Part shown: positions 1 to 64,000 of the stretch, piece after piece
Layout of the letters: every line of letters begins with the position of its first letter
Numbering within the stretch: the stretch's first letter is position 1
From: Sphingobium sp. TKS
GTDB lineage: Bacteria; Pseudomonadota; Alphaproteobacteria; Sphingomonadales; Sphingomonadaceae
Assembly (NCBI RefSeq): GCF_001563265.1
Contig: NZ_CP005084.1
Span: 442,001-506,000, forward strand
Length of the DNA: 64,000 nt
Direction of reading: 5' to 3'
Program-made: the position numbers and the translations under genes
Notes under the pieces: generated by a model
What the model saw: only the letters and a program-made list of their open reading frames with translations
Told to the model about the DNA's origin: nothing
Database searches by the model: none

Positions 1-539
1 AGTTCGCCGCTCGGCTTCCTGGTGATGATATTGACGGCGCCGCCTTCGGTGTTGCGTCCGAACAGGGTGCCTTGGGGGCCCTTCAACACTTCGACATTCT
101 CGATGTCGAACAGCGCCGTGCCCAGACCCTGGGCGCGGCCCAGATAGACGCCGTCGATATAGACGCCGACGCCCTGATCGCGCGCAGGCTGGTTGGCGTC
201 CGACAGCACGCCGATGCCCCGGATGTTCACGACCAGCGCGGAACTGCGTGAGTAGAAGGGCGCGATCTTCAGGGAGGGAATGGAGCCATCGCCCAGGTCG
301 ACAAGTGACGTGACATGGCGGTTGATCAAGTCCTCTCCCCGCATCACGGAGATGGAGATCGGGGTGGCTTGGAGACTTTCGGGACGCTTCTGGGCGGTGA
401 CGACAACCATCGCAAGGCCGCTGTCATCCAGTGACGCGTCGGCCGCGACAGCGTCAGCGGCACCCGCATGCGTTGTGCTCAAGGCGACGAATATGAGGCT
501 GGAGGCCGTCAAGGCCACCCGGCTGCGCATGCTGATCAT
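1..539 (-). CDS. TonB-dependent receptor, N-terminal part (cut by window edge)
   Basis: This is the first 180 or so codons of an outer-membrane TonB-dependent receptor, which would import a siderophore or an organic substrate across the outer membrane. The ATG at 539 opens a signal peptide (MISMRSRVALTASSLIFVAL), followed by the plug-domain start 'MVVVTAQKRPESLQATPISI'. Further plug motifs are 'NIRGIGV', 'GVYIDGVYLGRAQG' and 'VEVLKGPQGTLFGRNTEGGA', which is the usual TonB plug signature. The frame stays open to base 1, so the beta-barrel lies outside the window. A second ATG nine bases downstream is an alternative start. The substrate cannot be told from the plug alone. The gene is transcribed away from the mobile debris that begins near 935. 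The family call is secure; the function is not. Confidence 0.9.
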   Translation of the reverse strand, partial: MISMRSRVALTASSLIFVALSTTHAGAADAVAADASLDDSGLAMVVVTAQKRPESLQATPISISVMRGEDLINRHVTSLVDLGDGSIPSLKIAPFYSRSSALVVNIRGIGVLSDANQPARDQGVGVYIDGVYLGRAQGLGTALFDIENVEVLKGPQGTLFGRNTEGGAVNIITRKPSGE

Positions 540-934
540 GATTTTCCCCTTGGATCGAACCTGTCTCTTCGGACCGGTCTCGCAGCGTCACTAGGGAAGC
601 GATGTTGCAACTGCACGAATGATCGGTGACTCTTTTGCGATGCTTCTGCTGAACTTTTAAGACTGGGTATGTCCAGCTGGGCCATCGCCTGTTGAGCAGC
701 GCATCCCGATTGGGGGAGGGCTGCTTTCGGGAACGCGAGGTGCGCTTGGTTTACGTCACGCTGCTTTATGATCAACTGTGCTCAGGCCCACATTTCCAGG
801 TCGTTAACGGGCTGGGGCATGCCAATGCCTCAATGGCGCCCTTCGATTTCGTTTCTGGCGGCCTCTGTCATGGGGACTGTCATGAATGCGCTGCGGGTCA
901 GCTTCCGAAGCGCTGCCGCTTGATCGATAGCGTC
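540..934. other. Intergenic region, no gene recognised
   Basis: I see no convincing coding region here. The stretch separates the receptor start from the IS5 remnant and should contain the receptor promoter. The open frames across it look like high-GC shadows or run-ins to the transposase fragment. Confidence 0.5.
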
Positions 935-1259
935 CAGCCTGGCAAAGTCGAAAGGCTCGCCCATTTCATCCAAACTGTCACCAGCGGTCATGTCGACATC
1001 GCCTATGTCAATCAGGGCTATAGCTGGGACCGTGCCGCCGATGCCGCAGCGACGCACGGTATCATGCTGGAGGTCGTCAAGCTGCCCGAAGCCAATCACG
1101 GCTTCGTCCTCTTGCCACGTCGTTGGGTTGTCGAGCGGTCATTCGCATGGGCGACCCGCTTTCGGCGCCTCGTCAAAGACTATGAGCGTTATGCCCAAAT
1201 GCTCGCCGGACTGCACCTCACCGCCTTCGCCCGCATCATGATGGAACAGGCGGCCACAA
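935..1259 (+). pseudogene. IS5-family transposase, C-terminal remnant
   Basis: The frame carries the end of an IS5-family (DDE, DUF4096/Tnp_1 type) transposase: '[19 protein letters not shown]', '[20 protein letters not shown]' and '[20 protein letters not shown]'. These correspond to the family's third catalytic region and C-terminus, which includes the catalytic Glu of 'VVERSF'. The N-terminal half, with the first catalytic Asp, is absent, so the gene is broken. The similarity stops near 1259, where a different gene fragment begins. No intact terminal repeats were identified. Confidence 0.75.
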
Positions 1260-1265
1260 TCGCCT

Positions 1266-1530
1266 CTCATCCAAGAAGTAATCGCTGACATCGACGGCGA
1301 CGCATCCGAGATCATGTTGCTGATCCATTGGGCGGGCGGCGTCCATACCGAGGTACGACTGCCCAAGCGCTGCAAGGGACAGCGTAACAGCGCCCCGGCC
1401 GACGTCATTGTCGTCGTGCGCCAACTCGTGCTCATCGCCAATGACGAGCTGATCGATGGGATACTCAACCGGAACGGGCTGATGACCGGGCACGGCAACC
1501 GCTGGACGCGTGAACGGGTCACCGCGCTAT
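1266..1530 (+). pseudogene. Serine recombinase, C-terminal remnant
   Basis: The frame reads '[13 protein letters not shown]', then 'LLIHWAGGVHTEVRLPKR', then 'LIDGILNRNGLMTGHGNRWT' and 'RERVTAL'. This resembles the C-terminal domain of large serine recombinases of the 'recombinase family protein' type, which end with a zinc-ribbon or DNA-binding segment of this kind. The N-terminal catalytic resolvase domain is missing. It is fused directly after the IS5 remnant and is followed 60 bases later by the left end of an IS110-family element, so it is debris in an insertion hot spot. Identification rests on pattern memory and is moderate. Confidence 0.55.
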
Positions 1531-1715
1531 CCACCTGGTGGAAAGCTGGGTGTCACGTCACTCTGGTCTCGACCCATGCACGAACATGACGTAATCGCGG
1601 GAGCGCCGGCCGTTGGCCAGATGCACGGGATTACTGGAAGGTTGGTTGCCCCCCGATAAGATGAAGAATGGGCTCACGATTTTGGACCGGGCCCAGCATC
1701 ATATGGAGGACAACC

Positions 1716-2747
1716 GTGGATCAGCATATAGGACTCGACGTCTCCCTGAAAGACACTTCAGTATCGGTTCGTCAGGACGGCAAGCGCATTTGGCGTGGCA
1801 AGTGTGCATCCGACCCGAAGCTTCTCGCAGAAGTGATCCGAAAGCGCGCACCGAATGCAAAGCGCGTGGTATTTGAGACCGGACCTTTGTCGGTATGGTT
1901 TTTCCATGCCCTCACTGCGGAAGGTCTGCCGGCGATCTGTATAGATGCGCGCCATGCCAAGGCCGCTCTCGATATGGCTGCCAACAAGACCGATGCGAAC
2001 GACGCTGACGGCCTGGCCCATCTGGCTGAAGTTGGTTTCTATAGGGAGGTCCGCGTCAAAGGCTTCGACAGCATGTTGATGAGGACGCTGATCGCCGCCC
2101 GCCGTCAACTCATGAAGATGAGGGTGCAGATGTCGAACCAGATACGTGGGCTGATGAAGACGTTTGGGCTGGTAGTGCCCAAAGGCGCCGGCAGCGTCTT
2201 CGACCGCAATATAATTTCGCTTTTGGAAGGCGAGGACAATTTGGCACGCATCATCTTACCTCTACTTAAAGCCTGGGGAGATATCCGGCTTCGCGTTGCG
2301 GAATTGACCAAGCAACTGGTTGCGATGGCCGGCGCGGATCAACGTTGCCGCCTGCTCACGTCCGTGCCTGGTGTGGGTACGGTCACTGCCACGGCCTTCG
2401 CAGCAGCAGTGGAGGATTCGATCAACTTCAAAAACTCGCGCGCTGTAGGCGCCTGGGTCGGTCTGACCCCAAAGCGGTATCAATCGGGAGAGGTGGATTA
2501 TGAAGGTCATATCTCCCGTCGCGGCGACGCTAAGTTACGCACCCTCTTGTACGAGGCAGCCTCGGTCATTTTGAACAGGTCGACAGAGACGAACGCATTG
2601 CGTACCTGGGCCCTGGCGCTGAAGGAGCGGCTTGGTTTCAAACGAGCTGCAGTCGCGCTCGCGCGCAAACTGGCGGTAATCATGCACGCAATGCTGAAGA
2701 CAGGCGAGCTGTTTGATCCAAATGCTGGAGCCGCCGCGCCAACTTGA
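1716..2747 (+). CDS. IS110-family DEDD transposase, copy A
   Basis: The 343-residue protein catalyses excision and insertion of its element. The N-terminal DEDD (RuvC-like) domain shows 'HIGLDVSLKDTSVS', 'VVFETGP' and 'NKTDANDADGLAHLAE'. The C-terminal Tnp_20 domain shows 'LLTSVPGVGTVTATAFAAAV', 'GAWVGLTPKRYQSGEV' and 'ISRRGDAKLRTLLYEAASV'. Length and domain order are normal for an intact IS110-family enzyme. I place the start at the GTG at 1716, because GGAGGA lies five bases upstream and the protein then begins like copy B (VDQHIGLD against MDQYIGLD). In-frame codons further upstream are not conserved. Copy B at 61558 is a clear homologue, and the protein at 36833 is a more distant one. Confidence 0.93.
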   Translation: MDQHIGLDVSLKDTSVSVRQDGKRIWRGKCASDPKLLAEVIRKRAPNAKRVVFETGPLSVWFFHALTAEGLPAICIDARHAKAALDMAANKTDANDADGLAHLAEVGFYREVRVKGFDSMLMRTLIAARRQLMKMRVQMSNQIRGLMKTFGLVVPKGAGSVFDRNIISLLEGEDNLARIILPLLKAWGDIRLRVAELTKQLVAMAGADQRCRLLTSVPGVGTVTATAFAAAVEDSINFKNSRAVGAWVGLTPKRYQSGEVDYEGHISRRGDAKLRTLLYEAASVILNRSTETNALRTWALALKERLGFKRAAVALARKLAVIMHAMLKTGELFDPNAGAAAPT

Positions 2748-3043
2748 TGAACGACGGCACATTGTCACCAGCGCATCTAAAGTTTACCGATAGCGTCCTT
2801 TGAGGACGCGCCGAGCCGTCCCTGCCGGGGACGCGGCTGAGATCATTCCGCGAAGCGGGAAGCAACTGGCCTTTGGGAGCAGATTGCGTCACGAACATAG
2901 GAAGATCTTGCCTACGGAACCCATCCTGCGGCGATCAACTTGCATCGACCGCGTAGACGACCCTGTACCCGGCATACGCTTGGCAACAGTTATAAATGAA
3001 TGAACGAACGAATGATTTGGCTGGCTTGACAGAGGGGCGATTA
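2748..3043 (+). ncRNA. Putative guide (bridge/seek) RNA segment of IS1111-like copy A
   Basis: The 3' non-coding end of this element shares blocks with the corresponding ends of the other two copies: a 'GACCGCG' box at 2947-2953, then AGACGACCC at 2955-2963, then CCCGGCATACG. The 9-mer AGACGACCC recurs at the right end at 3043-3051, directly after the conserved GCGATTA. In the other copies the internal and terminal sequences change together. IS110-family enzymes are known to use an element-encoded guide RNA, and the 3' location is typical of the IS1111 subgroup. The RNA ends and fold are not determined; this is inference from sequence. Confidence 0.5.
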
Positions 3044-3160
3044 GACGACCCGCTCCGCGGGAGGGTCGCTTGGGGCGCGGTAGTGCGGTAAATATGGGCC
3101 TTTAGCGGGGCGAGGTTGCCCTCTGAGGTTGGAAGTTCCTTCAGCGAAGAGGAACTTACC

Positions 3161-4066
3161 ATGACTGTCTCGATCAACACCGCCCCGATCAGCCCGCTGC
3201 GCCAGCGGATGCAGCACGACATGATGATGCGGGGTCTCGGTCCCCACACCCAGAAGGATTATGTCCGGCATGTGAAGCGTCTGGCTGCCTTCCTTGGCCG
3301 CCCTCCCGACACCGCGACGGAAGAAGACCTGCGCCGTTTCCAGCTCATGCAGCACGAGAGTGGCGTCAGGCCGAGCACGATCAACAGCACGGTGTCGGCG
3401 CTCCGCTTCCTGTACACCGTCACGCTCAAGCGGCGGGATCTGTCACGGTCGCTGGTGATCACCCGCATCGTGCCCCGGCTGCCGGAAGTGCTGAGCGTCG
3501 AGGAGGCCGCGCGGTTGCTCCAGGCCGCACCGGGCATGAAGTACAAAGCGGCGCTGGGCGTGGCCTATGGCGCGGGCCTGCGCGTGTCGGAGGTCGCCCA
3601 CCTCAAGGTCGACGATATCGACAGCACGCGAATGCTGATCCGCGTCGAACAGGGCAAGGGCGGCAAGGACCGCAATGCCATGCTCTCCCCGCAGTTGCTC
3701 GAACTGCTGCGGATGTGGTGGCGCGAAGGCAGGAAGCGTGGGGTCCTGATCCCGCATGGCTGGCTGTTCCCGGGCCAGACTGTCACTGACCCGATCTCGA
3801 CCCGGCAGTTGCACCGCGCGGTTCAGGAGGCGGCCGAGGTGGCCGGCATCCGTAAACGCGTCAGTCCCCATACGCTGCGCCACAGCTTTGCCACGCATCT
3901 GCTCGAACAGGATGTCGATATCCGCGTGATCCAGGTCCTGTTGGGCCACAGCAAGCTCGAGACCACCGCGCTCTACACCAAGGTGTCCACCCGAACGATC
4001 CACGCCGTGTCGGGTCCGCTCGACCAACTCATGGCGCTGATGGAGGGCAAGACGCCCGCCGGCTGA
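3161..4066 (+). CDS. Tyrosine recombinase associated with IS91 element
   Basis: The 301-residue protein belongs to the XerC/XerD phage-integrase family. An N-terminal SAM-like DNA-binding domain (about residues 15-95) precedes a catalytic domain with the conserved Arg in 'YGAGLRVSEVAHLKVDD', the Lys in 'GKGGKDR', 'SPHTLRHSFATHLLEQD' (His-x-x-Arg), 'VLLGHSKLETTALYTKV' (second His and the nucleophilic Tyr). All catalytic residues appear present. The ATG at 3161 is chosen because GAGGAA stands a few bases upstream and the next residues are typical of the family; an in-frame codon at 3116 is not supported. The stop is four bases before the transposase GTG, so the two are co-transcribed. Its role in IS91 transposition is not settled. 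Confidence 0.92.
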   Translation: MTVSINTAPISPLRQRMQHDMMMRGLGPHTQKDYVRHVKRLAAFLGRPPDTATEEDLRRFQLMQHESGVRPSTINSTVSALRFLYTVTLKRRDLSRSLVITRIVPRLPEVLSVEEAARLLQAAPGMKYKAALGVAYGAGLRVSEVAHLKVDDIDSTRMLIRVEQGKGGKDRNAMLSPQLLELLRMWWREGRKRGVLIPHGWLFPGQTVTDPISTRQLHRAVQEAAEVAGIRKRVSPHTLRHSFATHLLEQDVDIRVIQVLLGHSKLETTALYTKVSTRTIHAVSGPLDQLMALMEGKTPAG

Positions 4067-4070
4067 GCCG

Positions 4071-5264
4071 GTGCGCCCCGACCTTGAGGTCGCCGACATC
4101 TTCCGGGCTGCCGGGCCGACGTACCGGGCCGCGCATGCAGGGCATCTCAGCCTGCACCAGCTCAAGGTGATGTCCGCGATCGAGACCTGCCGCACCGCTG
4201 CTCTGGGCGGTCACGTCGAGGCCTGCGAGGACTGTGGGCACTGGCGGATCGCGTTTAACAGCTGCAGGAACCGGCATTGCCCCAAATGCCAGGGCGCCGC
4301 CGCGCGCACCTGGCTGGCCGAACGGGAGGCGGACCTACTCCCCGTCGGTTACTTCCATGTCGTGTTCACGCTTCCGGCGGAGATCGCCGCCATCGCGTGG
4401 CAGAACAAGGCGCTCCTCTACGACCTGCTGTTCAAAGCAGCGTCGGAGACGATGCTGACCATCGCCGCCGACCCCAGGCATCTGGGTGCCCGGATCGGCA
4501 TCACCACTGTGCTGCACACATGGGGATCGGCGATGACCCACCATCCGCATGTCCACATGATCGTGCCGGGTGGCGGCATCGCGTTCGATGGAAGCCGCTG
4601 GATCTCGTCGCGTCCGGCCTTCCTCCTGCCGGTGCGCGTGCTCGGGAAACTGTTTCGCCGGCTCTTCCTTACCCGGTTGACCGTCCTCCACGACGCAGGG
4701 CGGCTCGCCTTCTACGGAGCCATGACCGGCCTAGCCGACCGTCGAACCTTCCTGCGGCACCTGGCGCCGGTCGGCAAGAAGCGCTGGGTCGTCTATGCCA
4801 AGCCGCCTTTTGCCGGACCGGAGGCGGTGCTCGCCTATCTGTCGCGCTACACCCACCGCGTCGCCATCTCGAACCGGCGCCTGGTCGCCTTTGATGCAAA
4901 CGGCGTCACCTTCCGCTGCAAGGATTATCGGCGCGACGGCGCTGAACGCCACCGCACCATGACCCTCACCGCCGACGAGTTTATCCGCCGCTTCCTGCTC
5001 CACGTCCTGCCGCGCGGCTTCCATCGAATACGCCACTACGGTCTGCTCGCCAGCGCAGCGCGCAGGGACAATCTCGCGCTCGCCCGCAAACTGCTGGCCG
5101 TCCCGTCAGAGCCGGAGGTGCCAATGCCCGAAACCCCGCTCGACACCTGCCCACCATGCCCGTGCTGTGGCGGGCGCATGATCGTCATCGAGACCTTTGC
5201 GCGCTGGGGTCAGCCACGGGCGCCGCCCAAGCCAACCCTGCCGATCCGGGAGCCCGTCTCATGA
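4071..5264 (+). CDS. IS91-family transposase
   Basis: The 397-residue protein is a rolling-circle transposase of the IS91 family. An N-terminal zinc-binding region (about residues 45-85) shows 'CEDCGHWRIAFNSCRNRHCPKC'-type cysteines. It is followed by 'VGYFHVVFTLPAEIA' and the HUH-like 'HHPHVHMIVPGGGI', then 'YLSRYTHRVAISNRRLVAF' with the catalytic tyrosines and 'FLLHVLPRGFHRIRHYGLL'. A C-terminal 'CPPCPCCGGRM' adds another zinc knuckle. The start is a GTG at 4071, coupled to the preceding recombinase stop. Length is normal and no disruption is seen, so the gene looks functional. Confidence 0.93.
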   Translation: MRPDLEVADIFRAAGPTYRAAHAGHLSLHQLKVMSAIETCRTAALGGHVEACEDCGHWRIAFNSCRNRHCPKCQGAAARTWLAEREADLLPVGYFHVVFTLPAEIAAIAWQNKALLYDLLFKAASETMLTIAADPRHLGARIGITTVLHTWGSAMTHHPHVHMIVPGGGIAFDGSRWISSRPAFLLPVRVLGKLFRRLFLTRLTVLHDAGRLAFYGAMTGLADRRTFLRHLAPVGKKRWVVYAKPPFAGPEAVLAYLSRYTHRVAISNRRLVAFDANGVTFRCKDYRRDGAERHRTMTLTADEFIRRFLLHVLPRGFHRIRHYGLLASAARRDNLALARKLLAVPSEPEVPMPETPLDTCPPCPCCGGRMIVIETFARWGQPRAPPKPTLPIREPVS

Positions 5265-5772
5265 CCCGGCATGATCAGCCCGTCGCTACGGCCCCGCATG
5301 TCGCGCGGTGGTCAACAAAACGACATGCGCCCGGCGATGGCTGGGCCGGTGTCGGCTCTTGGCATTATCACGGTCACAACGGCGAACACGCCTCTGGCGC
5401 ATCCCAACACCAGCCGTTCCGCCGCCCTCGCGCGTCCATCAGCGCTCCTCTCTTATCCAGCCGAACCAACCGGAAGCATAAATCCCCATAGGGCAACCTG
5501 CTGGAATCGCGGGTTCCTGCATGGGAGGCTTTCGTACGCAAGCGCCCGAAACCCTAAACCATGCAGGACGCTCAGCCCCGGATTTTCCGGTCCCAGTTTC
5601 TGCCGGTCCGCTTTTCCATCTTGGACGCCCAAAAACTGGCCGATTGCGGAAGGACGGGTTCTGAAAGGAGCCCGGAGTAAGCCGCCGTTCCCCGATCTGG
5701 AGCATTCTCAATACTCCAAGGGCAAATGGACTGTAGATTTCTGACGTCTGCAGGAAACAGCGGTGCGCGGTT
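5265..5772. other. Non-coding stretch after IS91, with nested inverted repeat
   Basis: No gene is recognised. A perfect 10-base inverted repeat, TCCTGCATGG at 5515-5524 and CCATGCAGGA at 5559-5568, encloses a smaller GCTT/AAGC hairpin at 5528-5543. It may be the IS91 origin or terminus hairpin, or an unrelated palindrome. The remaining 200 bases up to the sulfatase stop codon show nothing identifiable. Confidence 0.45.
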
Positions 5773-8061
5773 TCATTCGAGGAAGTTGAATTCAATGTCC
5801 AATACTCGACCCTGAAGTATGCTGTTATCTGTTCCATACGCCTCACTCACGGGTGTGAGGCTATCCTGCCCGATGTCCATCCCTTCGCGCAGGGAGTTAC
5901 GAGTCGCGATCGTCCTGGCTCCCTTCATTGAAGCAACCTCTTTGTTGTCGGCGAAGAGCCTGAACTCACCGCCCGAACCCGGGACAGCTTTGGCAATATG
6001 AAACTCTAGCCTGAGGCGATGATAGCCCGATGTCAGCGATTGATCACCACGCATCATATATTGTTCAGCGCCCAGCGCATTATAGTGGAAGGTCGGCTTT
6101 CCCTGATCCATGAAAAGTGCATAGCCACCGAACCGGCCGCCATGGGTGACGATGACCCCGTTGGCCCGTTCGTCGAGTACAACTTCCGCATCGATCGTAA
6201 ACGACTTTCCAACCGTGTTCGGCGCCACGCTTGTTGGCAAACGAGATACTGATCCCTTGAAGGAGAACCCTTTACCCTCCGGAATAGCCGACGGACGGCC
6301 CTTTGGACCTTCCCACGGAGCATGGATCGGCAGGATATTGTTCCCCTTCGCTTCTGCCCAGAAAAGCGTCTGCATCTCTTTCAATTTCTGCGGATCGCGC
6401 TTAGCGAGATTGATCGATTGAGAATAGTCGGTTCGAAGGTCGTAAAGCTCCCACTCCCGTCCCTCATTCCCCTTCTTCTGATCGGGTTTGAAAAAATCCC
6501 AGGGCGCTTCAAGTGGGACCGTCCCGGCCCACCATCCATCATGATAGATGCCCAGATTCTGCATGGTTTCAAACACCTGCGTTCGCCTGTGCGATGGTTC
6601 CTTGGGGCTGTCAAAACTATAGGCCATGCTAACGCCATCCAGTGGTTTCTGCGGTACACCGTCCAGCGTGGCAGGAGCTTTCACTCCGGTCGCCTCCAAT
6701 ATGGTCGGAACGATGTCCGACGCGAAATGAAACTGCGTCCGCACTTTTCCGACATCCTTGATCCGGGCCGGCCAGGAGATCACGAGGTCATTTCGGACAC
6801 CACCCAAATGCGATGCGGTCTGCTTGTAATATTGGAAGGGCGCGTCCATCGCCCAAGCCCACCCCGCCGGATAATTCCCATAGGAACGCGGCCCACCAAG
6901 ATCTTCGATATGGGCAAGCATTTCCTCCACCGTCTCATCGAAACGGTTCATGAAGGCCTGCTCGTAAAGGGATCCGGTTGCACCGCCTTCGGCACTGGCG
7001 CCGTTGTCACCCTGGCTGAAAATGACGAGCGTGTTGTCGAGTGCCCCCGTATCCTTGAGGGTCTCAATAAGCTTCCCAATTTGCGCATCGGCAAAGGCCA
7101 GTTGCGCTGCATATACCTCCATCATCCGGGCAAACAGGCGCTTCTGATCGGAGCTGAGCGAGGACCAGGCCGGAAGAAAGGAGGGACGCGGCGTCAGCCT
7201 GCTGGTGACCGGGATGATCCCCATCGCCTTTTGCCGGCGATAGCTTTCCTCTCTGATGCGATCCCAACCTGCATCGAACTTGCCTTTGAAGCGATCGATC
7301 CAATCTTTCGGGACATGATGGGGGGCATGGGTACTCGCTGACGCGAAGTAGAGGAAAAAGGGACGGTCAGGCGCCAGCTGCCGTTCCTGCCTGATCCAGT
7401 CCGAAGCCTTATCCGCAAGGTCAGCGTCCAGAATGTAACCCGGCGAATTCGGAGGCGCCACTGGTGTCGTGCCGCGGTAGAGGGCCGGATGATATTGATC
7501 CGTGTCGGCACTCACGAACCCATAATAATCTTCGAAACCCATGCCGGTTGGCCAGCGATCGAACGGTCCTTCGGGTCCCTCCTCCCAGTCCGGGATCAGA
7601 TGCCATTTGCCGAATGCAGCGGTTCGAAACCCGTCCTGGCGCAAAATTTTCGCGACAGTAGCGGCAGATGGCGGGATGAAACCCGTATAGCCAGGATAGC
7701 CGGTCGGGGCATTCGTGACGCGCCCCATGCCGACATTATGCGGATTGCGTCCCGTCAGCAATGCCGCGCGCGTCGCCGAACAAATGGCGCTGTTGTGATA
7801 GGCGTTGTAGCGCAGGCCGCGTCGCGCCAGATCGTCATAGGTTGGCGTGGGTACAGGGCCACCGAATGTCGAGCCGGCGCCAAACCCGACATCATCGGTA
7901 AGGATCACCAGCACATTTGGCGTATCTTTGGCCGGTACAGGCGTGCGCGGCCATGCGGAGGGAGCCTCCTGCGCGGGTGCCTGCGCCGCGCCAGGAGCGA
8001 GCGGAGTCAGCGCCAGGACCATAAGGCTCATCGCATGGATCTTCCGCAACCTGCCCGCCAT
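5773..8061 (-). CDS. Periplasmic arylsulfatase-type sulfatase (1)
   Basis: The 762-residue protein should hydrolyse a sulfate ester in the periplasm. A signal peptide (MAGRLRKIHAMSLMVLALTP) precedes the metal-binding 'VLVILTDDVGFGAGS'. The formylglycine site is 'CSATRAALLTGRN', with Ala where Pro is usual. 'AAFGKWHL', 'ASTHAPHHVP' and 'SQGDNGAS' supply the other active-site Lys, His and Asp-Asn. After residue 540 a large C-terminal beta domain follows, including 'GRFGGYALFMDQGKPTFHYN'. I chose the ATG at 8061 because AGGAT lies seven bases upstream and the signal peptide starts there; a GTG at 8106 lacks both. It is last in a minus-strand operon behind a TonB receptor and sulfatase 2, its closest relative here. 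The natural substrate is unknown. Confidence 0.92.
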   Translation of the reverse strand: MAGRLRKIHAMSLMVLALTPLAPGAAQAPAQEAPSAWPRTPVPAKDTPNVLVILTDDVGFGAGSTFGGPVPTPTYDDLARRGLRYNAYHNSAICSATRAALLTGRNPHNVGMGRVTNAPTGYPGYTGFIPPSAATVAKILRQDGFRTAAFGKWHLIPDWEEGPEGPFDRWPTGMGFEDYYGFVSADTDQYHPALYRGTTPVAPPNSPGYILDADLADKASDWIRQERQLAPDRPFFLYFASASTHAPHHVPKDWIDRFKGKFDAGWDRIREESYRRQKAMGIIPVTSRLTPRPSFLPAWSSLSSDQKRLFARMMEVYAAQLAFADAQIGKLIETLKDTGALDNTLVIFSQGDNGASAEGGATGSLYEQAFMNRFDETVEEMLAHIEDLGGPRSYGNYPAGWAWAMDAPFQYYKQTASHLGGVRNDLVISWPARIKDVGKVRTQFHFASDIVPTILEATGVKAPATLDGVPQKPLDGVSMAYSFDSPKEPSHRRTQVFETMQNLGIYHDGWWAGTVPLEAPWDFFKPDQKKGNEGREWELYDLRTDYSQSINLAKRDPQKLKEMQTLFWAEAKGNNILPIHAPWEGPKGRPSAIPEGKGFSFKGSVSRLPTSVAPNTVGKSFTIDAEVVLDERANGVIVTHGGRFGGYALFMDQGKPTFHYNALGAEQYMMRGDQSLTSGYHRLRLEFHIAKAVPGSGGEFRLFADNKEVASMKGARTIATRNSLREGMDIGQDSLTPVSEAYGTDNSILQGRVLDIEFNFLE

Positions 8062-8138
8062 ATAATCCTGCCCTTTCGCAACATTCTCGCTCGCCGCGCC
8101 CGGCACTCGGGCGTGGCGAGCCTCACTTCATACCCCGA

Positions 8139-10367
8139 TCAGAACCGGAACGTCAGGTCAGCGCCATAAGTGCGGGGCGCGCCATAGGAACCGCGAAAAC
8201 CCGTGCCGGACGCCACGACGTCATCGAAATAGCGCTCCCGGAACAGATTATTGACCCAGAAGCCGGCCGACCATCGGCCACCATCCGGCTCGTAGCCGAT
8301 ACGTGCGTTGACCAGATGATAGGCCTTCTGCCGCAGAACTTCGGTCGACGGGTTTGCAATGAAATCGAATTTATAGCTGCCCTTGTAGGAATAGGCGATG
8401 TTGACCGGCACTTTTGCGTTACCGACCGGGATCGAATAGTTGACCGACGCATAGGCAGAAAAGGCCGGCGCCCGAAGCAGGCTTTCCCCATCCGCATCAT
8501 AGGGAATATCGATCATGCCTGGCCCGGAACCGCCCGGTTGCAAGGCGCGGAACACCTTCGCGGTGGCTAGGTCATAGTTGCGATATTCCGAATGCTGCCA
8601 GGCAAAGCCGCCCGAGAAGGTCAGGTCGCGCGTGACGTTCCAGGTCAGATCGGCGTCGACACCATAAAGACGCGCATTCGCCGCATTCTGCGTGATGATG
8701 ACCGCACTGCCCTCGGTCGCGGCGCGAGACACCTGAAGATCCTTATAGTCATAATAATAGCTGGACAAGGTCAGGCGGACCTTACGGTCAAAGAGGCTGC
8801 TCTTGAGCCCCACCTCGTACATGTCGAGCACTTCCGGATTGACCGGCGCCAATCCGCCATAGGGATAATTATAACCGCCACTCTTAAAGCCGCGCGCAAA
8901 CTTTGCATAAAGCATCGAGTCAGCGAAACTATATTCAAGGGTCGCGGTAGGCGTGAACTTCGACCAGGATGCCTCATCCGAATTAGAGGGCGAGACGGTG
9001 GGAATGCCGTTATAGTTGGAGGGGGTCAAGCTGACCGCCTTCTTATCCTTCGTGTAGCGGCCACCCACGACCAGTTTCAATGCGTCGGACACCTTCCAGC
9101 CCAACTGCCCAAAACCGGCATAGGAAGTTGTCTTGACGAACTGATGCCCCTGCGAGAAGAGACGGGATCCGTTGTCGATGAAGATATCATAGCCGGTCTT
9201 GTCGTTGAAGTAGTAAAGACCGGCGATCCATTCGATCGGCCCGTCATTATCTGAACTGATCTGCAATTCCTGAGCGAAGGTCTTGGTTTTCTCCTTTACG
9301 AATGCGTCGACCAGAATTGCACTGGTGCCGTCACCATCGAAACTCAGGACATTGTTGAGATCGGCATAGGTGGTGATCGAGGACAGCCGAGCTCCCCCCA
9401 GATCGATGCCCAGATCAAACTCGCCAGCGAACTCGCGCTTCTTGATCGATCGATCGACCTGGCTCGACACTTGCTTGATGCCCACGCCCGTCGTCCCGCC
9501 CCGAACGATACCGGTATGATATTGCAGCGGACCCAGCGCGACCGTGTCATTGCCCGCCTCATCATTCTGACGCCAATAGCTGAGCGTCAGATTGGCGTCG
9601 ACCGTGCCATTGTCGAACCGCGCCTTGCCGCGAACGGCAGACATATTCTTGTCGTCCCATTCGCGCCGGCCGCGCGGATCGATGTTGGTGGCGAAACCGT
9701 CATGCTGGTCGGTCATGCCCGCGATGCGGATGCCGAAGCTGTCGGAAATCGGCATATTGCCCATCGCCTGCACCGTCAGATGGTTGTAATTGCCATATCC
9801 GGCCTTGAACATGCCTTCAGCCTGGTCGCTCACCTCATTGGTGATCACCCGGATGGCGCCCGCCGATGCATTGCGACCGAACAAAACGCCCTGCGGCCCC
9901 TTGAGAACCTCGACGCGCTGCACGTCGAACAGGTCGAGCGAAATCGCGGTCTGCCGCGAAATATAGCGCCCGTCGACATAGGTTGCGACGCTCGGATCGA
10001 AGCCGTTCTGCAACAGGCGGCTGCCGACGCCGCGGATGAAGGGCTGGACGTTCGGACCCGTATTGTTGATGATCAGCGAGGGGGTCGCGACCTGAATGGC
10101 CTGAACGTTCGCGATGCCCGCCTTGGCCAGAGTATCCCCGCTGAAGGCGGAAATCGCGACCGGCACGCTCATCATGCTTTCGCTGCGACGCTGCGCAGTC
10201 ACGACGATGTCCCCGACATTCGGTTCGGCCGCCTGCGGCGCATCCGCCTGTGTCCCTGCCGCCTGGGCCATCGCCGCTACCGGCAATGCAGCCATGACGA
10301 TCGGAACAAGCGCCACCCCGGCGCGTGCCATCATCAACCTGCTGCCCATATTCCTGCGTCCTGTCAT
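8139..10367 (-). CDS. TonB-dependent receptor between two sulfatases
   Basis: The 742-residue outer-membrane receptor probably imports the sulfated or desulfated substrate handled by the flanking sulfatases. A signal peptide (about residues 1-35) is followed by 'GDIVVTAQRRSESMMSVPVA', plug motifs 'VDGRYISRQTAISLDLFDVQ' and 'VEVLKGPQGVLFGRNASAGA', and a 22-strand-type barrel ending 'GSYGAPRTYGADLTFRF' with the terminal Phe typical of barrel proteins. The ATG at 10367 is preferred because GGAGAGG lies just upstream; an upstream in-frame codon at 10430 adds a non-signal extension. It sits 77 bases before sulfatase 1 and 90 bases after sulfatase 2, all in one direction. Confidence 0.93.
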   Translation of the reverse strand: MTGRRNMGSRLMMARAGVALVPIVMAALPVAAMAQAAGTQADAPQAAEPNVGDIVVTAQRRSESMMSVPVAISAFSGDTLAKAGIANVQAIQVATPSLIINNTGPNVQPFIRGVGSRLLQNGFDPSVATYVDGRYISRQTAISLDLFDVQRVEVLKGPQGVLFGRNASAGAIRVITNEVSDQAEGMFKAGYGNYNHLTVQAMGNMPISDSFGIRIAGMTDQHDGFATNIDPRGRREWDDKNMSAVRGKARFDNGTVDANLTLSYWRQNDEAGNDTVALGPLQYHTGIVRGGTTGVGIKQVSSQVDRSIKKREFAGEFDLGIDLGGARLSSITTYADLNNVLSFDGDGTSAILVDAFVKEKTKTFAQELQISSDNDGPIEWIAGLYYFNDKTGYDIFIDNGSRLFSQGHQFVKTTSYAGFGQLGWKVSDALKLVVGGRYTKDKKAVSLTPSNYNGIPTVSPSNSDEASWSKFTPTATLEYSFADSMLYAKFARGFKSGGYNYPYGGLAPVNPEVLDMYEVGLKSSLFDRKVRLTLSSYYYDYKDLQVSRAATEGSAVIITQNAANARLYGVDADLTWNVTRDLTFSGGFAWQHSEYRNYDLATAKVFRALQPGGSGPGMIDIPYDADGESLLRAPAFSAYASVNYSIPVGNAKVPVNIAYSYKGSYKFDFIANPSTEVLRQKAYHLVNARIGYEPDGGRWSAGFWVNNLFRERYFDDVVASGTGFRGSYGAPRTYGADLTFRF

Positions 10368-10457
10368 TGTCCTCTCCTCCCTCTTGGCCGCATATCGCGG
10401 CTTTTCGTCACAAGACGTCCGACGTGCCAAAACGCGCTGACGTCTGTGTTGCTTTGC

Positions 10458-12839
10458 CTAATTCTCCATGTCGAAGGTGACGCTCTTGAGCTCACCGCCG
10501 AATTTGCTGTTCGCGATCGTATAATCCTTGTTCACCGGCGAGAGGCTGTCCTGCCCGACATCGAACCCCTCATAGAGCGAGATGCGGGCGAACAGCGTCG
10601 CGTCGATCCGGCCGGAACCCACCTGCTGCCCGTCGGCATAGAGCGTCATCGTGCCGCCCGAACCACCCTTGGGCTGATCGGTCTTGAAAACGGCCTTGAG
10701 TTGATGATCGCCCGGCGCCAGCGCCTGACCGCCGCGCACCTGATATTGCCGCTGGCCGATGGCATTATAGTGAAAGACGGGCACGCCCTTGTCGAGATAG
10801 AGGGCATAACCACCGAATTTGCCGCCCTGCGTCACGATCACGCCGTTAGTATCGGCATTCTGCAAAGCCATGTCGGCGGTGATGGTGTAGCTGTGCCCGA
10901 TCGTTTCCGGTGCGGCGCGCGGCGGCACACGGGTCAGGCCGGGCTTGTAGGTGAAGCTGGTCCGAGTTCCCCGCAGGCTGGGAACACCGGCCGCACCTTC
11001 GGTCGCGCTATGGATCGGCAGGATCTTGTTGCGTGCCGCTTCGGCCCAGAAAATCTGCTGCATCTCGCGCAGCTTCTTGGGGTTGGATTTGGCCAGATCC
11101 TTCGACTGGGAATAGTCCTCCGCAACATGGTAAAGTTCCCAGTTGCGATCATTGGGATCGGTGGTGCCGACCGTCTTGAAAAATTCCCAGGGCGCGTTGG
11201 TAGGCGTCGTGCCCGCCCACCAGCCGTCATGATAGATGCCCAGATTCTGCATGATCTCGAATACCTGGGTGTGGCGCTGCGACGGCGCGGCGGGCGCGGT
11301 ATAGGTGTAAGCCATGGAAATGCCGTCGATCGGCATCTGCTGCACACCATTCAGAACCGCAGGAGCCTGTACGCCCGCCGCGTCGAGAATGGTCGGTACA
11401 ATGTCGGTCACATAATGGAACTGCGACCGTAATGTGCCGACATCCTTGATCCTTGCCGGCCATGAGATGATCATTCCATCACGCAGCCCGCCAAAGTGAG
11501 AAGCGGTCTGCTTATAATATTGGAACGGGGTGTTCATCGCCCAACCCCAGCCGGTCGGATAATTATTATAGGCTTCCGGCCCGCCAATCTTGTCGATATT
11601 CTGAACCAAGTCTTCGAAAGGCTCGGCATATTGGTTGATGAAGGCCTGTTCGTAGAGCGAACCCTGCTTGGCGCCTTCGCCGCTGGCGCCATTATCGCCC
11701 TGCACAAAGACGATCATCGTGTTGTCGAGCTGCCCTTCGGCCTTCAGATGATCGATCACCCGGCCAATCTGCGCGTCGGCATAGGCCAACTCGGCGGCAT
11801 AGGCCTCCATCAGGCGTGAAAACACCTTCTTCCTCTCCGGCGGCAGCGACGACCAGGCCGGAATGAAGGCAGGTCGCGGCGTCAGCTTCGCGTCGGCGGG
11901 AATGACGCCCAGCTTCTTCTGGCGCGCGAAGCTCTGTTCGCGCATCAAGTCCCACCCCTGATCGAACTGCCCGCGGAACTTGGCGAGCCATTCGGCCGGC
12001 GCCTGATGCGGGGCATGGGTACTGCCGGTGGCGTAATAGATAAAGAACGGGCGGTCGGGCGCCAGTTGCTTCTGCTGATCGATCCAGGCGATCGCATGGT
12101 CGGCCAAATCCCGATCCAATATATAGGCCGGATCATTGTGCGGCGGCTCGACCGGCGTCGTGCCGTTCATCAGCGATGGCGCGAACTGGTCCGTGTCGGC
12201 ACCAATGAAGCCGTAATAATATTCGAAACCCTGCTGTGTCGGCCAGCGGTCGAACGGCCCGGCCTGGCTTTCTTCCCATTCGGGGACGAGGTGCCACTTG
12301 CCGATTGCTGCGGTCATATAACCGTTCTGTTTCAGCATCTCGGCGACGGTGCCCGCCGATTTGGGCATGACGCTGGTATAGCCTTCATAGCCTGTCGGCG
12401 CGTTGGTGACGGTCCCCATGCCGACCGCATGTTCGTTGCGCCCCGTCAGCAGCGCGGCGCGGCTCGCCGAACAGATCGCCGCATTATTATATTGCGTATA
12501 GCGCAGCCCGCGCTGCCCCAAGGCATCGAAGGTCGGCGTGGGGACCGGACCGCCATAGGCGCTCGAAGCACCATAACCCACATCGTCGGTCAGGATCAGG
12601 ATAACATTGGGCGCGCCCTTGGGCGCCTGGGGCTGCCTCGGCCAACTCGGCTTCGTGCCCGCAGCGACCCGCCCCGCGAATTGCGACGAGGGCATTTGCG
12701 GCTGTGGCATCACGGTCTGGGCAAGGAGCGATGCAGGCAGAAGAGCAACAGCGGCGCCCGAAGCGGCCAACGCCACCCGGCGTCGCCACATCCTGCGCGA
12801 CGCGATGTTCGCGCCGGTCACTCGATCGGATTGCCACAT
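10458..12839 (-). CDS. Periplasmic arylsulfatase-type sulfatase (2)
   Basis: The 793-residue sulfatase is paralogous to the one at 5773-8061 throughout its length. It has 'VILILTDDVGYGASS', 'CSASRAALLTGRNEHAVGMG' as the formylglycine motif (again Ala at the usual Pro position), 'AAIGKWHLVPEWEESQ', 'GSTHAPHQAP' and 'VQGDNGASGEG'. The N-terminal region contains twin arginines (SRRMWRRRVAL) before a hydrophobic stretch ending 'LLAQ', so Tat export is possible but not certain. The ATG at 12839 is chosen with GGGAGAG nine bases upstream; a TTG six bases earlier is an alternative. It is the first gene of the operon, whose promoter region contains the palindrome at 13057-13070. Confidence 0.92.
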   Translation of the reverse strand: MWQSDRVTGANIASRRMWRRRVALAASGAAVALLPASLLAQTVMPQPQMPSSQFAGRVAAGTKPSWPRQPQAPKGAPNVILILTDDVGYGASSAYGGPVPTPTFDALGQRGLRYTQYNNAAICSASRAALLTGRNEHAVGMGTVTNAPTGYEGYTSVMPKSAGTVAEMLKQNGYMTAAIGKWHLVPEWEESQAGPFDRWPTQQGFEYYYGFIGADTDQFAPSLMNGTTPVEPPHNDPAYILDRDLADHAIAWIDQQKQLAPDRPFFIYYATGSTHAPHQAPAEWLAKFRGQFDQGWDLMREQSFARQKKLGVIPADAKLTPRPAFIPAWSSLPPERKKVFSRLMEAYAAELAYADAQIGRVIDHLKAEGQLDNTMIVFVQGDNGASGEGAKQGSLYEQAFINQYAEPFEDLVQNIDKIGGPEAYNNYPTGWGWAMNTPFQYYKQTASHFGGLRDGMIISWPARIKDVGTLRSQFHYVTDIVPTILDAAGVQAPAVLNGVQQMPIDGISMAYTYTAPAAPSQRHTQVFEIMQNLGIYHDGWWAGTTPTNAPWEFFKTVGTTDPNDRNWELYHVAEDYSQSKDLAKSNPKKLREMQQIFWAEAARNKILPIHSATEGAAGVPSLRGTRTSFTYKPGLTRVPPRAAPETIGHSYTITADMALQNADTNGVIVTQGGKFGGYALYLDKGVPVFHYNAIGQRQYQVRGGQALAPGDHQLKAVFKTDQPKGGSGGTMTLYADGQQVGSGRIDATLFARISLYEGFDVGQDSLSPVNKDYTIANSKFGGELKSVTFDMEN

Positions 12840-13056
12840 GGTCAACGTCTCTCCCTCATCTCATTTTCAATGTCCGGAAGCGGCGGCAAATTATCGATGC
12901 CCCCGGATCGGGGATGGGATTGAAGGCAGGCATATGAAGCGCGCATTCAGACCCTCTCCTGCTGCATGACCGGCCCTGCAGGCCGCCTTTCTTATGCAAA
13001 CGGACAGCGGCACGGCGAACAACAGCAACCGTCAGCCAGTCTCGCTGGAGACATAC

Positions 13057-13070
13057 CTAATCTCTATTAG
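13057..13070. promoter_or_regulatory. Palindromic operator CTAAT-N4-ATTAG (site 1)
   Basis: A perfect CTAAT-CTCT-ATTAG palindrome stands 218 bases upstream of sulfatase 2 and downstream of the TetR gene. On the minus strand a TTGCAT lies just upstream of it, so it probably overlaps the operon promoter. It is one member of the repeated family described under findings. Confidence 0.6.
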
Positions 13071-13195
13071 ATTTTAATGCAAGTGTTACATAATTTTTTC
13101 CGTTATGCGCGGCGGATTTTCTGGCCCCGGCCATCCGTTCAACGCAGTGCAGGAGCCTTTCCCAGCACCGCCATGTCACGCGGAAAATCCCGTCA

Positions 13196-13846
13196 TCACC
13201 CCCGAAAGGGCAGTTCAAGCGCCACGCTGATCTGGTCGAGAGTATCGGCAAGGGCCGCTTCCAGTTGCCCCTTCCCTCCACCCGGAATCGCGAAGGATTT
13301 ATGGTTGACGAGGACTGTGAGGAAACACATCACACCTGTCACGAGACGGCGTACGATGACTTCTTCGGGGAGAAAGGCCAACCGCTCGCGAATCAGCTTC
13401 TGAACGTGGAAGAGGTGCAATGGCACAGGCGGCTCTGGCGGATCGGTGAGTGGCCCCAACGGTGGCCGATAGCGGAAAAGATATTGCGTCAGAAATTCCG
13501 CGTAGTTGTACCGGCCATCCGCATCGGTCAGTTCGAGATGAGGAAGGCAGATGACCTCCATCAAGGTCCGGATATCGCCCAAAAGGCCGTTTTTCTCCGC
13601 CCGCTCCAGCATTTTCCCGCGCTGCTCCTCCATTTGAAGCATGCGGTGGGTGAACAGGCTTTCGAGCAACTCGTCCTTGCCGCCGAAATGATATTGGACG
13701 CTCGACATATTCGACAGGCCGGCCGCCGTGGAGATTTCCCGAAGCGAAGTGCCCTCGATCCCCTGGCGCGCGAAAAGCCGCTCCGCCGCGCCCAGAATAC
13801 GCTCTTTCGTCCTGTCACTTTTCGCCACGCGCACCGGCACCCTCAC
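13196..13846 (-). CDS. TetR-family transcriptional regulator (1)
   Basis: The 216-residue repressor-type protein has an N-terminal helix-turn-helix, 'RILGAAERLFARQGIEGTSL' followed by 'REISTAAGLSNMSSVQYHFG', then a ligand-binding domain with 'LPHLELTDADGRYNYAEFLT'. That last feature is closely matched in the second TetR at 18462-19139 ('LPQLDLQDADGNHSYASFLS'), so the two belong to one subfamily. The gene is divergent from the PQQ dehydrogenase and upstream of the sulfatase operon, with CTAAT-N4-(A/G)TTAG sites on both sides. It likely controls these neighbours in response to a pathway compound. The start is uncertain: several GTG codons lie between 13846 and 13828 and there is no strong ribosome binding site. 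Confidence 0.88.
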   Translation of the reverse strand: MRVPVRVAKSDRTKERILGAAERLFARQGIEGTSLREISTAAGLSNMSSVQYHFGGKDELLESLFTHRMLQMEEQRGKMLERAEKNGLLGDIRTLMEVICLPHLELTDADGRYNYAEFLTQYLFRYRPPLGPLTDPPEPPVPLHLFHVQKLIRERLAFLPEEVIVRRLVTGVMCFLTVLVNHKSFAIPGGGKGQLEAALADTLDQISVALELPFRG

Positions 13847-13973
13847 TTCGAAAGGCGAACTGACCTCCGCTTACCATCCATCCGCCAGCCCTTCCCGCCT
13901 TGCAAGCCGGAATGAGCCGCTCAGCCGGATTGACGCAGAAGCAGTGTTGACAATCTGTCCGGCAAAAATCAAT

Positions 13974-13987
13974 CTAATTTACGTTAG
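13974..13987. promoter_or_regulatory. Palindromic operator CTAAT-N4-GTTAG (site 2)
   Basis: CTAAT-TTAC-GTTAG lies between the divergent TetR gene and the PQQ dehydrogenase, 57 bases before the latter's GTG. It is followed by GCAAAT, as in several other members. It has one mismatch to the perfect palindrome. Confidence 0.6.
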
Positions 13988-14043
13988 GCAAATCGACGGC
14001 CGATCCCGCCTTCTCAAGAAGAATTAGACTGGAGAGCAGCAAG

Positions 14044-16416
14044 GTGAAAGTGAATGAGCTCAGGCGGGAGAGGCGGCCCAGCGTGCGTCATGAAGGCGCG
14101 GCACTCCGCATTGGCAGTTTGCTCGGCACGATCCTGCTTGCCTTGTTCGGTTTCGCCATGCTGGCGGGTGGGATCATGCTCATCGGCGTCGGCGGATCAG
14201 CCTATTATGCGGCAGCGGGCATATTCATGGTGGCCGCAGCGTGGCTGCGCCTGCGGAACAGCCGGTGGGGCAAGCCCGTCTACGCGGCCTTTCTGCTGCT
14301 GACGCTTCTGTGGACATATTGGGAAACAGGCGGAACGGGATGGGGACTGCTGCCCAGGTTGCCGTTGCCGCTGCTGTTCGGTCTCCTCTTCCTCCCTCGG
14401 CACATAAACGACAGGCTGTCGCGGCGGCCCGCATTGACCGGCGCCGTGGCGACGGGCGTGCTCGCGGCGGGCGTCCTGACAATCATGCTCTGGCCCGAGA
14501 CAAGCGCGCCATCGCAGGCAGAGCCTGTGGGCGGTCGGGTCACAGACGCCTCCTGGCAATATTTCGGCGGCGATCTTTCCGGCACCCGCTTCAGCACGGC
14601 CGACCAGATCACGCCCGCCAATGTCAGCGGCCTCAAGGTCGCCTGGACCTACAGCACCGGCGCGATCAACGAAGTCGGCAAGGGCGGCATGCAGGCGACA
14701 CCGATCAAGGTCGGTGAAGCACTCTACATCTGCACCGGCTTCAACGACATTGTGGCGCTCGACGCCGAGACGGGGCGGCAAATCTGGCGCCATGCTTCCG
14801 GAACGGACCTCACAGGGGTCAAGAGCGCGGGCTGCCGAGGCGTTGCCTATTATAAAACCCCCGGCGGCGTGGGCGAATGCGCCGAACGGATCATCACCAA
14901 CACCGTCGATGCCCGGCTGCTGGCGGTCGACCGCTTCACCGGGCAGTCATGCCAAGACTTTGGACGGAATGGCGAAATCTCCCTGCTGACGGGCATGGCC
15001 GTGGACATAAAAGGCTATTATTATCCGACCTCCGCTCCCACCATTGCACGCGGCAAGATCATCCTTGGCGGCTGGGTGACGGACAATCAATATTGGGGCG
15101 AACCATCGGGCGCGATCCGCGCCTTTGACGCGCGGACCGGCGCATTCCAGTGGGCGTTCGACATCGGCCGGCCCCATGACCATGGCCAGCCGACGGGCGG
15201 CAAGACCTATACGCGCTCGACACCCAATAGCTGGGGACCGATGAGCGCCGACGAGGCGCTGGGGCTGGTCTACGCCCCGCTCGGCAATCCGACGCCTGAC
15301 TATTATGGCGCGCGGCGCCGCCCCTTTGATGAGCAATATGGCACGTCAGTGGTGGCGATCGATCTCGAAACCGGCGCTTCGCGCTGGGTGTTCCAGACCG
15401 TCCACCATGATCTGTGGGACTATGACGTCCCCGCGCAGCCCACGCTGATCGATATCGACATCGGCGGCAAACCCCGCAAGGCGCTGCTTGCGCCGACCAA
15501 GCGGGGCGCGATCTTCCTCCTCGACCGCGAAACCGGCAAGCCGATCGCGCCTGTGACCGAACGGCCAGTGCCTCAGACCGGCACCGTGCTGGGCGAACGC
15601 TTGTCGCCGACCCAGCCCTTCTCCAGCCTGGCCTCACTGATCGGCGAACCGCTGAGCGAGGCGCGCATGTGGGGCCTGACCCCGTTTGACCAGCTATGGT
15701 GCCGGATCAAATTCAGGGAGGCGCGTTATGAGGGGATTTTCACCCCTCCGGGCCTTACGCCATCCATCACCTATCCCGGCTATCTGGGCGGCACCAACTG
15801 GGGTGGCCTGACCGTGGACAAGCGCACGGGCCGGCTGATCGTCAACATGAGCCATGTGCCAAATTACACCCGTCTGATCCCACGCAGGCAGGCTGACGCG
15901 ATGGGCGTGGAACCGGTCCACCCCGGCGGCAAGGGGAATTTCGCCGTCATGGCGCAGATGGGCACCCCCTATGCGGCCGCCAGCAAGCCTTTCCTTTCGC
16001 CCTTGGGCGTGCCGTGCAACCAGCCGCCCTTCGGCCGGATCGCTTCCATCGACATCCGCACGGGCAAGATGCTGTGGGCCGAGACGCTGGGCACGACGCG
16101 CGACGCGGGGCCGTTTGGCGTCGCCTCCCACCTGCCGCTGCGGACGGGCATGCCCAATACGGGCGGACCGATCTCGACCGCCGGAGGGCTGACCTTCATC
16201 GGCGCGACGCAGGACCGAGCGATCCGCGCCTTCCAGAGCCGGACAGGGCGCCTGCTGTGGACCGCGCGCCTGCCCGCTGGCGGACAGGCGACGCCGATGA
16301 CCTACCTATCCGCGCGCAGCGGGCGGCAGTTCGTCGTCATCTCGGCCGGAGGAAACAAGCTGCTGGGCAGCAAATTGGGCGATCAGATCGTCGCCTTTGC
16401 CCTCCCCAGCAAATAG
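14044..16416 (+). CDS. Membrane-bound PQQ-dependent dehydrogenase (glucose/quinate dehydrogenase family)
   Basis: The 790-residue quinoprotein oxidises an alcohol, sugar or polyol in the periplasm and passes electrons to ubiquinone. About five transmembrane helices occupy residues 20-155 (e.g. 'LLGTILLALFGFAMLAGGIM'). A PQQ beta-propeller follows from 'SWQYFGGDLSGTRFSTADQI'. Typical motifs are 'LKVAWTYSTG', 'GRQIWRH', 'HHDLWDYDVPAQPTLIDI' with the presumed catalytic Asp, 'GAIFLLDRETGKPI', 'YLGGTNWGG' and 'GGLTFIGATQD'. GGAGAG seven bases upstream supports the GTG start at 14044. The substrate is unknown; next to sulfatases and terpenoid-type enzymes it could oxidise a released alcohol. No PQQ biosynthesis genes are in the window. 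A strong hairpin follows the stop. Confidence 0.9.
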   Translation: MKVNELRRERRPSVRHEGAALRIGSLLGTILLALFGFAMLAGGIMLIGVGGSAYYAAAGIFMVAAAWLRLRNSRWGKPVYAAFLLLTLLWTYWETGGTGWGLLPRLPLPLLFGLLFLPRHINDRLSRRPALTGAVATGVLAAGVLTIMLWPETSAPSQAEPVGGRVTDASWQYFGGDLSGTRFSTADQITPANVSGLKVAWTYSTGAINEVGKGGMQATPIKVGEALYICTGFNDIVALDAETGRQIWRHASGTDLTGVKSAGCRGVAYYKTPGGVGECAERIITNTVDARLLAVDRFTGQSCQDFGRNGEISLLTGMAVDIKGYYYPTSAPTIARGKIILGGWVTDNQYWGEPSGAIRAFDARTGAFQWAFDIGRPHDHGQPTGGKTYTRSTPNSWGPMSADEALGLVYAPLGNPTPDYYGARRRPFDEQYGTSVVAIDLETGASRWVFQTVHHDLWDYDVPAQPTLIDIDIGGKPRKALLAPTKRGAIFLLDRETGKPIAPVTERPVPQTGTVLGERLSPTQPFSSLASLIGEPLSEARMWGLTPFDQLWCRIKFREARYEGIFTPPGLTPSITYPGYLGGTNWGGLTVDKRTGRLIVNMSHVPNYTRLIPRRQADAMGVEPVHPGGKGNFAVMAQMGTPYAAASKPFLSPLGVPCNQPPFGRIASIDIRTGKMLWAETLGTTRDAGPFGVASHLPLRTGMPNTGGPISTAGGLTFIGATQDRAIRAFQSRTGRLLWTARLPAGGQATPMTYLSARSGRQFVVISAGGNKLLGSKLGDQIVAFALPSK

Positions 16417-16425
16417 GATGGCAGC

Positions 16426-16454
16426 CTGCCCGCCGCCGGCGAGGCGGCGGGCAG
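16426..16454. terminator. Convergent hairpin between PQQ dehydrogenase and thiolase
   Basis: A perfect 12-base-pair stem, CTGCCCGCCGCC at 16426-16437 and its complement at 16443-16454, has a five-base loop. It lies between two convergent genes that end at 16416 and 16462. There is no long T tract on either side, so it may act as a terminator or as an RNA-stabilising 3' hairpin. Confidence 0.6.
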
Positions 16455-16461
16455 AAGGCTT

Positions 16462-17646
16462 TCAATCGATCACCCGCTCGATGACCATGGCGATCCCCTG
16501 CCCGCCGCCGATGCACATGGTGACAAGGCCATAGCGCCCCGCAATCCGCTCCAGCTCATAGAGAGCCTTGACCGTCAAAATCGCGCCCGTCGCACCGACC
16601 GGATGGCCGAGCGAAATGCCGGACCCGTTGGGATTGACCTTCTCGGGATCGAAGCCGAGCAGATGGGCGACGGCACAGGCCTGCGCCGCAAAGGCTTCGT
16701 TCGATTCGATGACATCGACCTGATCGAGCGTCACGCCAGCCCGCTCCAGCGCGATCGGCACGGCCTTGACCGGCCCGATGCCCATGCGATCGGGCTGGAC
16801 CCCGGCATGGCCCCATCCCAATATTCTGGCTCTGGGCTTCAACCCCTTTTCCCTGACCGCCGCCTGCGAGGCGAGGACCAGCGCCGCCGCGCCGTCATTG
16901 ATGCCGGACGCATTGCCCGCCGTGACCGTGCCACCCTTCTGGAACACGGCCTTGAGCTTGCCCATATCCTCCACATTCGCGCCACCGCGGACATGCTCGT
17001 CCGTGTCGAACAGCTGCACGCCCTTGCGGTTCCTGATCTCGACGGGCAGTATCTGCTCCCTGAAGCGTCCTTCCGCCTGCGCAGTCGCCGCGCGCTGGTG
17101 GCTGAGCACCGCCAGTTCGTCCTGCATGTCCCGTGTGATATGATGGTCGGCGGCCACATTCTCCGCCGTCACGCCCATATGCATGCCTTCGAACGGGTCG
17201 GACAGCACAGCCGTCAACGCGTCAACCATAGCGACATCGCCCATTTTCTGTCCGAAGCGCGCCGCAGCCATATGATAGGGCGAGCGCGTCATCGATTCGG
17301 CGCCCCCGGCCACGGCAATGCCGCATTCCCCCAGCGCGATCATCTGCGCGGCGGAAATAATGGCCTGGACACCCGATCCGCACAGCCGGTTGAGCGTCAG
17401 CGCGGGCGCTTCGACAGGCACGCCTGCCCCAACCGCTGCGACGCGGGCGAGATAGGCATCCTTGGGTTCGCTGGGAATGACATTGCCCATGACGACATGC
17501 TGCACGGCATCCGGCACCAGCCCCGCGCGCCGGACGGCCTCCGCGATGACCAGCGTGCCAAGACGAGCGGGCGGAATATCCTTCAGGCTGCCGCCGAAAT
17601 CGCCGATGGCGGTGCGAACGCCCGACAATATGTAGATCGGTTCCAT
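16462..17646 (-). CDS. Acetyl-CoA acetyltransferase (thiolase) (1)
   Basis: The 394-residue thiolase cleaves 3-ketoacyl-CoA with CoA, or condenses two acyl-CoA units. The acylated Cys is in 'LTLNRLCGSGVQAIISAAQM', the catalytic His in 'NPNGSGISLGHPVGATGA' and the second Cys in 'MCIGGGQG'; 'VIESNEAFAAQ' is also conserved. The length is that of the acetyl-CoA acetyltransferase group. The ATG at 17646 is chosen because GGAGAG lies just before it; a GTG at 17661 overlaps the SDR stop. It is last in the tetR-SDR-thiolase operon. A paralogue at 39327-40505 shares most motifs. With the SDR it would perform the last two steps of a beta-oxidation round. Confidence 0.93.
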   Translation of the reverse strand: MEPIYILSGVRTAIGDFGGSLKDIPPARLGTLVIAEAVRRAGLVPDAVQHVVMGNVIPSEPKDAYLARVAAVGAGVPVEAPALTLNRLCGSGVQAIISAAQMIALGECGIAVAGGAESMTRSPYHMAAARFGQKMGDVAMVDALTAVLSDPFEGMHMGVTAENVAADHHITRDMQDELAVLSHQRAATAQAEGRFREQILPVEIRNRKGVQLFDTDEHVRGGANVEDMGKLKAVFQKGGTVTAGNASGINDGAAALVLASQAAVREKGLKPRARILGWGHAGVQPDRMGIGPVKAVPIALERAGVTLDQVDVIESNEAFAAQACAVAHLLGFDPEKVNPNGSGISLGHPVGATGAILTVKALYELERIAGRYGLVTMCIGGGQGIAMVIERVID

Positions 17647-17657
17647 AATCTCTCCTC

Positions 17658-18437
17658 TCACCGCGGCGCCATGCGCAGCGCGCCGTCAAGACGCACCGAA
17701 GCCGCGTTCATGTAACCATTGCCGATCAGGAACAGCACGGTCTCGGCATATTCCTCCGGCTTTCCCAGACGCTTGGGAAAGGGCACCGTCGCGGCCAGCG
17801 AATCCTGAACATTCTGCGGCAACCCGGCGAGCATCGGGGTACCCAATATCCCCGGCAGGATGACGTTGCAGCGAATACCGTCGCCCATGAGATCGCGGGC
17901 GATCGGCAGCGTCATGCCCTTCACCCCGGCCTTAGAGGCGGCATAGGCCGCCTGTCCGATCTGCCCATCCTCGGCAGCGACGGAAGCGGTGTTGATGATG
18001 ACGCCCCGCTCACCATCCTCCAGCGGATCGAGCGTCAGCATGCCCGCCGCCGATTTGGCGATGCAGGCGAAGGTTCCCACCAGATTGATGCTCACGGTGC
18101 GCATGAAGGCCGCGATGCGATGGGCAACAGGCGCGCCGCTTTCCCTGTCGCGGCTGGCCGTCTTTTCGCCCGACGCGATGCCCGCGCAGTTGACGAGAAT
18201 GCGCTCCTGCCCCTGCGCATCGCGCGCCTTGGCAAAGGCAGCGTCGACCGATGCCTCATCGGTCACATCGACGGCGCAAAACAGGGCGCCAATCTCAGCC
18301 GCCAGCGCTTCGCCGCGCTCGGCATTCACGTCGAAGATCGCGACTCTGGCCCCGGCGCCCCGCAGCGCCCGCGCCGTCGCCTCACCCAATCCCGATGCGC
18401 CGCCGGTCACGACGGCGGGCATGTCCTTGATCCGCAT
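17658..18437 (-). CDS. SDR-family 3-hydroxyacyl-CoA dehydrogenase-like oxidoreductase
   Basis: The 259-residue short-chain dehydrogenase has the Rossmann motif 'VVTGGASGLGEATARAL', 'CAGIAS' in place of NNAG, the catalytic Ser of 'NTASVAAEDGQIGQAAYAAS' and the Tyr-x-x-x-Lys of 'YAASKAG'. The sequence 'RDLMGDGIRCNVILPGILGT' and overall length resemble the HSD17B10 group (3-hydroxy-2-methylbutyryl-CoA dehydrogenase), which oxidises 3-hydroxyacyl-CoAs with NAD. It lies between tetR 2 and thiolase 1, with AGGAGAG before the ATG at 18437, and should supply the 3-ketoacyl-CoA for the thiolase. The enzyme class is well supported; the precise substrate is inference. Confidence 0.9.
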   Translation of the reverse strand: MRIKDMPAVVTGGASGLGEATARALRGAGARVAIFDVNAERGEALAAEIGALFCAVDVTDEASVDAAFAKARDAQGQERILVNCAGIASGEKTASRDRESGAPVAHRIAAFMRTVSINLVGTFACIAKSAAGMLTLDPLEDGERGVIINTASVAAEDGQIGQAAYAASKAGVKGMTLPIARDLMGDGIRCNVILPGILGTPMLAGLPQNVQDSLAATVPFPKRLGKPEEYAETVLFLIGNGYMNAASVRLDGALRMAPR

Positions 18438-18461
18438 TTTCTCTCTCCTGTGGATATGGCT

Positions 18462-19139
18462 TCAGGCCTGTGTCGGGCCAAGCCTTAGCGGCATGCACAT
18501 GACGGCCACGATCTGCTCCATCGTGTCCTCCAGCGCTTCCTCGAACGTCTCCCCGAACATCTCCCCGTCCGTGCCATGATGGCGGACCAGGATGTTGAGG
18601 AACATGAGACTGATGCTGATGAGCCGCCGCTGCGCGACATGCGGCGGCAGATAATCAACCCGATCGCGCAGCAGATGGAGCGCGCGGGTCAGATGGGGCG
18701 GCTCCGATCCGCTGAAATCGCCAAATTCCGGAGAACGGCTTTGCAGCAGATACTGGCTGAGGAAGCTGGCATAGCTATGGTTGCCATCGGCGTCCTGAAG
18801 GTCGAGCTGCGGCAGCAGGATGATCTCCAATATGGTGCGCGCATCCTTCAGCCGCCCGCCTGCTTCCGCCCGGCGCAACAGGGCGCCGCGCGCGTCCTCC
18901 ATCTGATCCATGCGAAAGTCGAAGATGGCGCGCACCAGACCCTCACGCGATCCGAAATGATATTGCACCGCCGCGTGATTGCCCTGCCCGGCCTGTGCGG
19001 CAATCTCGCGCATCGAGGCACCATGGATGCCGCCCTTCGCAAACAGCCGCTCACCGGCGAGGATGAGGCGGGTCTTGCCGTCGAGACTTTCGGTCGCCGC
19101 CCCATCCTCCAGCTGGTTATCCATGCCCGCCACCCACAT
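18462..19139 (-). CDS. TetR-family transcriptional regulator (2)
   Basis: The 225-residue regulator carries the TetR helix-turn-helix 'LILAGERLFAKGGIHGASMR' and 'EIAAQAGQGNHAAVQYHFGS', followed by 'LPQLDLQDADGNHSYASFLS', which it shares with TetR 1 at 13196. It is the first gene of the operon with the SDR and thiolase, so it is probably autoregulated. It is divergent from the LLM monooxygenase at 19469, and the shared intergenic region holds a CTAAT-N4-GTTAG site. The start could be the ATG at 19139, directly after AAGGA, or the ATG at 19124; the spacing suits neither perfectly. Confidence 0.88.
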   Translation of the reverse strand: MWVAGMDNQLEDGAATESLDGKTRLILAGERLFAKGGIHGASMREIAAQAGQGNHAAVQYHFGSREGLVRAIFDFRMDQMEDARGALLRRAEAGGRLKDARTILEIILLPQLDLQDADGNHSYASFLSQYLLQSRSPEFGDFSGSEPPHLTRALHLLRDRVDYLPPHVAQRRLISISLMFLNILVRHHGTDGEMFGETFEEALEDTMEQIVAVMCMPLRLGPTQA

Positions 19140-19380
19140 TCCTTATTACATCTGTTTTAGAAATACCCGGCATTGAAGGCGGGCCGAAAAATATATTTCC
19201 AGAAACCACCCCTTCCCAACCGCCAAACCGATCGCAGAAAAATGGGCATATTGCAAGAATTTTAGCGGTATTTCGGCATAATATGTCGACGCACCGCGCT
19301 CACAACCTCTGCGCGCTGGGCCAAAGCCCTAGCCCAGACGCGAAATTACACTTGACTTAAATTCCCGCGCTGGATTATCC

Positions 19381-19394
19381 CTAATCACTGTTAG
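19381..19394. promoter_or_regulatory. Palindromic operator CTAAT-N4-GTTAG (site 3)
   Basis: CTAAT-CACT-GTTAG lies in the 330-base divergent region between tetR 2 and the LLM monooxygenase, 75 bases before the latter's ATG. A TTGACT at 19352-19357 upstream could be the -35 box, which would put the palindrome at or just after the -10. Confidence 0.58.
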
Positions 19395-19468
19395 ACAGCC
19401 CTGGCCCATATGCCGCCCAAAGACGGCAGCCATCGGCTCGTTGCGATTACGCTCAAGGAGAGACTTTC

Positions 19469-20608
19469 ATGGCGATGGAAACCGGCCTCATCTTCCACCC
19501 CTATATGCGCCCGGGCCGAACGGCGCGGCAGACCTTCGAATGGGGCGTTCAGAACAGCGTGGCCTGCGACAAGGCAGGCTTCACCTCGATGATGATCTCC
19601 GAGCATGCCTCGCAGATCTGGGAGAATATCCCCAACCCCGAACTCATCATGGCCGCTGCCGCATTGCAAACGAGCCAGATCAAGTTCGCTCCGATGGCGC
19701 ACATCCTGCCCCACCAGCATCCCGCTAAGCTCGCCATTATGGTCGGCTGGCTGTCGCAGATTCTGGAAGGCCGCTATTTCATGGGCATCGGCGCCGGCGC
19801 CTATCCGCAGGCCTCCTACATGCACGGCATCAGGGAAGCGGAGCCGCAGATGCTGAACGACATGGTGCGTGAATCCCTCACCATCATGGAGAAGATCTGG
19901 AAGCGCGAGCCCTTTTTCTACGAGGGCAAATATTGGGACGCCGGCTTTCCCGAGGAAACCCCGGCGGAAACCGAGGAAGACGAACAGCATATGCTGGCCG
20001 ATTTCTCGCCCTGGAACGGCGCCTTTCCCGAGTTTGCCGTCACCGGGTTCAGCCAGAATTCGCCGTCGATGAAACTCGCGGGCGAGCGCAACTTCAAGCC
20101 GGTATCGATCTTCTCCGGCCTCGACGCGCTCAAGCGTCACTGGGAAATCTATTCGGAGGCCAATATCAAGGCAGGCTTCACGCCGAACCGCCAGCGCCAT
20201 GCCGTCTCGCAGACCGTCTTCTGCGCGGACACCGACGCGGAGGCCAAGCGGCTCGTGATGGAGGGGCCGATCGGTTATTGCTTCAACAAATATCTGATCC
20301 CGATCTGGCACCGCTTCGGCATGATGGACGGCTTCGCCAAGGACGCCGGCATCGATCCCAAGGATGCCGACCTCGAATTCCTGGTCGACAATGTCTTCGT
20401 CGTCGGCTCGCCCGACACCGTCGTCGACAAGCTCAACACCCTGTTCGAACAATGCGGCGGTTGGGGCACGCTCCAGGTCGAAGCCCATGACTATTATGAC
20501 GATCCGTCGCCCTGGTTCTATTCGCTCGAACTGCTCGCCAAGGAAGTCGCGCCCCGCGTGAAGCTGCCGGGCACGCGCGAAGCGGTGAGTGAGGCGGCGG
20601 TCGCCTGA
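19469..20608 (+). CDS. LLM-class flavin monooxygenase, diketocamphane monooxygenase-like
   Basis: The 379-residue protein is a bacterial-luciferase-like oxygenase that uses reduced FMN supplied by a separate reductase. The sequence 'MAMETGLIFHPYMRPGRTAR', 'MISEHASQIWENIPNPEL', 'APMAHILPHQHPAKLAIMVG', 'EGRYFMGIGAGAYPQASYMH' and 'VDNVFVVGSPDTVVDKLNTL' strongly recalls the oxygenating subunit of type II Baeyer-Villiger monooxygenases acting on camphor-derived diketones. That assignment is from memory of the family and was not searched. AAGGAGAG precedes the ATG at 19469. A strong terminator follows the gene, so it is a single-gene unit divergent from tetR 2. The flavin reductase at 27481 is a candidate partner. 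A ring-ketone to lactone conversion is inferred. Confidence 0.85.
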   Translation: MAMETGLIFHPYMRPGRTARQTFEWGVQNSVACDKAGFTSMMISEHASQIWENIPNPELIMAAAALQTSQIKFAPMAHILPHQHPAKLAIMVGWLSQILEGRYFMGIGAGAYPQASYMHGIREAEPQMLNDMVRESLTIMEKIWKREPFFYEGKYWDAGFPEETPAETEEDEQHMLADFSPWNGAFPEFAVTGFSQNSPSMKLAGERNFKPVSIFSGLDALKRHWEIYSEANIKAGFTPNRQRHAVSQTVFCADTDAEAKRLVMEGPIGYCFNKYLIPIWHRFGMMDGFAKDAGIDPKDADLEFLVDNVFVVGSPDTVVDKLNTLFEQCGGWGTLQVEAHDYYDDPSPWFYSLELLAKEVAPRVKLPGTREAVSEAAVA

Positions 20609-20630
20609 TCTTCGGATCGCAACGCAAAAA

Positions 20631-20667
20631 GGGGTGGGAGATCATCGATCTCTCACCCCTTTTTTTT
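20631..20667. terminator. Bidirectional rho-independent terminator
   Basis: A 12-base-pair stem (20631-20642 with 20648-20659, one G-T pair) has a CATCG loop and is followed by eight T residues on the plus strand and preceded by five A residues. It therefore terminates the LLM gene ending at 20608 and the convergent tetR 3 gene ending at 20708. Confidence 0.92.
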
Positions 20668-20707
20668 GTGCCTGAAAAGCGATGCGCGCAGTACGCGCCA
20701 TAAAAGG

Positions 20708-21301
20708 TCAGGGACGTTCGACCGCGAACCCGTGGAGAAGCAGATCGGCCGCCTGTTCGGCAATCTGCGCAGGCCCCAGCTTTCCCGGACGATACCAGGA
20801 CGAACAGGAATCGAGCATCGCAATCAGGAACTTGCGAACGACAGTGGCGTCCAGAGCCCTGGCACCGCTGCCGTCGGCCTGGGCCGCGACGATCAAATCG
20901 CGCCAATAGTTATCAAAGCTGGAATAGGCCGCCAGCACGCGCTGACGCATCTCATCGGGCAAGTCGTCAAACACGCGGGAGACGGCGGACGAATAGTCAT
21001 CACCGGTCAACAGGAAGTCGACATGCGCGACAATCGCCGCGCGCAGCCGCACCATGGACGACGCCCCCGACCCCAGCCCTTCCACGCGCGCCATGATGTG
21101 ACGGTTGTTATGATAGATGCCCTCCATCATCACCTCCTCGACCAGATGGTCCTTGGACGGAAAATGATGATAGATACTGGGCGCCAGCATGCCGGCCCCC
21201 TTTGCAATGTCGCTCAGTTTGGCGCCGGCCAGCCCCTTTTGCCGCAGGATCGCGGCGGCGGAATCCAGAATGCGCGTTCGGCCATTATCTGCTTGTGCCA
21301 T
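20708..21301 (-). CDS. TetR-family transcriptional regulator (3)
   Basis: The 197-residue regulator has the helix-turn-helix 'RILDSAAAILRQKGLAGAKL' and 'SDIAKGAGMLAPSIYHHFPS', then a TetR ligand domain ending 'SCSSWYRPGKLGPAQIAEQA'. 'WYRPG' near the C-terminus is shared with the TetR at 49094, so these two belong to a subfamily different from TetR 1 and 2. It is last in a minus-strand run with an SMP-30 lactonase, an enoyl-CoA hydratase and an LLM oxidoreductase, and likely regulates that operon. The ATG at 21301 has GAGG a few bases upstream. Confidence 0.88.
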   Translation of the reverse strand: MAQADNGRTRILDSAAAILRQKGLAGAKLSDIAKGAGMLAPSIYHHFPSKDHLVEEVMMEGIYHNNRHIMARVEGLGSGASSMVRLRAAIVAHVDFLLTGDDYSSAVSRVFDDLPDEMRQRVLAAYSSFDNYWRDLIVAAQADGSGARALDATVVRKFLIAMLDSCSSWYRPGKLGPAQIAEQAADLLLHGFAVERP

Positions 21302-21355
21302 GCGCCCTCTTAACCGCTATTTCAGCGAAATACAGCCCTTTCGCCTATGGCGAGC

Positions 21356-22291
21356 CTATCCGGCGAAAGGCGTGTTTGGGACGCCTGCGGCGGGTGGATC
21401 GAGAATCTCGAACAGACCACCAGCCAGCGGCTGCTGCGCGAAGATTTCGGGCGTGAAGCCCTGCGATCCGGTGATCAGGAACAGCCGGCTATAATCTGTA
21501 CCGCCAAAGGCCGGGCGAAGGCCGCGCCGGATCGGCAGGCGCCGTTCCTCCAGCAAAGTGGCATCCGGCGCAAAGCGACGCAACATCCAGCTTTCGTAAA
21601 AGGCCATCCAGATACAGCCTTCGACATCGACGGCCATGCCGTCGGGATAGCCATCCTCGGGCTTGAACGTCAGGAAATCGCGTCGGTTGGACAGGGTGCC
21701 ATCCTTCGCCACATCATAGGCCCAGCTCACCAGCGGCATGGAATCGTTCACATAAGCGATCCTGCCATCGGGGCTGAACGCCGGGCCATTGGCGGTGACG
21801 ATATTGCGTTCCTGCGTGCTGACCGTTCCATCGGCATCGAGCCGGTAGAGTTCGCCGGTGCTGCGGACCTCGAAATTGCCGAGCGTGCTTTCCTTGTCCT
21901 CAGCCGTGGTGCTTTCGTCCCACTGGCTGGAATCGCAGGACCCTGACCAGTAGCGTCCCTTGCGATCAGTGACGCCGTCATTCAGGCGCGCGACTTTCGG
22001 GTTGGGGATGGGATGGATGAAGGGCTGGTAAACCTGCCGCTTCGGATCGACATGAGCAAAACCGTCGGCGCAGGAGGCGACGAAGCCGCCGCTTGCCCGC
22101 GGCGCGATGGCGCTGATCCAGGCTGGCGCGTCCCACCGGCCCTTCTCGCCGCTCGCCAGATGATACCAGTTGATGCTGGGCGCCTCGATGTCGACCCAAT
22201 AGATGCAGCCGTCCCGATCGTCCCAGATGGTGCTTTCACCCAGGATGGCCTTCGCGTCCCACAGGCAGCGCCAGCCTTCGCCTTCCATCAT
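21356..22291 (-). CDS. SMP-30/gluconolactonase-family lactonase
   Basis: The 311-residue protein belongs to the SMP-30/gluconolactonase/LRE beta-propeller family. Motifs are 'LGESTIWDDRDGCIYWVDIE', 'ISAIAPRASGGFVAS', 'RLNDGVTDRKGRYWSGSCD', 'NGPAFSPDGRIAYVNDS' and 'GYPDGMAVDVEGCIWMAFYE'. These carry the metal ligands Glu, Asn and Asp expected for calcium- or zinc-dependent lactone hydrolysis. The frame is open far upstream (to 22885), but that part is antisense overlap with the enoyl-CoA hydratase. The start at 22291 follows GAAGGA and GGATGAGG, 20 bases after the hydratase stop. In this pathway it could open the lactone made by a Baeyer-Villiger oxygenase; this is inference from context. Confidence 0.88.
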   Translation of the reverse strand: MMEGEGWRCLWDAKAILGESTIWDDRDGCIYWVDIEAPSINWYHLASGEKGRWDAPAWISAIAPRASGGFVASCADGFAHVDPKRQVYQPFIHPIPNPKVARLNDGVTDRKGRYWSGSCDSSQWDESTTAEDKESTLGNFEVRSTGELYRLDADGTVSTQERNIVTANGPAFSPDGRIAYVNDSMPLVSWAYDVAKDGTLSNRRDFLTFKPEDGYPDGMAVDVEGCIWMAFYESWMLRRFAPDATLLEERRLPIRRGLRPAFGGTDYSRLFLITGSQGFTPEIFAQQPLAGGLFEILDPPAAGVPNTPFAG

Positions 22292-22311
22292 AGCCTCATC
22301 CCGTCCTTCTA

Positions 22312-23157
22312 TCAGAGCTTTACGATCGGATCGCCAAAGGGTTCGTCGCGTTGCCGGACGGCTTCCTTCAACCCTTCCGTCCGCACGGTTTCGTTGAAGC
22401 GCGTCCGGCTCGCCGCCAGATGCCCGCGCGCGTCCATTTCCGCCGCCATGCGCTGCAAGGTCCGCGCGCCCATCAGTTCGAGGCCGATATTGACGATCCG
22501 CTTGTTGGCGCTCAGCAGATCGGGGTCGATCAGCGCCAGCCGCGCCGCGAGCGCTTTGACCTCCGCCTCCAGCTGGTCGGCGGGAACGGCCTTGAGCGCC
22601 AGGCCGATCCGGGCCGCATCCTCGCCGCGAATAGAATCCCCGGTCAGCAGCAGCCGCTTCGCCCATTGCGGCCCGGCCAGATAGAGCCACATATGACTCG
22701 GCAGCGACCCCTGCGACCGCGCGGGCGGAAAGCCGAAGATCGCATCGTCCGCGCAGATCACCATGTCGCAGAGCAGAGCCAGATCGGTCCCTCCCGCCAG
22801 ACAACGGCCATGGACCTGCGCGATCACCGGCTTGTGCATGTCGAACAGCGCCATGCGCAGCCGCTGGGCGCGTTCCTGATGCCAACTGTCATCGTCGAAC
22901 TTCGCCCGGCCGCGCCGGTGATCGACTTGGCCGGGGATCGGCTGATCGTAGCGCTGGAGGTCATAACCCGAACAGAAATCCGGCCCCGCCGCCTTCAGGA
23001 CCACCGCGTGCACGCGAACATCCTCATCGGCTTCCCACAGCAGCGCATTGAGTTGCTCCTGGAGAGGCTCGCTCAGCGCGTTGCGCTTTTCTGGCCGGTT
23101 CAGCGTGATCCACGCGGTGCCGTCACGCACATCGTACAGGAGCAATGGCTCACTCAT
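22312..23157 (-). CDS. Enoyl-CoA hydratase/isomerase family protein (1)
   Basis: The 281-residue crotonase-family protein shows 'GTAWITLNRPEKRNALSEPL', the first oxyanion-hole region 'AGPDFCSGYDLQRYD', the second 'GRCLAGGTDLALLCDMVICA' and the 'FGFPPARSQGSLPSHMWLY' helix. The usual second catalytic Glu position of hydratases (E in 'PE.xLG') is not evident: here the text is 'PPARSQGS'. It may therefore be an isomerase, hydrolase or ring-opening member rather than a classical hydratase. It is second in an operon with LLM 2, the lactonase and TetR 3. Confidence 0.88.
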   Translation of the reverse strand: MSEPLLLYDVRDGTAWITLNRPEKRNALSEPLQEQLNALLWEADEDVRVHAVVLKAAGPDFCSGYDLQRYDQPIPGQVDHRRGRAKFDDDSWHQERAQRLRMALFDMHKPVIAQVHGRCLAGGTDLALLCDMVICADDAIFGFPPARSQGSLPSHMWLYLAGPQWAKRLLLTGDSIRGEDAARIGLALKAVPADQLEAEVKALAARLALIDPDLLSANKRIVNIGLELMGARTLQRMAAEMDARGHLAASRTRFNETVRTEGLKEAVRQRDEPFGDPIVKL

Positions 23158-23204
23158 CCTGTCCTCATCCTCTCAAAAGGCGCCGATCCTGATCGGCCGC
23201 CGCA

Positions 23205-24311
23205 TCACGCCAAAGTCTGCATGCTGACCGGAGCGACCGGCGCGGACACATCGATGTCCTTGAGATGGGGCAGAACCTTGCGCGCGAAAAGCTCATAATT
23301 TTCCCGGCCCACCTCAAAGGGCATGTCGCCGAACTGGGTATAGATGATGAAGCTGCCCACGTCGAAGCGATCGACCATCGCCTTCAGCTTCTCCAGCACT
23401 TCTTCCGGGCGGCCCCATATCTGGAGATCGGCGAGGAAGTTGTTGAATTTCTCGATGCCATTCTTCTCCACGCTGGCCGCCAGCGCGCCATAATATTCAT
23501 AGCCTTCGATCGAGGCGAATTCCTTGTTGCCGAACTGATAGAAGGAGGAAGTCGAGCGGGCATATTCAAGCAGATATTTGTCGCGCATTTCCTGCGCCTT
23601 CGCTGCATCCTCATTGACGGCGACGAAAGCGACGACCACCGGCTTGGGTGCGGGACGCCCCTGCATCGCGAAGAAACGCTCGCGATAGCTGGTGATATCC
23701 TCCTGGACCCGGTCCCAGGGCTTCTGCGCGATGATCATCAACCCGACGTCCAGATTGGCCATCAGCTTGACCGATTCCGGCGACACGGCGGAGGCGAACA
23801 CACGACCCCGATAGCTGGCATAGGGGCGCGGGCGCAGCTCGACGCGCGGCTGCTTCAGATAGTCGCCGTCATATTCCATGACGCCGGTTTCCAGCGCTTC
23901 CAGCAACGCCTCGGCATATTCGCGGAAACGCTTGCGCGCCTCACCCATGGGCACGCCGAAGCCGTCAAACTCCTCCTTGCCCAGACCCCGGCCGATACCC
24001 AGGATCGCGCGCCCTTCAGAGAACTGGTCGAGCAGGAGGAAGCTTTCCGCGATGCGAACCGGGTTCTGCCACGGCAACACGGTGACGGTCGTGCCCAGCT
24101 TGATCCGCTTGGTCTGACCCGCCACCCAGGACAGGAACTGGGGCACGTTGGGCGTCATCATATAGCCGGTGAAATGATGCTCCGGCGTCCAGACGGAATC
24201 GAAGCCCTGATCCTCGGCACGCGCCGCCAGCGAGAGCTCGTGACGGAACACGTCGATATCGCTGACCTTGTCGTTCAGATTCTGGAACGTCAGCCCCAAT
24301 CCCACTTCCAT
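23205..24311 (-). CDS. LLM-class flavin-dependent oxidoreductase (2)
   Basis: The 368-residue luciferase-like monooxygenase contains 'EDQGFDSVWTPEHHFTGYMM', 'GTTVTVLPWQNPVRIAESFL', 'DQFSEGRAILGIGRGLGKEE' and 'ADLQIWGRPEEVLEKLKAMV', which are typical of the bacterial LLM (TIM-barrel) family using FMNH2. It is clearly different from the diketocamphane-type LLM at 19469. The ATG at 24311 has GGAGG five bases upstream; the TTG at 24323 within that site is not the start. It heads a four-gene operon and is divergent from the acyl-CoA ligase, with a perfect operator palindrome 34 bases before it. The substrate is unknown. Confidence 0.9.
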   Translation of the reverse strand: MEVGLGLTFQNLNDKVSDIDVFRHELSLAARAEDQGFDSVWTPEHHFTGYMMTPNVPQFLSWVAGQTKRIKLGTTVTVLPWQNPVRIAESFLLLDQFSEGRAILGIGRGLGKEEFDGFGVPMGEARKRFREYAEALLEALETGVMEYDGDYLKQPRVELRPRPYASYRGRVFASAVSPESVKLMANLDVGLMIIAQKPWDRVQEDITSYRERFFAMQGRPAPKPVVVAFVAVNEDAAKAQEMRDKYLLEYARSTSSFYQFGNKEFASIEGYEYYGALAASVEKNGIEKFNNFLADLQIWGRPEEVLEKLKAMVDRFDVGSFIIYTQFGDMPFEVGRENYELFARKVLPHLKDIDVSAPVAPVSMQTLA

Positions 24312-24344
24312 ATTCGCCTCCAAAACACATCTCTTGGAATTAAA

Positions 24345-24358
24345 CTAATTACAATTAG
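24345..24358. promoter_or_regulatory. Palindromic operator CTAAT-N4-ATTAG (site 4)
   Basis: CTAAT-TACA-ATTAG is perfect and lies 34 bases upstream of the LLM 2 start. On the minus strand it sits in the 17-base spacer between TTGCCA and TTAGTT, which may be the -35 and -10 boxes. Confidence 0.65.
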
Positions 24359-24570
24359 GTTGATTTGGCAAGCCCCTTCGCACGGCAAAGCTGCCCATGA
24401 GGCCATTTTCGGCCATTGAGAAAGCTCGAAACTCGGTTTTCTTCCATAATTTTATCTATACATTTCTGGTATTTAAATGATATTTCACTTTCCCTTGAAA
24501 ATCGAAGGCAGAGACAGGAAACAACAGCGAAAAACCGTCGCCCTTGACGAACATGGCGTAAATTTGCATC

Positions 24571-24584
24571 ATAACAGAAATTAG
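24571..24584 (+). promoter_or_regulatory. Degenerate operator ATAAC-N4-ATTAG (site 5)
   Basis: ATAAC-AGAA-ATTAG followed by GCAGA lies 20 bases before the ligase GTG. Its left half departs from CTAAT, but exactly the same ATAAC-N4-ATTAGGC form occurs before the SDR at 30664, so the two may be a related lower-affinity site. Confidence 0.4.
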
Positions 24585-24603
24585 GCAGAGGAGATTTCGA
24601 CCG

Positions 24604-26289
24604 GTGAGTGAGTCCATCGCAGCGCGGCGCCAGGCCATGGCAGACCGGCATCCTGTCTGGCAGGAGATGACGCTGGACGCTTATCTCAGACGCGCCGCCG
24701 AAGATTATGGCACGCGCCCGCTCGTCATCACCGATGCCGAAACGCTCGATTATGCCACGGTGGAGGCGCAATCCCGGCAGATCGCGGCGGGCCTCGTGGC
24801 CCTCGGCATCCAGCGCGGCGAACGGGTGGGCCTGATGATGGCCAATTATCCCGTCACTGTGTCCCTGCTTTTCGCGATCTGGCGTAGCGGGGCCGTGGCC
24901 GTGGCGATCAACACGCTCTATAGCCCCAAGGAGCTGGAATATGTCATCCGCGAAGCCGGATGCGCGCTGCTCGTCAGCATGGCCGGCTTCGGTTCCCGCC
25001 GCTTCGATCGGGAACTGGACGAGCGCATGCCGGGATGGCGGACCGGCGACTATGCCCCCCTGCCGGAATTGCGCCGAGGCTTGGTGTACGACATCAACGC
25101 GCCGCAGCATTTTTTCGATGCGCTACCGGCCGGGGAACTGCCCGAACAGGGCGCCGAACCCCATGATCCGGCCGTCATCATGTTCACCTCCGGCACGACC
25201 GGATCGCCCAAGGGGGTGATGCAGACCCATGACAATCTGCTGCGGGCCGCTTATGCTGGGGCCTATCATCAGGCGTTCGAGGACGGCCGGCGCGCGGTCT
25301 TCTCGCTGCCGCTTTATCATTCCTTCGGCCTTGTCGTGGGGCTGCTGTCCGGGATGATCGTCGGCGGCGCCATCATTCCCCTGCTCCGCTTCGATCCGCA
25401 CGCCCTGCTGACGGCGACCGAGCGCCACCGCGCGACTTACCTCATGGGCGTTCCGACCATGACGATCGCCATGATGGAGCAGGCGAAGACGCAAAGTTAC
25501 GATCTGTCCTCCCTGACCGCCGTGCACAGCGCCGCAGCCCCGACGCCGAGCTGGGTCTGGCGCGAGATACAGCGCGTCTTCGGCTGCGAGGAGATTTTCA
25601 CCAGCTACGGCCAGACCGAAGTGACCGCGACCATCGTGTGTACCAAGCCGGGCGATCCCATCGAGATCGTCTCGGAAACGCAGGGCTGCATCGTCGAGGC
25701 CGGTGTAGCCGGAATCCCCGCGCTGGGCGGCAGGATTTGCGAATTCAAGACGATCGACCCGGAAACCGGTGAAGATCTGCCGCACGGCGCCGCGGGCGAA
25801 TTGTGCACGCGGGGACCGATGAACAGCCTCGGCTATTTCCGCCGCCCGGAGGAAACCGCCAAACTCTTCCTTCCGGGCCGCTGGATTCGCACGGGCGACC
25901 TTGGACAGTTCAGGCCCGACGGCAATTTGTTCCTCACCGGGCGGTCGAAGGAACTCTATAAGAGCAAGGGCGAACTGGTTTCCCCCAAGGAGCTGGAGCA
26001 ACTCGTCACTGCCCATCCAGCCATTGCACAGGCCTTTTTCATCGGCATGCCCGATGACCGATGGGGCGAATGCGGTTGCGCCTGGATCGTGCTGGCCGAC
26101 GGCCAGTCCTTCACCGCCGAAGAACTGCTCGCCTGGCTCGCTCCGCAAGTGGCGGGCTACAAGCTGCCGCGCGACATCTGGTTCATTGCCGACAATGAAC
26201 TGCCCAAGACCGGCACCGGCAAGGTGCAGAAGGACATCCTCAAGGACATGGCATTGGCACAGCTCGCTGCGGCGAAGGGCGCAGCCTGA
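24604..26289 (+). CDS. AMP-dependent acyl-CoA ligase
   Basis: The 561-residue adenylate-forming enzyme activates a carboxylic acid with ATP and CoA. It has the P-loop 'VIMFTSGTTGSPKGVMQTHD', the 'FTSYGQTEVTATIV' motif, 'RWIRTGDLGQFRPDGNLFLT' with the AMP-binding Asp, 'GRSKELYKSKGELVSPKELE' and the catalytic Lys in 'PKTGTGKVQKDIL'. All core motifs are present and the length is normal. The GTG at 24604 with AGGAG upstream is taken as the start; an ATG at 24637 is possible. It is followed 27 bases later by ribB. In a camphor-like pathway such an enzyme would activate the ring-opened acid; the substrate is not determined. Confidence 0.92.
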   Translation: MSESIAARRQAMADRHPVWQEMTLDAYLRRAAEDYGTRPLVITDAETLDYATVEAQSRQIAAGLVALGIQRGERVGLMMANYPVTVSLLFAIWRSGAVAVAINTLYSPKELEYVIREAGCALLVSMAGFGSRRFDRELDERMPGWRTGDYAPLPELRRGLVYDINAPQHFFDALPAGELPEQGAEPHDPAVIMFTSGTTGSPKGVMQTHDNLLRAAYAGAYHQAFEDGRRAVFSLPLYHSFGLVVGLLSGMIVGGAIIPLLRFDPHALLTATERHRATYLMGVPTMTIAMMEQAKTQSYDLSSLTAVHSAAAPTPSWVWREIQRVFGCEEIFTSYGQTEVTATIVCTKPGDPIEIVSETQGCIVEAGVAGIPALGGRICEFKTIDPETGEDLPHGAAGELCTRGPMNSLGYFRRPEETAKLFLPGRWIRTGDLGQFRPDGNLFLTGRSKELYKSKGELVSPKELEQLVTAHPAIAQAFFIGMPDDRWGECGCAWIVLADGQSFTAEELLAWLAPQVAGYKLPRDIWFIADNELPKTGTGKVQKDILKDMALAQLAAAKGAA

Positions 26290-26316
26290 ACCAACAGGCA
26301 AATGGAAAGAAAAGCA

Positions 26317-27432
26317 ATGAGCACCGAAGGCATCTCATCGATCGAAGACATCATCCAGGATGCCATCGACGGACTCCCCTATATCTTGGTCGACGCCGAC
26401 GACCGCGAAAATGAAGGCGATGTCATCATCCCCGCCCAGTTCGCGACGCCGCGACAGATCAACTTCATGGCGAAGCATGCACGCGGCCTCATCTGCCTCG
26501 CCATGACGCAGGCGCGGGCGGAGCATCTGAAACTGCCGCCGATGACGGTCAACAACCAGTCAGGCCATGGCACGGCCTTCACCGTATCGATCGAAGCCCG
26601 CGAAGGCGTGACCACCGGCATTTCGGCGCAGGATCGCGCCCACACCGTCGCCGTCGCCGTCAATCCCACCAAGACCGCTGCCGACATCGTCTCGCCCGGC
26701 CATATCTTCCCGCTGACGGCGCGCGACGGCGGCGTGCTGGTCCGGGCCGGGCATACGGAGGCGGCGGTCGACATCTCGCGCCTCGCGGGCCTCACGCCAG
26801 CAGGCGTCATCTGCGAGGTGATGAACGACGATGGAACCATGGCGCGTCTGCCGGAGCTATTGGTTTTTGCGAAAGAGCATGGCCTCAAGGTCGGCACCAT
26901 CGCCGACCTCATCGCCTATCGCCGCCGGTCGGAAAAGCTGGTGCAATGCGTCGCCAGCGCGCCGTTCCACAGTTTCTACGGCGGCGACCTCACCATCCAT
27001 GTCTATCGCAACCAGATTGACGGTGGAGAACATGTCGCGCTGGTGAAGGGCGAAGTCCGTCCCGACCGCGAAACGCTGGTCCGCGTGCATCAGGTGGACC
27101 TGACGGCCGACCTGCTCGGCTGGTCGCAGGCGCACCCCGAATATGTGCCGCAGGCGCTTCAGGCCATGGCCGCGCATGAGGGGCAGGCCGTCGCCGTTTT
27201 CGTCCGCGATCCCAGCCCGGATTCCATTTCGCAACGCATCAAGGGCGGGCGAAAGACCTATCACGACACCAATGCGACCCGCGATTACGGCATCGGCGCC
27301 CAGATCCTGCTGGATCTGGGCGTGCGCCAGATGACCTTGCTGACCTCCAGCAAAGCCAAGCTCGCGGCACTGGAGGGCTTCGGCCTGACGGTGGTCGGAC
27401 GGGTTCCGCTGCGCAGTCCCGTCGAGGGATGA
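26317..27432 (+). CDS. ribB: RibB (DHBP synthase) with degenerate GTP cyclohydrolase II-like C-terminus
   Basis: The 371-residue protein makes 3,4-dihydroxy-2-butanone 4-phosphate for riboflavin. The N-terminal domain (about residues 1-205) is complete: 'DDRENEGDVIIPAQ', 'GLICLAMT', 'GVTTGISAQDRAHTV' and 'RAGHTEAAVDISRLAGLTPA'. The C-terminal part aligns with GTP cyclohydrolase II ('HVALVKGEV', 'YGIGAQILLDLGVRQMTLLT') but lacks the three zinc-binding Cys of active RibA (the C-x2-GD...CDCG region), so that activity is probably lost. It is in line with the acyl-CoA ligase inside a flavin-enzyme-rich cluster, so it may raise FMN supply. The ATG at 26317 is preferred over 26302 because GGAAAG precedes it. 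Confidence 0.9.
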   Translation: MSTEGISSIEDIIQDAIDGLPYILVDADDRENEGDVIIPAQFATPRQINFMAKHARGLICLAMTQARAEHLKLPPMTVNNQSGHGTAFTVSIEAREGVTTGISAQDRAHTVAVAVNPTKTAADIVSPGHIFPLTARDGGVLVRAGHTEAAVDISRLAGLTPAGVICEVMNDDGTMARLPELLVFAKEHGLKVGTIADLIAYRRRSEKLVQCVASAPFHSFYGGDLTIHVYRNQIDGGEHVALVKGEVRPDRETLVRVHQVDLTADLLGWSQAHPEYVPQALQAMAAHEGQAVAVFVRDPSPDSISQRIKGGRKTYHDTNATRDYGIGAQILLDLGVRQMTLLTSSKAKLAALEGFGLTVVGRVPLRSPVEG

Positions 27433-27444
27433 TATCACTCACCA

Positions 27445-27473
27445 GCCTGGGATCGATAGCGCCGACCCCAGGC
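27445..27473. terminator. Possible convergent terminator hairpin
   Basis: GCCTGGG at 27445-27451 pairs with CCCAGGC at 27467-27473 in the 48-base gap between ribB and the convergent flavin reductase. There is no T tract, so the call is tentative. Confidence 0.35.
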
Positions 27474-27480
27474 GATAGGC

Positions 27481-27969
27481 TCAGATCGGCATGACCCGGC
27501 CATAGGCGCCCTTATGAAACAACAGGGGCGCGCCGGGATGGTGGGCGTCGAGTGCATGCACTGCGCCCAGCACGATATGATGGTCGCCCGCTTCGTGCAC
27601 GGCGTGGATGGTACAATCGATCCAGGCGAGCGCACCATCCAGCACCGGCGACCCCAGCGCAGAAAGATGATGCGGTACGCCCTCGAACTTGTTCGGGTCC
27701 TTGGACGCAAGGATGCGGCAAAGCCCCTCCTGCCCGTCGCCCAGCACATTGACGCAAAAGCGTCCCGCCGCTTCGATCTTGGGCCAGCTCGATGATCCCC
27801 TGTCAGGGAAGAAGGCGACCAGCGGCGGATCGAGCGATACCGAGGTGAAGGAGCCGACGATCATGGCGGCGGGAACGCCGTCCGGCTGGACCGCAGTGAT
27901 GGCGCAGACGCCGGTCGGATAGTGACCCAATATGCGGCGGAAATCGTGCGGGTCGATCGTGACGGTCAT
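27481..27969 (-). CDS. Flavin reductase (HpaC/DszD-like)
   Basis: The 162-residue protein has the flavin_reduct domain: 'FRRILGHYPTGVCAITAVQP', 'IVGSFTSVSLDPPLVAFFPD', 'AAGRFCVNVLGDGQEGLCRI' and 'AGDHHIVLGAVHALD'. It should reduce FMN or FAD with NADH and pass it to a two-component monooxygenase. The ATG at 27969 is eight bases downstream of the P450 stop, so it is probably translated by coupling; longer in-frame extensions up to 28029 run inside the P450 gene. The partners are most likely the LLM enzymes at 19469 and 23205, since a P450 does not need a free flavin reductase. Confidence 0.9.
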   Translation of the reverse strand: MTVTIDPHDFRRILGHYPTGVCAITAVQPDGVPAAMIVGSFTSVSLDPPLVAFFPDRGSSSWPKIEAAGRFCVNVLGDGQEGLCRILASKDPNKFEGVPHHLSALGSPVLDGALAWIDCTIHAVHEAGDHHIVLGAVHALDAHHPGAPLLFHKGAYGRVMPI

Positions 27970-27976
27970 GGGAGAA

Positions 27977-29233
27977 TCAGACTTTCCAGACGAGAGGGAC
28001 ATTTTCAACGGCTGCGACGATGCCTGCATGATAGGTCGGCGTCGCGCCCTCCTCCATAGCGAAGCCCGGAATCCGAGCCAACCATTCCTGCAAGGTGACG
28101 ATCACCTCCATCCGGGCCAGATGCATGCCGGCGCAGCGATGCGGCCCCTGGGCGAAGGTGGAATGGGCGGCGACGTTGCGACGCGACAGGTCGACCTTCA
28201 TCGGATCGGCATGCTCACTGTCGTCCAGCCCGTGCAGGGCCGTGGGCAGCAGGATCAGGTCGCCGGCCTTCAGCTGCGTGCCATGAAACTCCATGTCGGC
28301 CACGACATAGCGCGCGTCGGACACCACGGCGAAACGGCGGAACATCTCCTCGACACCGCGTTGCAGCTTCATCGGGTCGGACCGCAATTCCTCCACCGTA
28401 TCGGGGTGGCGGGCCAGATAGATCATCATGAAGCTGAGGAGATTGACCACCGTATCGAGACCGCCCAGCAGCAGCAGCGAGACAAGACCCAGCATCTTGT
28501 CCTCCGGCATCGGCTGCCCGTTGATCTCGCTGTTCACCATCATGGTGATGAGGTCGGTTCCGGTGCCGCCGCGCCGCTCCTCGATGATCGGCGCGACATA
28601 GGCGAAAAAGCCCTTGTTCGCAGCCTCGAGCGACCGGCCCTGCTCCTCGGGCGTGTTGCCCGAAGGACGCGTCATCTCCTTGGCCAGAGCGTTCAGCATC
28701 GGCGCATCGTCCATCGGCAGGCCGGCGAGCGCCAGGAACACCTTGACCGGAAAGACCCCGGCATAATCGCGCGCGAAATCGCACCCGCCCTTGTCCGCAA
28801 ACCCCTCGATCAGCTCGACCGCGACGGCCCGCACATCCGCCTCCAGCTTGCGAATCTGGGCCAGGTTCAGCCCCTTGTCGATCGCCTTGCGGTAGGGCGT
28901 ATGCTCGGGCGGGTCCATCTTGGTCGGGACCATTTCATAGGCCTCGCCCGCCTCGCGCGGCACCCAGATGACACGGCTGGAGAAGCGGTCGGGACTGCGA
29001 TAGACCTCGTCGATCACCGCGCCGCGGGTCGCGACCCAGTGGCCACCGGTCAGCGGCGTCCAGACCAGCGGCGGCGTGCCGGGCTGCTGCACGCGCTTCC
29101 ATGCCTCGTGAAAGCCTTCTTCTATGCCGTCCAGTCCGTAAATATCGATGTCCCGGACCAGTGCCGACGGCACATGGTCGGGCATGGGAACGCGTGGTTT
29201 CGCGGGGGCCGGGGTCAGCAGATCGGTGTTCAT
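27977..29233 (-). CDS. Cytochrome P450, CYP101 (P450cam)-like
   Basis: The 418-residue protein is a soluble class I P450 that should hydroxylate a compact hydrophobic substrate. The heme-binding loop is '[20 protein letters not shown]', the ExxR motif lies in '[12 protein letters not shown]', and the I-helix acid-alcohol pair is in '[16 protein letters not shown]'. The whole C-terminal third resembles P450cam as I recall it, including '[16 protein letters not shown]'. In the substrate region, '[20 protein letters not shown]' keeps the residues equivalent to P450cam Tyr96 and Thr101 and the putidaredoxin-contact Arg112, while positions 87 and 98 appear changed to Trp and Met. No ferredoxin or ferredoxin reductase gene is in the window. 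It sits between an alcohol dehydrogenase and a flavin reductase. The start at 29233 follows AAGGA. Confidence 0.92.
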
Positions 29234-29247
29234 GGCCGCATTCCTTT

Positions 29248-30330
29248 TCAACGGATGGTCGGGTCGATCACCGCTTTGGTGGCGACGCCGGTTTTCGTGA
29301 CATGGAGGGCCTCGGCTGCCTGATGGATACCGAAGCGATGGCTGACGAGTTGGCCCAGCGGCACCGCATCCTGAACGCGTGCCGCAAATTGCATCGCCTG
29401 ATAATAATTTTTGGGCGCCGGGAAGGACGCACCCCCGACCGTCAGATTCTTCAGAGTCAGATCACGCGGGGAAATCGGCTGCGTGCCGATCGCACCCCAC
29501 AGGCCCAATATGATGTAGCGGCTGTGAATGCCGCTCAGATCGACGCCTTCGGGAAAGGCCGGCAGCGCGCCAGCCGCTTCGATGACGATGTCCGGACCCT
29601 GACGGCCGACACGGTCGTAAATCATCCGCTTGCGCTCCTCGGCGGGCAGGTCGAGCGACACCGTTGCCGTCGCGCCGAGCGACTTCGCAGCCTCCAGCCG
29701 TGCAGGGGCGCCGTCGATCACGATCACTTCGCGCGCGCCCGCCTGCGCCGCCACCAGCGCGGCGGACAGGCCCACCGGCCCTGCCCCCTGAACGACGACA
29801 GAGTCGCCGAACCGCACCGGACCGCAGCGGTCGAAGCCGCGCAATACCGTCGGCAAGGCGCATCCCAGCGCCGCGACCGCCTCCGGCCGGGCATGGTCCG
29901 GCAGGCGATAGAAGGGCATGTTATTGGGCAACCAGGCATAATCGGCATAGCTGCCCCAGTTGGGCTTGGCCGCATCCTCGAAATATTGGCTGTTCTCGCA
30001 CGGCGTCTGTTCGAGGACGGTGCAGGAATAGCAGCGATGGCAGAGCGCAATGGGCGACCAGATGACAAGGTCGCCGGGCTTGACCGGCACGCCCGCATAG
30101 TCGGTCGACACACCGGCGCCGAGCTGCTCGATCTGCCCGACGCCCTCATGGCCCAGGATGATCGGAAAGGGCATCTCGCCCGCCTCTCCGCTCAATATGT
30201 GGACGTCGCTGCCGCACACGCCGCCCAATATCGTGCGGACCAACGCGCCACCCGCCTCGGGCGCATGGATATCCACGTCCCAAGTTTCGAGGCGGTTCTT
30301 CTCCACCATCACCGCAGCTCTGCCCTGCAT
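29248..30330 (-). CDS. Zinc-dependent alcohol dehydrogenase (MDR family)
   Basis: The 360-residue medium-chain dehydrogenase has the catalytic zinc site '[11 protein letters not shown]' and '[16 protein letters not shown]', a structural zinc region '[20 protein letters not shown]', and the nucleotide-binding '[20 protein letters not shown]'. Directly upstream of a CYP101-like P450 (15 bases), it matches the camphor arrangement in which 5-exo-hydroxycamphor dehydrogenase precedes P450cam, so oxidation of the P450-made alcohol to a ketone is a reasonable inference. The ATG at 30330 is taken. An operator palindrome lies 99 bases upstream. Confidence 0.92.
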
Positions 30331-30428
30331 CCCTCATCCTCTCAGCTTTGTCGTCGTACCCGTCGCTACGGCGTTCGAACGACTTTTAACTCACTTGCAG
30401 GGTCGACGTCCCCGCCATTGAAACGAAA

Positions 30429-30442
30429 CTAATCAAAATTAG
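30429..30442. promoter_or_regulatory. Palindromic operator CTAAT-N4-ATTAG (site 6)
   Basis: CTAAT-CAAA-ATTAG is perfect and lies upstream of the dehydrogenase-P450-flavin reductase operon. On the minus strand it falls between TTGCAT and TTAGTT with a 17-base spacer, the same arrangement as at site 4. Confidence 0.65.
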
Positions 30443-30621
30443 CCTATCGATGCAAGAGCCGATTGCGGACGGCATCAAGTGACAACCCGCAAAGACAGCA
30501 TGTATTTCTTATCAAATATCTGTTTTTACATGATATTTTCTGGATATTTGAATTGAGTCGCGGGCGCTCAGGCAGCCGTCTTAAGCCCACCCTATTGACA
30601 TTTACGCGCCATGAATATTCA

Positions 30622-30635
30622 ATAACCAATATTAG
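30622..30635 (+). promoter_or_regulatory. Degenerate operator ATAAC-N4-ATTAG (site 7)
   Basis: ATAAC-CAAT-ATTAG followed by GCAAAT lies 29 bases before the SDR start, in the same form as site 5 before the ligase. Confidence 0.4.
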
Positions 30636-30663
30636 GCAAATGCAGAATCGTGGAGGAGAGCAT

Positions 30664-31410
30664 ATGGGTCGTCTCGCAGGCAAAATAGCCATCATCACAG
30701 GGGCTGCTCGCGGCATGGGGGAATCCCACGCCCGCATGTTCGCGCGTGAAGGCGCCAAACTCGTCCTCACCGACCTCAACGTCGAAAAGGGCACGGCCTT
30801 GGCCAAGGAAATCGGCGAAGCGGCGATATTCCTGGCGCATGACGTGACCAAGGCCGACGACTGGGCGCGCATCGTCGCCAAGGCGGTCGAAACCTTCGGA
30901 ACGATCGACATCCTCGTCAACAATGCCGGTATCCTCGGCCCGATGGCCAATACGGTCGACCTGACGGAAGAGGGTTATCAGCTCGTCTGCGCGGTCAACC
31001 AGCATTCGGTCTTTTACGGCATGCGGGCCGTGCTGCCGACGATGGTGAAGGCCAATAAGGGCTCGATCGTGAACATCTCCTCCATCGCCGGCATGGCGGC
31101 GAACTATGGCTTCCCCAGCCTGGCCTATGTCGCGAGCAAGTTCGCCGTGCGCGGCATGACCAAGGCCACGGCCATGGAATATGGGAAGAATAATATCCGT
31201 GTGAACTCCGTGCATCCCGGCTTCATCCAGACGCCGATGATGGTCGAGGCGACCGACGAGGTCGGCGGCGAGGCGCTGGCCCAAATCCCGTTGGGCCGCA
31301 TCGCCGATCCATCCGAAGTGTCGAACCTCGTGCTGTTCCTGGCTTCGGATGAATCATCCTACATCACCGCATCGGAACATCTGGTCGACGCGGGCATGCT
31401 GGCGCACTGA
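30664..31410 (+). CDS. SDR-family alcohol dehydrogenase
   Basis: The 248-residue short-chain dehydrogenase has 'IAIITGAARGMGESHARMFA' (cofactor motif), 'DILVNNAGILG', the catalytic Ser in 'GSIVNISSIAGMAANYGFPS' and Tyr/Lys in 'AYVASKFAVRGMTKA'. This pattern fits NAD-dependent oxidation of a cyclic or secondary alcohol. A longer open frame starts at 30463, but GGAGGAGAG immediately before the ATG at 30664 fixes the start. It is 17 bases ahead of an enoyl-CoA hydratase gene and divergent from the dehydrogenase-P450 operon. Confidence 0.92.
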   Translation: MGRLAGKIAIITGAARGMGESHARMFAREGAKLVLTDLNVEKGTALAKEIGEAAIFLAHDVTKADDWARIVAKAVETFGTIDILVNNAGILGPMANTVDLTEEGYQLVCAVNQHSVFYGMRAVLPTMVKANKGSIVNISSIAGMAANYGFPSLAYVASKFAVRGMTKATAMEYGKNNIRVNSVHPGFIQTPMMVEATDEVGGEALAQIPLGRIADPSEVSNLVLFLASDESSYITASEHLVDAGMLAH

Positions 31411-31426
31411 CCGGGAGGGAGGCGCC

Positions 31427-32197
31427 GTGCCAACGGTCGAGTTTCACCGCAGCGGCCATGTTGCCGAGATACGGCTTAACCGGCCCGCCTCGCTCAACGC
31501 CATTGACGATGAGATGGACCGGGCGCTTGCCGATGCCTGGGAACGGGTGGACGGCGATCCGGATATCCGGGTCGCTGTTCTCTCCGGCACCGGCGACAGG
31601 GCCTTTTGCGCCGGGGCGGACATGGCGAACCCACCGCTGGGCCATGACGGCCTTTCCTTCGGCGGCGGCCTGTCGGGCATAGGGGGGCGGCTGAATCCCT
31701 TGCGCAAACCCCTAATCTGCGCGGTGCAGGGGTATGTTCTCGGCCTCGGTTTCGAGCTGGCGATGTGCGCGGACATCATCATCGCCGCCGAGGACGCTGT
31801 GTTCCGCCTGCCAGAGGCGCGGGCCGGCATCATCGACCATTGCGGCGTCGTCCATCGCGCCATCCGGCAGCTTCCGCATCATGTCGCCATGGCCATGATC
31901 ATCGCCAGCGAACCGCTGACCGCGCAGGACGCGTTACGATTTGGCCTGATCAACGCCTGCGTCGACCGCAGCGCATTGCCCGCGGAGACGAGCCGCTGGA
32001 TCGCAAGGCTGCTGGAATGCTCGCCACTGGTGTCACAAGCGGGCAAAGAGGCAGCGCTGGACGGGCTGAGGCATTCACTGCCTGACGCTTTATCCGCTTC
32101 CTACCCTCAGATCAAAAGCTATCAGGCGACACAGGATCGTGCGGAAGCGGCGGTCGCATGGAAGGAACGGCGGGCACCCCAATGGCTCGGGCGATAG
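31427..32197 (+). CDS. Enoyl-CoA hydratase/isomerase family protein (2)
   Basis: The 256-residue crotonase-type protein reads 'VAEIRLNRPASLNAIDDEMD', 'GTGDRAFCAGADMANPPLGH' (first oxyanion loop), 'VQGYVLGLGFELAMCADIII' (second loop) and 'AVFRLPEARAGIIDHCGVVH' with a Pro-Glu typical of the catalytic helix. The GTG at 31427 with GGGAGGGAGG upstream is the likely start; the longer open frame overlaps the SDR. It probably hydrates or isomerises an unsaturated acyl-CoA of the pathway. The following 430 bases are non-coding. Confidence 0.9.
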   Translation: MPTVEFHRSGHVAEIRLNRPASLNAIDDEMDRALADAWERVDGDPDIRVAVLSGTGDRAFCAGADMANPPLGHDGLSFGGGLSGIGGRLNPLRKPLICAVQGYVLGLGFELAMCADIIIAAEDAVFRLPEARAGIIDHCGVVHRAIRQLPHHVAMAMIIASEPLTAQDALRFGLINACVDRSALPAETSRWIARLLECSPLVSQAGKEAALDGLRHSLPDALSASYPQIKSYQATQDRAEAAVAWKERRAPQWLGR

Positions 32198-32440
32198 AAT
32201 CGCAATCCTAATTGAAATTCGAAATTTTTTATCAAAAGCAGAAAAGCCTTTCCTGAAAAAGTGCGGTCGCCAATTTTCCTATCGCGGTCAGCATTATGTG
32301 CGCCGGGCGGATAATTCCCTAATAATGCCATATTTCTAATGATTATTTCGCATGGATCAGCGCATTCTGCCCAGATGGCGACGAAAAGAAACAGCGGAAC
32401 GAACGCAACATGTGCCGCATAATCCCTCTTGCACTTTACC

Positions 32441-32454
32441 CTAATTTTAATTAG
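32441..32454. promoter_or_regulatory. Palindromic operator CTAAT-N4-ATTAG (site 8)
   Basis: CTAAT-TTTA-ATTAG, followed by GCAAAG, is perfect and lies 174 bases upstream of the TonB receptor at 32628. A TTGCAC box stands 16 bases before its right half. A weaker CTAAT-TGAA-ATTCG lies at 32208-32221 in the same 430-base intergenic region, which holds no gene that I can recognise. Confidence 0.65.
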
Positions 32455-32627
32455 GCAAAGCCTGTAGGTGCCGCAGAGCGCCGGTCGATGAACCTGTCGA
32501 GACAATCGCGACCATGGAGATGAGGATGAGTGAAAATCACGACATCTTTGCACCATGCCCATCCTGTCCACGGCAATCATGGCGTCCAGCGGTGATCAAC
32601 GAACAATAATCAGGTGAGGAGTAGAAT

Positions 32628-35075
32628 ATGAGGCAAGACGAACTTCGGGCCTATGATACCGGCCAGGCCGTTTCCCCTCTCTATCGTCGGATATTGATGG
32701 CATCGGCGGGATCGGCCGCCATCGCCCTGTTCGGACTGGCCGGCAATGTCGCCATCGCCCAGTCCGCATCCAGCGCCCCGCAGGCGGCCGAAAGCGCGCC
32801 CCAGCCCGCCGACACGTCCGACATCGTCGTGACCGCGCAACGGCGCGAGGAATCGCTGTCGAAGGTCCCGCTCTCCGTCGCGGCGCTCAGCTCCGAAACC
32901 TTGCAGAACCGGGTGGTCACGAAGGAGCAGGATCTCGCGGCGCTCGTCCCCGGCCTGATCGTCAAGAACGGCCAGAACCAGAACCAGTTGAGCTTCACCA
33001 TGCGGGGCCAGACGCTGGACCCCTTCTCCGGCGCCAGTCCGGCCGTGCTCACCTATCTGAACGAAGTTCCCTTCACCGGCGGCAATTCGGCTACGGCCTT
33101 TTACGACTTCTCGTCGGTGCAGGTGCTCAAGGGGCCGCAAGGCACGCTGTTCGGACGTAACGCAACCGGCGGCGCGGTGCTGTATGCATCGGCCAAGCCG
33201 GGCGAGGATTTCGGCGGTTTCGGCACCATTCGCGCGGGTGAACGCGATCTTATCCAGCTACAGGGCGCGGTCGACATTCCCGTCATACCGGGCAAGATCC
33301 TGCTCCGTGTCGCTGGCGACTATCAGAAGCAGGACGGCTATGTCCACAACCTGCTGACCGGCAATACGCTGGGCGATGTCGACAACCGCTCCGGCCGCAT
33401 CACGGCAGTCCTGCGCCCGACCGACACGATCGAGAACACCACCGTCTTCCAATATAGCCGGTTCCGGGGCACGGAATCCAACGGCCAGCTCTATTCCTAT
33501 TATCCGCTCGGCTCGACCAACACTTCCAGCCAGACCGGCATCACCTATAATCTGACGGCGACGCTGGACGCACTCTACGGCAATGGCTTCTTCCCCGGCG
33601 TAGGCGACGGCCCGCCCGGACCCGGCACATTCCCCGGCGCGGTTGCCGGCTACCTCGCCTGGCAGAAGGCCCATCCCTACGAAACCTATCTGTCCTACGA
33701 CCTGCCCCACAAGGCGAGCAGCTATTTCCTGTCGAACACCACGACTTTCGAGTTGAACGACAATCTCACGGTCAAGAATATCTTCGGCTTCGAGAAGACC
33801 TTCGCCCGGACCGCTGGCATATTGAGCGGATCGCCCTTCGCCTCGCTCGACCTCTATAACAGCTCTGGCAACTATACCGGCCCTCCGGGCGGACAGGTTT
33901 TCCGCAACAAGAGCATTTCCGAAGAACTCCAGCTTCAGGGAAAATCCGCCGACGGCAAGCTCGAATATATCATCGGCGGCTTCTACAACTATGCCACGAA
34001 GGAAGAAGCCATCCCCGTCATCGTCGGAGCCGAACTCCCGACCCCGGCAGGCGAGGTTCTGTACCACACCCACGGCACCACGCGTTCGCGCGCGGTTTAC
34101 GGACAGGCTACCTACGACCTGTCGGACGCCGTGCTGGAAGGGCTGAAGTTCACGGCTGGCGCCCGCTACACCTGGGAAACGGTCGGCATGACATCCTACG
34201 ACGATCATGCTTTCTTCGTCGGCTTCCCCCGTGAAAAGGCGACGCTTAAAGCGCCAAGCTGGGTCGGCACCCTGCAATGGCAGGCCAGTCCGGCGAGCCA
34301 GTTCTACTTCACGCAACGCGGCAGCTTCCGGGCCGGCAACTTCAACGGCGCCGTGGTGCCCTACGGTCTCGCGAATTTCTTCAAGAATGAATATACCCAT
34401 GATTTCGAACTGGGCTACAAGTTCAGCGGGATGCTGCTCGGTCAGCGTGCCCATTTCAACGTGGCCGCCTATAAGCAGATCGTGAAGAACGCGCAGCATT
34501 CGCTCTACGCCGTGGTGGCCGGCGCGCCGTCCGCCTTCACCGTCAACGTGCCCGAAGCGCAGGTGAAGGGTGTCGAGATGGACGGCGACATCATGTCGGC
34601 CGATTGGTTGAAACTGGGCTTTTCCGGCGCCTATACGGACGCGAAATACACCAAGAACATCGTCGACCTGTCAGTGCAGACCGGCACGCCCGGCTTCGTC
34701 GTTCCGTTCGATTCCTATCCCGACGCGCCCAAATGGTCGGGATCCCTATATGCCGATCTGACCCTGCCGACACCGGCGCAGTGGGGCGAGATGCATTTCC
34801 GGGTCGACAGCTTCTCGCAAACCTCATCCTATTTCTCGAACAATAATTATTCGATCACGCCGGGCACCAAGATCAAAGGATACACGACCATTGCGGCGCG
34901 CTTAAGCTGGAATGAAATCATGGGAAGCCCGCTTTCGCTCGGTATCTACGCCAAGAACCTATTCGATCGCCAATATTATCAGTCGGGTTACGTCCTTGGC
35001 GCATCGGGCGGCATGAATACGGTGATCCCTGGCGAACCCCAGACCTTCGGTGCCGAAGTCACCATGAAGTTCTGA
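32628..35075 (+). CDS. TonB-dependent receptor, single-gene unit
   Basis: The 815-residue outer-membrane receptor has a signal region ending 'LAGNVAIAQS', the plug start 'SDIVVTAQRREESLSKVPLS', 'LVPGLIVKNGQNQNQLSFTM', 'VQVLKGPQGTLFGRNATGGA' and a long barrel ending 'TVIPGEPQTFGAEVTMKF'. GGTGAGGAG six bases before the ATG fixes the start. It lies downstream of the palindromic site 8 and so is probably co-regulated with the P450 and LLM genes, which suggests that it imports the hydrophobic substrate of this pathway. A hairpin terminator follows. The next 250 bases lead into mobile elements. Confidence 0.93.
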   Translation: MRQDELRAYDTGQAVSPLYRRILMASAGSAAIALFGLAGNVAIAQSASSAPQAAESAPQPADTSDIVVTAQRREESLSKVPLSVAALSSETLQNRVVTKEQDLAALVPGLIVKNGQNQNQLSFTMRGQTLDPFSGASPAVLTYLNEVPFTGGNSATAFYDFSSVQVLKGPQGTLFGRNATGGAVLYASAKPGEDFGGFGTIRAGERDLIQLQGAVDIPVIPGKILLRVAGDYQKQDGYVHNLLTGNTLGDVDNRSGRITAVLRPTDTIENTTVFQYSRFRGTESNGQLYSYYPLGSTNTSSQTGITYNLTATLDALYGNGFFPGVGDGPPGPGTFPGAVAGYLAWQKAHPYETYLSYDLPHKASSYFLSNTTTFELNDNLTVKNIFGFEKTFARTAGILSGSPFASLDLYNSSGNYTGPPGGQVFRNKSISEELQLQGKSADGKLEYIIGGFYNYATKEEAIPVIVGAELPTPAGEVLYHTHGTTRSRAVYGQATYDLSDAVLEGLKFTAGARYTWETVGMTSYDDHAFFVGFPREKATLKAPSWVGTLQWQASPASQFYFTQRGSFRAGNFNGAVVPYGLANFFKNEYTHDFELGYKFSGMLLGQRAHFNVAAYKQIVKNAQHSLYAVVAGAPSAFTVNVPEAQVKGVEMDGDIMSADWLKLGFSGAYTDAKYTKNIVDLSVQTGTPGFVVPFDSYPDAPKWSGSLYADLTLPTPAQWGEMHFRVDSFSQTSSYFSNNNYSITPGTKIKGYTTIAARLSWNEIMGSPLSLGIYAKNLFDRQYYQSGYVLGASGGMNTVIPGEPQTFGAEVTMKF

Positions 35076-35085
35076 CCTTTCTTCC

Positions 35086-35116
35086 GGCGGCAATCCATAA
35101 AGTTGCCGTCTAATTT
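35086..35116 (+). terminator. Probable rho-independent terminator after TonB receptor
   Basis: GGCGGCAA at 35086-35093 pairs with TTGCCGTC at 35103-35110 (one G-T pair) and is followed by TAATTT, eleven bases after the receptor stop codon. Confidence 0.55.
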
Positions 35117-35342
35117 AAGAAGATGCCCCGGCGCCTCGGCCGACGATCAAAGGATCGCAATATGGCTGAGGCAGCGGAAATCGGATAGCAGGAACCCGGC
35201 TTGCCCCGCAGGGCAAACCGAGTTCCCATCGCTGGGGCAACCTGAAATGACTGTTTTCGGGTGAGGCAAATCCCCACTGGAACGACCGGCTATCACGCTG
35301 AGAAATTCAACACCACGCAGGGAGCGATCGTGTCCCACCTGA
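35117..35342. other. Short stretch between TonB terminator and IS256, nothing recognised
   Basis: No gene or known repeat end could be assigned. It may be the end of a further insertion sequence, but I cannot name one. Confidence 0.4.
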
Positions 35343-36735
35343 TGGTGTAGGTTCGCCGGCGTAGCCTTGGCGATCTCCGGCCAAGCCGGGTTGATCATGC
35401 TGCCATGGCAGGCAACGTGATGATGGCATTATCGCTTAATCCCGAGACGCTCTCAAGTGTCATGTAGCGGGAGCGCTGGACCGCCCATTCATCATTTTGT
35501 TCGAGCAGGATAGCGCCGACGAGGCGGGTGATGGCCTCTTCATTGGGGAAGATGCCGACGACGTCGGTACGCCGCTTGATTTCGCCATTGAGCCGCTCGA
35601 TCGGATTATTGGAGTGTAATTTGGTGCGGTGTTGTGCGGGGAACGTCATGTAGGCCAGCACATCTTCCTCCGCGCTGTCCATCAGAGCAGCGAGTTTTGG
35701 CACGGTGGGGCGTAGCTGATCGGCAACGCTGCGCCACTGGGCTTTGGCGGTTTCCGGGGTGTCCTGAGCGAAGGCGGTGGCAATGAACGCCGACACGACC
35801 CGGCGACCGCTCTTGCCTGCATGGGCCAGGGCGTTGCGCATAAAATGGACGCGGCAGCGTTGCCAGGTTGCGCTGAACACTTTGGCGACGGATGCTTTGA
35901 TGCCCTCGTGAGCATCGGAGATGACCAGCTTCACGCCGCGCAAACCGCAGCGGGCAAGGCTGCGCAGGAAGTCGGTCCAGAAGACCTCGGCTTCGGAATG
36001 GCCGATCGCCATACCGAGGACTTCGCGCCGGCCGTCACTGTTGACGCCGACGGCGATGATGACGGCGACCGAGACGATTCGGCCGGCCCGCCGGACCTTT
36101 ATGTAGGTGGCGTCCATCCAGAGATAGGGCCAGTCGCCTTCGATCGGGCGATCGAGGAAGGCCTTCACACGTACATCGATCTCCTCGCACAGCCGGCTGA
36201 CCTGACTCTTCGAAATGCCGCTCATGCCCATGGCTTTGACCAGATCGTCCACCGACCGGGTCGATATGCCCTGAATATAGGCTTCCTGAATGACGGCGGT
36301 CAGGGCCTTCTCCGCTAGGCGGCGCGGTTCGAGAAAGCCGGGGAAATACGTGCCTTTGCGCAGCTTGGGGATCCGCAGCTCGACGGTGCCGGCGCGTGTC
36401 TCCCAATCCCGGTCGCGATAGCCGTTACGCTGTGCGAGACGCTCGGCATCCTTCTCGCCATAGGCAGCGCCTGTCAGGCCGCCCACTTCCAGTTCCATCA
36501 GCCGCTGCGCGGCAAAGCCGATCATGTCGCGCAGAAAATCGCCGTCCGCACTCTTCCCAACCAGGGTGTGCAGGTCCATCTTGTCAGCGGTCATCGGTGG
36601 TCTCCGTGAGTTGAGTGTTGCAACCCAAACTTACCGAAGTTCGCCGATGACCACCCGCGAAACTGACCGGCCGCTACAGCGCTTTATCGGTGAGCGCGCG
36701 TCCGGTCAGCTTCGCTACCGGCGGAAGCTACACCA
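35343..36735 (-). mobile_element. IS256-family insertion sequence
   Basis: The left end TGGTGTAGGTTCGCCGGC at 35343 onward and the right end, whose complement begins TGGTGTAGCTTCCGCCGG and lies at 36714-36735, form imperfect terminal inverted repeats around one transposase gene. The length of about 1.4 kb is normal for the IS256 family. The right end is seven bases from the left repeat of the next IS1111-like element. Confidence 0.75.
35395..36594 (-). CDS. IS256-family (mutator-type) transposase
   Basis: The 399-residue DDE transposase shows '[20 protein letters not shown]', '[20 protein letters not shown]', '[20 protein letters not shown]' with the first catalytic Asp, '[20 protein letters not shown]' with the second, '[20 protein letters not shown]', and the catalytic Glu near '[20 protein letters not shown]'. 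It is full length with no frameshift. The ATG at 36594 lies 140 bases inside the right terminal repeat. Confidence 0.95.
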
Positions 36736-36832
36736 CTTAGCGTAATCGCCACGCCCCATATCTCAACAACTGATGCAGAATGGGACTTCCGCTTCGACAC
36801 TTTATGCCGAAGCTTTGAACAAGGAGGATGCA

Positions 36833-37864
36833 ATGGCGGTGTTTGCAGCTCTGGATGTGTCGCAGGATCAGACGGCGATTTGCTTGGTGGACCAGGACGG
36901 CGCGATGCTGGCGGAGGCCAAGGTGCCGACCTGCCCGGAGGCGATTGCCAATTGGCTCGCGGAGCGATCAGATGGCCTTGAGCGGGTCGGCATGGAAACT
37001 GGCCCTCTGGCTGTCTGGCTTTGGAACGAATTGGTGGCGCGAGAGGTGCCGATCATCTGTCTGGACGCGCGCCATGCCAACGGTGTGTTGAAAATGATGC
37101 CCAACAAGACCGATCGTCATGATGCCCGTGGTCTGGCCCAGATCGTACGGACCGGCTGGTTCAAGGCTGTGCAGATCAAGAGCCACGACGCCTACGTCAA
37201 TCGGGCGATGCTGACAGCCCGGGAAGCGTTCGTCGGAATGCGGGTTCGGCTGGAGAACGAGGTCCGGGGGCTTTTGAAGACCTTTGGTGTTATGTTTGGC
37301 AAGCGTGTCGGTGGATTCAAGCGTCGGGCCGACGAAATCATCGCCAAGGAACTGCTGGTTGCCCCAGAACTCATCCCGATTTTTAAAACGCTGATACAGG
37401 CTCGCCGCGACATTCTGTCTCACATAGCAACACTCGACAAGCGGATCAGGGCGATCGCCAAGCGGCATGCGACGGTCAGATTGTTAATGACCGCCCCCGG
37501 TGTAGGACCGATCACAGCGATGTCCGTAGTAGCAGCCTTCGATGATGCCGCCCGGTTCCGACGGTCGTCCGGCGCCGGTGCCTACCTCGGGCTGACGCCA
37601 AGGCGCTACGAGTCTGGCGAGATTAGCCGGAACGGTCGCATCTCGAAACGCGGGGATGGGTTCACGCGGAAATGCCTGTTCGAGGCGGCGAATGCGATCG
37701 TCTGTCGGGACCTTGGTGGCCCACGCCTACGCAGCTGGGCCAAAGCTATCGCCGAAAGAACAGGACCCCGGAAAGCCAAGGTGGCTCTGGCGCGGAAACT
37801 TGCTGTAACATTGCATGCGATGTGGCGCACTAACACGCCCTTCCGGGAGCCGGCGATGGCATAG
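36833..37864 (+). CDS. IS110-family DEDD transposase, copy C
   Basis: The 343-residue transposase has 'VFAALDVSQDQTAICLVDQD', 'GMETGPLAVWLWNELV', 'NKTDRHDARGLAQIVRTGWF', 'MTAPGVGPITAMSVVAAFDD', 'GAYLGLTPRRYESGEISRNG' and 'ISKRGDGFTRKCLFEAANAI'. It is more distant from copies A and B than they are from each other, but identical in length and layout. AAGGAGG five bases before the ATG at 36833 fixes the start; a frame opening at 36773 is not needed. Confidence 0.93.
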   Translation: MAVFAALDVSQDQTAICLVDQDGAMLAEAKVPTCPEAIANWLAERSDGLERVGMETGPLAVWLWNELVAREVPIICLDARHANGVLKMMPNKTDRHDARGLAQIVRTGWFKAVQIKSHDAYVNRAMLTAREAFVGMRVRLENEVRGLLKTFGVMFGKRVGGFKRRADEIIAKELLVAPELIPIFKTLIQARRDILSHIATLDKRIRAIAKRHATVRLLMTAPGVGPITAMSVVAAFDDAARFRRSSGAGAYLGLTPRRYESGEISRNGRISKRGDGFTRKCLFEAANAIVCRDLGGPRLRSWAKAIAERTGPRKAKVALARKLAVTLHAMWRTNTPFREPAMA

Positions 37865-38096
37865 ATCTCGCAACTGAAACGACACTGATCATCAGCACAA
37901 CGGAATGCGTCCAGCCGGGACGCGCGGCGAGGGTGAGATCGCTCCCAGGTTAGCGGCAATGACCGCGCACACCACTTCGATCCACCCGACCTGGAACGCA
38001 AACGTGCGGCACCCGACGCGGTGACCGCGGAGAGAACCCAAGAGCCCGGCACGCAGGATGGATCGCTGAGAGATCAGCACTTGACCAAGGCGATTA
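37865..38096 (+). ncRNA. Putative guide (bridge/seek) RNA segment of IS1111-like copy C
   Basis: The 3' non-coding segment contains the conserved 'GACCGCG' box followed by AGAGAACCC at 38031-38039 and CCCGGCACG. The right end of the element has AGAGAACC at 38096-38103. In copies A and B both internal and terminal sequences differ at the same positions. This supports, but does not prove, a guide RNA. Confidence 0.45.
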
Positions 38097-38299
38097 GAGA
38101 ACCTCCCGGGACACAACCCAGGGAGCGGCAGTTAGCTGGCTGCCTTCTCCAAAGCCGACAGTCGCGAATGTTCTAATTGATATTCGCATCGCGATTCCTG
38201 TTTATCCGTGCCCGATTTCCAAATGTTGTCTTCGAGGTCGTCGGACGGCTGGGAGAGCCTTTCGTCCGGGCATGGCTGATCGGGATCGGGAGCGACGGG

Positions 38300-38495
38300 T
38301 CAGACCCAGCGGCACTCGGTCTCGTTCAACCAAACGGAATACAGTAATGCAGCCAGCTTACGAGCAACCGCGACCTTGGCCCGCCGTGGACCTTTGGCTT
38401 CGGCTATTTTCCTGCCCCAACTCTGAATCGCACAGGGTCTTTTGACCCGGGTTAAGATGATGTTGGCTGCCCCGTACAGCGATCGCCGGCCCTGG
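38300..38495 (-). pseudogene. IS110-family transposase, C-terminal remnant
   Basis: On the minus strand the frame reads 'YGAANIILTRVKRPCAIQSW', 'GRKIAEAKGPRRAKVAVARK' and 'LAALLYSVWLNETECRWV' to a stop at 38300. This matches the last 65 or so residues of IS110/IS902-type transposases. The rest is missing. It is distinct from the three intact copies. Confidence 0.6.
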
Positions 38496-38589
38496 AGATA
38501 TGCCCCTGCGTATCGGGTTCACCTGACTGACTTCGGCGTGGAACGAGGCCAGCATAGGCGCCAGCATCTTCGCTCTGGCCGGGAGTTTA

Positions 38590-38960
38590 TCTGTTTCCTC
38601 AACCATAGCGAGCGCGCAGTGCTAGCGGACAAGAGGATCTACGTGATCCTCGACAACTATGCGGCCCACAAGAAGGACAAGGTCCAGCAATGGCTCGCCC
38701 GCCATCCGCATTGGACCTTCCATTGCACGCGGACCTCCTGCTCCTGACTCACTGCCGTATAGGGCTGCTTCGCCAAGCTGACCCGGCGCCGGCTCAAGAA
38801 TGGCGTCTTCCATTCCCTCGGCGATCTCCAGGCCGCCCTCAACCGCTTCATCCGCGAATACAACACCGCCGACCTCAAGCCTTTCATCTGGAAAGACGAG
38901 CCCGATGATATCATTGCAGCACGAAACGGTGGGTTCCAAACGTCGGAATCAATCCATTAG
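38590..38960 (+). pseudogene. IS630-family transposase, C-terminal remnant with internal stops
   Basis: The frame gives 'LADKRIYVILDNYAAHKKDK' and 'VQQWLARHPHWTFHCTRTSC', then stop codons at about 38745 and 38760. After these the same protein resumes as 'FAKLTRRRLKNGVFHSLGDL', 'QAALNRFIREYNTADLKPFI' and 'WKDEPDDIIAARN' to a stop at 38960. This is the second half of the IS630 DDE domain ('ILDNYAAHK' carries a catalytic Asp) and it is inactive. Confidence 0.75.
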
Positions 38961-39326
38961 GGCTAATCAACATTCAGATCATGACGTGCCAAAAATGGTG
39001 GTTTTTCGTGACCCTTGAAGCGAGTCACGGGCCTCGCTTCAACGCAGCGTACTAAAAGTACGTGAGCACCGGAGCACGGAAAAGCGCCATTTGCAGGCCG
39101 TCAGGGCTGAATGTCGATTGGCCCTAGGATCGGATATTTGCTAGTGACCTTGATGAATCTGAAGTTCGTTCAACCCCTACCCAACAGTGTATGATCGTCG
39201 ACGTCCGGCTCGATCTCAGCGGAAAATGATGGAGGGGCGGCCGCCAGGTTTCCCCTGTGCAGCCGCCCATTTGCGAGGGTGGAGGGCGCGGCGGCGGAAC
39301 CGTCGCGCCCGCCGGTCAGCCGTGGT
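38961..39326. other. Non-coding stretch with two hairpins
   Basis: There is no gene. A perfect 10-base stem TTGAAGCGAG/CTCGCTTCAA (39015-39024 with 39033-39042, 8-base loop) is followed by CGTAC-TAAAA-GTACG at 39048-39062. They may belong to the end of the IS630 remnant or act as a terminator for the thiolase operon entering from the right; neither is shown. Confidence 0.4.
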
Positions 39327-40505
39327 TCACACCCGTTCCCAGATGGCGGCGATGCCCTGGCCGCCGCCGATGCACATCGTCGTCAGGCCAAGACGCCCCC
39401 CGGTGCGCTGCAATTCATAGATCAGCTTGGTCGTGATGATCGCGCCCGTCGCGCCGACCGGATGGCCGAGGGAAATGCCGCTGCCATTGGGATTGACCTT
39501 CGCCGGATCGAAACCCAGTTCCCGCGCGACGGCGCAGGCCTGCGCCGCGAAGGCTTCGTTGGATTCGATCACGTCGAGATCAGCGACGCTCAGCCCCGCC
39601 CGCTCCAGCGCCTTGCGCGTCGCAGGCACCGGCCCGATGCCCATATAGGCGGGGTCGACGCCTGCATGGCCATAGGCGACCAGCCGCGCCAGGGGCTTCA
39701 ACCCCTGCGCCTTCACCGCTTCCCCGCTCGCCAGCACGACCGCCGCCGCCCCGTCGTTGATGCCCGAGGCATTGCCCGCCGTCACCGTGCCGTCCTTCTG
39801 GAAGACGGGCTTGAGCTTGCCGAAATCCTCCGCCGCCGCATCGGTCCGGACGAATTCGTCGGTGTCGAACGGCACCGGCTTGCGCCGCACCAACACCTCG
39901 ACCGGCACGATCTGATCCTTGAAATAGCCCTGAGCGATGGCGTTGGCCGCCCGCTTCTGGCTTTCAAAGGCGAGCGCGTCCTGATCTTCCCGCGAAATGC
40001 CGTAGCGCGCCGCGACATTTTCCGCCGTCACGCCCATATGAATGCCCTGGAACGGATCGCTCAGCGCTCCGATCAGGCCATCCTGCACGACCGCATCGCC
40101 CATCTTCTGGCCCCAGCGGGCGGCAGGCAGGAAATAAGGCGCGCGGCTCATGATCTCCGCGCCCGCGCCCAGCGCGATCTCGCAATCGCCCAGCAGGATC
40201 GACTGCGCGGCAGCGATGATCGCTTGCAGGCCCGATCCGCAAAGCCGGTTCACGCTATGCGCCGGGCTTTCCTGCGGCACGCCCGCGCCGATGGCGGCGA
40301 TGCGCGCGGCATAGGCGTCCCTGGGCTCGCAAGGGATCACATTGCCCAGCACGACATTGCCGATTTGGCTCCCGTCGATGCCCGCCCGCCCGATCGCGGC
40401 TTTCGCCACATGGGCGGCCAGTTCGCCCGGCTTCTGATCCTTGAGCGAGCCGCCGAAGCTGCCGATGGCGGTCCGTGCCGCCGACACCAGAAATACGTCC
40501 GTCAT
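39327..40505 (-). CDS. Acetyl-CoA acetyltransferase (thiolase) (2)
   Basis: The 392-residue thiolase has the active Cys in 'SVNRLCGSGLQAIIAAAQSI', the His in 'NPNGSGISLGHPVGATGAII' and the second Cys in 'MCIGGGQGIAAIW'. It is a paralogue of the thiolase at 16462-17646. It is the last gene of the six-gene beta-oxidation operon, 14 bases after the FadB-like gene, and would release acetyl-CoA or propionyl-CoA. The ATG at 40505 follows GAGGAAG; a codon at 40520 overlaps the upstream stop. Confidence 0.94.
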   Translation of the reverse strand: MTDVFLVSAARTAIGSFGGSLKDQKPGELAAHVAKAAIGRAGIDGSQIGNVVLGNVIPCEPRDAYAARIAAIGAGVPQESPAHSVNRLCGSGLQAIIAAAQSILLGDCEIALGAGAEIMSRAPYFLPAARWGQKMGDAVVQDGLIGALSDPFQGIHMGVTAENVAARYGISREDQDALAFESQKRAANAIAQGYFKDQIVPVEVLVRRKPVPFDTDEFVRTDAAAEDFGKLKPVFQKDGTVTAGNASGINDGAAAVVLASGEAVKAQGLKPLARLVAYGHAGVDPAYMGIGPVPATRKALERAGLSVADLDVIESNEAFAAQACAVARELGFDPAKVNPNGSGISLGHPVGATGAIITTKLIYELQRTGGRLGLTTMCIGGGQGIAAIWERV

Positions 40506-40519
40506 CTTCCTCTTCTCCA

Positions 40520-42595
40520 TTAACCTTGAATATTGAGATCTTCGAACCGCCCGCCTTTTGCGGCGAGTTGTTCGATCAGCGGCGCGGGCGTCCAGGCCCA
40601 GCCGTTACGACCGGCGGCCAGAGTGCGAAGCCGGTCAAGCATAGCGGGCAAGCCCATCAGATCGGCCTGGAACATCGGCCCGCCCCGCTCACGGCCAAAG
40701 CCGTAGCCATGGAGGTAGATCATATCGACATCGACCGGACGATAGGCGATCCCATCGCCCACGATCCGCGCCCCTTCATTGATCAGCGCCAGCAGACAGC
40801 GGCTGACGATTTCCTCATCGCTGATGGCGCGCCGGGTCAGGCCGATCTCCGCCGAATAATCCTCGATCAGCTTGGTGATCTCCGGGTCGGGCTCCGCCGT
40901 CCGGCCATCGGGATAGACATAGATGCCCTTGCCCGTCTTTTGCCCGAAACGGCTGAGCTCGCAGATACGGTCGATCACGCCCGAATAGGGACGGTCGGGC
41001 TGTTCCACGGCGCGGCGCTTGCGGATCGCCCAGCCGATATCCTGTCCGGCCAGATCCATCGTCCGGCACGGTCCCATCGCCATGCCCCAGCGCTCCATCG
41101 CGGCATCGATCTGCTGTGGCAGCGCGCCTTCCTCCAGCATGAACCAGACCTGGCGCAGATATTCCTCGAACATGCGATTGCCGATGAAGCCGTCGCACAC
41201 GCCCGATACGACGCTGACCTTGCCGACGCGCTTGCCGAACGCCATCGCCGTCGCCAGCACGTCCGGCGCGGTTTCCCGACCCCGCACCACTTCCAGCAGC
41301 CGCATGATATTGGCGGGCGAGAAGAAATGCAGGCCCACCACCCGCGAGGGATCGGCTACCAGCGCCGCGATCGCATCCAGGTCGAGCGTCGACGTATTGC
41401 TCGCCAATATCGCATCCGGCCGGGTGATTGCATCGAGCGCAGAAAAGACCTGCTTCTTGACGCCCATATCCTCGAACACCGCCTCGATCACCAGATCGGC
41501 GTCGCTGAGCGCATCCAGTTCCGTCGCGGGGGTGAAGGCGGCGATGCGCGCATCGGCCACGGCCTGATCGATCCGGCCCTTTTCCACGTCGCGTTGGATC
41601 GTCTTGCGGATGCTGGCTTCCGCCTTGGCCAGCGCGTCGGCGCGCAGTTCGACCATCGTCACAGGTACGCCGGCATTCAGCAAAGCAAGGGTGATGCCGG
41701 TGCCCATCAGCCCGCCGCCGATCACCCCGACATGCCGCACCTCACGTGGCCGGACATCGCCCGACAACCCCGGAATGCGCGCCACCGTCCGCTCCCCGAA
41801 AAAGGCATGGCGCAAACCACGCGACGCCTCGGAGCGCATCAGTTCCCCGAACAGCTCCGCTTCCAAGGCAAGGCCAGCGGCCAGATCATCCGACAGCGCA
41901 GCCACGCAATCGATGATCCGGGTCGGCGCCTGGCTCAAGCCGCCGCGCAGCTTCGCGCGCCGCCCCTCGATCGCCTCCCCAAGATCGGCAGGAACCGGCA
42001 AAGCACCCGTCCGGCGCAGCGGCGGGGCATTGCGCGCCACCTCCAGCGCCGCTTCCACCACATCGCCGTCCACCAGTTGATCGACCAAGCCGAGCGACAA
42101 CGCCCGCTCCGCCGTCACGGGCTTGCCCGACAGCATCATGTCGAGCGCCGCTCCAGCGCCGATCAGCCGCGCCAGCCTCTGCGTGCCGCCCGCGCCCGGC
42201 AACAGGCCCAGCATCACTTCAGGCAAGCCCAGACGGCTTCCCGCCTGCGCGATGCGGACATGGCCCGCCATCGCCAGTTCCAGACCACCACCCAGCGCCA
42301 TGCCGTGGATCGCCATGATCACCGGCTTGCCGGAATCCTCGACCGCGGCGATCAGGTCGCGCAAGAGGCCGATCTGCGCCGGGTCGCCATCGAAATCGCT
42401 GATGTCCGCGCCGCCGCAGAACATCCGGCCAGCGCCGGTGACAACGATCGTCCGGCAGGCGGGATCGCTGACCGCCAGCCTGACCTTCGCCATAATGTCT
42501 CCGACAAAGCCATTGCCGACGGACAGGGCGTTTACCGGCCCGTTGGACAGGCGCAGCAATATAGTCGCGCCCTCATGAATAACCTCGACAGCCAT
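40520..42595 (-). CDS. FadB/FadJ-like bifunctional enoyl-CoA hydratase/3-hydroxyacyl-CoA dehydrogenase
   Basis: The 691-residue multifunctional enzyme has an N-terminal crotonase domain with 'GAGRMFCGGADISDFDGDPA', 'GMALGGGLELAMAGHVRIAQ' and 'GLPEVMLGLLPGAGGTQRLA' (both catalytic Glu positions present). The NAD-binding dehydrogenase domain follows with 'VGVIGGGLMGTGITLALLNA', 'DLVIEAVFEDMGVKKQVFSA' and 'GLHFFSPANIMRLLEVVRGR' (catalytic His), then the C-terminal 3HCDH domain. It hydrates enoyl-CoA and oxidises the product to 3-ketoacyl-CoA for thiolase 2. AAGGGA five bases upstream of the ATG at 42595 supports the start. It is full length. Confidence 0.95.
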   Translation of the reverse strand: MAVEVIHEGATILLRLSNGPVNALSVGNGFVGDIMAKVRLAVSDPACRTIVVTGAGRMFCGGADISDFDGDPAQIGLLRDLIAAVEDSGKPVIMAIHGMALGGGLELAMAGHVRIAQAGSRLGLPEVMLGLLPGAGGTQRLARLIGAGAALDMMLSGKPVTAERALSLGLVDQLVDGDVVEAALEVARNAPPLRRTGALPVPADLGEAIEGRRAKLRGGLSQAPTRIIDCVAALSDDLAAGLALEAELFGELMRSEASRGLRHAFFGERTVARIPGLSGDVRPREVRHVGVIGGGLMGTGITLALLNAGVPVTMVELRADALAKAEASIRKTIQRDVEKGRIDQAVADARIAAFTPATELDALSDADLVIEAVFEDMGVKKQVFSALDAITRPDAILASNTSTLDLDAIAALVADPSRVVGLHFFSPANIMRLLEVVRGRETAPDVLATAMAFGKRVGKVSVVSGVCDGFIGNRMFEEYLRQVWFMLEEGALPQQIDAAMERWGMAMGPCRTMDLAGQDIGWAIRKRRAVEQPDRPYSGVIDRICELSRFGQKTGKGIYVYPDGRTAEPDPEITKLIEDYSAEIGLTRRAISDEEIVSRCLLALINEGARIVGDGIAYRPVDVDMIYLHGYGFGRERGGPMFQADLMGLPAMLDRLRTLAAGRNGWAWTPAPLIEQLAAKGGRFEDLNIQG

Positions 42596-42609
42596 GCTAT
42601 CCCTTTCGC

Positions 42610-44343
42610 TCAGAAGGCGTCGGCGCCAAGCGCCATGATCGTGGCTTCACCTGCCGCGATGCTGCCCGCCAGACCCTGTGCCTGCGGCAACATCCGTTGA
42701 GCGAAAAAGTCGGCAACAGCGCGCTTGGCCTCATGCAGCGGCGTATCCGCATTGGCGGCGACAGCCATGCGCGTCCACATCCAGCCCATGGAAACCAGCG
42801 CGAAGAGGCGCAGATAATCGACCGCCGCCGCGCCCGCCGCTTCCACGCCCGCGCCCCGCAGCGAAGCTGTCACGCCGCGCAGCAAGGTGAGGGCTTCGCC
42901 CGTCCTTTCCGCGATGGACAAGCCTTCCGCCGCCTTCAATTCTTCCGCGACAAGCGCGAAAAAGCCGTCGACCACCGCGCCGCCCGCCATGGAGAGCTTG
43001 CGCCCGACCAGGTCCATGGCCTGCACGCCATTGGTGCCCTCATAGATCTGGGCGATGCGCGCATCGCGGACATATTGCTCCATGCCCCATTCGCGGATGT
43101 AGCCGTGGCCGCCGAACACTTGCTGCGCCTGCACCGCGCTTTCGAAGCCATAATCCGTGAAGGCCGCCTTCACCACCGGGGTCAGCAGGGCGACCAGCGC
43201 ATCGGCCTTGGCCCGCTCGGCCGCGTCGGCATGGTGATGCGCCCGGTCGAGCTGCAACGCCGTCCAACCTGCGAGAGCGCGCCCGGCCTCCACGAAAGCG
43301 CGGATATGGAGCAGCATCCGCCGCACATCGGCATGCTCGATGATCGCCACCGGACCCCGCGCGCCATCGGCGCTGCGCCCCTGGAGCCGCTCCTTCGCAT
43401 AGCCGGCTGCCTGCTGGTAGGAGGCGCCGGCAATGCCCAGACCCTGAATGCCGACCATCAGCCGCTCGGCGTTCATCATGGTGAACATGGCGGCCAGACC
43501 CTTGTTCGGTTCCCCCACCAGCCAGCCGGTCGCGCCGTCATAGTTCATCACGCAGGTCGGCTGGGCATGAATGCCCATCTTCTTTTCCAGCGCCCCGACC
43601 GACATGGCATTGCGGATCGTGAAGCCGCCGTCCGCATCGGGCAGATATTTGGGCACCAGGAACAGGCTGATCCCCTTCACGCCCGCTGGGGCATCGGGCA
43701 GGCGCGCCAGCACCAGATGAACGATATTGCCGCCGAAATCATGGTCGCCCGAGGAAATGAAGATCTTTTGCCCGGTGACGGCATAGCCGCCGTCGGCATC
43801 CGGAACCGCCTTGGTCTTGAGCAGGGCAAGGTCCGTGCCCGCGCCGCTTTCGGTCAGCGCCATGGCGCCGGTCCATTCGCCGCTCACCATGCGCGGGAGG
43901 TAGGTGGCCTTCAACCGATCGCTGGCATGGGCCATGATCGCCTCGCACGCGCCACGTGTCAGGCCGGGGAACAAGCCAAAGGACAGATTCGCCGCCGACA
44001 GCATCTCGTCAAGCCAGAGCTGGAGGATGAAGGGCAAGCCCTGCCCGCCATATTCCGGGTCCGCCGAGAGCGAAGCCCAGCCTGCGGCCACAAAATCGCG
44101 CCAGGCTTCGGCAAAGCCCTCCGGTGTCCGCACCTCGCCGTCGACGAGGCGACTCCCTTCTTCATCGCCATGACGGTTGATCGGGTGCAGCCGCTCCGCG
44201 CACATGCGCCCCGCTTCTTCCAGCACCGCCGCCGCCAGGTCCGCATCGACCTCCTTGCCCGTCTCCGCCATCGCCCGGTCGAAGCCGAGCACCTCGGTCA
44301 ACAGGAAGCGGTAATCATCGATCGGCGGAACATAGCTGAACAT
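42610..44343 (-). CDS. Acyl-CoA dehydrogenase, long form with extra C-terminal domain
   Basis: The 577-residue FAD enzyme belongs to the AidB/DmdC-like acyl-CoA dehydrogenases. It shows 'MALTESGAGTDLALLKTKAV', 'GQKIFISSGDHDFGGNIVHL', 'KKMGIHAQPTCVMNYDGATG', 'QQVFGGHGYIREWGMEQYVR' and the catalytic Glu in 'IAQIYEGTNGVQAMDLVGRK'. A further roughly 130-residue helical domain follows, as in 3-methylmercaptopropionyl-CoA dehydrogenases. It introduces a 2,3 double bond in an acyl-CoA. A strong Shine-Dalgarno (GAGGAGGAG) precedes the ATG at 44343. The substrate range is unknown. Confidence 0.93.
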   Translation of the reverse strand: MFSYVPPIDDYRFLLTEVLGFDRAMAETGKEVDADLAAAVLEEAGRMCAERLHPINRHGDEEGSRLVDGEVRTPEGFAEAWRDFVAAGWASLSADPEYGGQGLPFILQLWLDEMLSAANLSFGLFPGLTRGACEAIMAHASDRLKATYLPRMVSGEWTGAMALTESGAGTDLALLKTKAVPDADGGYAVTGQKIFISSGDHDFGGNIVHLVLARLPDAPAGVKGISLFLVPKYLPDADGGFTIRNAMSVGALEKKMGIHAQPTCVMNYDGATGWLVGEPNKGLAAMFTMMNAERLMVGIQGLGIAGASYQQAAGYAKERLQGRSADGARGPVAIIEHADVRRMLLHIRAFVEAGRALAGWTALQLDRAHHHADAAERAKADALVALLTPVVKAAFTDYGFESAVQAQQVFGGHGYIREWGMEQYVRDARIAQIYEGTNGVQAMDLVGRKLSMAGGAVVDGFFALVAEELKAAEGLSIAERTGEALTLLRGVTASLRGAGVEAAGAAAVDYLRLFALVSMGWMWTRMAVAANADTPLHEAKRAVADFFAQRMLPQAQGLAGSIAAGEATIMALGADAF

Positions 44344-44449
44344 CGGGACTCCTCCTCAAAGCGCGGCGCCCTGCTATACCAAACATCTGTTACAGTCAAT
44401 TGCGCAGGGATGCGCGCGGCATCCGTCTGCCGCCACCGCAATCCGTCAG

Positions 44450-45520
44450 CTATGCACCGGCTCGGACCGCCTGCCTCCATGCCAGGTCCATCAATTCGGG
44501 CAGAACCCGGACCCGCTCCCGCGCCTGGGACGAAGACGCCGTTCCCCGGATGACGCGGCCCTTGATGCCGTGAAAAATCGCCGCCAGCCGGAAAAAGTTG
44601 AAGGCGAGGTAGAATTCATAGCCGGGCAGCGACGCCTGTGCCGTACGCGCGCAATAAAGCGCGACATAATCCTCCTCGGACGGGATGCCGAGCGCCTGGA
44701 TATCCGCTCCGCCCAGACCGGCGACGATATGCGGCGGCATGCGGTACATCATCGCATTATAGGCGAAGTCGGCGCCGGGATGGCCCAAAGTCGAAAGCTC
44801 CCAGTCGAGAACCGCCAGCACCCGCGGTTCCGTTGGATGGAAGATCATGTTGTCGATGCGGAAATCGCCATGAATGATGGCGCTGCGATCGTCATCGGCC
44901 GGAATATGCGCGGGCAGCCATTCGATCAGCCGATCCATGTTCGGATCGCGCCCGGCGTCGCCGTCCTCCAGATATTGCTTCGACCAGCGCGCAATCTGCC
45001 GCTCGAAATAATTGCCGGGGCGGCCATAGTCGCCAAGGCCCACGCCCTCATAATCGACCATGTGAAGCTGGGCCATGGTCGCGTTCATCGCGTCGAAAAT
45101 GGCGGCGCGCTCGCCATTGCTCACGCCCGGCACGGTCGCGTCCCAGAAGATGCGGCCCTCGACCATATCCATGACGTAGAACCATGTGCCGATCACGCTG
45201 TCGTCCGTGCACAGGCCATGGACATGCGCCACGGGAAATCCCGCCTTTTCCAGGCCGGCGAGAACCTTCGCCTCGCGTTCGACCGCATGGGCGCCCTTCA
45301 AAAGCTGGCCGGGCGGCTTGCGGCGCAGCACATAGCCATGCCCCGGCGTGACGAGCTTATAGGTCGGATTGGACTGGCCGCCCTTGAATTGTTCGACCGA
45401 CATCGGACCGGCAAAGCCAGGCACATTGTCCGCCATCCAGCGCGAAAGCGATGCTTCATCGAAGGCAAAGCCTTCGCGGACCGGCGTCGTGCCGACATTA
45501 TCTTGCGCCTGCGCGCTCAT
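44450..45520 (-). CDS. Aminoglycoside-phosphotransferase-fold protein (ACAD10/11-type kinase domain)
   Basis: The 356-residue protein has the APH kinase fold: 'GGQSNPTYKLVTPGHGYVLR' (phosphate-binding region), 'AVEREAKVLAGLEKAGFPVA', the catalytic 'SAIIHGDFRIDNMIFHPTEP' and the metal-binding 'VLAVLDWELSTLGHPGADFA'. In mammals this domain is fused to the acyl-CoA dehydrogenases ACAD10/11, which act on 4-hydroxy fatty acids by phosphorylating the 4-OH. Here it overlaps the adjacent acyl-CoA dehydrogenase by four bases (ATGA), which implies the same partnership. Handling of a hydroxyacyl-CoA is therefore plausible. The start at 45520 is set by the overlap. Confidence 0.88.
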   Translation of the reverse strand: MSAQAQDNVGTTPVREGFAFDEASLSRWMADNVPGFAGPMSVEQFKGGQSNPTYKLVTPGHGYVLRRKPPGQLLKGAHAVEREAKVLAGLEKAGFPVAHVHGLCTDDSVIGTWFYVMDMVEGRIFWDATVPGVSNGERAAIFDAMNATMAQLHMVDYEGVGLGDYGRPGNYFERQIARWSKQYLEDGDAGRDPNMDRLIEWLPAHIPADDDRSAIIHGDFRIDNMIFHPTEPRVLAVLDWELSTLGHPGADFAYNAMMYRMPPHIVAGLGGADIQALGIPSEEDYVALYCARTAQASLPGYEFYLAFNFFRLAAIFHGIKGRVIRGTASSSQARERVRVLPELMDLAWRQAVRAGA

Positions 45521-46686
45521 GCCGCCGCCCCTTTGAGGAAATCGCGCTTGATGCCCTTGGCCAGGCTCCATTTATGCACTTCGGTCGGGCCGTCATAAAT
45601 GCGGAAGGCGCGGATTTCGCGAAAGATCTGCTCGACCACCGTATCCCCCGACACGCCCGTTCCGCCCATGACCTGCACGCAATTGTCAGCGATCTTCATC
45701 AGATGTTCCGACACCGCGACCTTGGTCATCGAGCTTTCTTTCGTGCCGAGCGATCCGGTGTCGAGCACGCCCGCGCACCAGTCGATCATCAACTCGCATT
45801 GCTGGAGCGCGATGCGGTTTTCCGCCAGCATAAACCCAACCCCTTCATGGTCTATCAGCAGCTTGCCGAAGGCTTGCCGCGTGCATGCATAAGCGGTGGC
45901 GATTTCCTGCGCGCGGATGCAGGCTCCCAGCCAGCGCATGCAATGGGAAAGCCGCGCCGGGCTGAGCCGCACCTGCGCATATTTGAAACCTTCGCCGGAC
46001 GCGCCCAGCATCTGGTCGGTGGGCACCCGCAAATCGGTGATTTCGATAATGGCATGACCGCCGGGCATCGAGCTGTCCATGGTGTCCAGCACGCGCTCGA
46101 TACGGATCGCCGGATCGGGCAGATCGACCAGGAACATGCACGCGCCATCGTCGGACTTCGCCATGACGATGCCGACCTTCGCCCCCTGCGCGCCGGTGAT
46201 GAACGCCTTTCGCCCGTTGATGACCCAATGATTGCCGTCGAGCCGGCAGGTGGTCGTCATCATCGAAGGATCGGAACCCGCGCCGCCCTCCCCGGCCGGT
46301 TCGGTCATGAAGAAGGCGGACCGCGCCTCGCCCGCCACCAGCGGCTTGAGGAAACGGCGCTTCTGTTCGGCGCTGGCGACATGGCCGATCAGATACATGT
46401 TGCCTTCATCGGGCGCCATGGTGTTGCAGGCGATCGGGCCGAATGGAGACAGGCCGGACCGGATCAGCACCATGGCCGTTTCGCGCTGCGTCAAATGCGA
46501 CCCGTCGGGCAATATGTGCGGGGTGAGCACGCCGGCCTGACGCGCCTTTTCCCGCATCTCCCACACCATATCCTCCGGCGGACCATGGCCGTGGACCTCG
46601 AAACGGGGGTCTTTCTCATAGGGAATGATCGTTTCGCGGACGAAGTTTTCGACCTTCGCCGCGATCTCTTGCGCGCGTTGCGTCAT
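45517..46686 (-). CDS. Acyl-CoA dehydrogenase (ACAD10/11-type)
   Basis: The 389-residue FAD-dependent dehydrogenase contains 'MTEPAGEGGAGSDPSMMTTT', 'NGRKAFITGAQGAKVGIVMA', 'VQVMGGTGVSGDTVVEQIFR' and 'EIRAFRIYDGPTEVHKWSLA'. The residue usually Glu in 'YEGT' is Asp ('YDGPTEVH'), as is common in the group related to mammalian ACAD10/11. The gene overlaps the kinase-fold gene by four bases, so the two likely act together on a hydroxylated acyl-CoA. It is second in the operon behind an SDR. Confidence 0.92.
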   Translation of the reverse strand: MTQRAQEIAAKVENFVRETIIPYEKDPRFEVHGHGPPEDMVWEMREKARQAGVLTPHILPDGSHLTQRETAMVLIRSGLSPFGPIACNTMAPDEGNMYLIGHVASAEQKRRFLKPLVAGEARSAFFMTEPAGEGGAGSDPSMMTTTCRLDGNHWVINGRKAFITGAQGAKVGIVMAKSDDGACMFLVDLPDPAIRIERVLDTMDSSMPGGHAIIEITDLRVPTDQMLGASGEGFKYAQVRLSPARLSHCMRWLGACIRAQEIATAYACTRQAFGKLLIDHEGVGFMLAENRIALQQCELMIDWCAGVLDTGSLGTKESSMTKVAVSEHLMKIADNCVQVMGGTGVSGDTVVEQIFREIRAFRIYDGPTEVHKWSLAKGIKRDFLKGAAA

Positions 46687-46710
46687 GCGTCTCTCTTTCT
46701 GCCGGAGGGG

Positions 46711-47463
46711 TTACAGGGTGCTGACCAGATGGCCGCCGTCGACTTCGATGACGGACCCGGTCATGTAGGAGGACAGGTCGGACGCCAGCAGCAGCAGCGG
46801 CCCGTCCAGTTCCTGCAAATTGCCCAGGCGCCGCTGCGGGATGCGCCTGATCATCGCCTTGCCCGCCTCGCTTGCCCAGAAGTCGGCGTTGAGTTCAGTC
46901 TCAAGATAGCCCGGCGCCAGCGCGTTCACCCGGATGCCAAGGCGCGCCCATTCGAGCGCGAGGGTTTTCGTCATCTGGATCGCCCCGGATTTGGACACCG
47001 CATAGGAAACGACGCCGCCCGCTTGCCTGATGCCCAGAATGGACGCGATATTGATGATGGAACCGCCCTTTTGCCGCGCCTCCATAGCCCTGGCGGCCGC
47101 CTGCGACATCAGGAACATGCCCTTGAGGTTGGTGTCGATCACCGCGTCCCAATCCGCTTCGCCATGGCTGAGCGCGGGGCCATCGCGCACGATGCCGGCA
47201 TTGTTGACGAGGATGTCCATCCGCTCCAATGCGGGCGTCGCTGCCGAAATGCTCGCCATATCGGACACGTCGAGCGCGATGGCGGAGCATTTGCCGCCGG
47301 CCGCGACAATGGACCCGGCGACATCGGCCAGCGCCTCCTGACGGCGGGCGCCGACGATGACCTCCGCGCCCGCTTCCGCCAGCACCTTGGCGAAATGGGC
47401 GCCAAGACCACCCGAAGCGCCCGTGACCAGAGCAACCTTCCCTTCAAGATTCCATCGACTCAT
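46711..47463 (-). CDS. SDR-family oxidoreductase, first gene of the beta-oxidation operon
   Basis: The 250-residue short-chain dehydrogenase has 'VALVTGASGGLGAHFAKVLA', 'DILVNNAGIVRDGPALSHGE', the catalytic Ser in 'GSIINIASILGIRQAGGVVS' and 'YAVSKSGAIQMTKTLALEWA' with Tyr and Lys. It resembles NAD(P)-dependent 3-oxoacyl reductase-type or secondary-alcohol dehydrogenases. The gene heads the operon ending at 39327 and is divergent from the GntR gene, with TGGAAC repeats between them. The exact substrate cannot be read. Confidence 0.92.
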   Translation of the reverse strand: MSRWNLEGKVALVTGASGGLGAHFAKVLAEAGAEVIVGARRQEALADVAGSIVAAGGKCSAIALDVSDMASISAATPALERMDILVNNAGIVRDGPALSHGEADWDAVIDTNLKGMFLMSQAAARAMEARQKGGSIINIASILGIRQAGGVVSYAVSKSGAIQMTKTLALEWARLGIRVNALAPGYLETELNADFWASEAGKAMIRRIPQRRLGNLQELDGPLLLLASDLSSYMTGSVIEVDGGHLVSTL

Positions 47464-47478
47464 TCGGCACCTCTCGGT

Positions 47479-47518
47479 TGTTCAAATGGAACATTATTGT
47501 GGAACAATCAATTGGAAC
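47479..47518. promoter_or_regulatory. Putative GntR operator array (TGGAAC repeats)
   Basis: The 90-base divergent region holds TGTTC-N5-GAACA (47479-47493) and ATTGT-GGA-ACAAT (47496-47508). TGGAAC occurs three times, at 47487, 47500 and 47513, exactly 13 bases apart. This is a likely binding region for the adjacent GntR protein. Confidence 0.6.
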
Positions 47519-47553
47519 TTGAGCATCCCCCCGATTGTGCCCATAGAAGCGGA

Positions 47554-48219
47554 ATGCTGACCAACGACGCGAACACCGGAGAAACGAAGGCCGGTTCTTC
47601 CCAACGGGTCTATCGCGGCATCCTGCGCGATCTGGAGGAGGGAAGGATGGTTCCGGGCCAGCGTTTGGCCGAAACGGAACTGGCGGCTCTTTATGGCGTG
47701 GGACGAAACGCCGTGCGGGAGGCCATTCAGCGCCTGAGTGGACGAGGCGTGATCGACCTGAATCCGCACCGCTCGCCCGCCATACGCTTGCTGAGCATGG
47801 ACGAAACGCTCGAAGTGCTGGAGGTGGCCGAAGCGATGACCGCATTGGCGACCCGTTCGGCGGCAATGCATTATCACGAAGACCAGCACGGCGAATTGCT
47901 GCGCTCGACGCTAGCGATGGTGATCGAAGCAGACGTCCATGACGAACCCGGCATGTTCAGCCGGGCACGCCGCCATTTCTACCGCGCGCTGCTCACGATC
48001 GGTGGCAATCGCGAGCTGCAGCGCCTGTTCCCGGCCATCAGCATGCACATCATCCACGCCCAATATCAGGGCCGGCAGCTCCGCAGCATCCGGCTCGCGG
48101 ACTATCGCTCGATCGTCGACGCCATCGTAAGGCGAGATTCCGTCACGGCCGAAAAAGCCGGGCACGATCATGTGCGGCATGTTCGGCAGATCATCATGGC
48201 GACACCCCGCCGCCCGTAA
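47554..48219 (+). CDS. GntR-family regulator (FadR/FCD subfamily)
   Basis: The 221-residue regulator has an N-terminal winged helix, 'VYRGILRDLEEGRMVPGQRL' and 'AETELAALYGVGRNAVREAI', followed by 'QRLSGRGVIDLNPHRSPAIR'. An all-helical FCD ligand domain comes next, with 'ARRHFYRALLTIGGNRELQR' and a His-rich C-terminus 'KAGHDHVRHVRQIIMA' that probably binds a metal. It is divergent from the six-gene operon and presumably represses it until an acyl-CoA or acid ligand appears. The ATG at 47554 follows GAAGCGGA. A longer open frame to 45451 is antisense overlap. Confidence 0.9.
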   Translation: MLTNDANTGETKAGSSQRVYRGILRDLEEGRMVPGQRLAETELAALYGVGRNAVREAIQRLSGRGVIDLNPHRSPAIRLLSMDETLEVLEVAEAMTALATRSAAMHYHEDQHGELLRSTLAMVIEADVHDEPGMFSRARRHFYRALLTIGGNRELQRLFPAISMHIIHAQYQGRQLRSIRLADYRSIVDAIVRRDSVTAEKAGHDHVRHVRQIIMATPRRP

Positions 48220-48332
48220 GACGCGGAAACTTCAGCTAGGCATCGCCAATCGAAGGCCAGCCGCCGGATGCGCTCGCGTCAGTTGCCGTCGCATTAACGT
48301 TCCTGAAACCCGCCCGCGCGCATAAACGAAAA

Positions 48333-49043
48333 ATGCCTATTCACGCGATAGTAGATCAGCCCCCGAAGTCCGACAACAGGCGCGGAGCCGCTCGCTGGCG
48401 CATTCGCCTCGAACTGCCCAACACGCTGGACGAAACAAGCGCGAATGTCGTAATCCACGACATCTCCACGGCCGGCATGCTCATCGACACCAAGTCTCAG
48501 CTCAAGATCGGGCAAAGCGTCATGGTGTCCTTGCCCGATGCCGACAAAGTCGCCGCGCATGTCGTCTGGCAAAATGAGTCGCTGTTCGGTTGCCGTTTCG
48601 ATCAACCGCTGCCGCAAGGGGTGGTGAGTGCGGTGCGGCTGCGCAGCCCGAGCCGCGATGAGGCAAAACCCATTGCAGATCGACCCGAGGCGACCGTTGC
48701 GGAGGGGCTGCCCGAACGCCTGCGTCGATTGCGGCAGGAACGGGGTCTGAGCCGCGCCGCCCTGTCCGAGCAGACGGGGTTCAGCAAACCCACCATCTGG
48801 GGATGGGAAACGGGCAGGACCATGCCGCGAAAGGACAATTTGCACATTTTGTCGGGTATTTTCGGCCTGACCGAACAGCAATTGCTTTTCGGCAAGGACA
48901 ATTCTCCGCTTCCTGAAGGGAAGAAAGCATCCCCCGAACCTTACGCCAAGTCGCTCAAAGATATTATCGATCTGTCGAAAACGAAAATTGCCGAAGCGGC
49001 GGGCGTGAATAAGTTCAAGGTTCACATCTATATCGAATATTAG
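48333..49043 (+). CDS. PilZ domain fused to an XRE-type helix-turn-helix
   Basis: The 236-residue protein combines two modules. Residues about 15-105 form a PilZ domain with the arginine motif in 'NRRGAARWRIRLELP' and the D-x-S-x-x-G signature in 'VVIHDISTAGMLIDTK', which together suggest cyclic-di-GMP binding. Residues about 125-185 form an XRE helix-turn-helix: 'LPERLRRLRQERGLSRAALS', 'EQTGFSKPTIWGWETGRTMP'. A short tail ends 'KFKVHIYIEY'. It could be a transcription factor responsive to cyclic-di-GMP. It is monocistronic and faces the TetR at 49094. Confidence 0.85.
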   Translation: MPIHAIVDQPPKSDNRRGAARWRIRLELPNTLDETSANVVIHDISTAGMLIDTKSQLKIGQSVMVSLPDADKVAAHVVWQNESLFGCRFDQPLPQGVVSAVRLRSPSRDEAKPIADRPEATVAEGLPERLRRLRQERGLSRAALSEQTGFSKPTIWGWETGRTMPRKDNLHILSGIFGLTEQQLLFGKDNSPLPEGKKASPEPYAKSLKDIIDLSKTKIAEAAGVNKFKVHIYIEY

Positions 49044-49093
49044 CATTGGTCGATACGGTGGCGGCACTGTCGCCAACGTCCCTCCACCAAGGA

Positions 49094-49675
49094 TTATTCG
49101 TGCCGAAAGACGGCAACGATCTGCGCGGCCATCTCGCCCGGCGTGAGCCGGCCAGGCCGATACCAGTCCGCCATGCCGTTCAGTTGAACCAGAAGCAGAT
49201 TGCGATAGACTGGCCGATCGATATGCGGCGGCAGCGGAAGCTCCTCCACCAGCGACCGGAACAGCCCCTCGAACCGGTCGCGCCGCGCGATCAGTTGTTT
49301 GCGGACATCATCGGGCACCTCCCGAAAATCGTTCATCATCGGCGTCGTCAGCGAATCGGGGGCGAGTTGAATGTCCAGCAACGTCGCGCAGGCCGCCGTC
49401 AGCTTCGCCCATGGATCGGATTGCGCCCCGACGGCTTCGGCTATCTGTTCCTCCGCCCCGTCGAGCGCGGCATTGTGCAGCTCGACGAACAGCGCATCCT
49501 TCGACTTGATATGATGGTAGAGCGAACCGCCCAGCACGCCCGCCTGCTCGCCAATGTCCCGCATGGACGTTCCGCGATAGCCCTTTTTGGCGAATAGCTG
49601 GGCCGCAATCTCCAGAATCTGGCGGCGGCGCGCCGACCCCTCATCGGTCGATCCGGATAGAATAGGCTTTGTCAT
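49094..49675 (-). CDS. TetR-family transcriptional regulator (4)
   Basis: The regulator of about 193 residues has 'RRRQILEIAAQLFAKKGYRG', 'TSMRDIGEQAGVLGGSLYHH', 'IKSKDALFVELHNAALDGAE' and a C-terminal 'GMADWYRPGRLTPGEMAAQI', which is shared with TetR 3. This is the KstR2/TetR_C_17-type arrangement often found near acyl-CoA catabolic genes, but that is only an impression. The frame is open up to 49816; the ATG at 49675 gives the usual N-terminal length, although its ribosome binding site is poor. It is divergent from the ECF sigma gene. Confidence 0.82.
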   Translation of the reverse strand: MTKPILSGSTDEGSARRRQILEIAAQLFAKKGYRGTSMRDIGEQAGVLGGSLYHHIKSKDALFVELHNAALDGAEEQIAEAVGAQSDPWAKLTAACATLLDIQLAPDSLTTPMMNDFREVPDDVRKQLIARRDRFEGLFRSLVEELPLPPHIDRPVYRNLLLVQLNGMADWYRPGRLTPGEMAAQIVAVFRHE

Positions 49676-49841
49676 CACGACCGGCGCTAGCACATCCTTG
49701 AAAGCCCGCGAAGCCTCTGTTCCGGATAAGTGGAACAGGCGCTTCATCTTTGCTAGCTCTGTCGGAATGTCGGGGGCTGGCCGGAAAGATGGGAGTGCAG
49801 GGCCGCCGGCCGTCATGGGCGGCGGGATGCGGCCCTGACCG

Positions 49842-50387
49842 ATGGATGACCCGTCCTATTTCCCGGACAGCCTCTTGGTCGCCGCGGCGGTCGACGGCGA
49901 CCGCAAGGCTTTCGAAACCTTGCTACGGAGGCATTATGACCGGATTCACGGGCTCGCCTGGCAGTTGACCGGCTCGCGCAGCGATGCCGACGACATCACG
50001 CAGGAAGTGTGCTGCACCCTGGTCGAGAAGATCGGCAGCTTTCGCGGGGAGGCAAAGTTCACCACCTGGCTCTGCGGCATCGTCTATAATGCCTGCCGCG
50101 ACCTGCGCCGCCGCAAGCGCTCCTTCAGTGGCTTTGCCGAGCGGCTGGCGGTGATCGCCGGACTGACGCCCGCGCCGGACGGCCGCGATCTGCACGACGC
50201 CATCTGGCTCAAAAGCGCGATCGCCCGACTGAAGCCCGCCTATCGGGACACGGCGGTGCTGATCGCCGGTCAACAGCTTACCCATGCGGAAGCTGCCCCA
50301 CTGCTGGGGGTAAGCGAGTCCACCGTCGCGTGGCGGATGCACGAAATCCGACGATTGCTGTCTTTCGACAAAGCGCAGGCGCGTTAG
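49842..50387 (+). CDS. ECF-subfamily RNA polymerase sigma factor
   Basis: The 181-residue sigma factor has region 2, '[20 protein letters not shown]' and '[20 protein letters not shown]', '[20 protein letters not shown]', and region 4, '[20 protein letters not shown]' with '[18 protein letters not shown]'. It is followed in the same direction by a VWA-domain lipoprotein and a TPR membrane protein, an arrangement in which the membrane proteins probably sense the envelope and control the sigma factor. Its promoter targets are unknown. Confidence 0.9.
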
Positions 50388-50495
50388 CTCACGCCCCTCC
50401 GGAAAAAATTTTCTCAACCTCCCAAGCTTTCCCCCTTGAGCCGCGTCCCAGTGACTGACGGATGATCTGCGCCGTCTCCATCATGGGAGAATTTT

Positions 50496-52199
50496 ATGTC
50501 TCGCTTCCTTCCTTCCATCGCCACAGGGTTGATGTGCTTGGCCCTGGCTTCCTGTGCCGGTCAGGGGACGCACGAAATGGCAGCGCCGAACGCCCCCGCA
50601 CCGGCTGAGGAAATCGTCGTTACCTCCCAGCGGGCCGACAGCGCCGGCGGCGCATACCAGACCCGCAAGGCCAATGGAGCGGTTCGGGCGGAACCGGCAT
50701 ATGCCCCTCCACCCCCTGCGCCGATGCTCGCCATGCCGGAGCGCAGGCCGTGGCCGCCCGCTTATCATGACGTCGGGCGCGACACATTCGTGAACAAGGA
50801 GGAGAACCGCTTCCAGATCGTCCGGGAACAGCCGGTTTCGACCTTCTCCATCGATGTCGACACCGCATCCTATTCCTTCGTGCGCGCGTCGCTCAACCAG
50901 AATGTCCTGCCGCAACCCGCCGCCGTCCGGCCGGAGGAGATGATCAACTATTTCCCCTATGATTATGCCGCGCCGCGCAGCGTGGCCCAGCCCTTCACGA
51001 CCAATGTCGCGGTCTTCCCCAGCCCCTGGACGGCAGGACGCAAGCTCGTCCGCATCGGCATTCGCGGCTATGCGGTCCAGCGCGCCGTGCGGCCCCGCGC
51101 CAATCTGGTGTTCCTGATCGACACCTCCGGATCGATGAACGAGCCCAACAAGCTGCCGCTGGTGAAGCAATCCCTGTCCATGCTGGTCGGCCAGCTCGAC
51201 CCCAATGACCATGTCGCCATCGTCACCTATGCGGGCAGCGCCGGGACCGCGCTGGAACCCACGCCGGTCAGCCAGAAGCACAGAATATTGGAGGTCATCA
51301 ACCGCCTTGGCGCGGGCGGCGGCACGGCGGGGGCGGAGGGCGTTCGCCAGGCCTATGCGCTGGCTGCCGCCAATCTGGACCCGGCGGGCGTCAACCGGGT
51401 GATGCTGGCCACGGACGGCGATTTCAACATCGGCATCACCAATGTCGATGAGTTGAAGGGCTTTGTCGAACGCGAGCGGAACAAGGGAATTTTCCTGTCC
51501 GTCCTTGGCTTTGGCATGGGCAATTACAATGACGCGCTGATGCAGGCGCTGGCGCAGAACGGCAATGGCGCCGCCGCCTATATCGACACCCTCAGCGAAG
51601 CGCGCAAGATGCTGGTGGAGGAGGCCGGCTCCACCCTCTTCCCGATCGCCAAGGATGTGAAGATCCAGGTCGAATTCAACCCCGCGACCGTCGCGGAATA
51701 TCGGCTGATCGGCTATGAAACGCGGATGCTGAACCGGGAGGATTTCGACAATGACCGGGTCGATGCAGGCGATGTCGGATCGGGCCAGACGGTGACGGCG
51801 CTCTATGAAATCGTGCCGGTGGGCGGTCCCCGCGCCGTCCCCGACCTGCGCTACGCCCCGTCAGCCAGAGCGCCAGCCGGGAGCGCAAGCGAATATGGCT
51901 TCGTCAAGATCCGCTACAAGGCGCCCAAATCGGATCGGAGCCAATTGATCGCGACCCCGATCAACCGGGCCGTGGAATTCGCCCGCTTCGAAAATGCGCC
52001 GCTCGATGCCCGCTTTGCGACCGGCGTGGCGGCCTTTGCCGAATTGCTGCGGGGCGGGCGCTATGGCGGATCGCTGAGCTATGACGATGTGCTGCGCATC
52101 GCTACGGCAGCGCGCGGCGCCGATCCATTCGGCTATCGCGGCGAATTCATCCAGTTGGTCCGCACCGCCAGGACGGCTGCCTCCATGCAACCACTTTGA
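50496..52199 (+). CDS. VWA-domain lipoprotein (YfbK-like)
   Basis: The 567-residue protein is exported as a lipoprotein (lipobox 'LALASCAG' at about residues 15-22). A YfbK N-terminal domain runs to about residue 200, e.g. 'FSIDVDTASYSFVRASLNQN' and 'PEEMINYFPYDY'. The von Willebrand A domain has an intact MIDAS motif 'FLIDTSGSMNEPNKLPLVKQ' and 'MLATDGDFNIGITNVDEL'. A DUF3520-like C-terminus ends 'FGYRGEFIQLVRTA'. Close to the N-terminus, 'EEIVVTSQRAD' resembles the TonB-receptor plug start. It lies between an ECF sigma and a TPR protein and may act in envelope signalling. Confidence 0.88.
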   Translation: MSRFLPSIATGLMCLALASCAGQGTHEMAAPNAPAPAEEIVVTSQRADSAGGAYQTRKANGAVRAEPAYAPPPPAPMLAMPERRPWPPAYHDVGRDTFVNKEENRFQIVREQPVSTFSIDVDTASYSFVRASLNQNVLPQPAAVRPEEMINYFPYDYAAPRSVAQPFTTNVAVFPSPWTAGRKLVRIGIRGYAVQRAVRPRANLVFLIDTSGSMNEPNKLPLVKQSLSMLVGQLDPNDHVAIVTYAGSAGTALEPTPVSQKHRILEVINRLGAGGGTAGAEGVRQAYALAAANLDPAGVNRVMLATDGDFNIGITNVDELKGFVERERNKGIFLSVLGFGMGNYNDALMQALAQNGNGAAAYIDTLSEARKMLVEEAGSTLFPIAKDVKIQVEFNPATVAEYRLIGYETRMLNREDFDNDRVDAGDVGSGQTVTALYEIVPVGGPRAVPDLRYAPSARAPAGSASEYGFVKIRYKAPKSDRSQLIATPINRAVEFARFENAPLDARFATGVAAFAELLRGGRYGGSLSYDDVLRIATAARGADPFGYRGEFIQLVRTARTAASMQPL

Positions 52200-52336
52200 T
52201 CGGGAAGGGGGCTAGTCAGGGAAAACCGGCCCCTTTCGCACCGCAACGCTTTGCCGCATAAGACCAGCCTATGTACCCGCCCGCCTCTCCTGATCCGACG
52301 CAAGGCCCGTCCCGCAAGGATGACAGGAAGCCGTAA

Positions 52337-53383
52337 ATGGCCGGCGAGCGAAACACACCCTTCTCCCTGCCCGATCCGCCGCCGCCTGCCCCAGCGCGGC
52401 GCGAGGCAGCGATCGAGGCGGCATTGCGCCGGTTCGATGGAACGGAGCAGGGTGCGCCACCTGTCGGGACCGGCAAAGCTGCGCGCTGGCGGCATCTGCT
52501 GGACCGTCCCTATCTGGGGAGCGCGCTTGCCCTATCCCTGCTTGCGCTTGTCGTCCTGCCCGTCGCATGGATGAATATGCCGCGACAGGACGCCCCTTCC
52601 CCTCGGATCGCCGCCCGACCGCAGGAAGAACGGGCCGCTGCCGATATGGCCGCCGCGCCCGTTCCGCCGCCCTTGCGCTCCGAACCGCCAGCTATCGTCC
52701 CGGAGAAGTCAGCCACAAAACCCCCCGCGCCTGCCCTAGAGCCGGTTCGGGAAAAGACGGTACAGCCGCCAGAGCAAGCGCCCGCCATGCAGGCTTATGG
52801 AAGCATGGCGGCGGCTCCCGCTGCCTCTCCTGCCGCTCCCCCTCCCCCCGCAGTCCTTGCCAATGCGGAGGTTTCGGCAAGGCGCGCCAACAAGGCGGCC
52901 GATAGCGAAGCCGCCGGGGACATCGTCGTCACCAGCGCCAGGGCCGATCCGGGCCTGCTGCGCGGACGGGGCGACTGGAACGCCTGCACCGTGCTGGACC
53001 CACAGCAAGACCTCACCGCCTGCAAGCGGCAGGTCGATCCCGCCGCCAAAGGAGACAGGGGCCGTATCGGCGCGCCTATGGCCGATGGCCTGACGCGGGC
53101 TTGGCAGGGCGACTGGCGCGATGCCGTCGCCGCCTTCGACAAGGCGATCGCCGTCGCGCCGAAATCGGCCCAAGCCTATCTCAATCGCGCAATGGCCTAT
53201 CAGGCGCAGGGCGAGAGCGACCGCGCACTGGAGGATTTCGACAAGGCCGTCCGCTATGCGCCCTATGCGGCGCAGGGCTATTATCATCGCAGCCTGCTGT
53301 TGCAGCAGCGCGGAGAAATCCGGAAAGCGGAAGCAGACCGAGCCCGCGCCGCCGAACTCGACAGCCGCTACGATCCCGACTAA
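52337..53383 (+). CDS. Single-pass membrane TPR protein, possible anti-sigma-like partner
   Basis: The 348-residue protein has a cytoplasmic N-terminus of about 58 residues, one transmembrane helix ('ALALSLLALVVLPVAWM'), a Pro/Ala-rich periplasmic linker of about 110 residues and 'AGDIVVTSARADPG'. TPR repeats follow at about residues 255-340 ('AFDKAIAVAPKSAQAYLNRA' and 'ALEDFDKAVRYAPYAAQGYY'). The topology resembles that of an anti-sigma factor, although the N-terminus is not a recognised ZAS domain. It is the third gene of the sigma-VWA unit. Its last four bases overlap the end of the convergent fdhD. Confidence 0.75.
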   Translation: MAGERNTPFSLPDPPPPAPARREAAIEAALRRFDGTEQGAPPVGTGKAARWRHLLDRPYLGSALALSLLALVVLPVAWMNMPRQDAPSPRIAARPQEERAAADMAAAPVPPPLRSEPPAIVPEKSATKPPAPALEPVREKTVQPPEQAPAMQAYGSMAAAPAASPAAPPPPAVLANAEVSARRANKAADSEAAGDIVVTSARADPGLLRGRGDWNACTVLDPQQDLTACKRQVDPAAKGDRGRIGAPMADGLTRAWQGDWRDAVAAFDKAIAVAPKSAQAYLNRAMAYQAQGESDRALEDFDKAVRYAPYAAQGYYHRSLLLQQRGEIRKAEADRARAAELDSRYDPD

Positions 53384-54168
53384 TCCCCGCTCAGCAGGAT
53401 CGCGTCGGGGCGGGCCAGCACCACCAGCGGCAGCCCCGCCCCCGCCGCCCGTTCGACCGCAAGCCGCGTCGGCGCGGAAATCGTCACCAGCAAGGGGCAG
53501 TCCGCCAGCACCGCCTTTTCCACCAATTCATAGGAACAGCGCGAAGAAAGCAGCGCGAAGCCGCCATCCCATTCCCATCCGCGCCGCCGCATCGCGCCGA
53601 TCAGCTTGTCGAACGCATTATGCCGCCCGACATCCTCCCGCGCCAGGCGGATCGTGCCGTCCGCCGCCACCAGCGCCGCGACATGCGCCGCGCCGGTTCG
53701 CATGTTGAGCGGCTGATGCTGTCCCAAATCGCCCAGTGCCCGAAAGATCGCCCCCTTGTCGGCCAGCGACGGGCCGGTAACGGCCGGCAAAGGCCGGATC
53801 GCCTGTTCCAGATTCTCCACGCCGCAAATCCCGCAGGAGGATTCCGAAGCGCGATGCCGCACCCGGCTGAGCAAAGCTTCCGTCCGCCCCTCCGGCAAGG
53901 TCGCACGGGCAATGATCCCCTGCTCCGTCGCATGCATGTCGACGTCGAAGGGCGCATCCTCCGGCCCGATCAGCCGCTCCGCCAGCGCGAAGCCCAGCAC
54001 CAGGTCCGCCACATCCGCAGGCGTCGCCATCAGCACGGCATAGCCGATGCCGTTAAATTCGATCGCGACCGGCACTTCCTCGGCCAGCTCGCGGGTCACC
54101 GCCGTCACCCGGCCTTCCGGCGTCACCTGCCTGAATATGACGGATTCATCCTCCAGCACGGCGCTCAA
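53380..54168 (-). CDS. fdhD: FdhD, formate dehydrogenase accessory sulfurtransferase
   Basis: The 262-residue protein transfers sulfur to the molybdenum cofactor so that formate dehydrogenase becomes active. Family features are 'VPVAIEFNGIGYAVLMATPA', the redox-active 'ESSCGICGVENLEQ' Cys pair, 'TGAAHVAALVAADGTIRLAR' and 'EDVGRHNAFDKLIGA'. It is the last gene of the fds operon and begins at a TTG that overlaps the fdsD stop (TTGA), which implies translational coupling. In Cupriavidus this protein is called FdsC. Confidence 0.94.
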   Translation of the reverse strand: MSAVLEDESVIFRQVTPEGRVTAVTRELAEEVPVAIEFNGIGYAVLMATPADVADLVLGFALAERLIGPEDAPFDVDMHATEQGIIARATLPEGRTEALLSRVRHRASESSCGICGVENLEQAIRPLPAVTGPSLADKGAIFRALGDLGQHQPLNMRTGAAHVAALVAADGTIRLAREDVGRHNAFDKLIGAMRRRGWEWDGGFALLSSRCSYELVEKAVLADCPLLVTISAPTRLAVERAAGAGLPLVVLARPDAILLSGD

Positions 54169-54401
54169 GGGGCCGCGACCCGGCGGACGGCGGCGGCGGC
54201 GATGGAGGAAAGCGCCTCGGGACGCTCCGCCGCCAGCACGGCGATGCGCCGCTTCATCGCCGGATCCCAGAAGGCGCGTATATGATCCGCCGTCATCGCC
54301 ACAGCCTCCGCCTCACCCGATGCCACAAGATTGCGGGCGATCTGGTTTGCCATGTAGATCAGGCGGTCTTCGGTCGACATGACCTCATTTTCATCGCTCA
54401 T
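54165..54401 (-). CDS. fdsD: FdsD, formate dehydrogenase delta subunit
   Basis: The 78-residue protein, 'MSTEDRLIYMANQIARNLVA' onward with 'HIRAFWDPAMKRRIAVLAAE', matches the small FdsD subunit found with soluble NAD-dependent formate dehydrogenases. The start at 54401, with AGGA upstream, is preferred; the frame runs further to 54467 inside fdsA, and an internal ATG at 54380 is an alternative. It lies between fdsA and fdhD. Confidence 0.88.
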   Translation of the reverse strand: MSDENEVMSTEDRLIYMANQIARNLVASGEAEAVAMTADHIRAFWDPAMKRRIAVLAAERPEALSSIAAAAVRRVAAP

Positions 54402-54411
54402 GCGCCCGATC

Positions 54412-57258
54412 CTATTGCGCCGCTGCCAGCGGCGCAATCCGCCTGCTGTGGCGGGCCTGATCGGCATAGTCGCGCTGCCAGTCGCTTGGCCCGTTGGAGG
54501 GCATGACCTGTACCGCCGTCACCTTATATTCCGGGCAGTTGGTGGCCCAGTCCGAATAGTCGGTGGTGATGACATTGGCCTGCGTATCAGGATGGTGGAA
54601 GGTGGTGTAGACCACGCCCGGCGCGACCCGCTCGGTGATCAATGCGCGCAGACTGGTTTCCCCGGCCCGGCTCTTGAGCGAGACCCAATCGCCATCCTTG
54701 ATTCCCCGGTTCTCCGCATCGGCCGGATGGATTTCCAGCCGGTCCTCCGGATGCCAGGCCTCGTTCGCCGTCCGCCGCGTCTGCGCGCCGACATTATATT
54801 GGCTGAGGATGCGGCCGGTCGTCAGCAACAGCGGGAAGCGCGGCCCGGTTTTCTCATCGGTCGGCACATAGTCGGTGACGACGAATTTGCCCCTGCCGCG
54901 CACGAAGCCGTCGATATGCATGGTCGGCGTCCCGTCCGGCGCCGCGTCATTGGCAGGCCATTGCAGCGATCCTTCCACGTCCAGCCGGTCATAATGCACG
55001 CCCGCGAAGGTCGGGGTCAGCGCGGCGATCTCGTCCATGATCTCGGACGGATGCGCATAGGACCAGCCAAGCCCCATGGCCTGCGCAACAAGCTGGACGA
55101 TCTCCCAATCGCCATAACCATTGAGCGGCGCCATCACCTTGCGCACGCGCTGGATGCGCCGTTCGGCATTGGTGAAGGTTCCATCCTTCTCCAGAAAGGT
55201 CGACCCCGGCAGGAAGACATGGGCGTAATTGGCGGTCTCATTGAGGAACAGATCCTGCACCACCACGCATTCCATCGCGGCAAGGCCCGCCGCGACATGA
55301 TGAGTATTGGGGTCGGACTGAAGAATATCCTCGCCCTGGATGAAGATGCCCTTGAACGTCCCGTCCGTCGCCGCGTCGAGCATATTGGGGATGCGCAGGC
55401 CCGGCTCGGCATCCAGCGTCACGCCCCAGGCCCGCTCGAACTGGCCGCGCACAGCATCGTCCGACACATGGCGATAGCCGGAAAATTCGTGCGGGAAGCT
55501 GCCCATGTCACAGGCGCCCTGCACATTATTCTGCCCGCGCAAAGGGTTCACGCCGACGCCCTCGCGCCCGACATTGCCGGTCGCCATGGAGAGGTTGGCA
55601 ATCGCCATGACGGTGGACGACCCTTGACTATGCTCGGTGACGCCAAGACCATAGTAGATCGCGGCGTTACCCCCGGTGGCATAAAGCCGCGCCGCCGCGC
55701 GCACCTCTTCCGCCTTCACCCCCGTCAGCGGCTCGATCGCCTCGGGCGAGCGGCTGGGTTCAGCGACGAAGGCCGCCCAGTCCATAAATTCATCCCAGTC
55801 GCAACGATCCCGGATGAAGGCTTCGTCGAAGAGATTTTCCGTCACGATCACATGCGCCATCGCCGTCAGCATGGCGACATTGGTGCCGGGCCGCAGCGGC
55901 AGATGATGCGCCGCCTCGACATGGGGCGACTTCACCAGATCGATCCGCCGGGGATCGATGACGATCAGCTTCGCGCCCTCGCGCAGCCGCTTCTTCATTC
56001 GGCTGGCGAAGACGGGATGGCCGTCGGTCGGATTGGCGCCGATGACCAGAATGACGTCGGCCTCGGCAACGCTGTCGAAATCCTGCGTGCCCGCCGAAGT
56101 GCCGAACGTCGTCTTCAATCCATAGCCCGTCGGGGAATGGCAGACCCGCGCGCAGGTATCTACATTATTGTTGCCGAAACCCTGCCGGATCAGCTTCTGG
56201 ACGAGGAAGGTCTCCTCATTGGTGCAGCGGCTGGAGGTGATGCCGCCGATGCTGCGCGTGCCATATTTTGCCTGGATGCGCTTGAACTCGCTGGCGGTAT
56301 GGGCGATGGCCTCCTCCCACGACACCTCGCGCCAGGGTTCGTCCACCGAAGCGCGGATCATCGGCTTCAGGATGCGGTCGCGATGCTGGGCATAGCCCCA
56401 GGCGAAGCGGCCCTTCACGCAGCTATGCCCGTGATTGGCCTTGCCCTCCTTCCACGGCACCATCCGCACCAGCTCCTCGCCCCGCATCTCGGCGCGGAAG
56501 GTGCAGCCGACGCCGCAATAGGCGCAGGTGGTCACGACCGCCCGGTCCGGCGTGCCGATCTCCACCACCTTTTTCTCGGTCAGCGTGGCGGTCGGGCAGG
56601 CCTGGACGCAGGCGCCGCAGGACACGCATTCGGACGACAGGAAATCCTGCCCTTGGGATGGGGAAACCTTGGAATCGAAGCCCCTTCCCTCGATGGTCAG
56701 CGCAAAAGTCCCCTGCACCTCGTCGCAAGCCCGCACGCAGCGCGAACAGACGATGCATTTGCTGGGGTCGAAGTCGAAATAGGGGTTCGACTGGTCCTTC
56801 GCCTGCCCCATATTGGTCGCGCCATCATAGCCATAGCGCACGTCGCGCAGGCCCACCGCGCCCGCCTGTTCCTGCAACTCGCAATCGCCATTAGCCGGGC
56901 AGGTCAGGCAGTCGAGCGGATGGTCGGAGATGTAAAGCTCCATCACCCCGCGCCGCAACTGCTTCAACCGCTCGCTCTGCGTCCGCACCACCATGCCCTC
57001 GGCAATCGGCGTGGTGCAGGAAGCGGGATAGCCATTGCGCCCTTCGACTTCGACCAGACAGAGGCGGCAGGAGCCGAAGCTCTCGACATTGTCTGTCGCG
57101 CACAGTTTCGGGATCGAGCAGCCGGTCAGCGAAGCCGCCCGCATGATCGACGTGCCCTCCGGCATGGTGACCATATCGCCATCGATGGTGAGGGTCACGC
57201 TCTTGCTCGTCGCGACAGCAGGCGGCGTTCCATGATCGGCTTCGCGCGTATAGGTCAT
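54412..57258 (-). CDS. fdsA: FdsA, molybdenum formate dehydrogenase catalytic subunit
   Basis: The 948-residue subunit oxidises formate to CO2 at a Mo-bis-MGD centre. The N-terminal [2Fe-2S] domain includes 'FGSCRLCLVEVEG'. A His-Cys cluster follows ('DHPLDCLTCPANGDCELQ'), then two ferredoxin clusters ('SKCIVCSRCVRACDEVQ' and 'SECVSCGACVQACPT'), and a further cluster at 'CAYCGVGCTF'. The active-site Cys and His are in 'NVDTCARVCHSPTGYGLKTT'. The C-terminal domain binds the second MGD ('LLTTGRILSQYNVGAQTRRT'). The frame is open to 57384, but ATG 57258 overlaps the fdsB stop (ATGA) and matches the family start. It acts in a cytoplasmic complex with FdsB and FdsG. Confidence 0.96.
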   Translation of the reverse strand: MTYTREADHGTPPAVATSKSVTLTIDGDMVTMPEGTSIMRAASLTGCSIPKLCATDNVESFGSCRLCLVEVEGRNGYPASCTTPIAEGMVVRTQSERLKQLRRGVMELYISDHPLDCLTCPANGDCELQEQAGAVGLRDVRYGYDGATNMGQAKDQSNPYFDFDPSKCIVCSRCVRACDEVQGTFALTIEGRGFDSKVSPSQGQDFLSSECVSCGACVQACPTATLTEKKVVEIGTPDRAVVTTCAYCGVGCTFRAEMRGEELVRMVPWKEGKANHGHSCVKGRFAWGYAQHRDRILKPMIRASVDEPWREVSWEEAIAHTASEFKRIQAKYGTRSIGGITSSRCTNEETFLVQKLIRQGFGNNNVDTCARVCHSPTGYGLKTTFGTSAGTQDFDSVAEADVILVIGANPTDGHPVFASRMKKRLREGAKLIVIDPRRIDLVKSPHVEAAHHLPLRPGTNVAMLTAMAHVIVTENLFDEAFIRDRCDWDEFMDWAAFVAEPSRSPEAIEPLTGVKAEEVRAAARLYATGGNAAIYYGLGVTEHSQGSSTVMAIANLSMATGNVGREGVGVNPLRGQNNVQGACDMGSFPHEFSGYRHVSDDAVRGQFERAWGVTLDAEPGLRIPNMLDAATDGTFKGIFIQGEDILQSDPNTHHVAAGLAAMECVVVQDLFLNETANYAHVFLPGSTFLEKDGTFTNAERRIQRVRKVMAPLNGYGDWEIVQLVAQAMGLGWSYAHPSEIMDEIAALTPTFAGVHYDRLDVEGSLQWPANDAAPDGTPTMHIDGFVRGRGKFVVTDYVPTDEKTGPRFPLLLTTGRILSQYNVGAQTRRTANEAWHPEDRLEIHPADAENRGIKDGDWVSLKSRAGETSLRALITERVAPGVVYTTFHHPDTQANVITTDYSDWATNCPEYKVTAVQVMPSNGPSDWQRDYADQARHSRRIAPLAAAQ

Positions 57259-58844
57259 TCCGCAGCTTCCTTCACCGGAGCAGAAGCCCCAAAATCCTCG
57301 GGAAAATGATCGAGCGCGCTCAGCACCGGATAGGGCGTGAAACCGCCCAACGCACAGAGCGAGCCATATTTCATCGTATCGCACAGGTCGCGCAACAGCG
57401 CCGTCTGCGTCTCCAGCCCGCTGTCGATCCGCTCAGGCGCTCGCGAATATAGCGCCTTCGCCAATCCGCCGCCGACCTCTTCCACCACCACCGGCTCGGC
57501 ATCCCGCGCCGCGATGATCCGGTCCATCACTTCAACGCCCCGCGTCGACCCGATCCGGCAGGGCGTGCATTTCCCGCAACTTTCGACCGCGCAGAACTCC
57601 ATTGCGAAGCGCGCCATATGCGCCATGTCCACTGTGTCGTCGAATACGGTAATCCCGGCATGGCCGATCAGTCCTCCGGCCTGCGCGAAAGCCTCATAGT
57701 CGAAGGGCAGATCGAACATGCCCGGCGGGAAATAAGCCCCCAACGGCCCGCCCACCTGCACCACACGCACCGGCCTTCCGCTGGCCGTCCCGCCGCCAAT
57801 GTCGTTCACCAACTCGCCCAGCGTGATACCGAAGCCGATTTCGTAGAGCCCGCCATGCTTCACATTGCCTGCAAGCTGCACCGGCATGGTGCCCCGCGAC
57901 CGCCCGAAACCGACCGCCGCATAGGCCTCAGCTCCTTCCGCCAGGATGAAGGGAACCGCCGCCAGACTCAGCACATTGTTGATCACCGTCGGCTGCCCGA
58001 ACAGCCCCTCCAGCGCCGGAAGAGGCGGTTTCGCCCGCACCTGTCCCCGCTTGCCTTCGATACTGTCGAGCAGCGCCGTTTCCTCGCCGCAGACATAGGC
58101 GCCTGCCCCTACCCGCACCTCCAGCGTGAAGGGAGCGATCCGCTGGGCGGAAATCTCGATGGCTTGCCGCATGGCCGCGACCGCAAACGGATATTCGCTG
58201 CGAATATAAATATAGCCGTGGCCTGCCCCCACCGCATGCCCGGCGATCGCCATCCCCTCGATCAGGCAGAAAGGATCGCCCTCCATCAGCATCCGGTCGG
58301 CAAAGGTTCCGCTGTCGCCTTCATCAGCATTGCAAACGATGAACTTGGGCTCGCCCGGCGCATCCAGCACCGTCTGCCATTTGATCCCGGTCGGAAAGCC
58401 AGCCCCGCCGCGCCCCCGCAAGCCGGAAGCCTTTACCGCATCCACCACCGCCTGCGGCGCCATCGCCCGCGCCGCATCCAGCCCGCGCCAACCGCCATGC
58501 GCGGCATAATCCTCCAGACTCAGCGGATCGATGATCCCACAGCGGGCAAAGGTAAAACGCTGCTGCCCCGCGAAAAAGGGCAAGGCGGCCACATCCCCCA
58601 GCCGCGCCGCATGGCTTCCGTCCAGCACGGCCGCCACATCGTCCGGTCCCACCGGCCCGAACCCAACCCGCGCCCCATCGCGTTCCACCTCAACCAAAGG
58701 CTCGATGGAAAATAACCCCCGGCTGCCGGTGCGCACCACCTCACATCCGGCAGTCTCGAAAGCGTGCGCCACATCGTCTGCACCCAAGGCTACCGACGCC
58801 ATGTCCCGGCTGACATAGACTTTGTTTTTCTGGCCCGGCGTCAT
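57255..58844 (-). CDS. fdsB: FdsB, NADH-binding diaphorase subunit of formate dehydrogenase
   Basis: The 529-residue NuoF-like subunit transfers electrons from the FdsA clusters to NAD. An N-terminal thioredoxin-like region (about residues 1-120) precedes 'SGLRGRGGAGFPTGIKWQTV' (NADH site), 'KFIVCNADEGDSGTFADRML' (FMN site), 'GAGAYVCGEETALLDSIEGK' and the [4Fe-4S] motif 'ESCGKCTPCRIGSTRGVEVM'. The ATG at 58844 overlaps the fdsG stop by four bases. Confidence 0.96.
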   Translation of the reverse strand: MTPGQKNKVYVSRDMASVALGADDVAHAFETAGCEVVRTGSRGLFSIEPLVEVERDGARVGFGPVGPDDVAAVLDGSHAARLGDVAALPFFAGQQRFTFARCGIIDPLSLEDYAAHGGWRGLDAARAMAPQAVVDAVKASGLRGRGGAGFPTGIKWQTVLDAPGEPKFIVCNADEGDSGTFADRMLMEGDPFCLIEGMAIAGHAVGAGHGYIYIRSEYPFAVAAMRQAIEISAQRIAPFTLEVRVGAGAYVCGEETALLDSIEGKRGQVRAKPPLPALEGLFGQPTVINNVLSLAAVPFILAEGAEAYAAVGFGRSRGTMPVQLAGNVKHGGLYEIGFGITLGELVNDIGGGTASGRPVRVVQVGGPLGAYFPPGMFDLPFDYEAFAQAGGLIGHAGITVFDDTVDMAHMARFAMEFCAVESCGKCTPCRIGSTRGVEVMDRIIAARDAEPVVVEEVGGGLAKALYSRAPERIDSGLETQTALLRDLCDTMKYGSLCALGGFTPYPVLSALDHFPEDFGASAPVKEAAE

Positions 58845-59329
58845 GCCGCGATCTCCCGCGCAATCCGTTCCAGAACCGTCGCGTCAACCCGCGCAATCGG
58901 CCGCCCGTCGACCAGCGCATTCGGCCCCACGGCGCACAAACCCAGGCAGTAAACCGGCTCCAGCGTCACCTGTCCGTCGCGCCCCGTCTCACCCATGGCG
59001 ACACCCAGCCGTTCCGCCGCCGCTCGCTCCATCGCCGCGCCGCCGCGTGCCTGGCAGCTTTCCGCCCGACACAGCTTCACCACATGCCGCCCAACCGGCG
59101 TGCGCCGGAAATCATGGTAGAATGTCACCACCCCATGCACGTCGGCGCGGCTCAGGTTCAGTGCCTTGGCTATAGCCGGGATCGCCGCATCATCGACAGA
59201 ACCTATCTCTTCCTGCAACATGTGCAGCAACGGCAACAGCCGGTCCCGCGTCTGGCCATGCACGCTGGTCCAATCCTCGATCAACCGCGCCGTTTCATCG
59301 ACGGCCTCACCTTGCTGCATCTTCTTCAT
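58841..59329 (-). CDS. fdsG: FdsG, [2Fe-2S] gamma subunit of formate dehydrogenase
   Basis: The 162-residue NuoE-like protein has 'LLPLLHMLQEEIGSVDDAAI', 'VHGVVTFYHDFRRTPVGRHV' and the four cluster Cys in 'KLCRAESCQARGG' and 'VYCLGLCAVGPNAL'. It is the first gene of the operon fdsG-fdsB-fdsA-fdsD-fdhD, whose members overlap or nearly overlap. Either of two ATGs, at 59329 and 59320, could be the start. The operon control region contains a perfect 18-base inverted repeat. Confidence 0.94.
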   Translation of the reverse strand: MKKMQQGEAVDETARLIEDWTSVHGQTRDRLLPLLHMLQEEIGSVDDAAIPAIAKALNLSRADVHGVVTFYHDFRRTPVGRHVVKLCRAESCQARGGAAMERAAAERLGVAMGETGRDGQVTLEPVYCLGLCAVGPNALVDGRPIARVDATVLERIAREIAA

Positions 59330-59390
59330 TCTTCCGACGCCTTTTCCCGCGCGCTATGCTGCGCTCCGGCGGAGCCGGCGTCAAATCGAA

Positions 59391-59433
59391 GACCATCATG
59401 TTTGATAGATAAACCCTATCAAACATGATGGTC
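59391..59433. promoter_or_regulatory. Perfect 18-bp inverted repeat upstream of fds operon
   Basis: GACCATCATGTTTGATAG at 59391-59408 and its exact complement at 59416-59433 are separated by seven bases. The centre reads ATAG-N7-CTAT, the spacing of LysR/OxyR-type sites. It lies 62 bases upstream of fdsG. It may be the operator of an unlinked FdsR-like regulator, or an mRNA leader hairpin. Confidence 0.65.
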
Positions 59434-59798
59434 AAACCGTCGCAATAACGATCTTCGCGCTCTGCCATCATCAGCCGCCCGATCGTTCGGGCGGAAGGAG
59501 CCAGATGCAATTCTCCGCTTTTTCCGCCTGTCGCTTCCAATTCGCTATGCACCGCAGTTGCTTACGCCGCGGCTCGGACATCGGGAATATGGTTGAGCCG
59601 AGCGAACCGCAATTTCCATCACTTCTCCAATATTTCCGACCTGTTCCGCGACCAGGTTCGCTGGCACCAATGTTCCATCACGCAATTGACGCGATATGAT
59701 GCTGATCCTCCTTGGAAAATCAGCCAATCGCATCAATCATGAGTCAGAACCAAATCGACCCGTATATAATGAGGTCCGGCGCACAATTTTAGAAAAGC
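59434..59798. other. Intergenic region between fds operon and sigma factor
   Basis: No recognised gene. A short minus-strand open frame at 59545-59733, beginning 'MRLADFPRRIS', has no identifiable family and no properly placed ribosome binding site. I leave it uncalled. Confidence 0.4.
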
Positions 59799-59823
59799 GG
59801 AACCGATACTGATCCGAAATGTT
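59799..59823 (+). promoter_or_regulatory. EcfG-type promoter (GGAAC-N17-GTT)
   Basis: GGAACC at 59799-59804 and GTT at 59821-59823 are separated as in the alphaproteobacterial general-stress (EcfG) consensus. The site lies 31 bases before the sigma gene start, so the gene is probably autoregulated. Confidence 0.65.
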
Positions 59824-59853
59824 CTTCTCCCGTTGATGAGAGAGGTGAACGAC

Positions 59854-60513
59854 ATGGAAGATTGCGGATCGACTGAAACGCGAACCACCCTCTCGGACGG
59901 GGATTTCAAGGAAAAGCTGGCTGGCATCATCCCCCAATTGCGTGCCTTCGCCCGTGGCCTATGCGGCGATCGCGATACCGCCGACGACCTCGTCCAGGAA
60001 ACCATGCTCAAGGCATGGGCCGCACGCAGTCGCTTCTGGGCCGACACCAATTTTCGTGCCTGGACCTTCACAATCCTGCGCAACCATTATTTCAGCCAGA
60101 TGCGCCGCCGCCGCTTTACCGGCGATTGGGATGAGCTTGTGGCCGACCGCTTGCTGGCGGCGCCAGCGGCCCAGCATATGTGCGTCGAGCTGCGCGATCT
60201 GACGCGCGCGCTGGCGCAACTGCCCGAATCCCAACGCGAGGCTCTGATCCTGGTGGGTGCGGGCGGCTTCTCCTATGACGAAGCGGCCGATATTATGGGG
60301 ACAGCGATCGGCACGATCAAAAGCCGCGTCGCGCGCGGGCGGGATGCGCTCGAAGCGCTGATGAACGGCGGCACGCTCGACACCAAGCGGCAGGACAGCG
60401 CAACCGCCACGCCGGCCATCGTCTCCATCTTTGCCTATCTTGACCAGATACAGGGCCGCAGGGCAGGCTTGCTGGAGGCCGACAGGTCGCCGCTGCTTTC
60501 GCAAGCAGCTTGA
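59854..60513 (+). CDS. EcfG-like sigma factor
   Basis: The 219-residue sigma factor has region 2, 'LRAFARGLCGDRDTADDLVQ' and 'ETMLKAWAARSRFWADTNFR', then 'AWTFTILRNHYFSQMRRRRF'. Region 4 is 'ALAQLPESQREALILVGAGG' and 'FSYDEAADIMGTAIGTIKSR'. This pattern is typical of EcfG/SigT sigma factors of the general stress response, and a GGAAC-N17-GTT promoter precedes it. A C-terminal tail of about 40 residues is longer than usual. NepR and PhyR genes, normally nearby, are not seen in the window, so it may be a secondary EcfG paralogue. AGAGAGG eight bases before ATG 59854 fixes the start. Confidence 0.88.
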   Translation: MEDCGSTETRTTLSDGDFKEKLAGIIPQLRAFARGLCGDRDTADDLVQETMLKAWAARSRFWADTNFRAWTFTILRNHYFSQMRRRRFTGDWDELVADRLLAAPAAQHMCVELRDLTRALAQLPESQREALILVGAGGFSYDEAADIMGTAIGTIKSRVARGRDALEALMNGGTLDTKRQDSATATPAIVSIFAYLDQIQGRRAGLLEADRSPLLSQAA

Positions 60514-60697
60514 GGCCGGACACAGGGCTGGTCAGGGATAAAAGATGCCCCGCCGGAGCCAGGCTCCACGCGGGGAAGGTTCAGGGAGAGTCACTCGAAA
60601 GGGAAGAGTGACGCTTTTGAACTTATGCCTCTCCCAGATGATTTCAAGCTCGAAGCCATTCCATAACGGATTGATCCCGTTGCTCATTGCTCATCCT
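60514..60697. other. Hairpin-rich gap after sigma gene
   Basis: A GC-rich hairpin (CCCCG and CGGGG arms at 60548 and 60571 around GGAGC/GCTCC) and a second stem GTCACTC/GAGTGAC (60590-60596 with 60606-60612), followed by GCTTTT, may terminate the sigma transcript. No gene is seen. Confidence 0.4.
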
Positions 60698-61042
60698 TCA
60701 GGGATGCGGCGAAGCCTCCGTTGCCGCTTCGATGCGACAGTCGCGCCAGCTCGGATCACCCTTGGGAACGAAGGCCACGAAATCGCCGTCGATGATCAAG
60801 GTCGCAGCTTCGCTCTCAAATTGCTGCCCCAGCGCGGAAATGCGCCGATCGAGCCGCATCTGCACAGCGCCCGACCGGATGATGGCCTGTTTTTTTTCGA
60901 TCCGAAGGAAAAAGCTTCGCCCCTGCGCGCATTTTACCTGCATGAAATCCGCCGGATGCGCCGCGGCGGAGTTGGCCGACATGAGCAGCAACGACGCCAC
61001 GATCGCGATGGAGATTGTCCCGGTGTCCGGCACCGCTCGCAT
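60698..61042 (-). CDS. Small secreted protein, possibly MliC-like
   Basis: The 114-residue protein has a signal peptide ('ISIAIVASLLLMSANSAAAH') and a mature domain of about 85 residues with two Cys ('FMQVKCAQGRSFFLRI' and 'DPSWRDCRIEA') and a beta-rich middle, 'RISALGQQFESEAATLIIDG' and 'DFVAFVPKGD'. The layout recalls MliC-type lysozyme-inhibitor domains, but the match is weak and from memory. The ATG at 61042 follows CTGGAA. It is 30 bases after a small gene in the same direction, so they likely form an operon. Confidence 0.6.
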   Translation of the reverse strand: MRAVPDTGTISIAIVASLLLMSANSAAAHPADFMQVKCAQGRSFFLRIEKKQAIIRSGAVQMRLDRRISALGQQFESEAATLIIDGDFVAFVPKGDPSWRDCRIEAATEASPHP

Positions 61043-61072
61043 CGTCAAAGTTCCAGAAAAGTCGATGGCGCC

Positions 61073-61246
61073 TTAATCCTCGGAAGTTTCGGCGGTTCCA
61101 TTCGCCAGCGCGCTTGAGATCATCGCCGCAAGCGCCTCCTCGGCCTCCTTGCGAACACCGGCATCCTTCGAGGCCAGATTGTTGCGCAGGTACAGCGGAA
61201 TCCGCTCGACCACGCGAGCGATAATCGCATCTGTTTCGTCGTTCAT
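61073..61246 (-). CDS. Small conserved-type protein, 57 residues
   Basis: The protein runs from 'MNDETDAIIARVVERIPLYL' and 'RNNLASKDAGVRKEAEEALA' to 'AMISSALANGTAETSED'. The composition (charged, helical, regular spacing) and the pattern 'ERIPxxLRxxLxSKDxxxRxxAEE' resemble small sphingomonad proteins of unknown function. TTTGGAA lies just before the ATG. It forms a likely operon with the secreted protein at 60698. No function can be given. Confidence 0.65.
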   Translation of the reverse strand: MNDETDAIIARVVERIPLYLRNNLASKDAGVRKEAEEALAAMISSALANGTAETSED

Positions 61247-61557
61247 TTCCAAAGCCTATGACCCGCCTGCGCCGGACAGGCAAGAAAGCAATGCTATGGT
61301 GAGGGAGAAAGCAGAGAGACCTCGCAAAGCACGGTCAGCTTAACCTTTGATAACAAAGCGGTTCAGCCTGGGCCCATGCGCGAGGTGGAATAAGGCCAGG
61401 CAACACAAAGATTTGAGGAGACATGGGGTAATCGCGGAGCGAGTCGCCCATCCCCTTGAGCAGCAAGCGCGGGACGACAGGGTGGTTGCCCCCCGATAAG
61501 ATGGAGAAACGGGCTCACGATTTTGGACCGGGCCCAAACATCGCACGGAGAGCAACC

Positions 61558-62583
61558 ATGGATCAGTATATCGGCCTCGATGTTTCATTGAAAGATACCG
61601 CGATCTCGATCCGGCAGGACGGAAAGCGGATTTGGCGCGGCAAAGCTCCTTCGGATCCGAAGATTTTGGCAGAGGCGATCCGCAAGCATGCCCCGTCCGC
61701 CCGACGAGTGGTGTTCGAGACAGGGCCATTATCGACATGGTTCTTTCACGCGTTGACGGCCGAAGGGGTCCCCGCGATCTGCATTGAAGCGCGCCACGCG
61801 CAGAAGATATTGGATGAAACGCTCAATAAAACTGATGCCAACGACGCCGATGGCCTGGCTCAGCTAGCCGAGGCGGGATTTTACAAGGAAGTCCGCGTAA
61901 AGTCCTTTGACGCCATGCTAACCCGCACGCTCGCAGGCGCGCGCGAGCAACTCATTCGCATCTCGACCAAGCTTGGCAATCAGATTCGTGGCGTCATGAA
62001 GACATTTGGTCTCATCGTCCCCAAGGGCGGCGGCCGCGTGTTCGAGGGACATGTTCGGGAACTTTTGGAGAAGGAAGATGGCCTGGCGAGGATCATATTG
62101 CCCCTGCTCGAAGCATGGCGCGACATCCGCAAGCAAGCTGCCGTTCTGACTCGTTATTTACTGGCCATGGCGAGAAAAAGCCGCGAGGCACAGCTATTGA
62201 TGACGATCCCGGGTGTCGGTTCTGCCACGGCCGTCTCCTATCTCGTTGCCATTGAAGACCCTGATAACTTCGGTAAGTCGCGTTCAGTGGGGGCATGGCT
62301 AGGTCTTACCACACGCCGCTATCAGTCTGGTGAGGTCGATCGAAATGGTCACATTTCGAAAAGAGGCGACAATTATCTGCGCGGGCTGCTCTATGAAGCG
62401 GCAGTAGCGCTCCTTACCCGAACCAGGAGTGAAAGCAGCCTGAAAGATTGGGGGCTCGGCTTGTGTGAACGGTTGGGCTTCAAGTGCGCTGCTGTCGCCG
62501 TAGCGCGCAAACTCGCGGTCATCATGCATAGCATGCTCAAAACGGGAGAAGTCTTCAACACATCGGCCGGCGCCTCCGCATAA
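61558..62583 (+). CDS. IS110-family DEDD transposase, copy B
   Basis: The 341-residue transposase shows 'MDQYIGLDVSLKDTAISIRQ', 'VVFETGPLSTWFFHALTAEG', 'NKTDANDADGLAQLAEAGFY', 'LLMTIPGVGSATAVSYLVAI', 'GAWLGLTTRRYQSGEVDRNG' and 'HISKRGDNYLRGLLYEAAVA'. It is a close homologue of the enzyme at 1716 along the whole length. The ATG at 61558 follows CGGAGAG and matches the start of copy A; the longer frame from 61456 covers the left end of the element. Confidence 0.94.
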   Translation: MDQYIGLDVSLKDTAISIRQDGKRIWRGKAPSDPKILAEAIRKHAPSARRVVFETGPLSTWFFHALTAEGVPAICIEARHAQKILDETLNKTDANDADGLAQLAEAGFYKEVRVKSFDAMLTRTLAGAREQLIRISTKLGNQIRGVMKTFGLIVPKGGGRVFEGHVRELLEKEDGLARIILPLLEAWRDIRKQAAVLTRYLLAMARKSREAQLLMTIPGVGSATAVSYLVAIEDPDNFGKSRSVGAWLGLTTRRYQSGEVDRNGHISKRGDNYLRGLLYEAAVALLTRTRSESSLKDWGLGLCERLGFKCAAVAVARKLAVIMHSMLKTGEVFNTSAGASA

Positions 62584-62915
62584 CGGGAGCCTGCCAGGCT
62601 ACCACTCTCAGCGCGTCGTCAGCTGACGCGTCGAGGCGTCCCTGCCGGGGACGTGGGTCAGGCCATTCCGCTCATACTGGCTGCAGCTCGCTAGAGACTG
62701 CGTAGGAGACATAGGAAGGCCTCGCTCGCGAAGACCCATGATGCGGCGGCTCCATGCCGACCGCGAAGACAACCCTGCTCCCGGCATACGATTATCCTCG
62801 CGCAAACAAACGACAGACTGAGACAATTGATACGATAGATTGACCGTCGCGCTGCAAACATCTGCGCGGGACGATCCTCTGTTTCCAAACCGCCTTGACG
62901 AATGAAATGCGATTA
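62584..62915 (+). ncRNA. Putative guide (bridge/seek) RNA segment of IS1111-like copy B
   Basis: The 3' non-coding segment contains 'GACCGCG', then AGACAACCC at 62767-62775, then CCCGGCATACG. The right end has AGACAACCC at 62915-62923. The internal and terminal 9-mers agree with each other and differ from copy A (AGACGACCC) at the same position. The limits of the RNA are not known. Confidence 0.5.
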
Positions 62916-62926
62916 GACAACCCGTT

Positions 62927-63274
62927 ATGACCATTCGCAAATCCATTCTCGGCATCGCTCTTGCCGCCGCCACCCTCTCGGCTGCCGTGCCGGCGACTTC
63001 GTTCGCCCATGACGGCGATCGTGGCTGGAGCCGCTATGATCGCCATGAGCGGGTTCGCTATTCTGATCGCCGCGACTATCGCGGCTATCGCGATGATCGC
63101 GGTTATCGCTGCCGCAAGTCGGGCGGGACCACCGGCCTGCTGCTCGGCGGCGTAGCCGGCGCGCTTCTGGGCCGCGCCGTCGATACGCGAGGCGACCGCG
63201 CACCGGGCACCATCATCGGCGCTGGCGCCGGAGCGCTGGCCGGCCGCGCCATCGATCGCAATTCGCGCTGCTAA
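62927..63274 (+). CDS. Secreted glycine-zipper 2TM-type protein
   Basis: The 115-residue protein has a signal peptide ending 'PATSFAH', an Arg/Tyr/Asp-rich stretch ('YSDRRDYRGYRDDRGYRC') and a glycine-zipper segment, 'TTGLLLGGVAGALLGRAVDT' and 'GTIIGAGAGALAGRAIDRNS'. Such proteins associate with the envelope; the role is unknown. Its start codon lies next to the right end of an IS1111-like element, and I see no clear ribosome binding site between them, so expression may depend on the insertion sequence. Confidence 0.82.
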   Translation: MTIRKSILGIALAAATLSAAVPATSFAHDGDRGWSRYDRHERVRYSDRRDYRGYRDDRGYRCRKSGGTTGLLLGGVAGALLGRAVDTRGDRAPGTIIGAGAGALAGRAIDRNSRC

Positions 63275-63287
63275 GCGTTGAGGACGA

Positions 63288-63318
63288 GCGGCGGCGCCCA
63301 GACGGACGCCACCGCTTT
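63288..63318 (+). terminator. Hairpin terminator after glycine-zipper gene
   Basis: GCGGCGGCG at 63288-63296 pairs with CGCCACCGC at 63307-63315 (one imperfect pair), followed by TTT, fourteen bases after the stop. Confidence 0.5.
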
Positions 63319-63422
63319 GCCTTCCACGCGAGCGAAAATATGCGCCGGCCATTATCGCCTTACATCCGCCAGCGATCAAAAGATGCTATGATCATGTCGG
63401 CGGAAGTTGATGGAGGCAAGCG

Positions 63423-63638
63423 ATGGACAGCGGAACCGAGCTGGCAATTCGAGCGATAATCCGTGCGCTGTTTCAATCCGGGGCGATCAACCGGCAACAG
63501 GTGCAAGGCATCATGGGCGCCCTCAAGGAAGCGGCCGGTGGCGCTCAGGACAATCGCGATTCCGAGACGGCAAAAGAACTGGCCGCCCTATCCAAGCACA
63601 TTCATCTCGACACGGCCGTACCGCCATCAAGTGATTAG
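63423..63638 (+). CDS. Small hypothetical protein, 71 residues
   Basis: The protein 'MDSGTELAIRAIIRALFQSG' to 'HIHLDTAVPPSSD' is not recognised. It is predicted helical in its first half and has no signal peptide. GGAGG eight bases before the ATG and codon usage like the neighbours support a real gene. Nothing about function can be said. Confidence 0.6.
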   Translation: MDSGTELAIRAIIRALFQSGAINRQQVQGIMGALKEAAGGAQDNRDSETAKELAALSKHIHLDTAVPPSSD

Positions 63639-63669
63639 CGCCGGGTTCTATAGACCCGAACCATCGTTG

Positions 63670-63804
63670 TTATGCTGCGTGTGCCGCAGCTTTAGCTTTT
63701 GCATCTGAAGCGCGTGAGGTCAGGTCGATCAAGCCACGGACAGTAGCGGACACGGCGTTAATAGCCCCTTTGGTTCTGCCACGCCTTACCATTCGACGCG
63801 GCAT
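63670..63804 (-). CDS. Possible small basic protein, 44 residues
   Basis: A short minus-strand frame encodes 'MPRRMVRRGRTKGAINAVSA' and 'TVRGLIDLTSRASDAKAKAA'. The Arg-rich start followed by 'RTKGAINAVSATVR' looks protein-like, but there is no good ribosome binding site and no family match, so this is a weak call. Confidence 0.28.
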   Translation of the reverse strand: MPRRMVRRGRTKGAINAVSATVRGLIDLTSRASDAKAKAAAHAA

Positions 63805-63936
63805 AACATCGGGTCCAGTTTATTTGATTGCTTCATCGGGCAATCTGATCTTGGGATGCAGCCAAATCGCAATATTTACATTTGATGTTGAAGCGCGCAA
63901 ATAGCGCCAACATTCCTCTCTCCACGGGTTCGCAAA

Positions 63937-64000
63937 ATGGCCGAAGCTAATCAATCCGACATCACCGCTCTCACCGTCCAGCTTGTCAGTGCTTTTGTTT
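63937..64000 (+). CDS. MucR/Ros-family regulator, N-terminus (cut by window edge)
   Basis: The last bases encode 'MAEANQSDITALTVQLVSAF', which closely matches the start of MucR/Ros zinc-finger transcriptional regulators ('DLTALTVQLLSAYV'-type). These proteins control exopolysaccharide, motility or cell-cycle genes in alphaproteobacteria. The zinc-finger domain lies beyond the window. Confidence 0.7.
   Translation, partial: MAEANQSDITALTVQLVSAFV

Follow-up and report, generated by a model that had tools for sequence, protein, structure and literature searches.

The guide RNAs of IS1111 elements were published in 2024 (PMC11187229, PMC11208160). Siddiquee et al. 2024 described that in IS1111 the match to the top strand precedes, on the 5' side, the one to the bottom strand (PMC11187229), and Durrant et al. 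2024 predicted donor-binding nucleotides in IS1111 by inspection (PMC11208160). Since such RNAs are already known, the three elements A, B and C analysed here, which we found in a window of 64,000 nt from Sphingobium sp. TKS (contig NZ_CP005084.1, positions 442,001 to 506,000), are ordinary members of a known system. What the sequence comparison adds is support for the donor half of the IS1111 RNA, predicted in one of the two papers and left open in the other. Among the matches listed for titles and abstract starts of open-licence literature there was nothing on these elements and no survey of IS1111 donor guides.

The described systems share much of their anatomy with A, B and C. The seekRNA elements ISEc11, ISPa11, ISKpn4 and ISPst6 likewise carry a DEDD transposase with PF02371, subterminal inverted repeats (sTIR) and a non-coding segment downstream of tnp in which the top-strand match lies 5' of the bottom-strand match, and they use a specific insertion site, with palindromic targets in some members (PMC11187229). 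The matches described for the seekRNA are to the target only, with the role of an RNA of ~150 nt left open, whereas in the elements studied here two predicted end guides follow 3' of the target loop (PMC11187229). The IS621 bridge RNA of the IS110 group resembles the RNA predicted here in its two internal loops, in the way left and right target guides (LTG, RTG) and left and right donor guides (LDG, RDG) meet at the core, and in the assignment of the guides to bottom and top strand (PMC11208160). It differs in its location at the left end, compared to the right end in A, B and C, and the order within the loops (RTG-LTG and RDG-LDG in A, B and C) is the reverse of IS621; furthermore, IS621 has a core dinucleotide, whereas A, B and C have one core base equal at both ends and a longer sTIR (PMC11208160). 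The IS1111 predictions of Durrant et al. (Fig. 6d and Extended Data Fig. 10c) also place target and donor complementarity in loops, but were made by inspecting six elements from the two groups by hand, in contrast to the statistics over many elements used here; they show the donor nucleotides of many IS1111 members in a multi-loop, while our consensus has a simple internal loop (PMC11208160).

The three IS110-family elements of IS1111 type extend from 1585 to 3048 (A), 61422 to 62920 (B) and 36736 to 38101 (C). Their transposases, encoded on the plus strand at 1716..2747 (A), 61558..62583 (B) and 36833..37864 (C), all scored above the curated cut-offs for PF01548, PF02371 and NF033542 in a profile search and match NF033542 over its full length (248.8 bits for A). 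The frame is open from ATG 1668 in A, where a start at GTG 1716 agrees with relatives, and from ATG 36773 in C. With 343, 341 and 343 aa (A, B and C, respectively) the proteins lie within the 330-350 aa given for the IS1111 group, which is further marked by a long non-coding region downstream of tnp (PMC11187229); here the stretch from the transposase stop to the right sTIR measures 289, 325 and 225 nt. The motif GL-P----S/TG, which marks the C-terminal part of IS110/IS1111 transposases (PMC11187229), is present as GLTPKRYQSG in A and GLTPRRYESG in C, and only in part as GLTTRRYQSG in B, where T replaces P. The sTIR TAATCGC/GCGATTA comprise 7 bp in A and B and 8 bp in C, in the range of 7-17 bp that defines the group (PMC11208160). 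We base the IS1111-group assignment on the sTIR, the downstream non-coding region and the transposase length together with the NF033542 match. Outside the sTIR we found a left extension of 7 nt, the first base of which is the core C, and a right extension of 5 nt followed by the core C (GACGA, GACAA and GAGAA in A, B and C), a layout also seen in a fourth element, D, discussed below. In IS4321/IS5075 the extensions outside the sTIR are said by Partridge and Hall 2003 to be 7 bp (left) and 3 bp (right), a 7/3 layout that differs from the 7/5 found here; as the papers define the IS1111 group by sTIR and transposase, we take the 7/5 extensions as a layout variant. All four elements (A to D) have a TTGAC ahead of the right sTIR, and because a convincing -10 was not seen by eye we do not claim a circle-junction promoter.

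Behind each transposase gene lies a segment with bridge RNA/seekRNA anatomy. An earlier note on this DNA had reported that a short sequence within this segment recurs at the right end of the same element, and the repeats proved exact in position: AGACGACCC at 2955 and 3043 in A, AGACAACCC at 62767 and 62915 in B and AGAGAACC at 38031 and 38096 in C, the internal copy in each case preceded by GACCGCG with 1 nt in between. The common architecture it described, with transposase, non-coding segment and GCGATTA, is present as well, except that GCGATTA, regarded there as the end, is the right sTIR and the element continues for 5 nt to the core C. The 9-mer is a real repeat, but the functional unit looks to be 7 nt long (A + 5 nt + core C); in A and B the final two matching positions of the 9-mer already belong to the right flank. 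When the non-coding segment of each element was resampled with a first-order Markov model, the right-end oligomer occurred by chance in 68, 22 and 178 of 20,000 cases (A, B and C), and in the window each of these oligomers is present exactly twice on the plus strand, that of A also twice on the minus strand. Overlooked in the earlier note was an internal 9-mer that repeats the left flank together with the left end (CACGAACAT at 2890 in A, AGGAGACAT at 62704 in B, ACACCACTT at 37969 in C), which is as striking as the right repeat (47, 19 and 13 of 20,000 resamples). The note also missed two predicted guides, one for the right target, reverse-complementary to the right flank, and a weaker one for the right donor. 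The predicted guide order is 5'-RTG-LTG-RDG-LDG-3' in A, B and C, and RTG lies 5' of LTG in A, B, C, D and their kin, which is the IS1111 order of top-strand match before bottom-strand match. A scan of the window against Rfam, which may hold no IS110/IS1111 bridge RNA, yielded 0 matches at gathering thresholds.

In A the left target CACGAA (1579..1584, plus strand, as are all features of A, B and C) lies in the flank and equals the internal left target guide; it is followed by the left end (1585..1598) with the core C, the extension ATGACG and the left sTIR TAATCGC (1592-1598). The non-coding segment (2748..3036) contains a bridge RNA/seekRNA-like core at approximately 2812-2978, as suggested by the consensus fold of 25 elements with its compensatory changes. 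Within it we predict a right target guide AGCGGG (2854..2859, reverse complement of CCCGCT at 3049-3054), a left target guide CACGAAC (2890..2896, identical to 1579-1585), a weak putative right donor guide CCCAT (2920..2924) that fits the left end only in part, and the left donor guide AGACGAC, part of the internal 9-mer (2955..2961, identical to 3043-3049). The right end (3037..3049) consists of the sTIR GCGATTA (3037-3043), GACGA and the core C (3049). Three uninterrupted copies of the empty target, ACGAACCCGCT..GCGGG, exist in the same genome, and these three ACGAACCCGCT sites support the core and target of A. The likely target is a REP-like palindrome.

Element B follows the same plan, with the putative left target AGGAGA at 61416..61421, the left end CATGGGG plus sTIR TAATCGC at 61422..61435, a non-coding segment at 62584..62908 with the predicted guide RNA (core approximately 62624-62790), and the right sTIR GCGATTA, GACAA and core C at 62909..62921. 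The predicted guides are TCATACTGG for the right target (62672..62680; imperfect and partly assigned by eye, TCATA pairing with TATGA at 62926-62930), AGGAGAC for the left target (62704..62710, identical to 61416-61422), CCCATG for the right donor (62735..62740, reverse complement of CATGGG in the left end) and AGACAAC for the left donor (62767..62773, identical to 62915-62921). An empty site for the target of B, sought with one strict pattern, was found in 0 of 100 relatives. By eye, B (61416-62940) splits a ribosome-binding-like AGGAGA from the ATG of a small ORF at 62927, and since it parts the two, the insertion may silence or re-drive that ORF.

Element C is located in an apparent terminal inverted repeat of an IS256-family element, which is its likely target. 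The left target ACACCA (36730..36735) is followed by the left end CTTAGCG with sTIR TAATCGC (36736..36749), and the right sTIR GCGATTA, GAGAA and core C lie at 38090..38102. In the non-coding segment (37865..38089), which contains the predicted guide RNA, we assign the right target guide TCCCAGG (37943..37949, 6/7 pairs with CCCGGGA at 38105-38111, by eye), the left target guide ACACCAC (37969..37975, identical to 36730-36736), a weak putative right donor guide CGCAAA (37997..38002), matched by the left end in part, and the left donor guide AGAGAAC (38031..38037, identical to 38096-38102). The host element carries an IS256-family (Mutator-type) transposase on the minus strand (35395..36594; PF00872, 400.8 bits), and its distal end, CTACACCATCAGGTGGGACAC on the minus strand at 35330..35350, is the counterpart of the target of C. 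Six of the eight C-type copies compared lie in an apparent IS256-family terminal repeat (the copy in the window, L118, L119, L122, L123 and L124), L125 not being among the eight; the evidence consists of annotated IS256 transposases beside L118 and L119 and PF00872 beside C, while L122, L123 and L124 were placed in an IS256-type repeat by flank similarity. In L120 the left guide differs, yet matches its own flank, and in the compared part of L121 a left end could not be recognised. Plasmid relatives in Cereibacter, Phaeobacter, Sinorhizobium and Rhizobium show the same insertion, at either end of an IS256-family host. The donor guide GAGAAC is shared by the kin of C, with L119 off by one base (GAGAAT vs GAGAAA). 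Relatives of C were not found in viral contigs and, at E 1e-100 in 298 genomes of the family, occurred in its own genome only, where a search for an exact empty copy of its target yielded none. Just downstream of C, at 38333-38574 on the minus strand, remnants of another IS110-family transposase are present (L020, L021).

For the co-variation analysis a set of elements related to A and B was compiled from the best 80 of 150 homologous loci (species genomes), 6 loci from the family and 6 own copies (92 in total). Left and right ends were obtained for 63 of the 92, and 55 were kept after 8 had been dropped for missing, wrong or cut ends or for lack of an LDG match (L086, L093, L097, L107, L070, L094, L067 and L076); 41 were left after de-duplication at 95%, 40 of them with full flanks. 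The set includes C (L003) and excludes D. The transposase tree comprises 53 proteins, two with several stops having been left out, and 52 elements entered the RTG and tree-change tests. An unbiased scan of 40 elements (effective number 12.7), in which RNA columns were paired with terminal positions (7,826 pairs), recovered LTG as identity with the left flank L-6..L-2 (kappa 0.93-1.00), LDG as identity with the right end at R-3 and R-2 (kappa 1.00 and 0.91, within the ten strongest of the 7,826 pairs), RTG as complement of the right flank R+1..R+4 (0.66-0.72) and RDG as a weaker complement of the left end at L+5 (0.53). Weighted single-column permutations reached the observed value in 0-30 of 2,000 cases for the guide columns. 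High scan values occur outside the guides too, mostly at near-invariant positions, a variable exception being column 102 with R+3 (0.82).

The target guides track the flanks closely. LTG fits its own left terminus better than others (0.875 vs 0.508, 0/20,000 permutations, 22 distinct left termini), its hexamer equals the flank in 47/52 elements, 16 changes are placed on the transposase tree, and the outer edge of the signal is sharp (38/40 at L-6, 6/40 at L-7). In four of the five hexamer mismatches (L024, L038, L041 and L068) a guide G faces a flank A, a would-be G-T wobble. RTG matches its own right flank at 6.42 of 7 positions vs 4.44 for others (52 elements, 25 distinct, 0/20,000), and in the sisters L071 and L072 guide and right flank change together (GCTCGT/ACGAGC and GCTTGT/ACAAGC). 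The right target guide of L084 does not fit its own right flank. In L084 (1501-2505 plus flanks) this guide is similar to the one in L085, and the right flank is the one of L083; L084 possibly arose by recombination between elements.

At the right end, the earlier note had proposed that the internal sequence changes in step with the terminus. On the three elements alone this was thin, with only two positions differing, but it holds in many homologues: in the homologue alignment that the note had suggested, the internal hexamer equals the right-end hexamer in 36/40 non-redundant elements, with one-base mismatches in 4/40 (L050, L079, L089 and L104). LDG fits its own end at 0.983 vs 0.810 for others (861/20,000 permutations, a test floored at approximately 1/24 because only four distinct right-end hexamers exist in the A/B set). 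On supported branches there are 3 independent pairs, concordant in 2.9 on average and opposed in 0. The distant relatives L129 and L130 carry GACAAC and L131 GAGAAGC at both guide and end; L128 has AAAGGACC against AAAGGGCC, L127 has GACAAC against GACGAC, and L126 gave no ends. RDG shows a weak signal in this set (0.693 vs 0.590, 540/20,000), the fit being good in B and partial in A and C.

A consensus fold of 25 elements, A and B included and C not, shows two internal loops with guides on both strands, RTG on the 5' and LTG on the 3' strand of the first and RDG on the 5' and LDG on the 3' strand of the second. Of its 24 pairs 12 are changed on both sides, 98.5% of cells are paired, none of 500 shuffles reaches the consensus pairing and slid partners drop pairing to 31-47%. 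The heptamer GACCGCG belongs to the inner stem of the donor loop, on its 3' arm. When the sequences are folded one by one, stability is unremarkable in A, C and D (z -0.04, -0.79 and -1.73) and unusually high only in B (z -2.77).

We are highly confident that A, B and C are of IS1111 type and that their 3' segment most likely encodes a two-loop bridge RNA (seekRNA) with target and donor guides. The observations behind this are the anatomy and conservation of the segment, its compensatory structure, the co-variation of the guides with flanks and ends, and the empty target sites of A and D. We infer that the segment is transcribed, that the RNA binds the protein and pairs with DNA, and that a circle forms and reacts. 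In the second loop the right donor guide on the 5' strand would pair with the left end of the element and the left donor guide (the 9-mer) on the 3' strand with the right end, the two ends abutting in the excised circle; at the point where the guides come together, target and donor would share a core base (C in all three elements), and there the transposase would carry out the recombination between them. The internal 9-mer is, as far as the sequences allow a judgement, most likely the left donor guide, which repeats the right end up to the one-base core.

A second group of IS1111-type elements, defined by other, longer end repeats and sampled from 224 genomes of the phylum, offers many more right ends. 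A total of 70 loci was taken (30 plus 40 further stretches), 49 with sTIR of at least 9 bp; 37 fitted the chosen anchors, 25 were left after de-duplication, and LDG could be anchored in 24. In the 25 non-redundant elements LTG, RTG and LDG each track the termini (0/20,000 permutations), and the first base of the core is equal at both ends in 23/25. Compared against 20 distinct right ends, LDG matches its own at 6.20 of 7 positions vs 5.01 for others (0/20,000). The match per position is 21, 22, 22, 21, 19, 21 and then 9 of 24 and hence stops after the core; in this count the last of two matches was taken, which is the worse one in L155 and L162. For RDG a first test with 9-mers in 16 elements was negative (8,029/20,000). 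The positive test considered the two variable bases before CAT in the larger set of 25, the 16 included, and gave 31/44 vs 20.3 expected by permutation (1/20,000, 22 scored); it is weaker than the other tests, since it was chosen after looking at the sequences.

These data bear on the view that only the target loop functions in IS1111, that the donor loop resembles the ends for example by shared descent, and that the protein alone reads the ends. For ISEc11 a short seekRNA matching the target is described as sufficient, with the role of the long form left open (PMC11187229), and independent changes are few in both sets. For each letter, independent pairs of the second group yield 0-3 concordant changes, and for several letters the pairs with unchanged end are at least equally numerous; as these pairs are few and guide-only differences occur, the counts by themselves leave room for shared descent. 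Against this stand the tracking of the 20 distinct right ends by LDG and of the left end by RDG, as well as the pairs that differ in both LDG and end, which change in the same direction almost without exception in both sets, few as they are and many as are the second-group pairs with unchanged end. We therefore regard a role of the target loop alone as rather improbable.

The 9-mer could instead be a second target guide, matching a right flank that happens to contain the last bases of the element. In A and B its identity continues beyond the core for 2 nt of the right flank, R+1 and R+2 agree mildly with the 9-mer in the A/B set (10 and 26 of 2,000 shuffles), and the matches described for the seekRNA are those to the target (PMC11187229). 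However, the positions that vary step-wise, R-3 and R-2, lie inside the element, the second-group match drops to 9/24 directly after the core, and a separate right target guide of opposite sense tracks the flank, which renders a second target guide very improbable. The earlier note had left open whether the guide was for donor or target; its guide reading is supported, and the co-varying R-3 and R-2 together with the tracked second-group ends, where the match stops at the core, argue for a donor guide. Short direct repeats near ends are common and A and C, folded singly, show no unusual stability, but that the repeats are protein-binding sites or remnants of end duplication without any RNA is hardly credible, as they change with host-derived flanks, both as identical and as reverse-complementary copies, and occupy loops of a fold in which 12 pairs are changed on both sides.

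Returning to the donor-guide reading, we consider it probable that IS1111 reads both of its own ends with RNA: in separate sets of elements the donor loop, located in the 3' half of the long seekRNA, tracks the right end through LDG and the left end through RDG, stops at the core and would fill the part left open in the seekRNA paper, in combination with natural retargeting and specialisation on the ends of mobile elements, other IS1111 included. The two founding papers disagree about the donor half of the RNA, to which the 9-mer draws attention. As guides and ends co-vary naturally in both sets, the donor loop can be tested directly, with guide/end pairs already available for swaps. For IS1111 elements yet to be characterised, it should become possible to read targets and ends from sequence.

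Several relatives of A and B are IS1111 elements preying on IS1111. They sit inside the left end of a second-group IS1111-type element, between its 7-nt extension and its sTIR, in 7/54 elements by a strict score (loci including L022, L040, L042, L050, L055, L064 and L103). The host element shows the extension TGATGGG or similar and an sTIR GTGGACG.., and the guides of the inserted elements fit the junction. A location of these relatives at the junction of the prey with its chromosomal target was considered and rejected, TGATGGG being the prey's own left extension.

The fourth IS1111-type element, D, is present in three copies (C1:517593, 1390402 and 1807832), all behind one palindrome (TTTCCAAACAGACTCT; loci L004, L005, L006 and L111-L116). 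Searched for in the same way as those of C, relatives of D were found in its own genome only, at E 1e-110. The donor guide GAGAAG equals the right end in two of the three copies, L005 differing at the core. The target palindrome of D is a REP-like repeat family of this genome, in which six uninterrupted copies persist. Two empty D-target palindromes lie 68 bp apart in inverted orientation.
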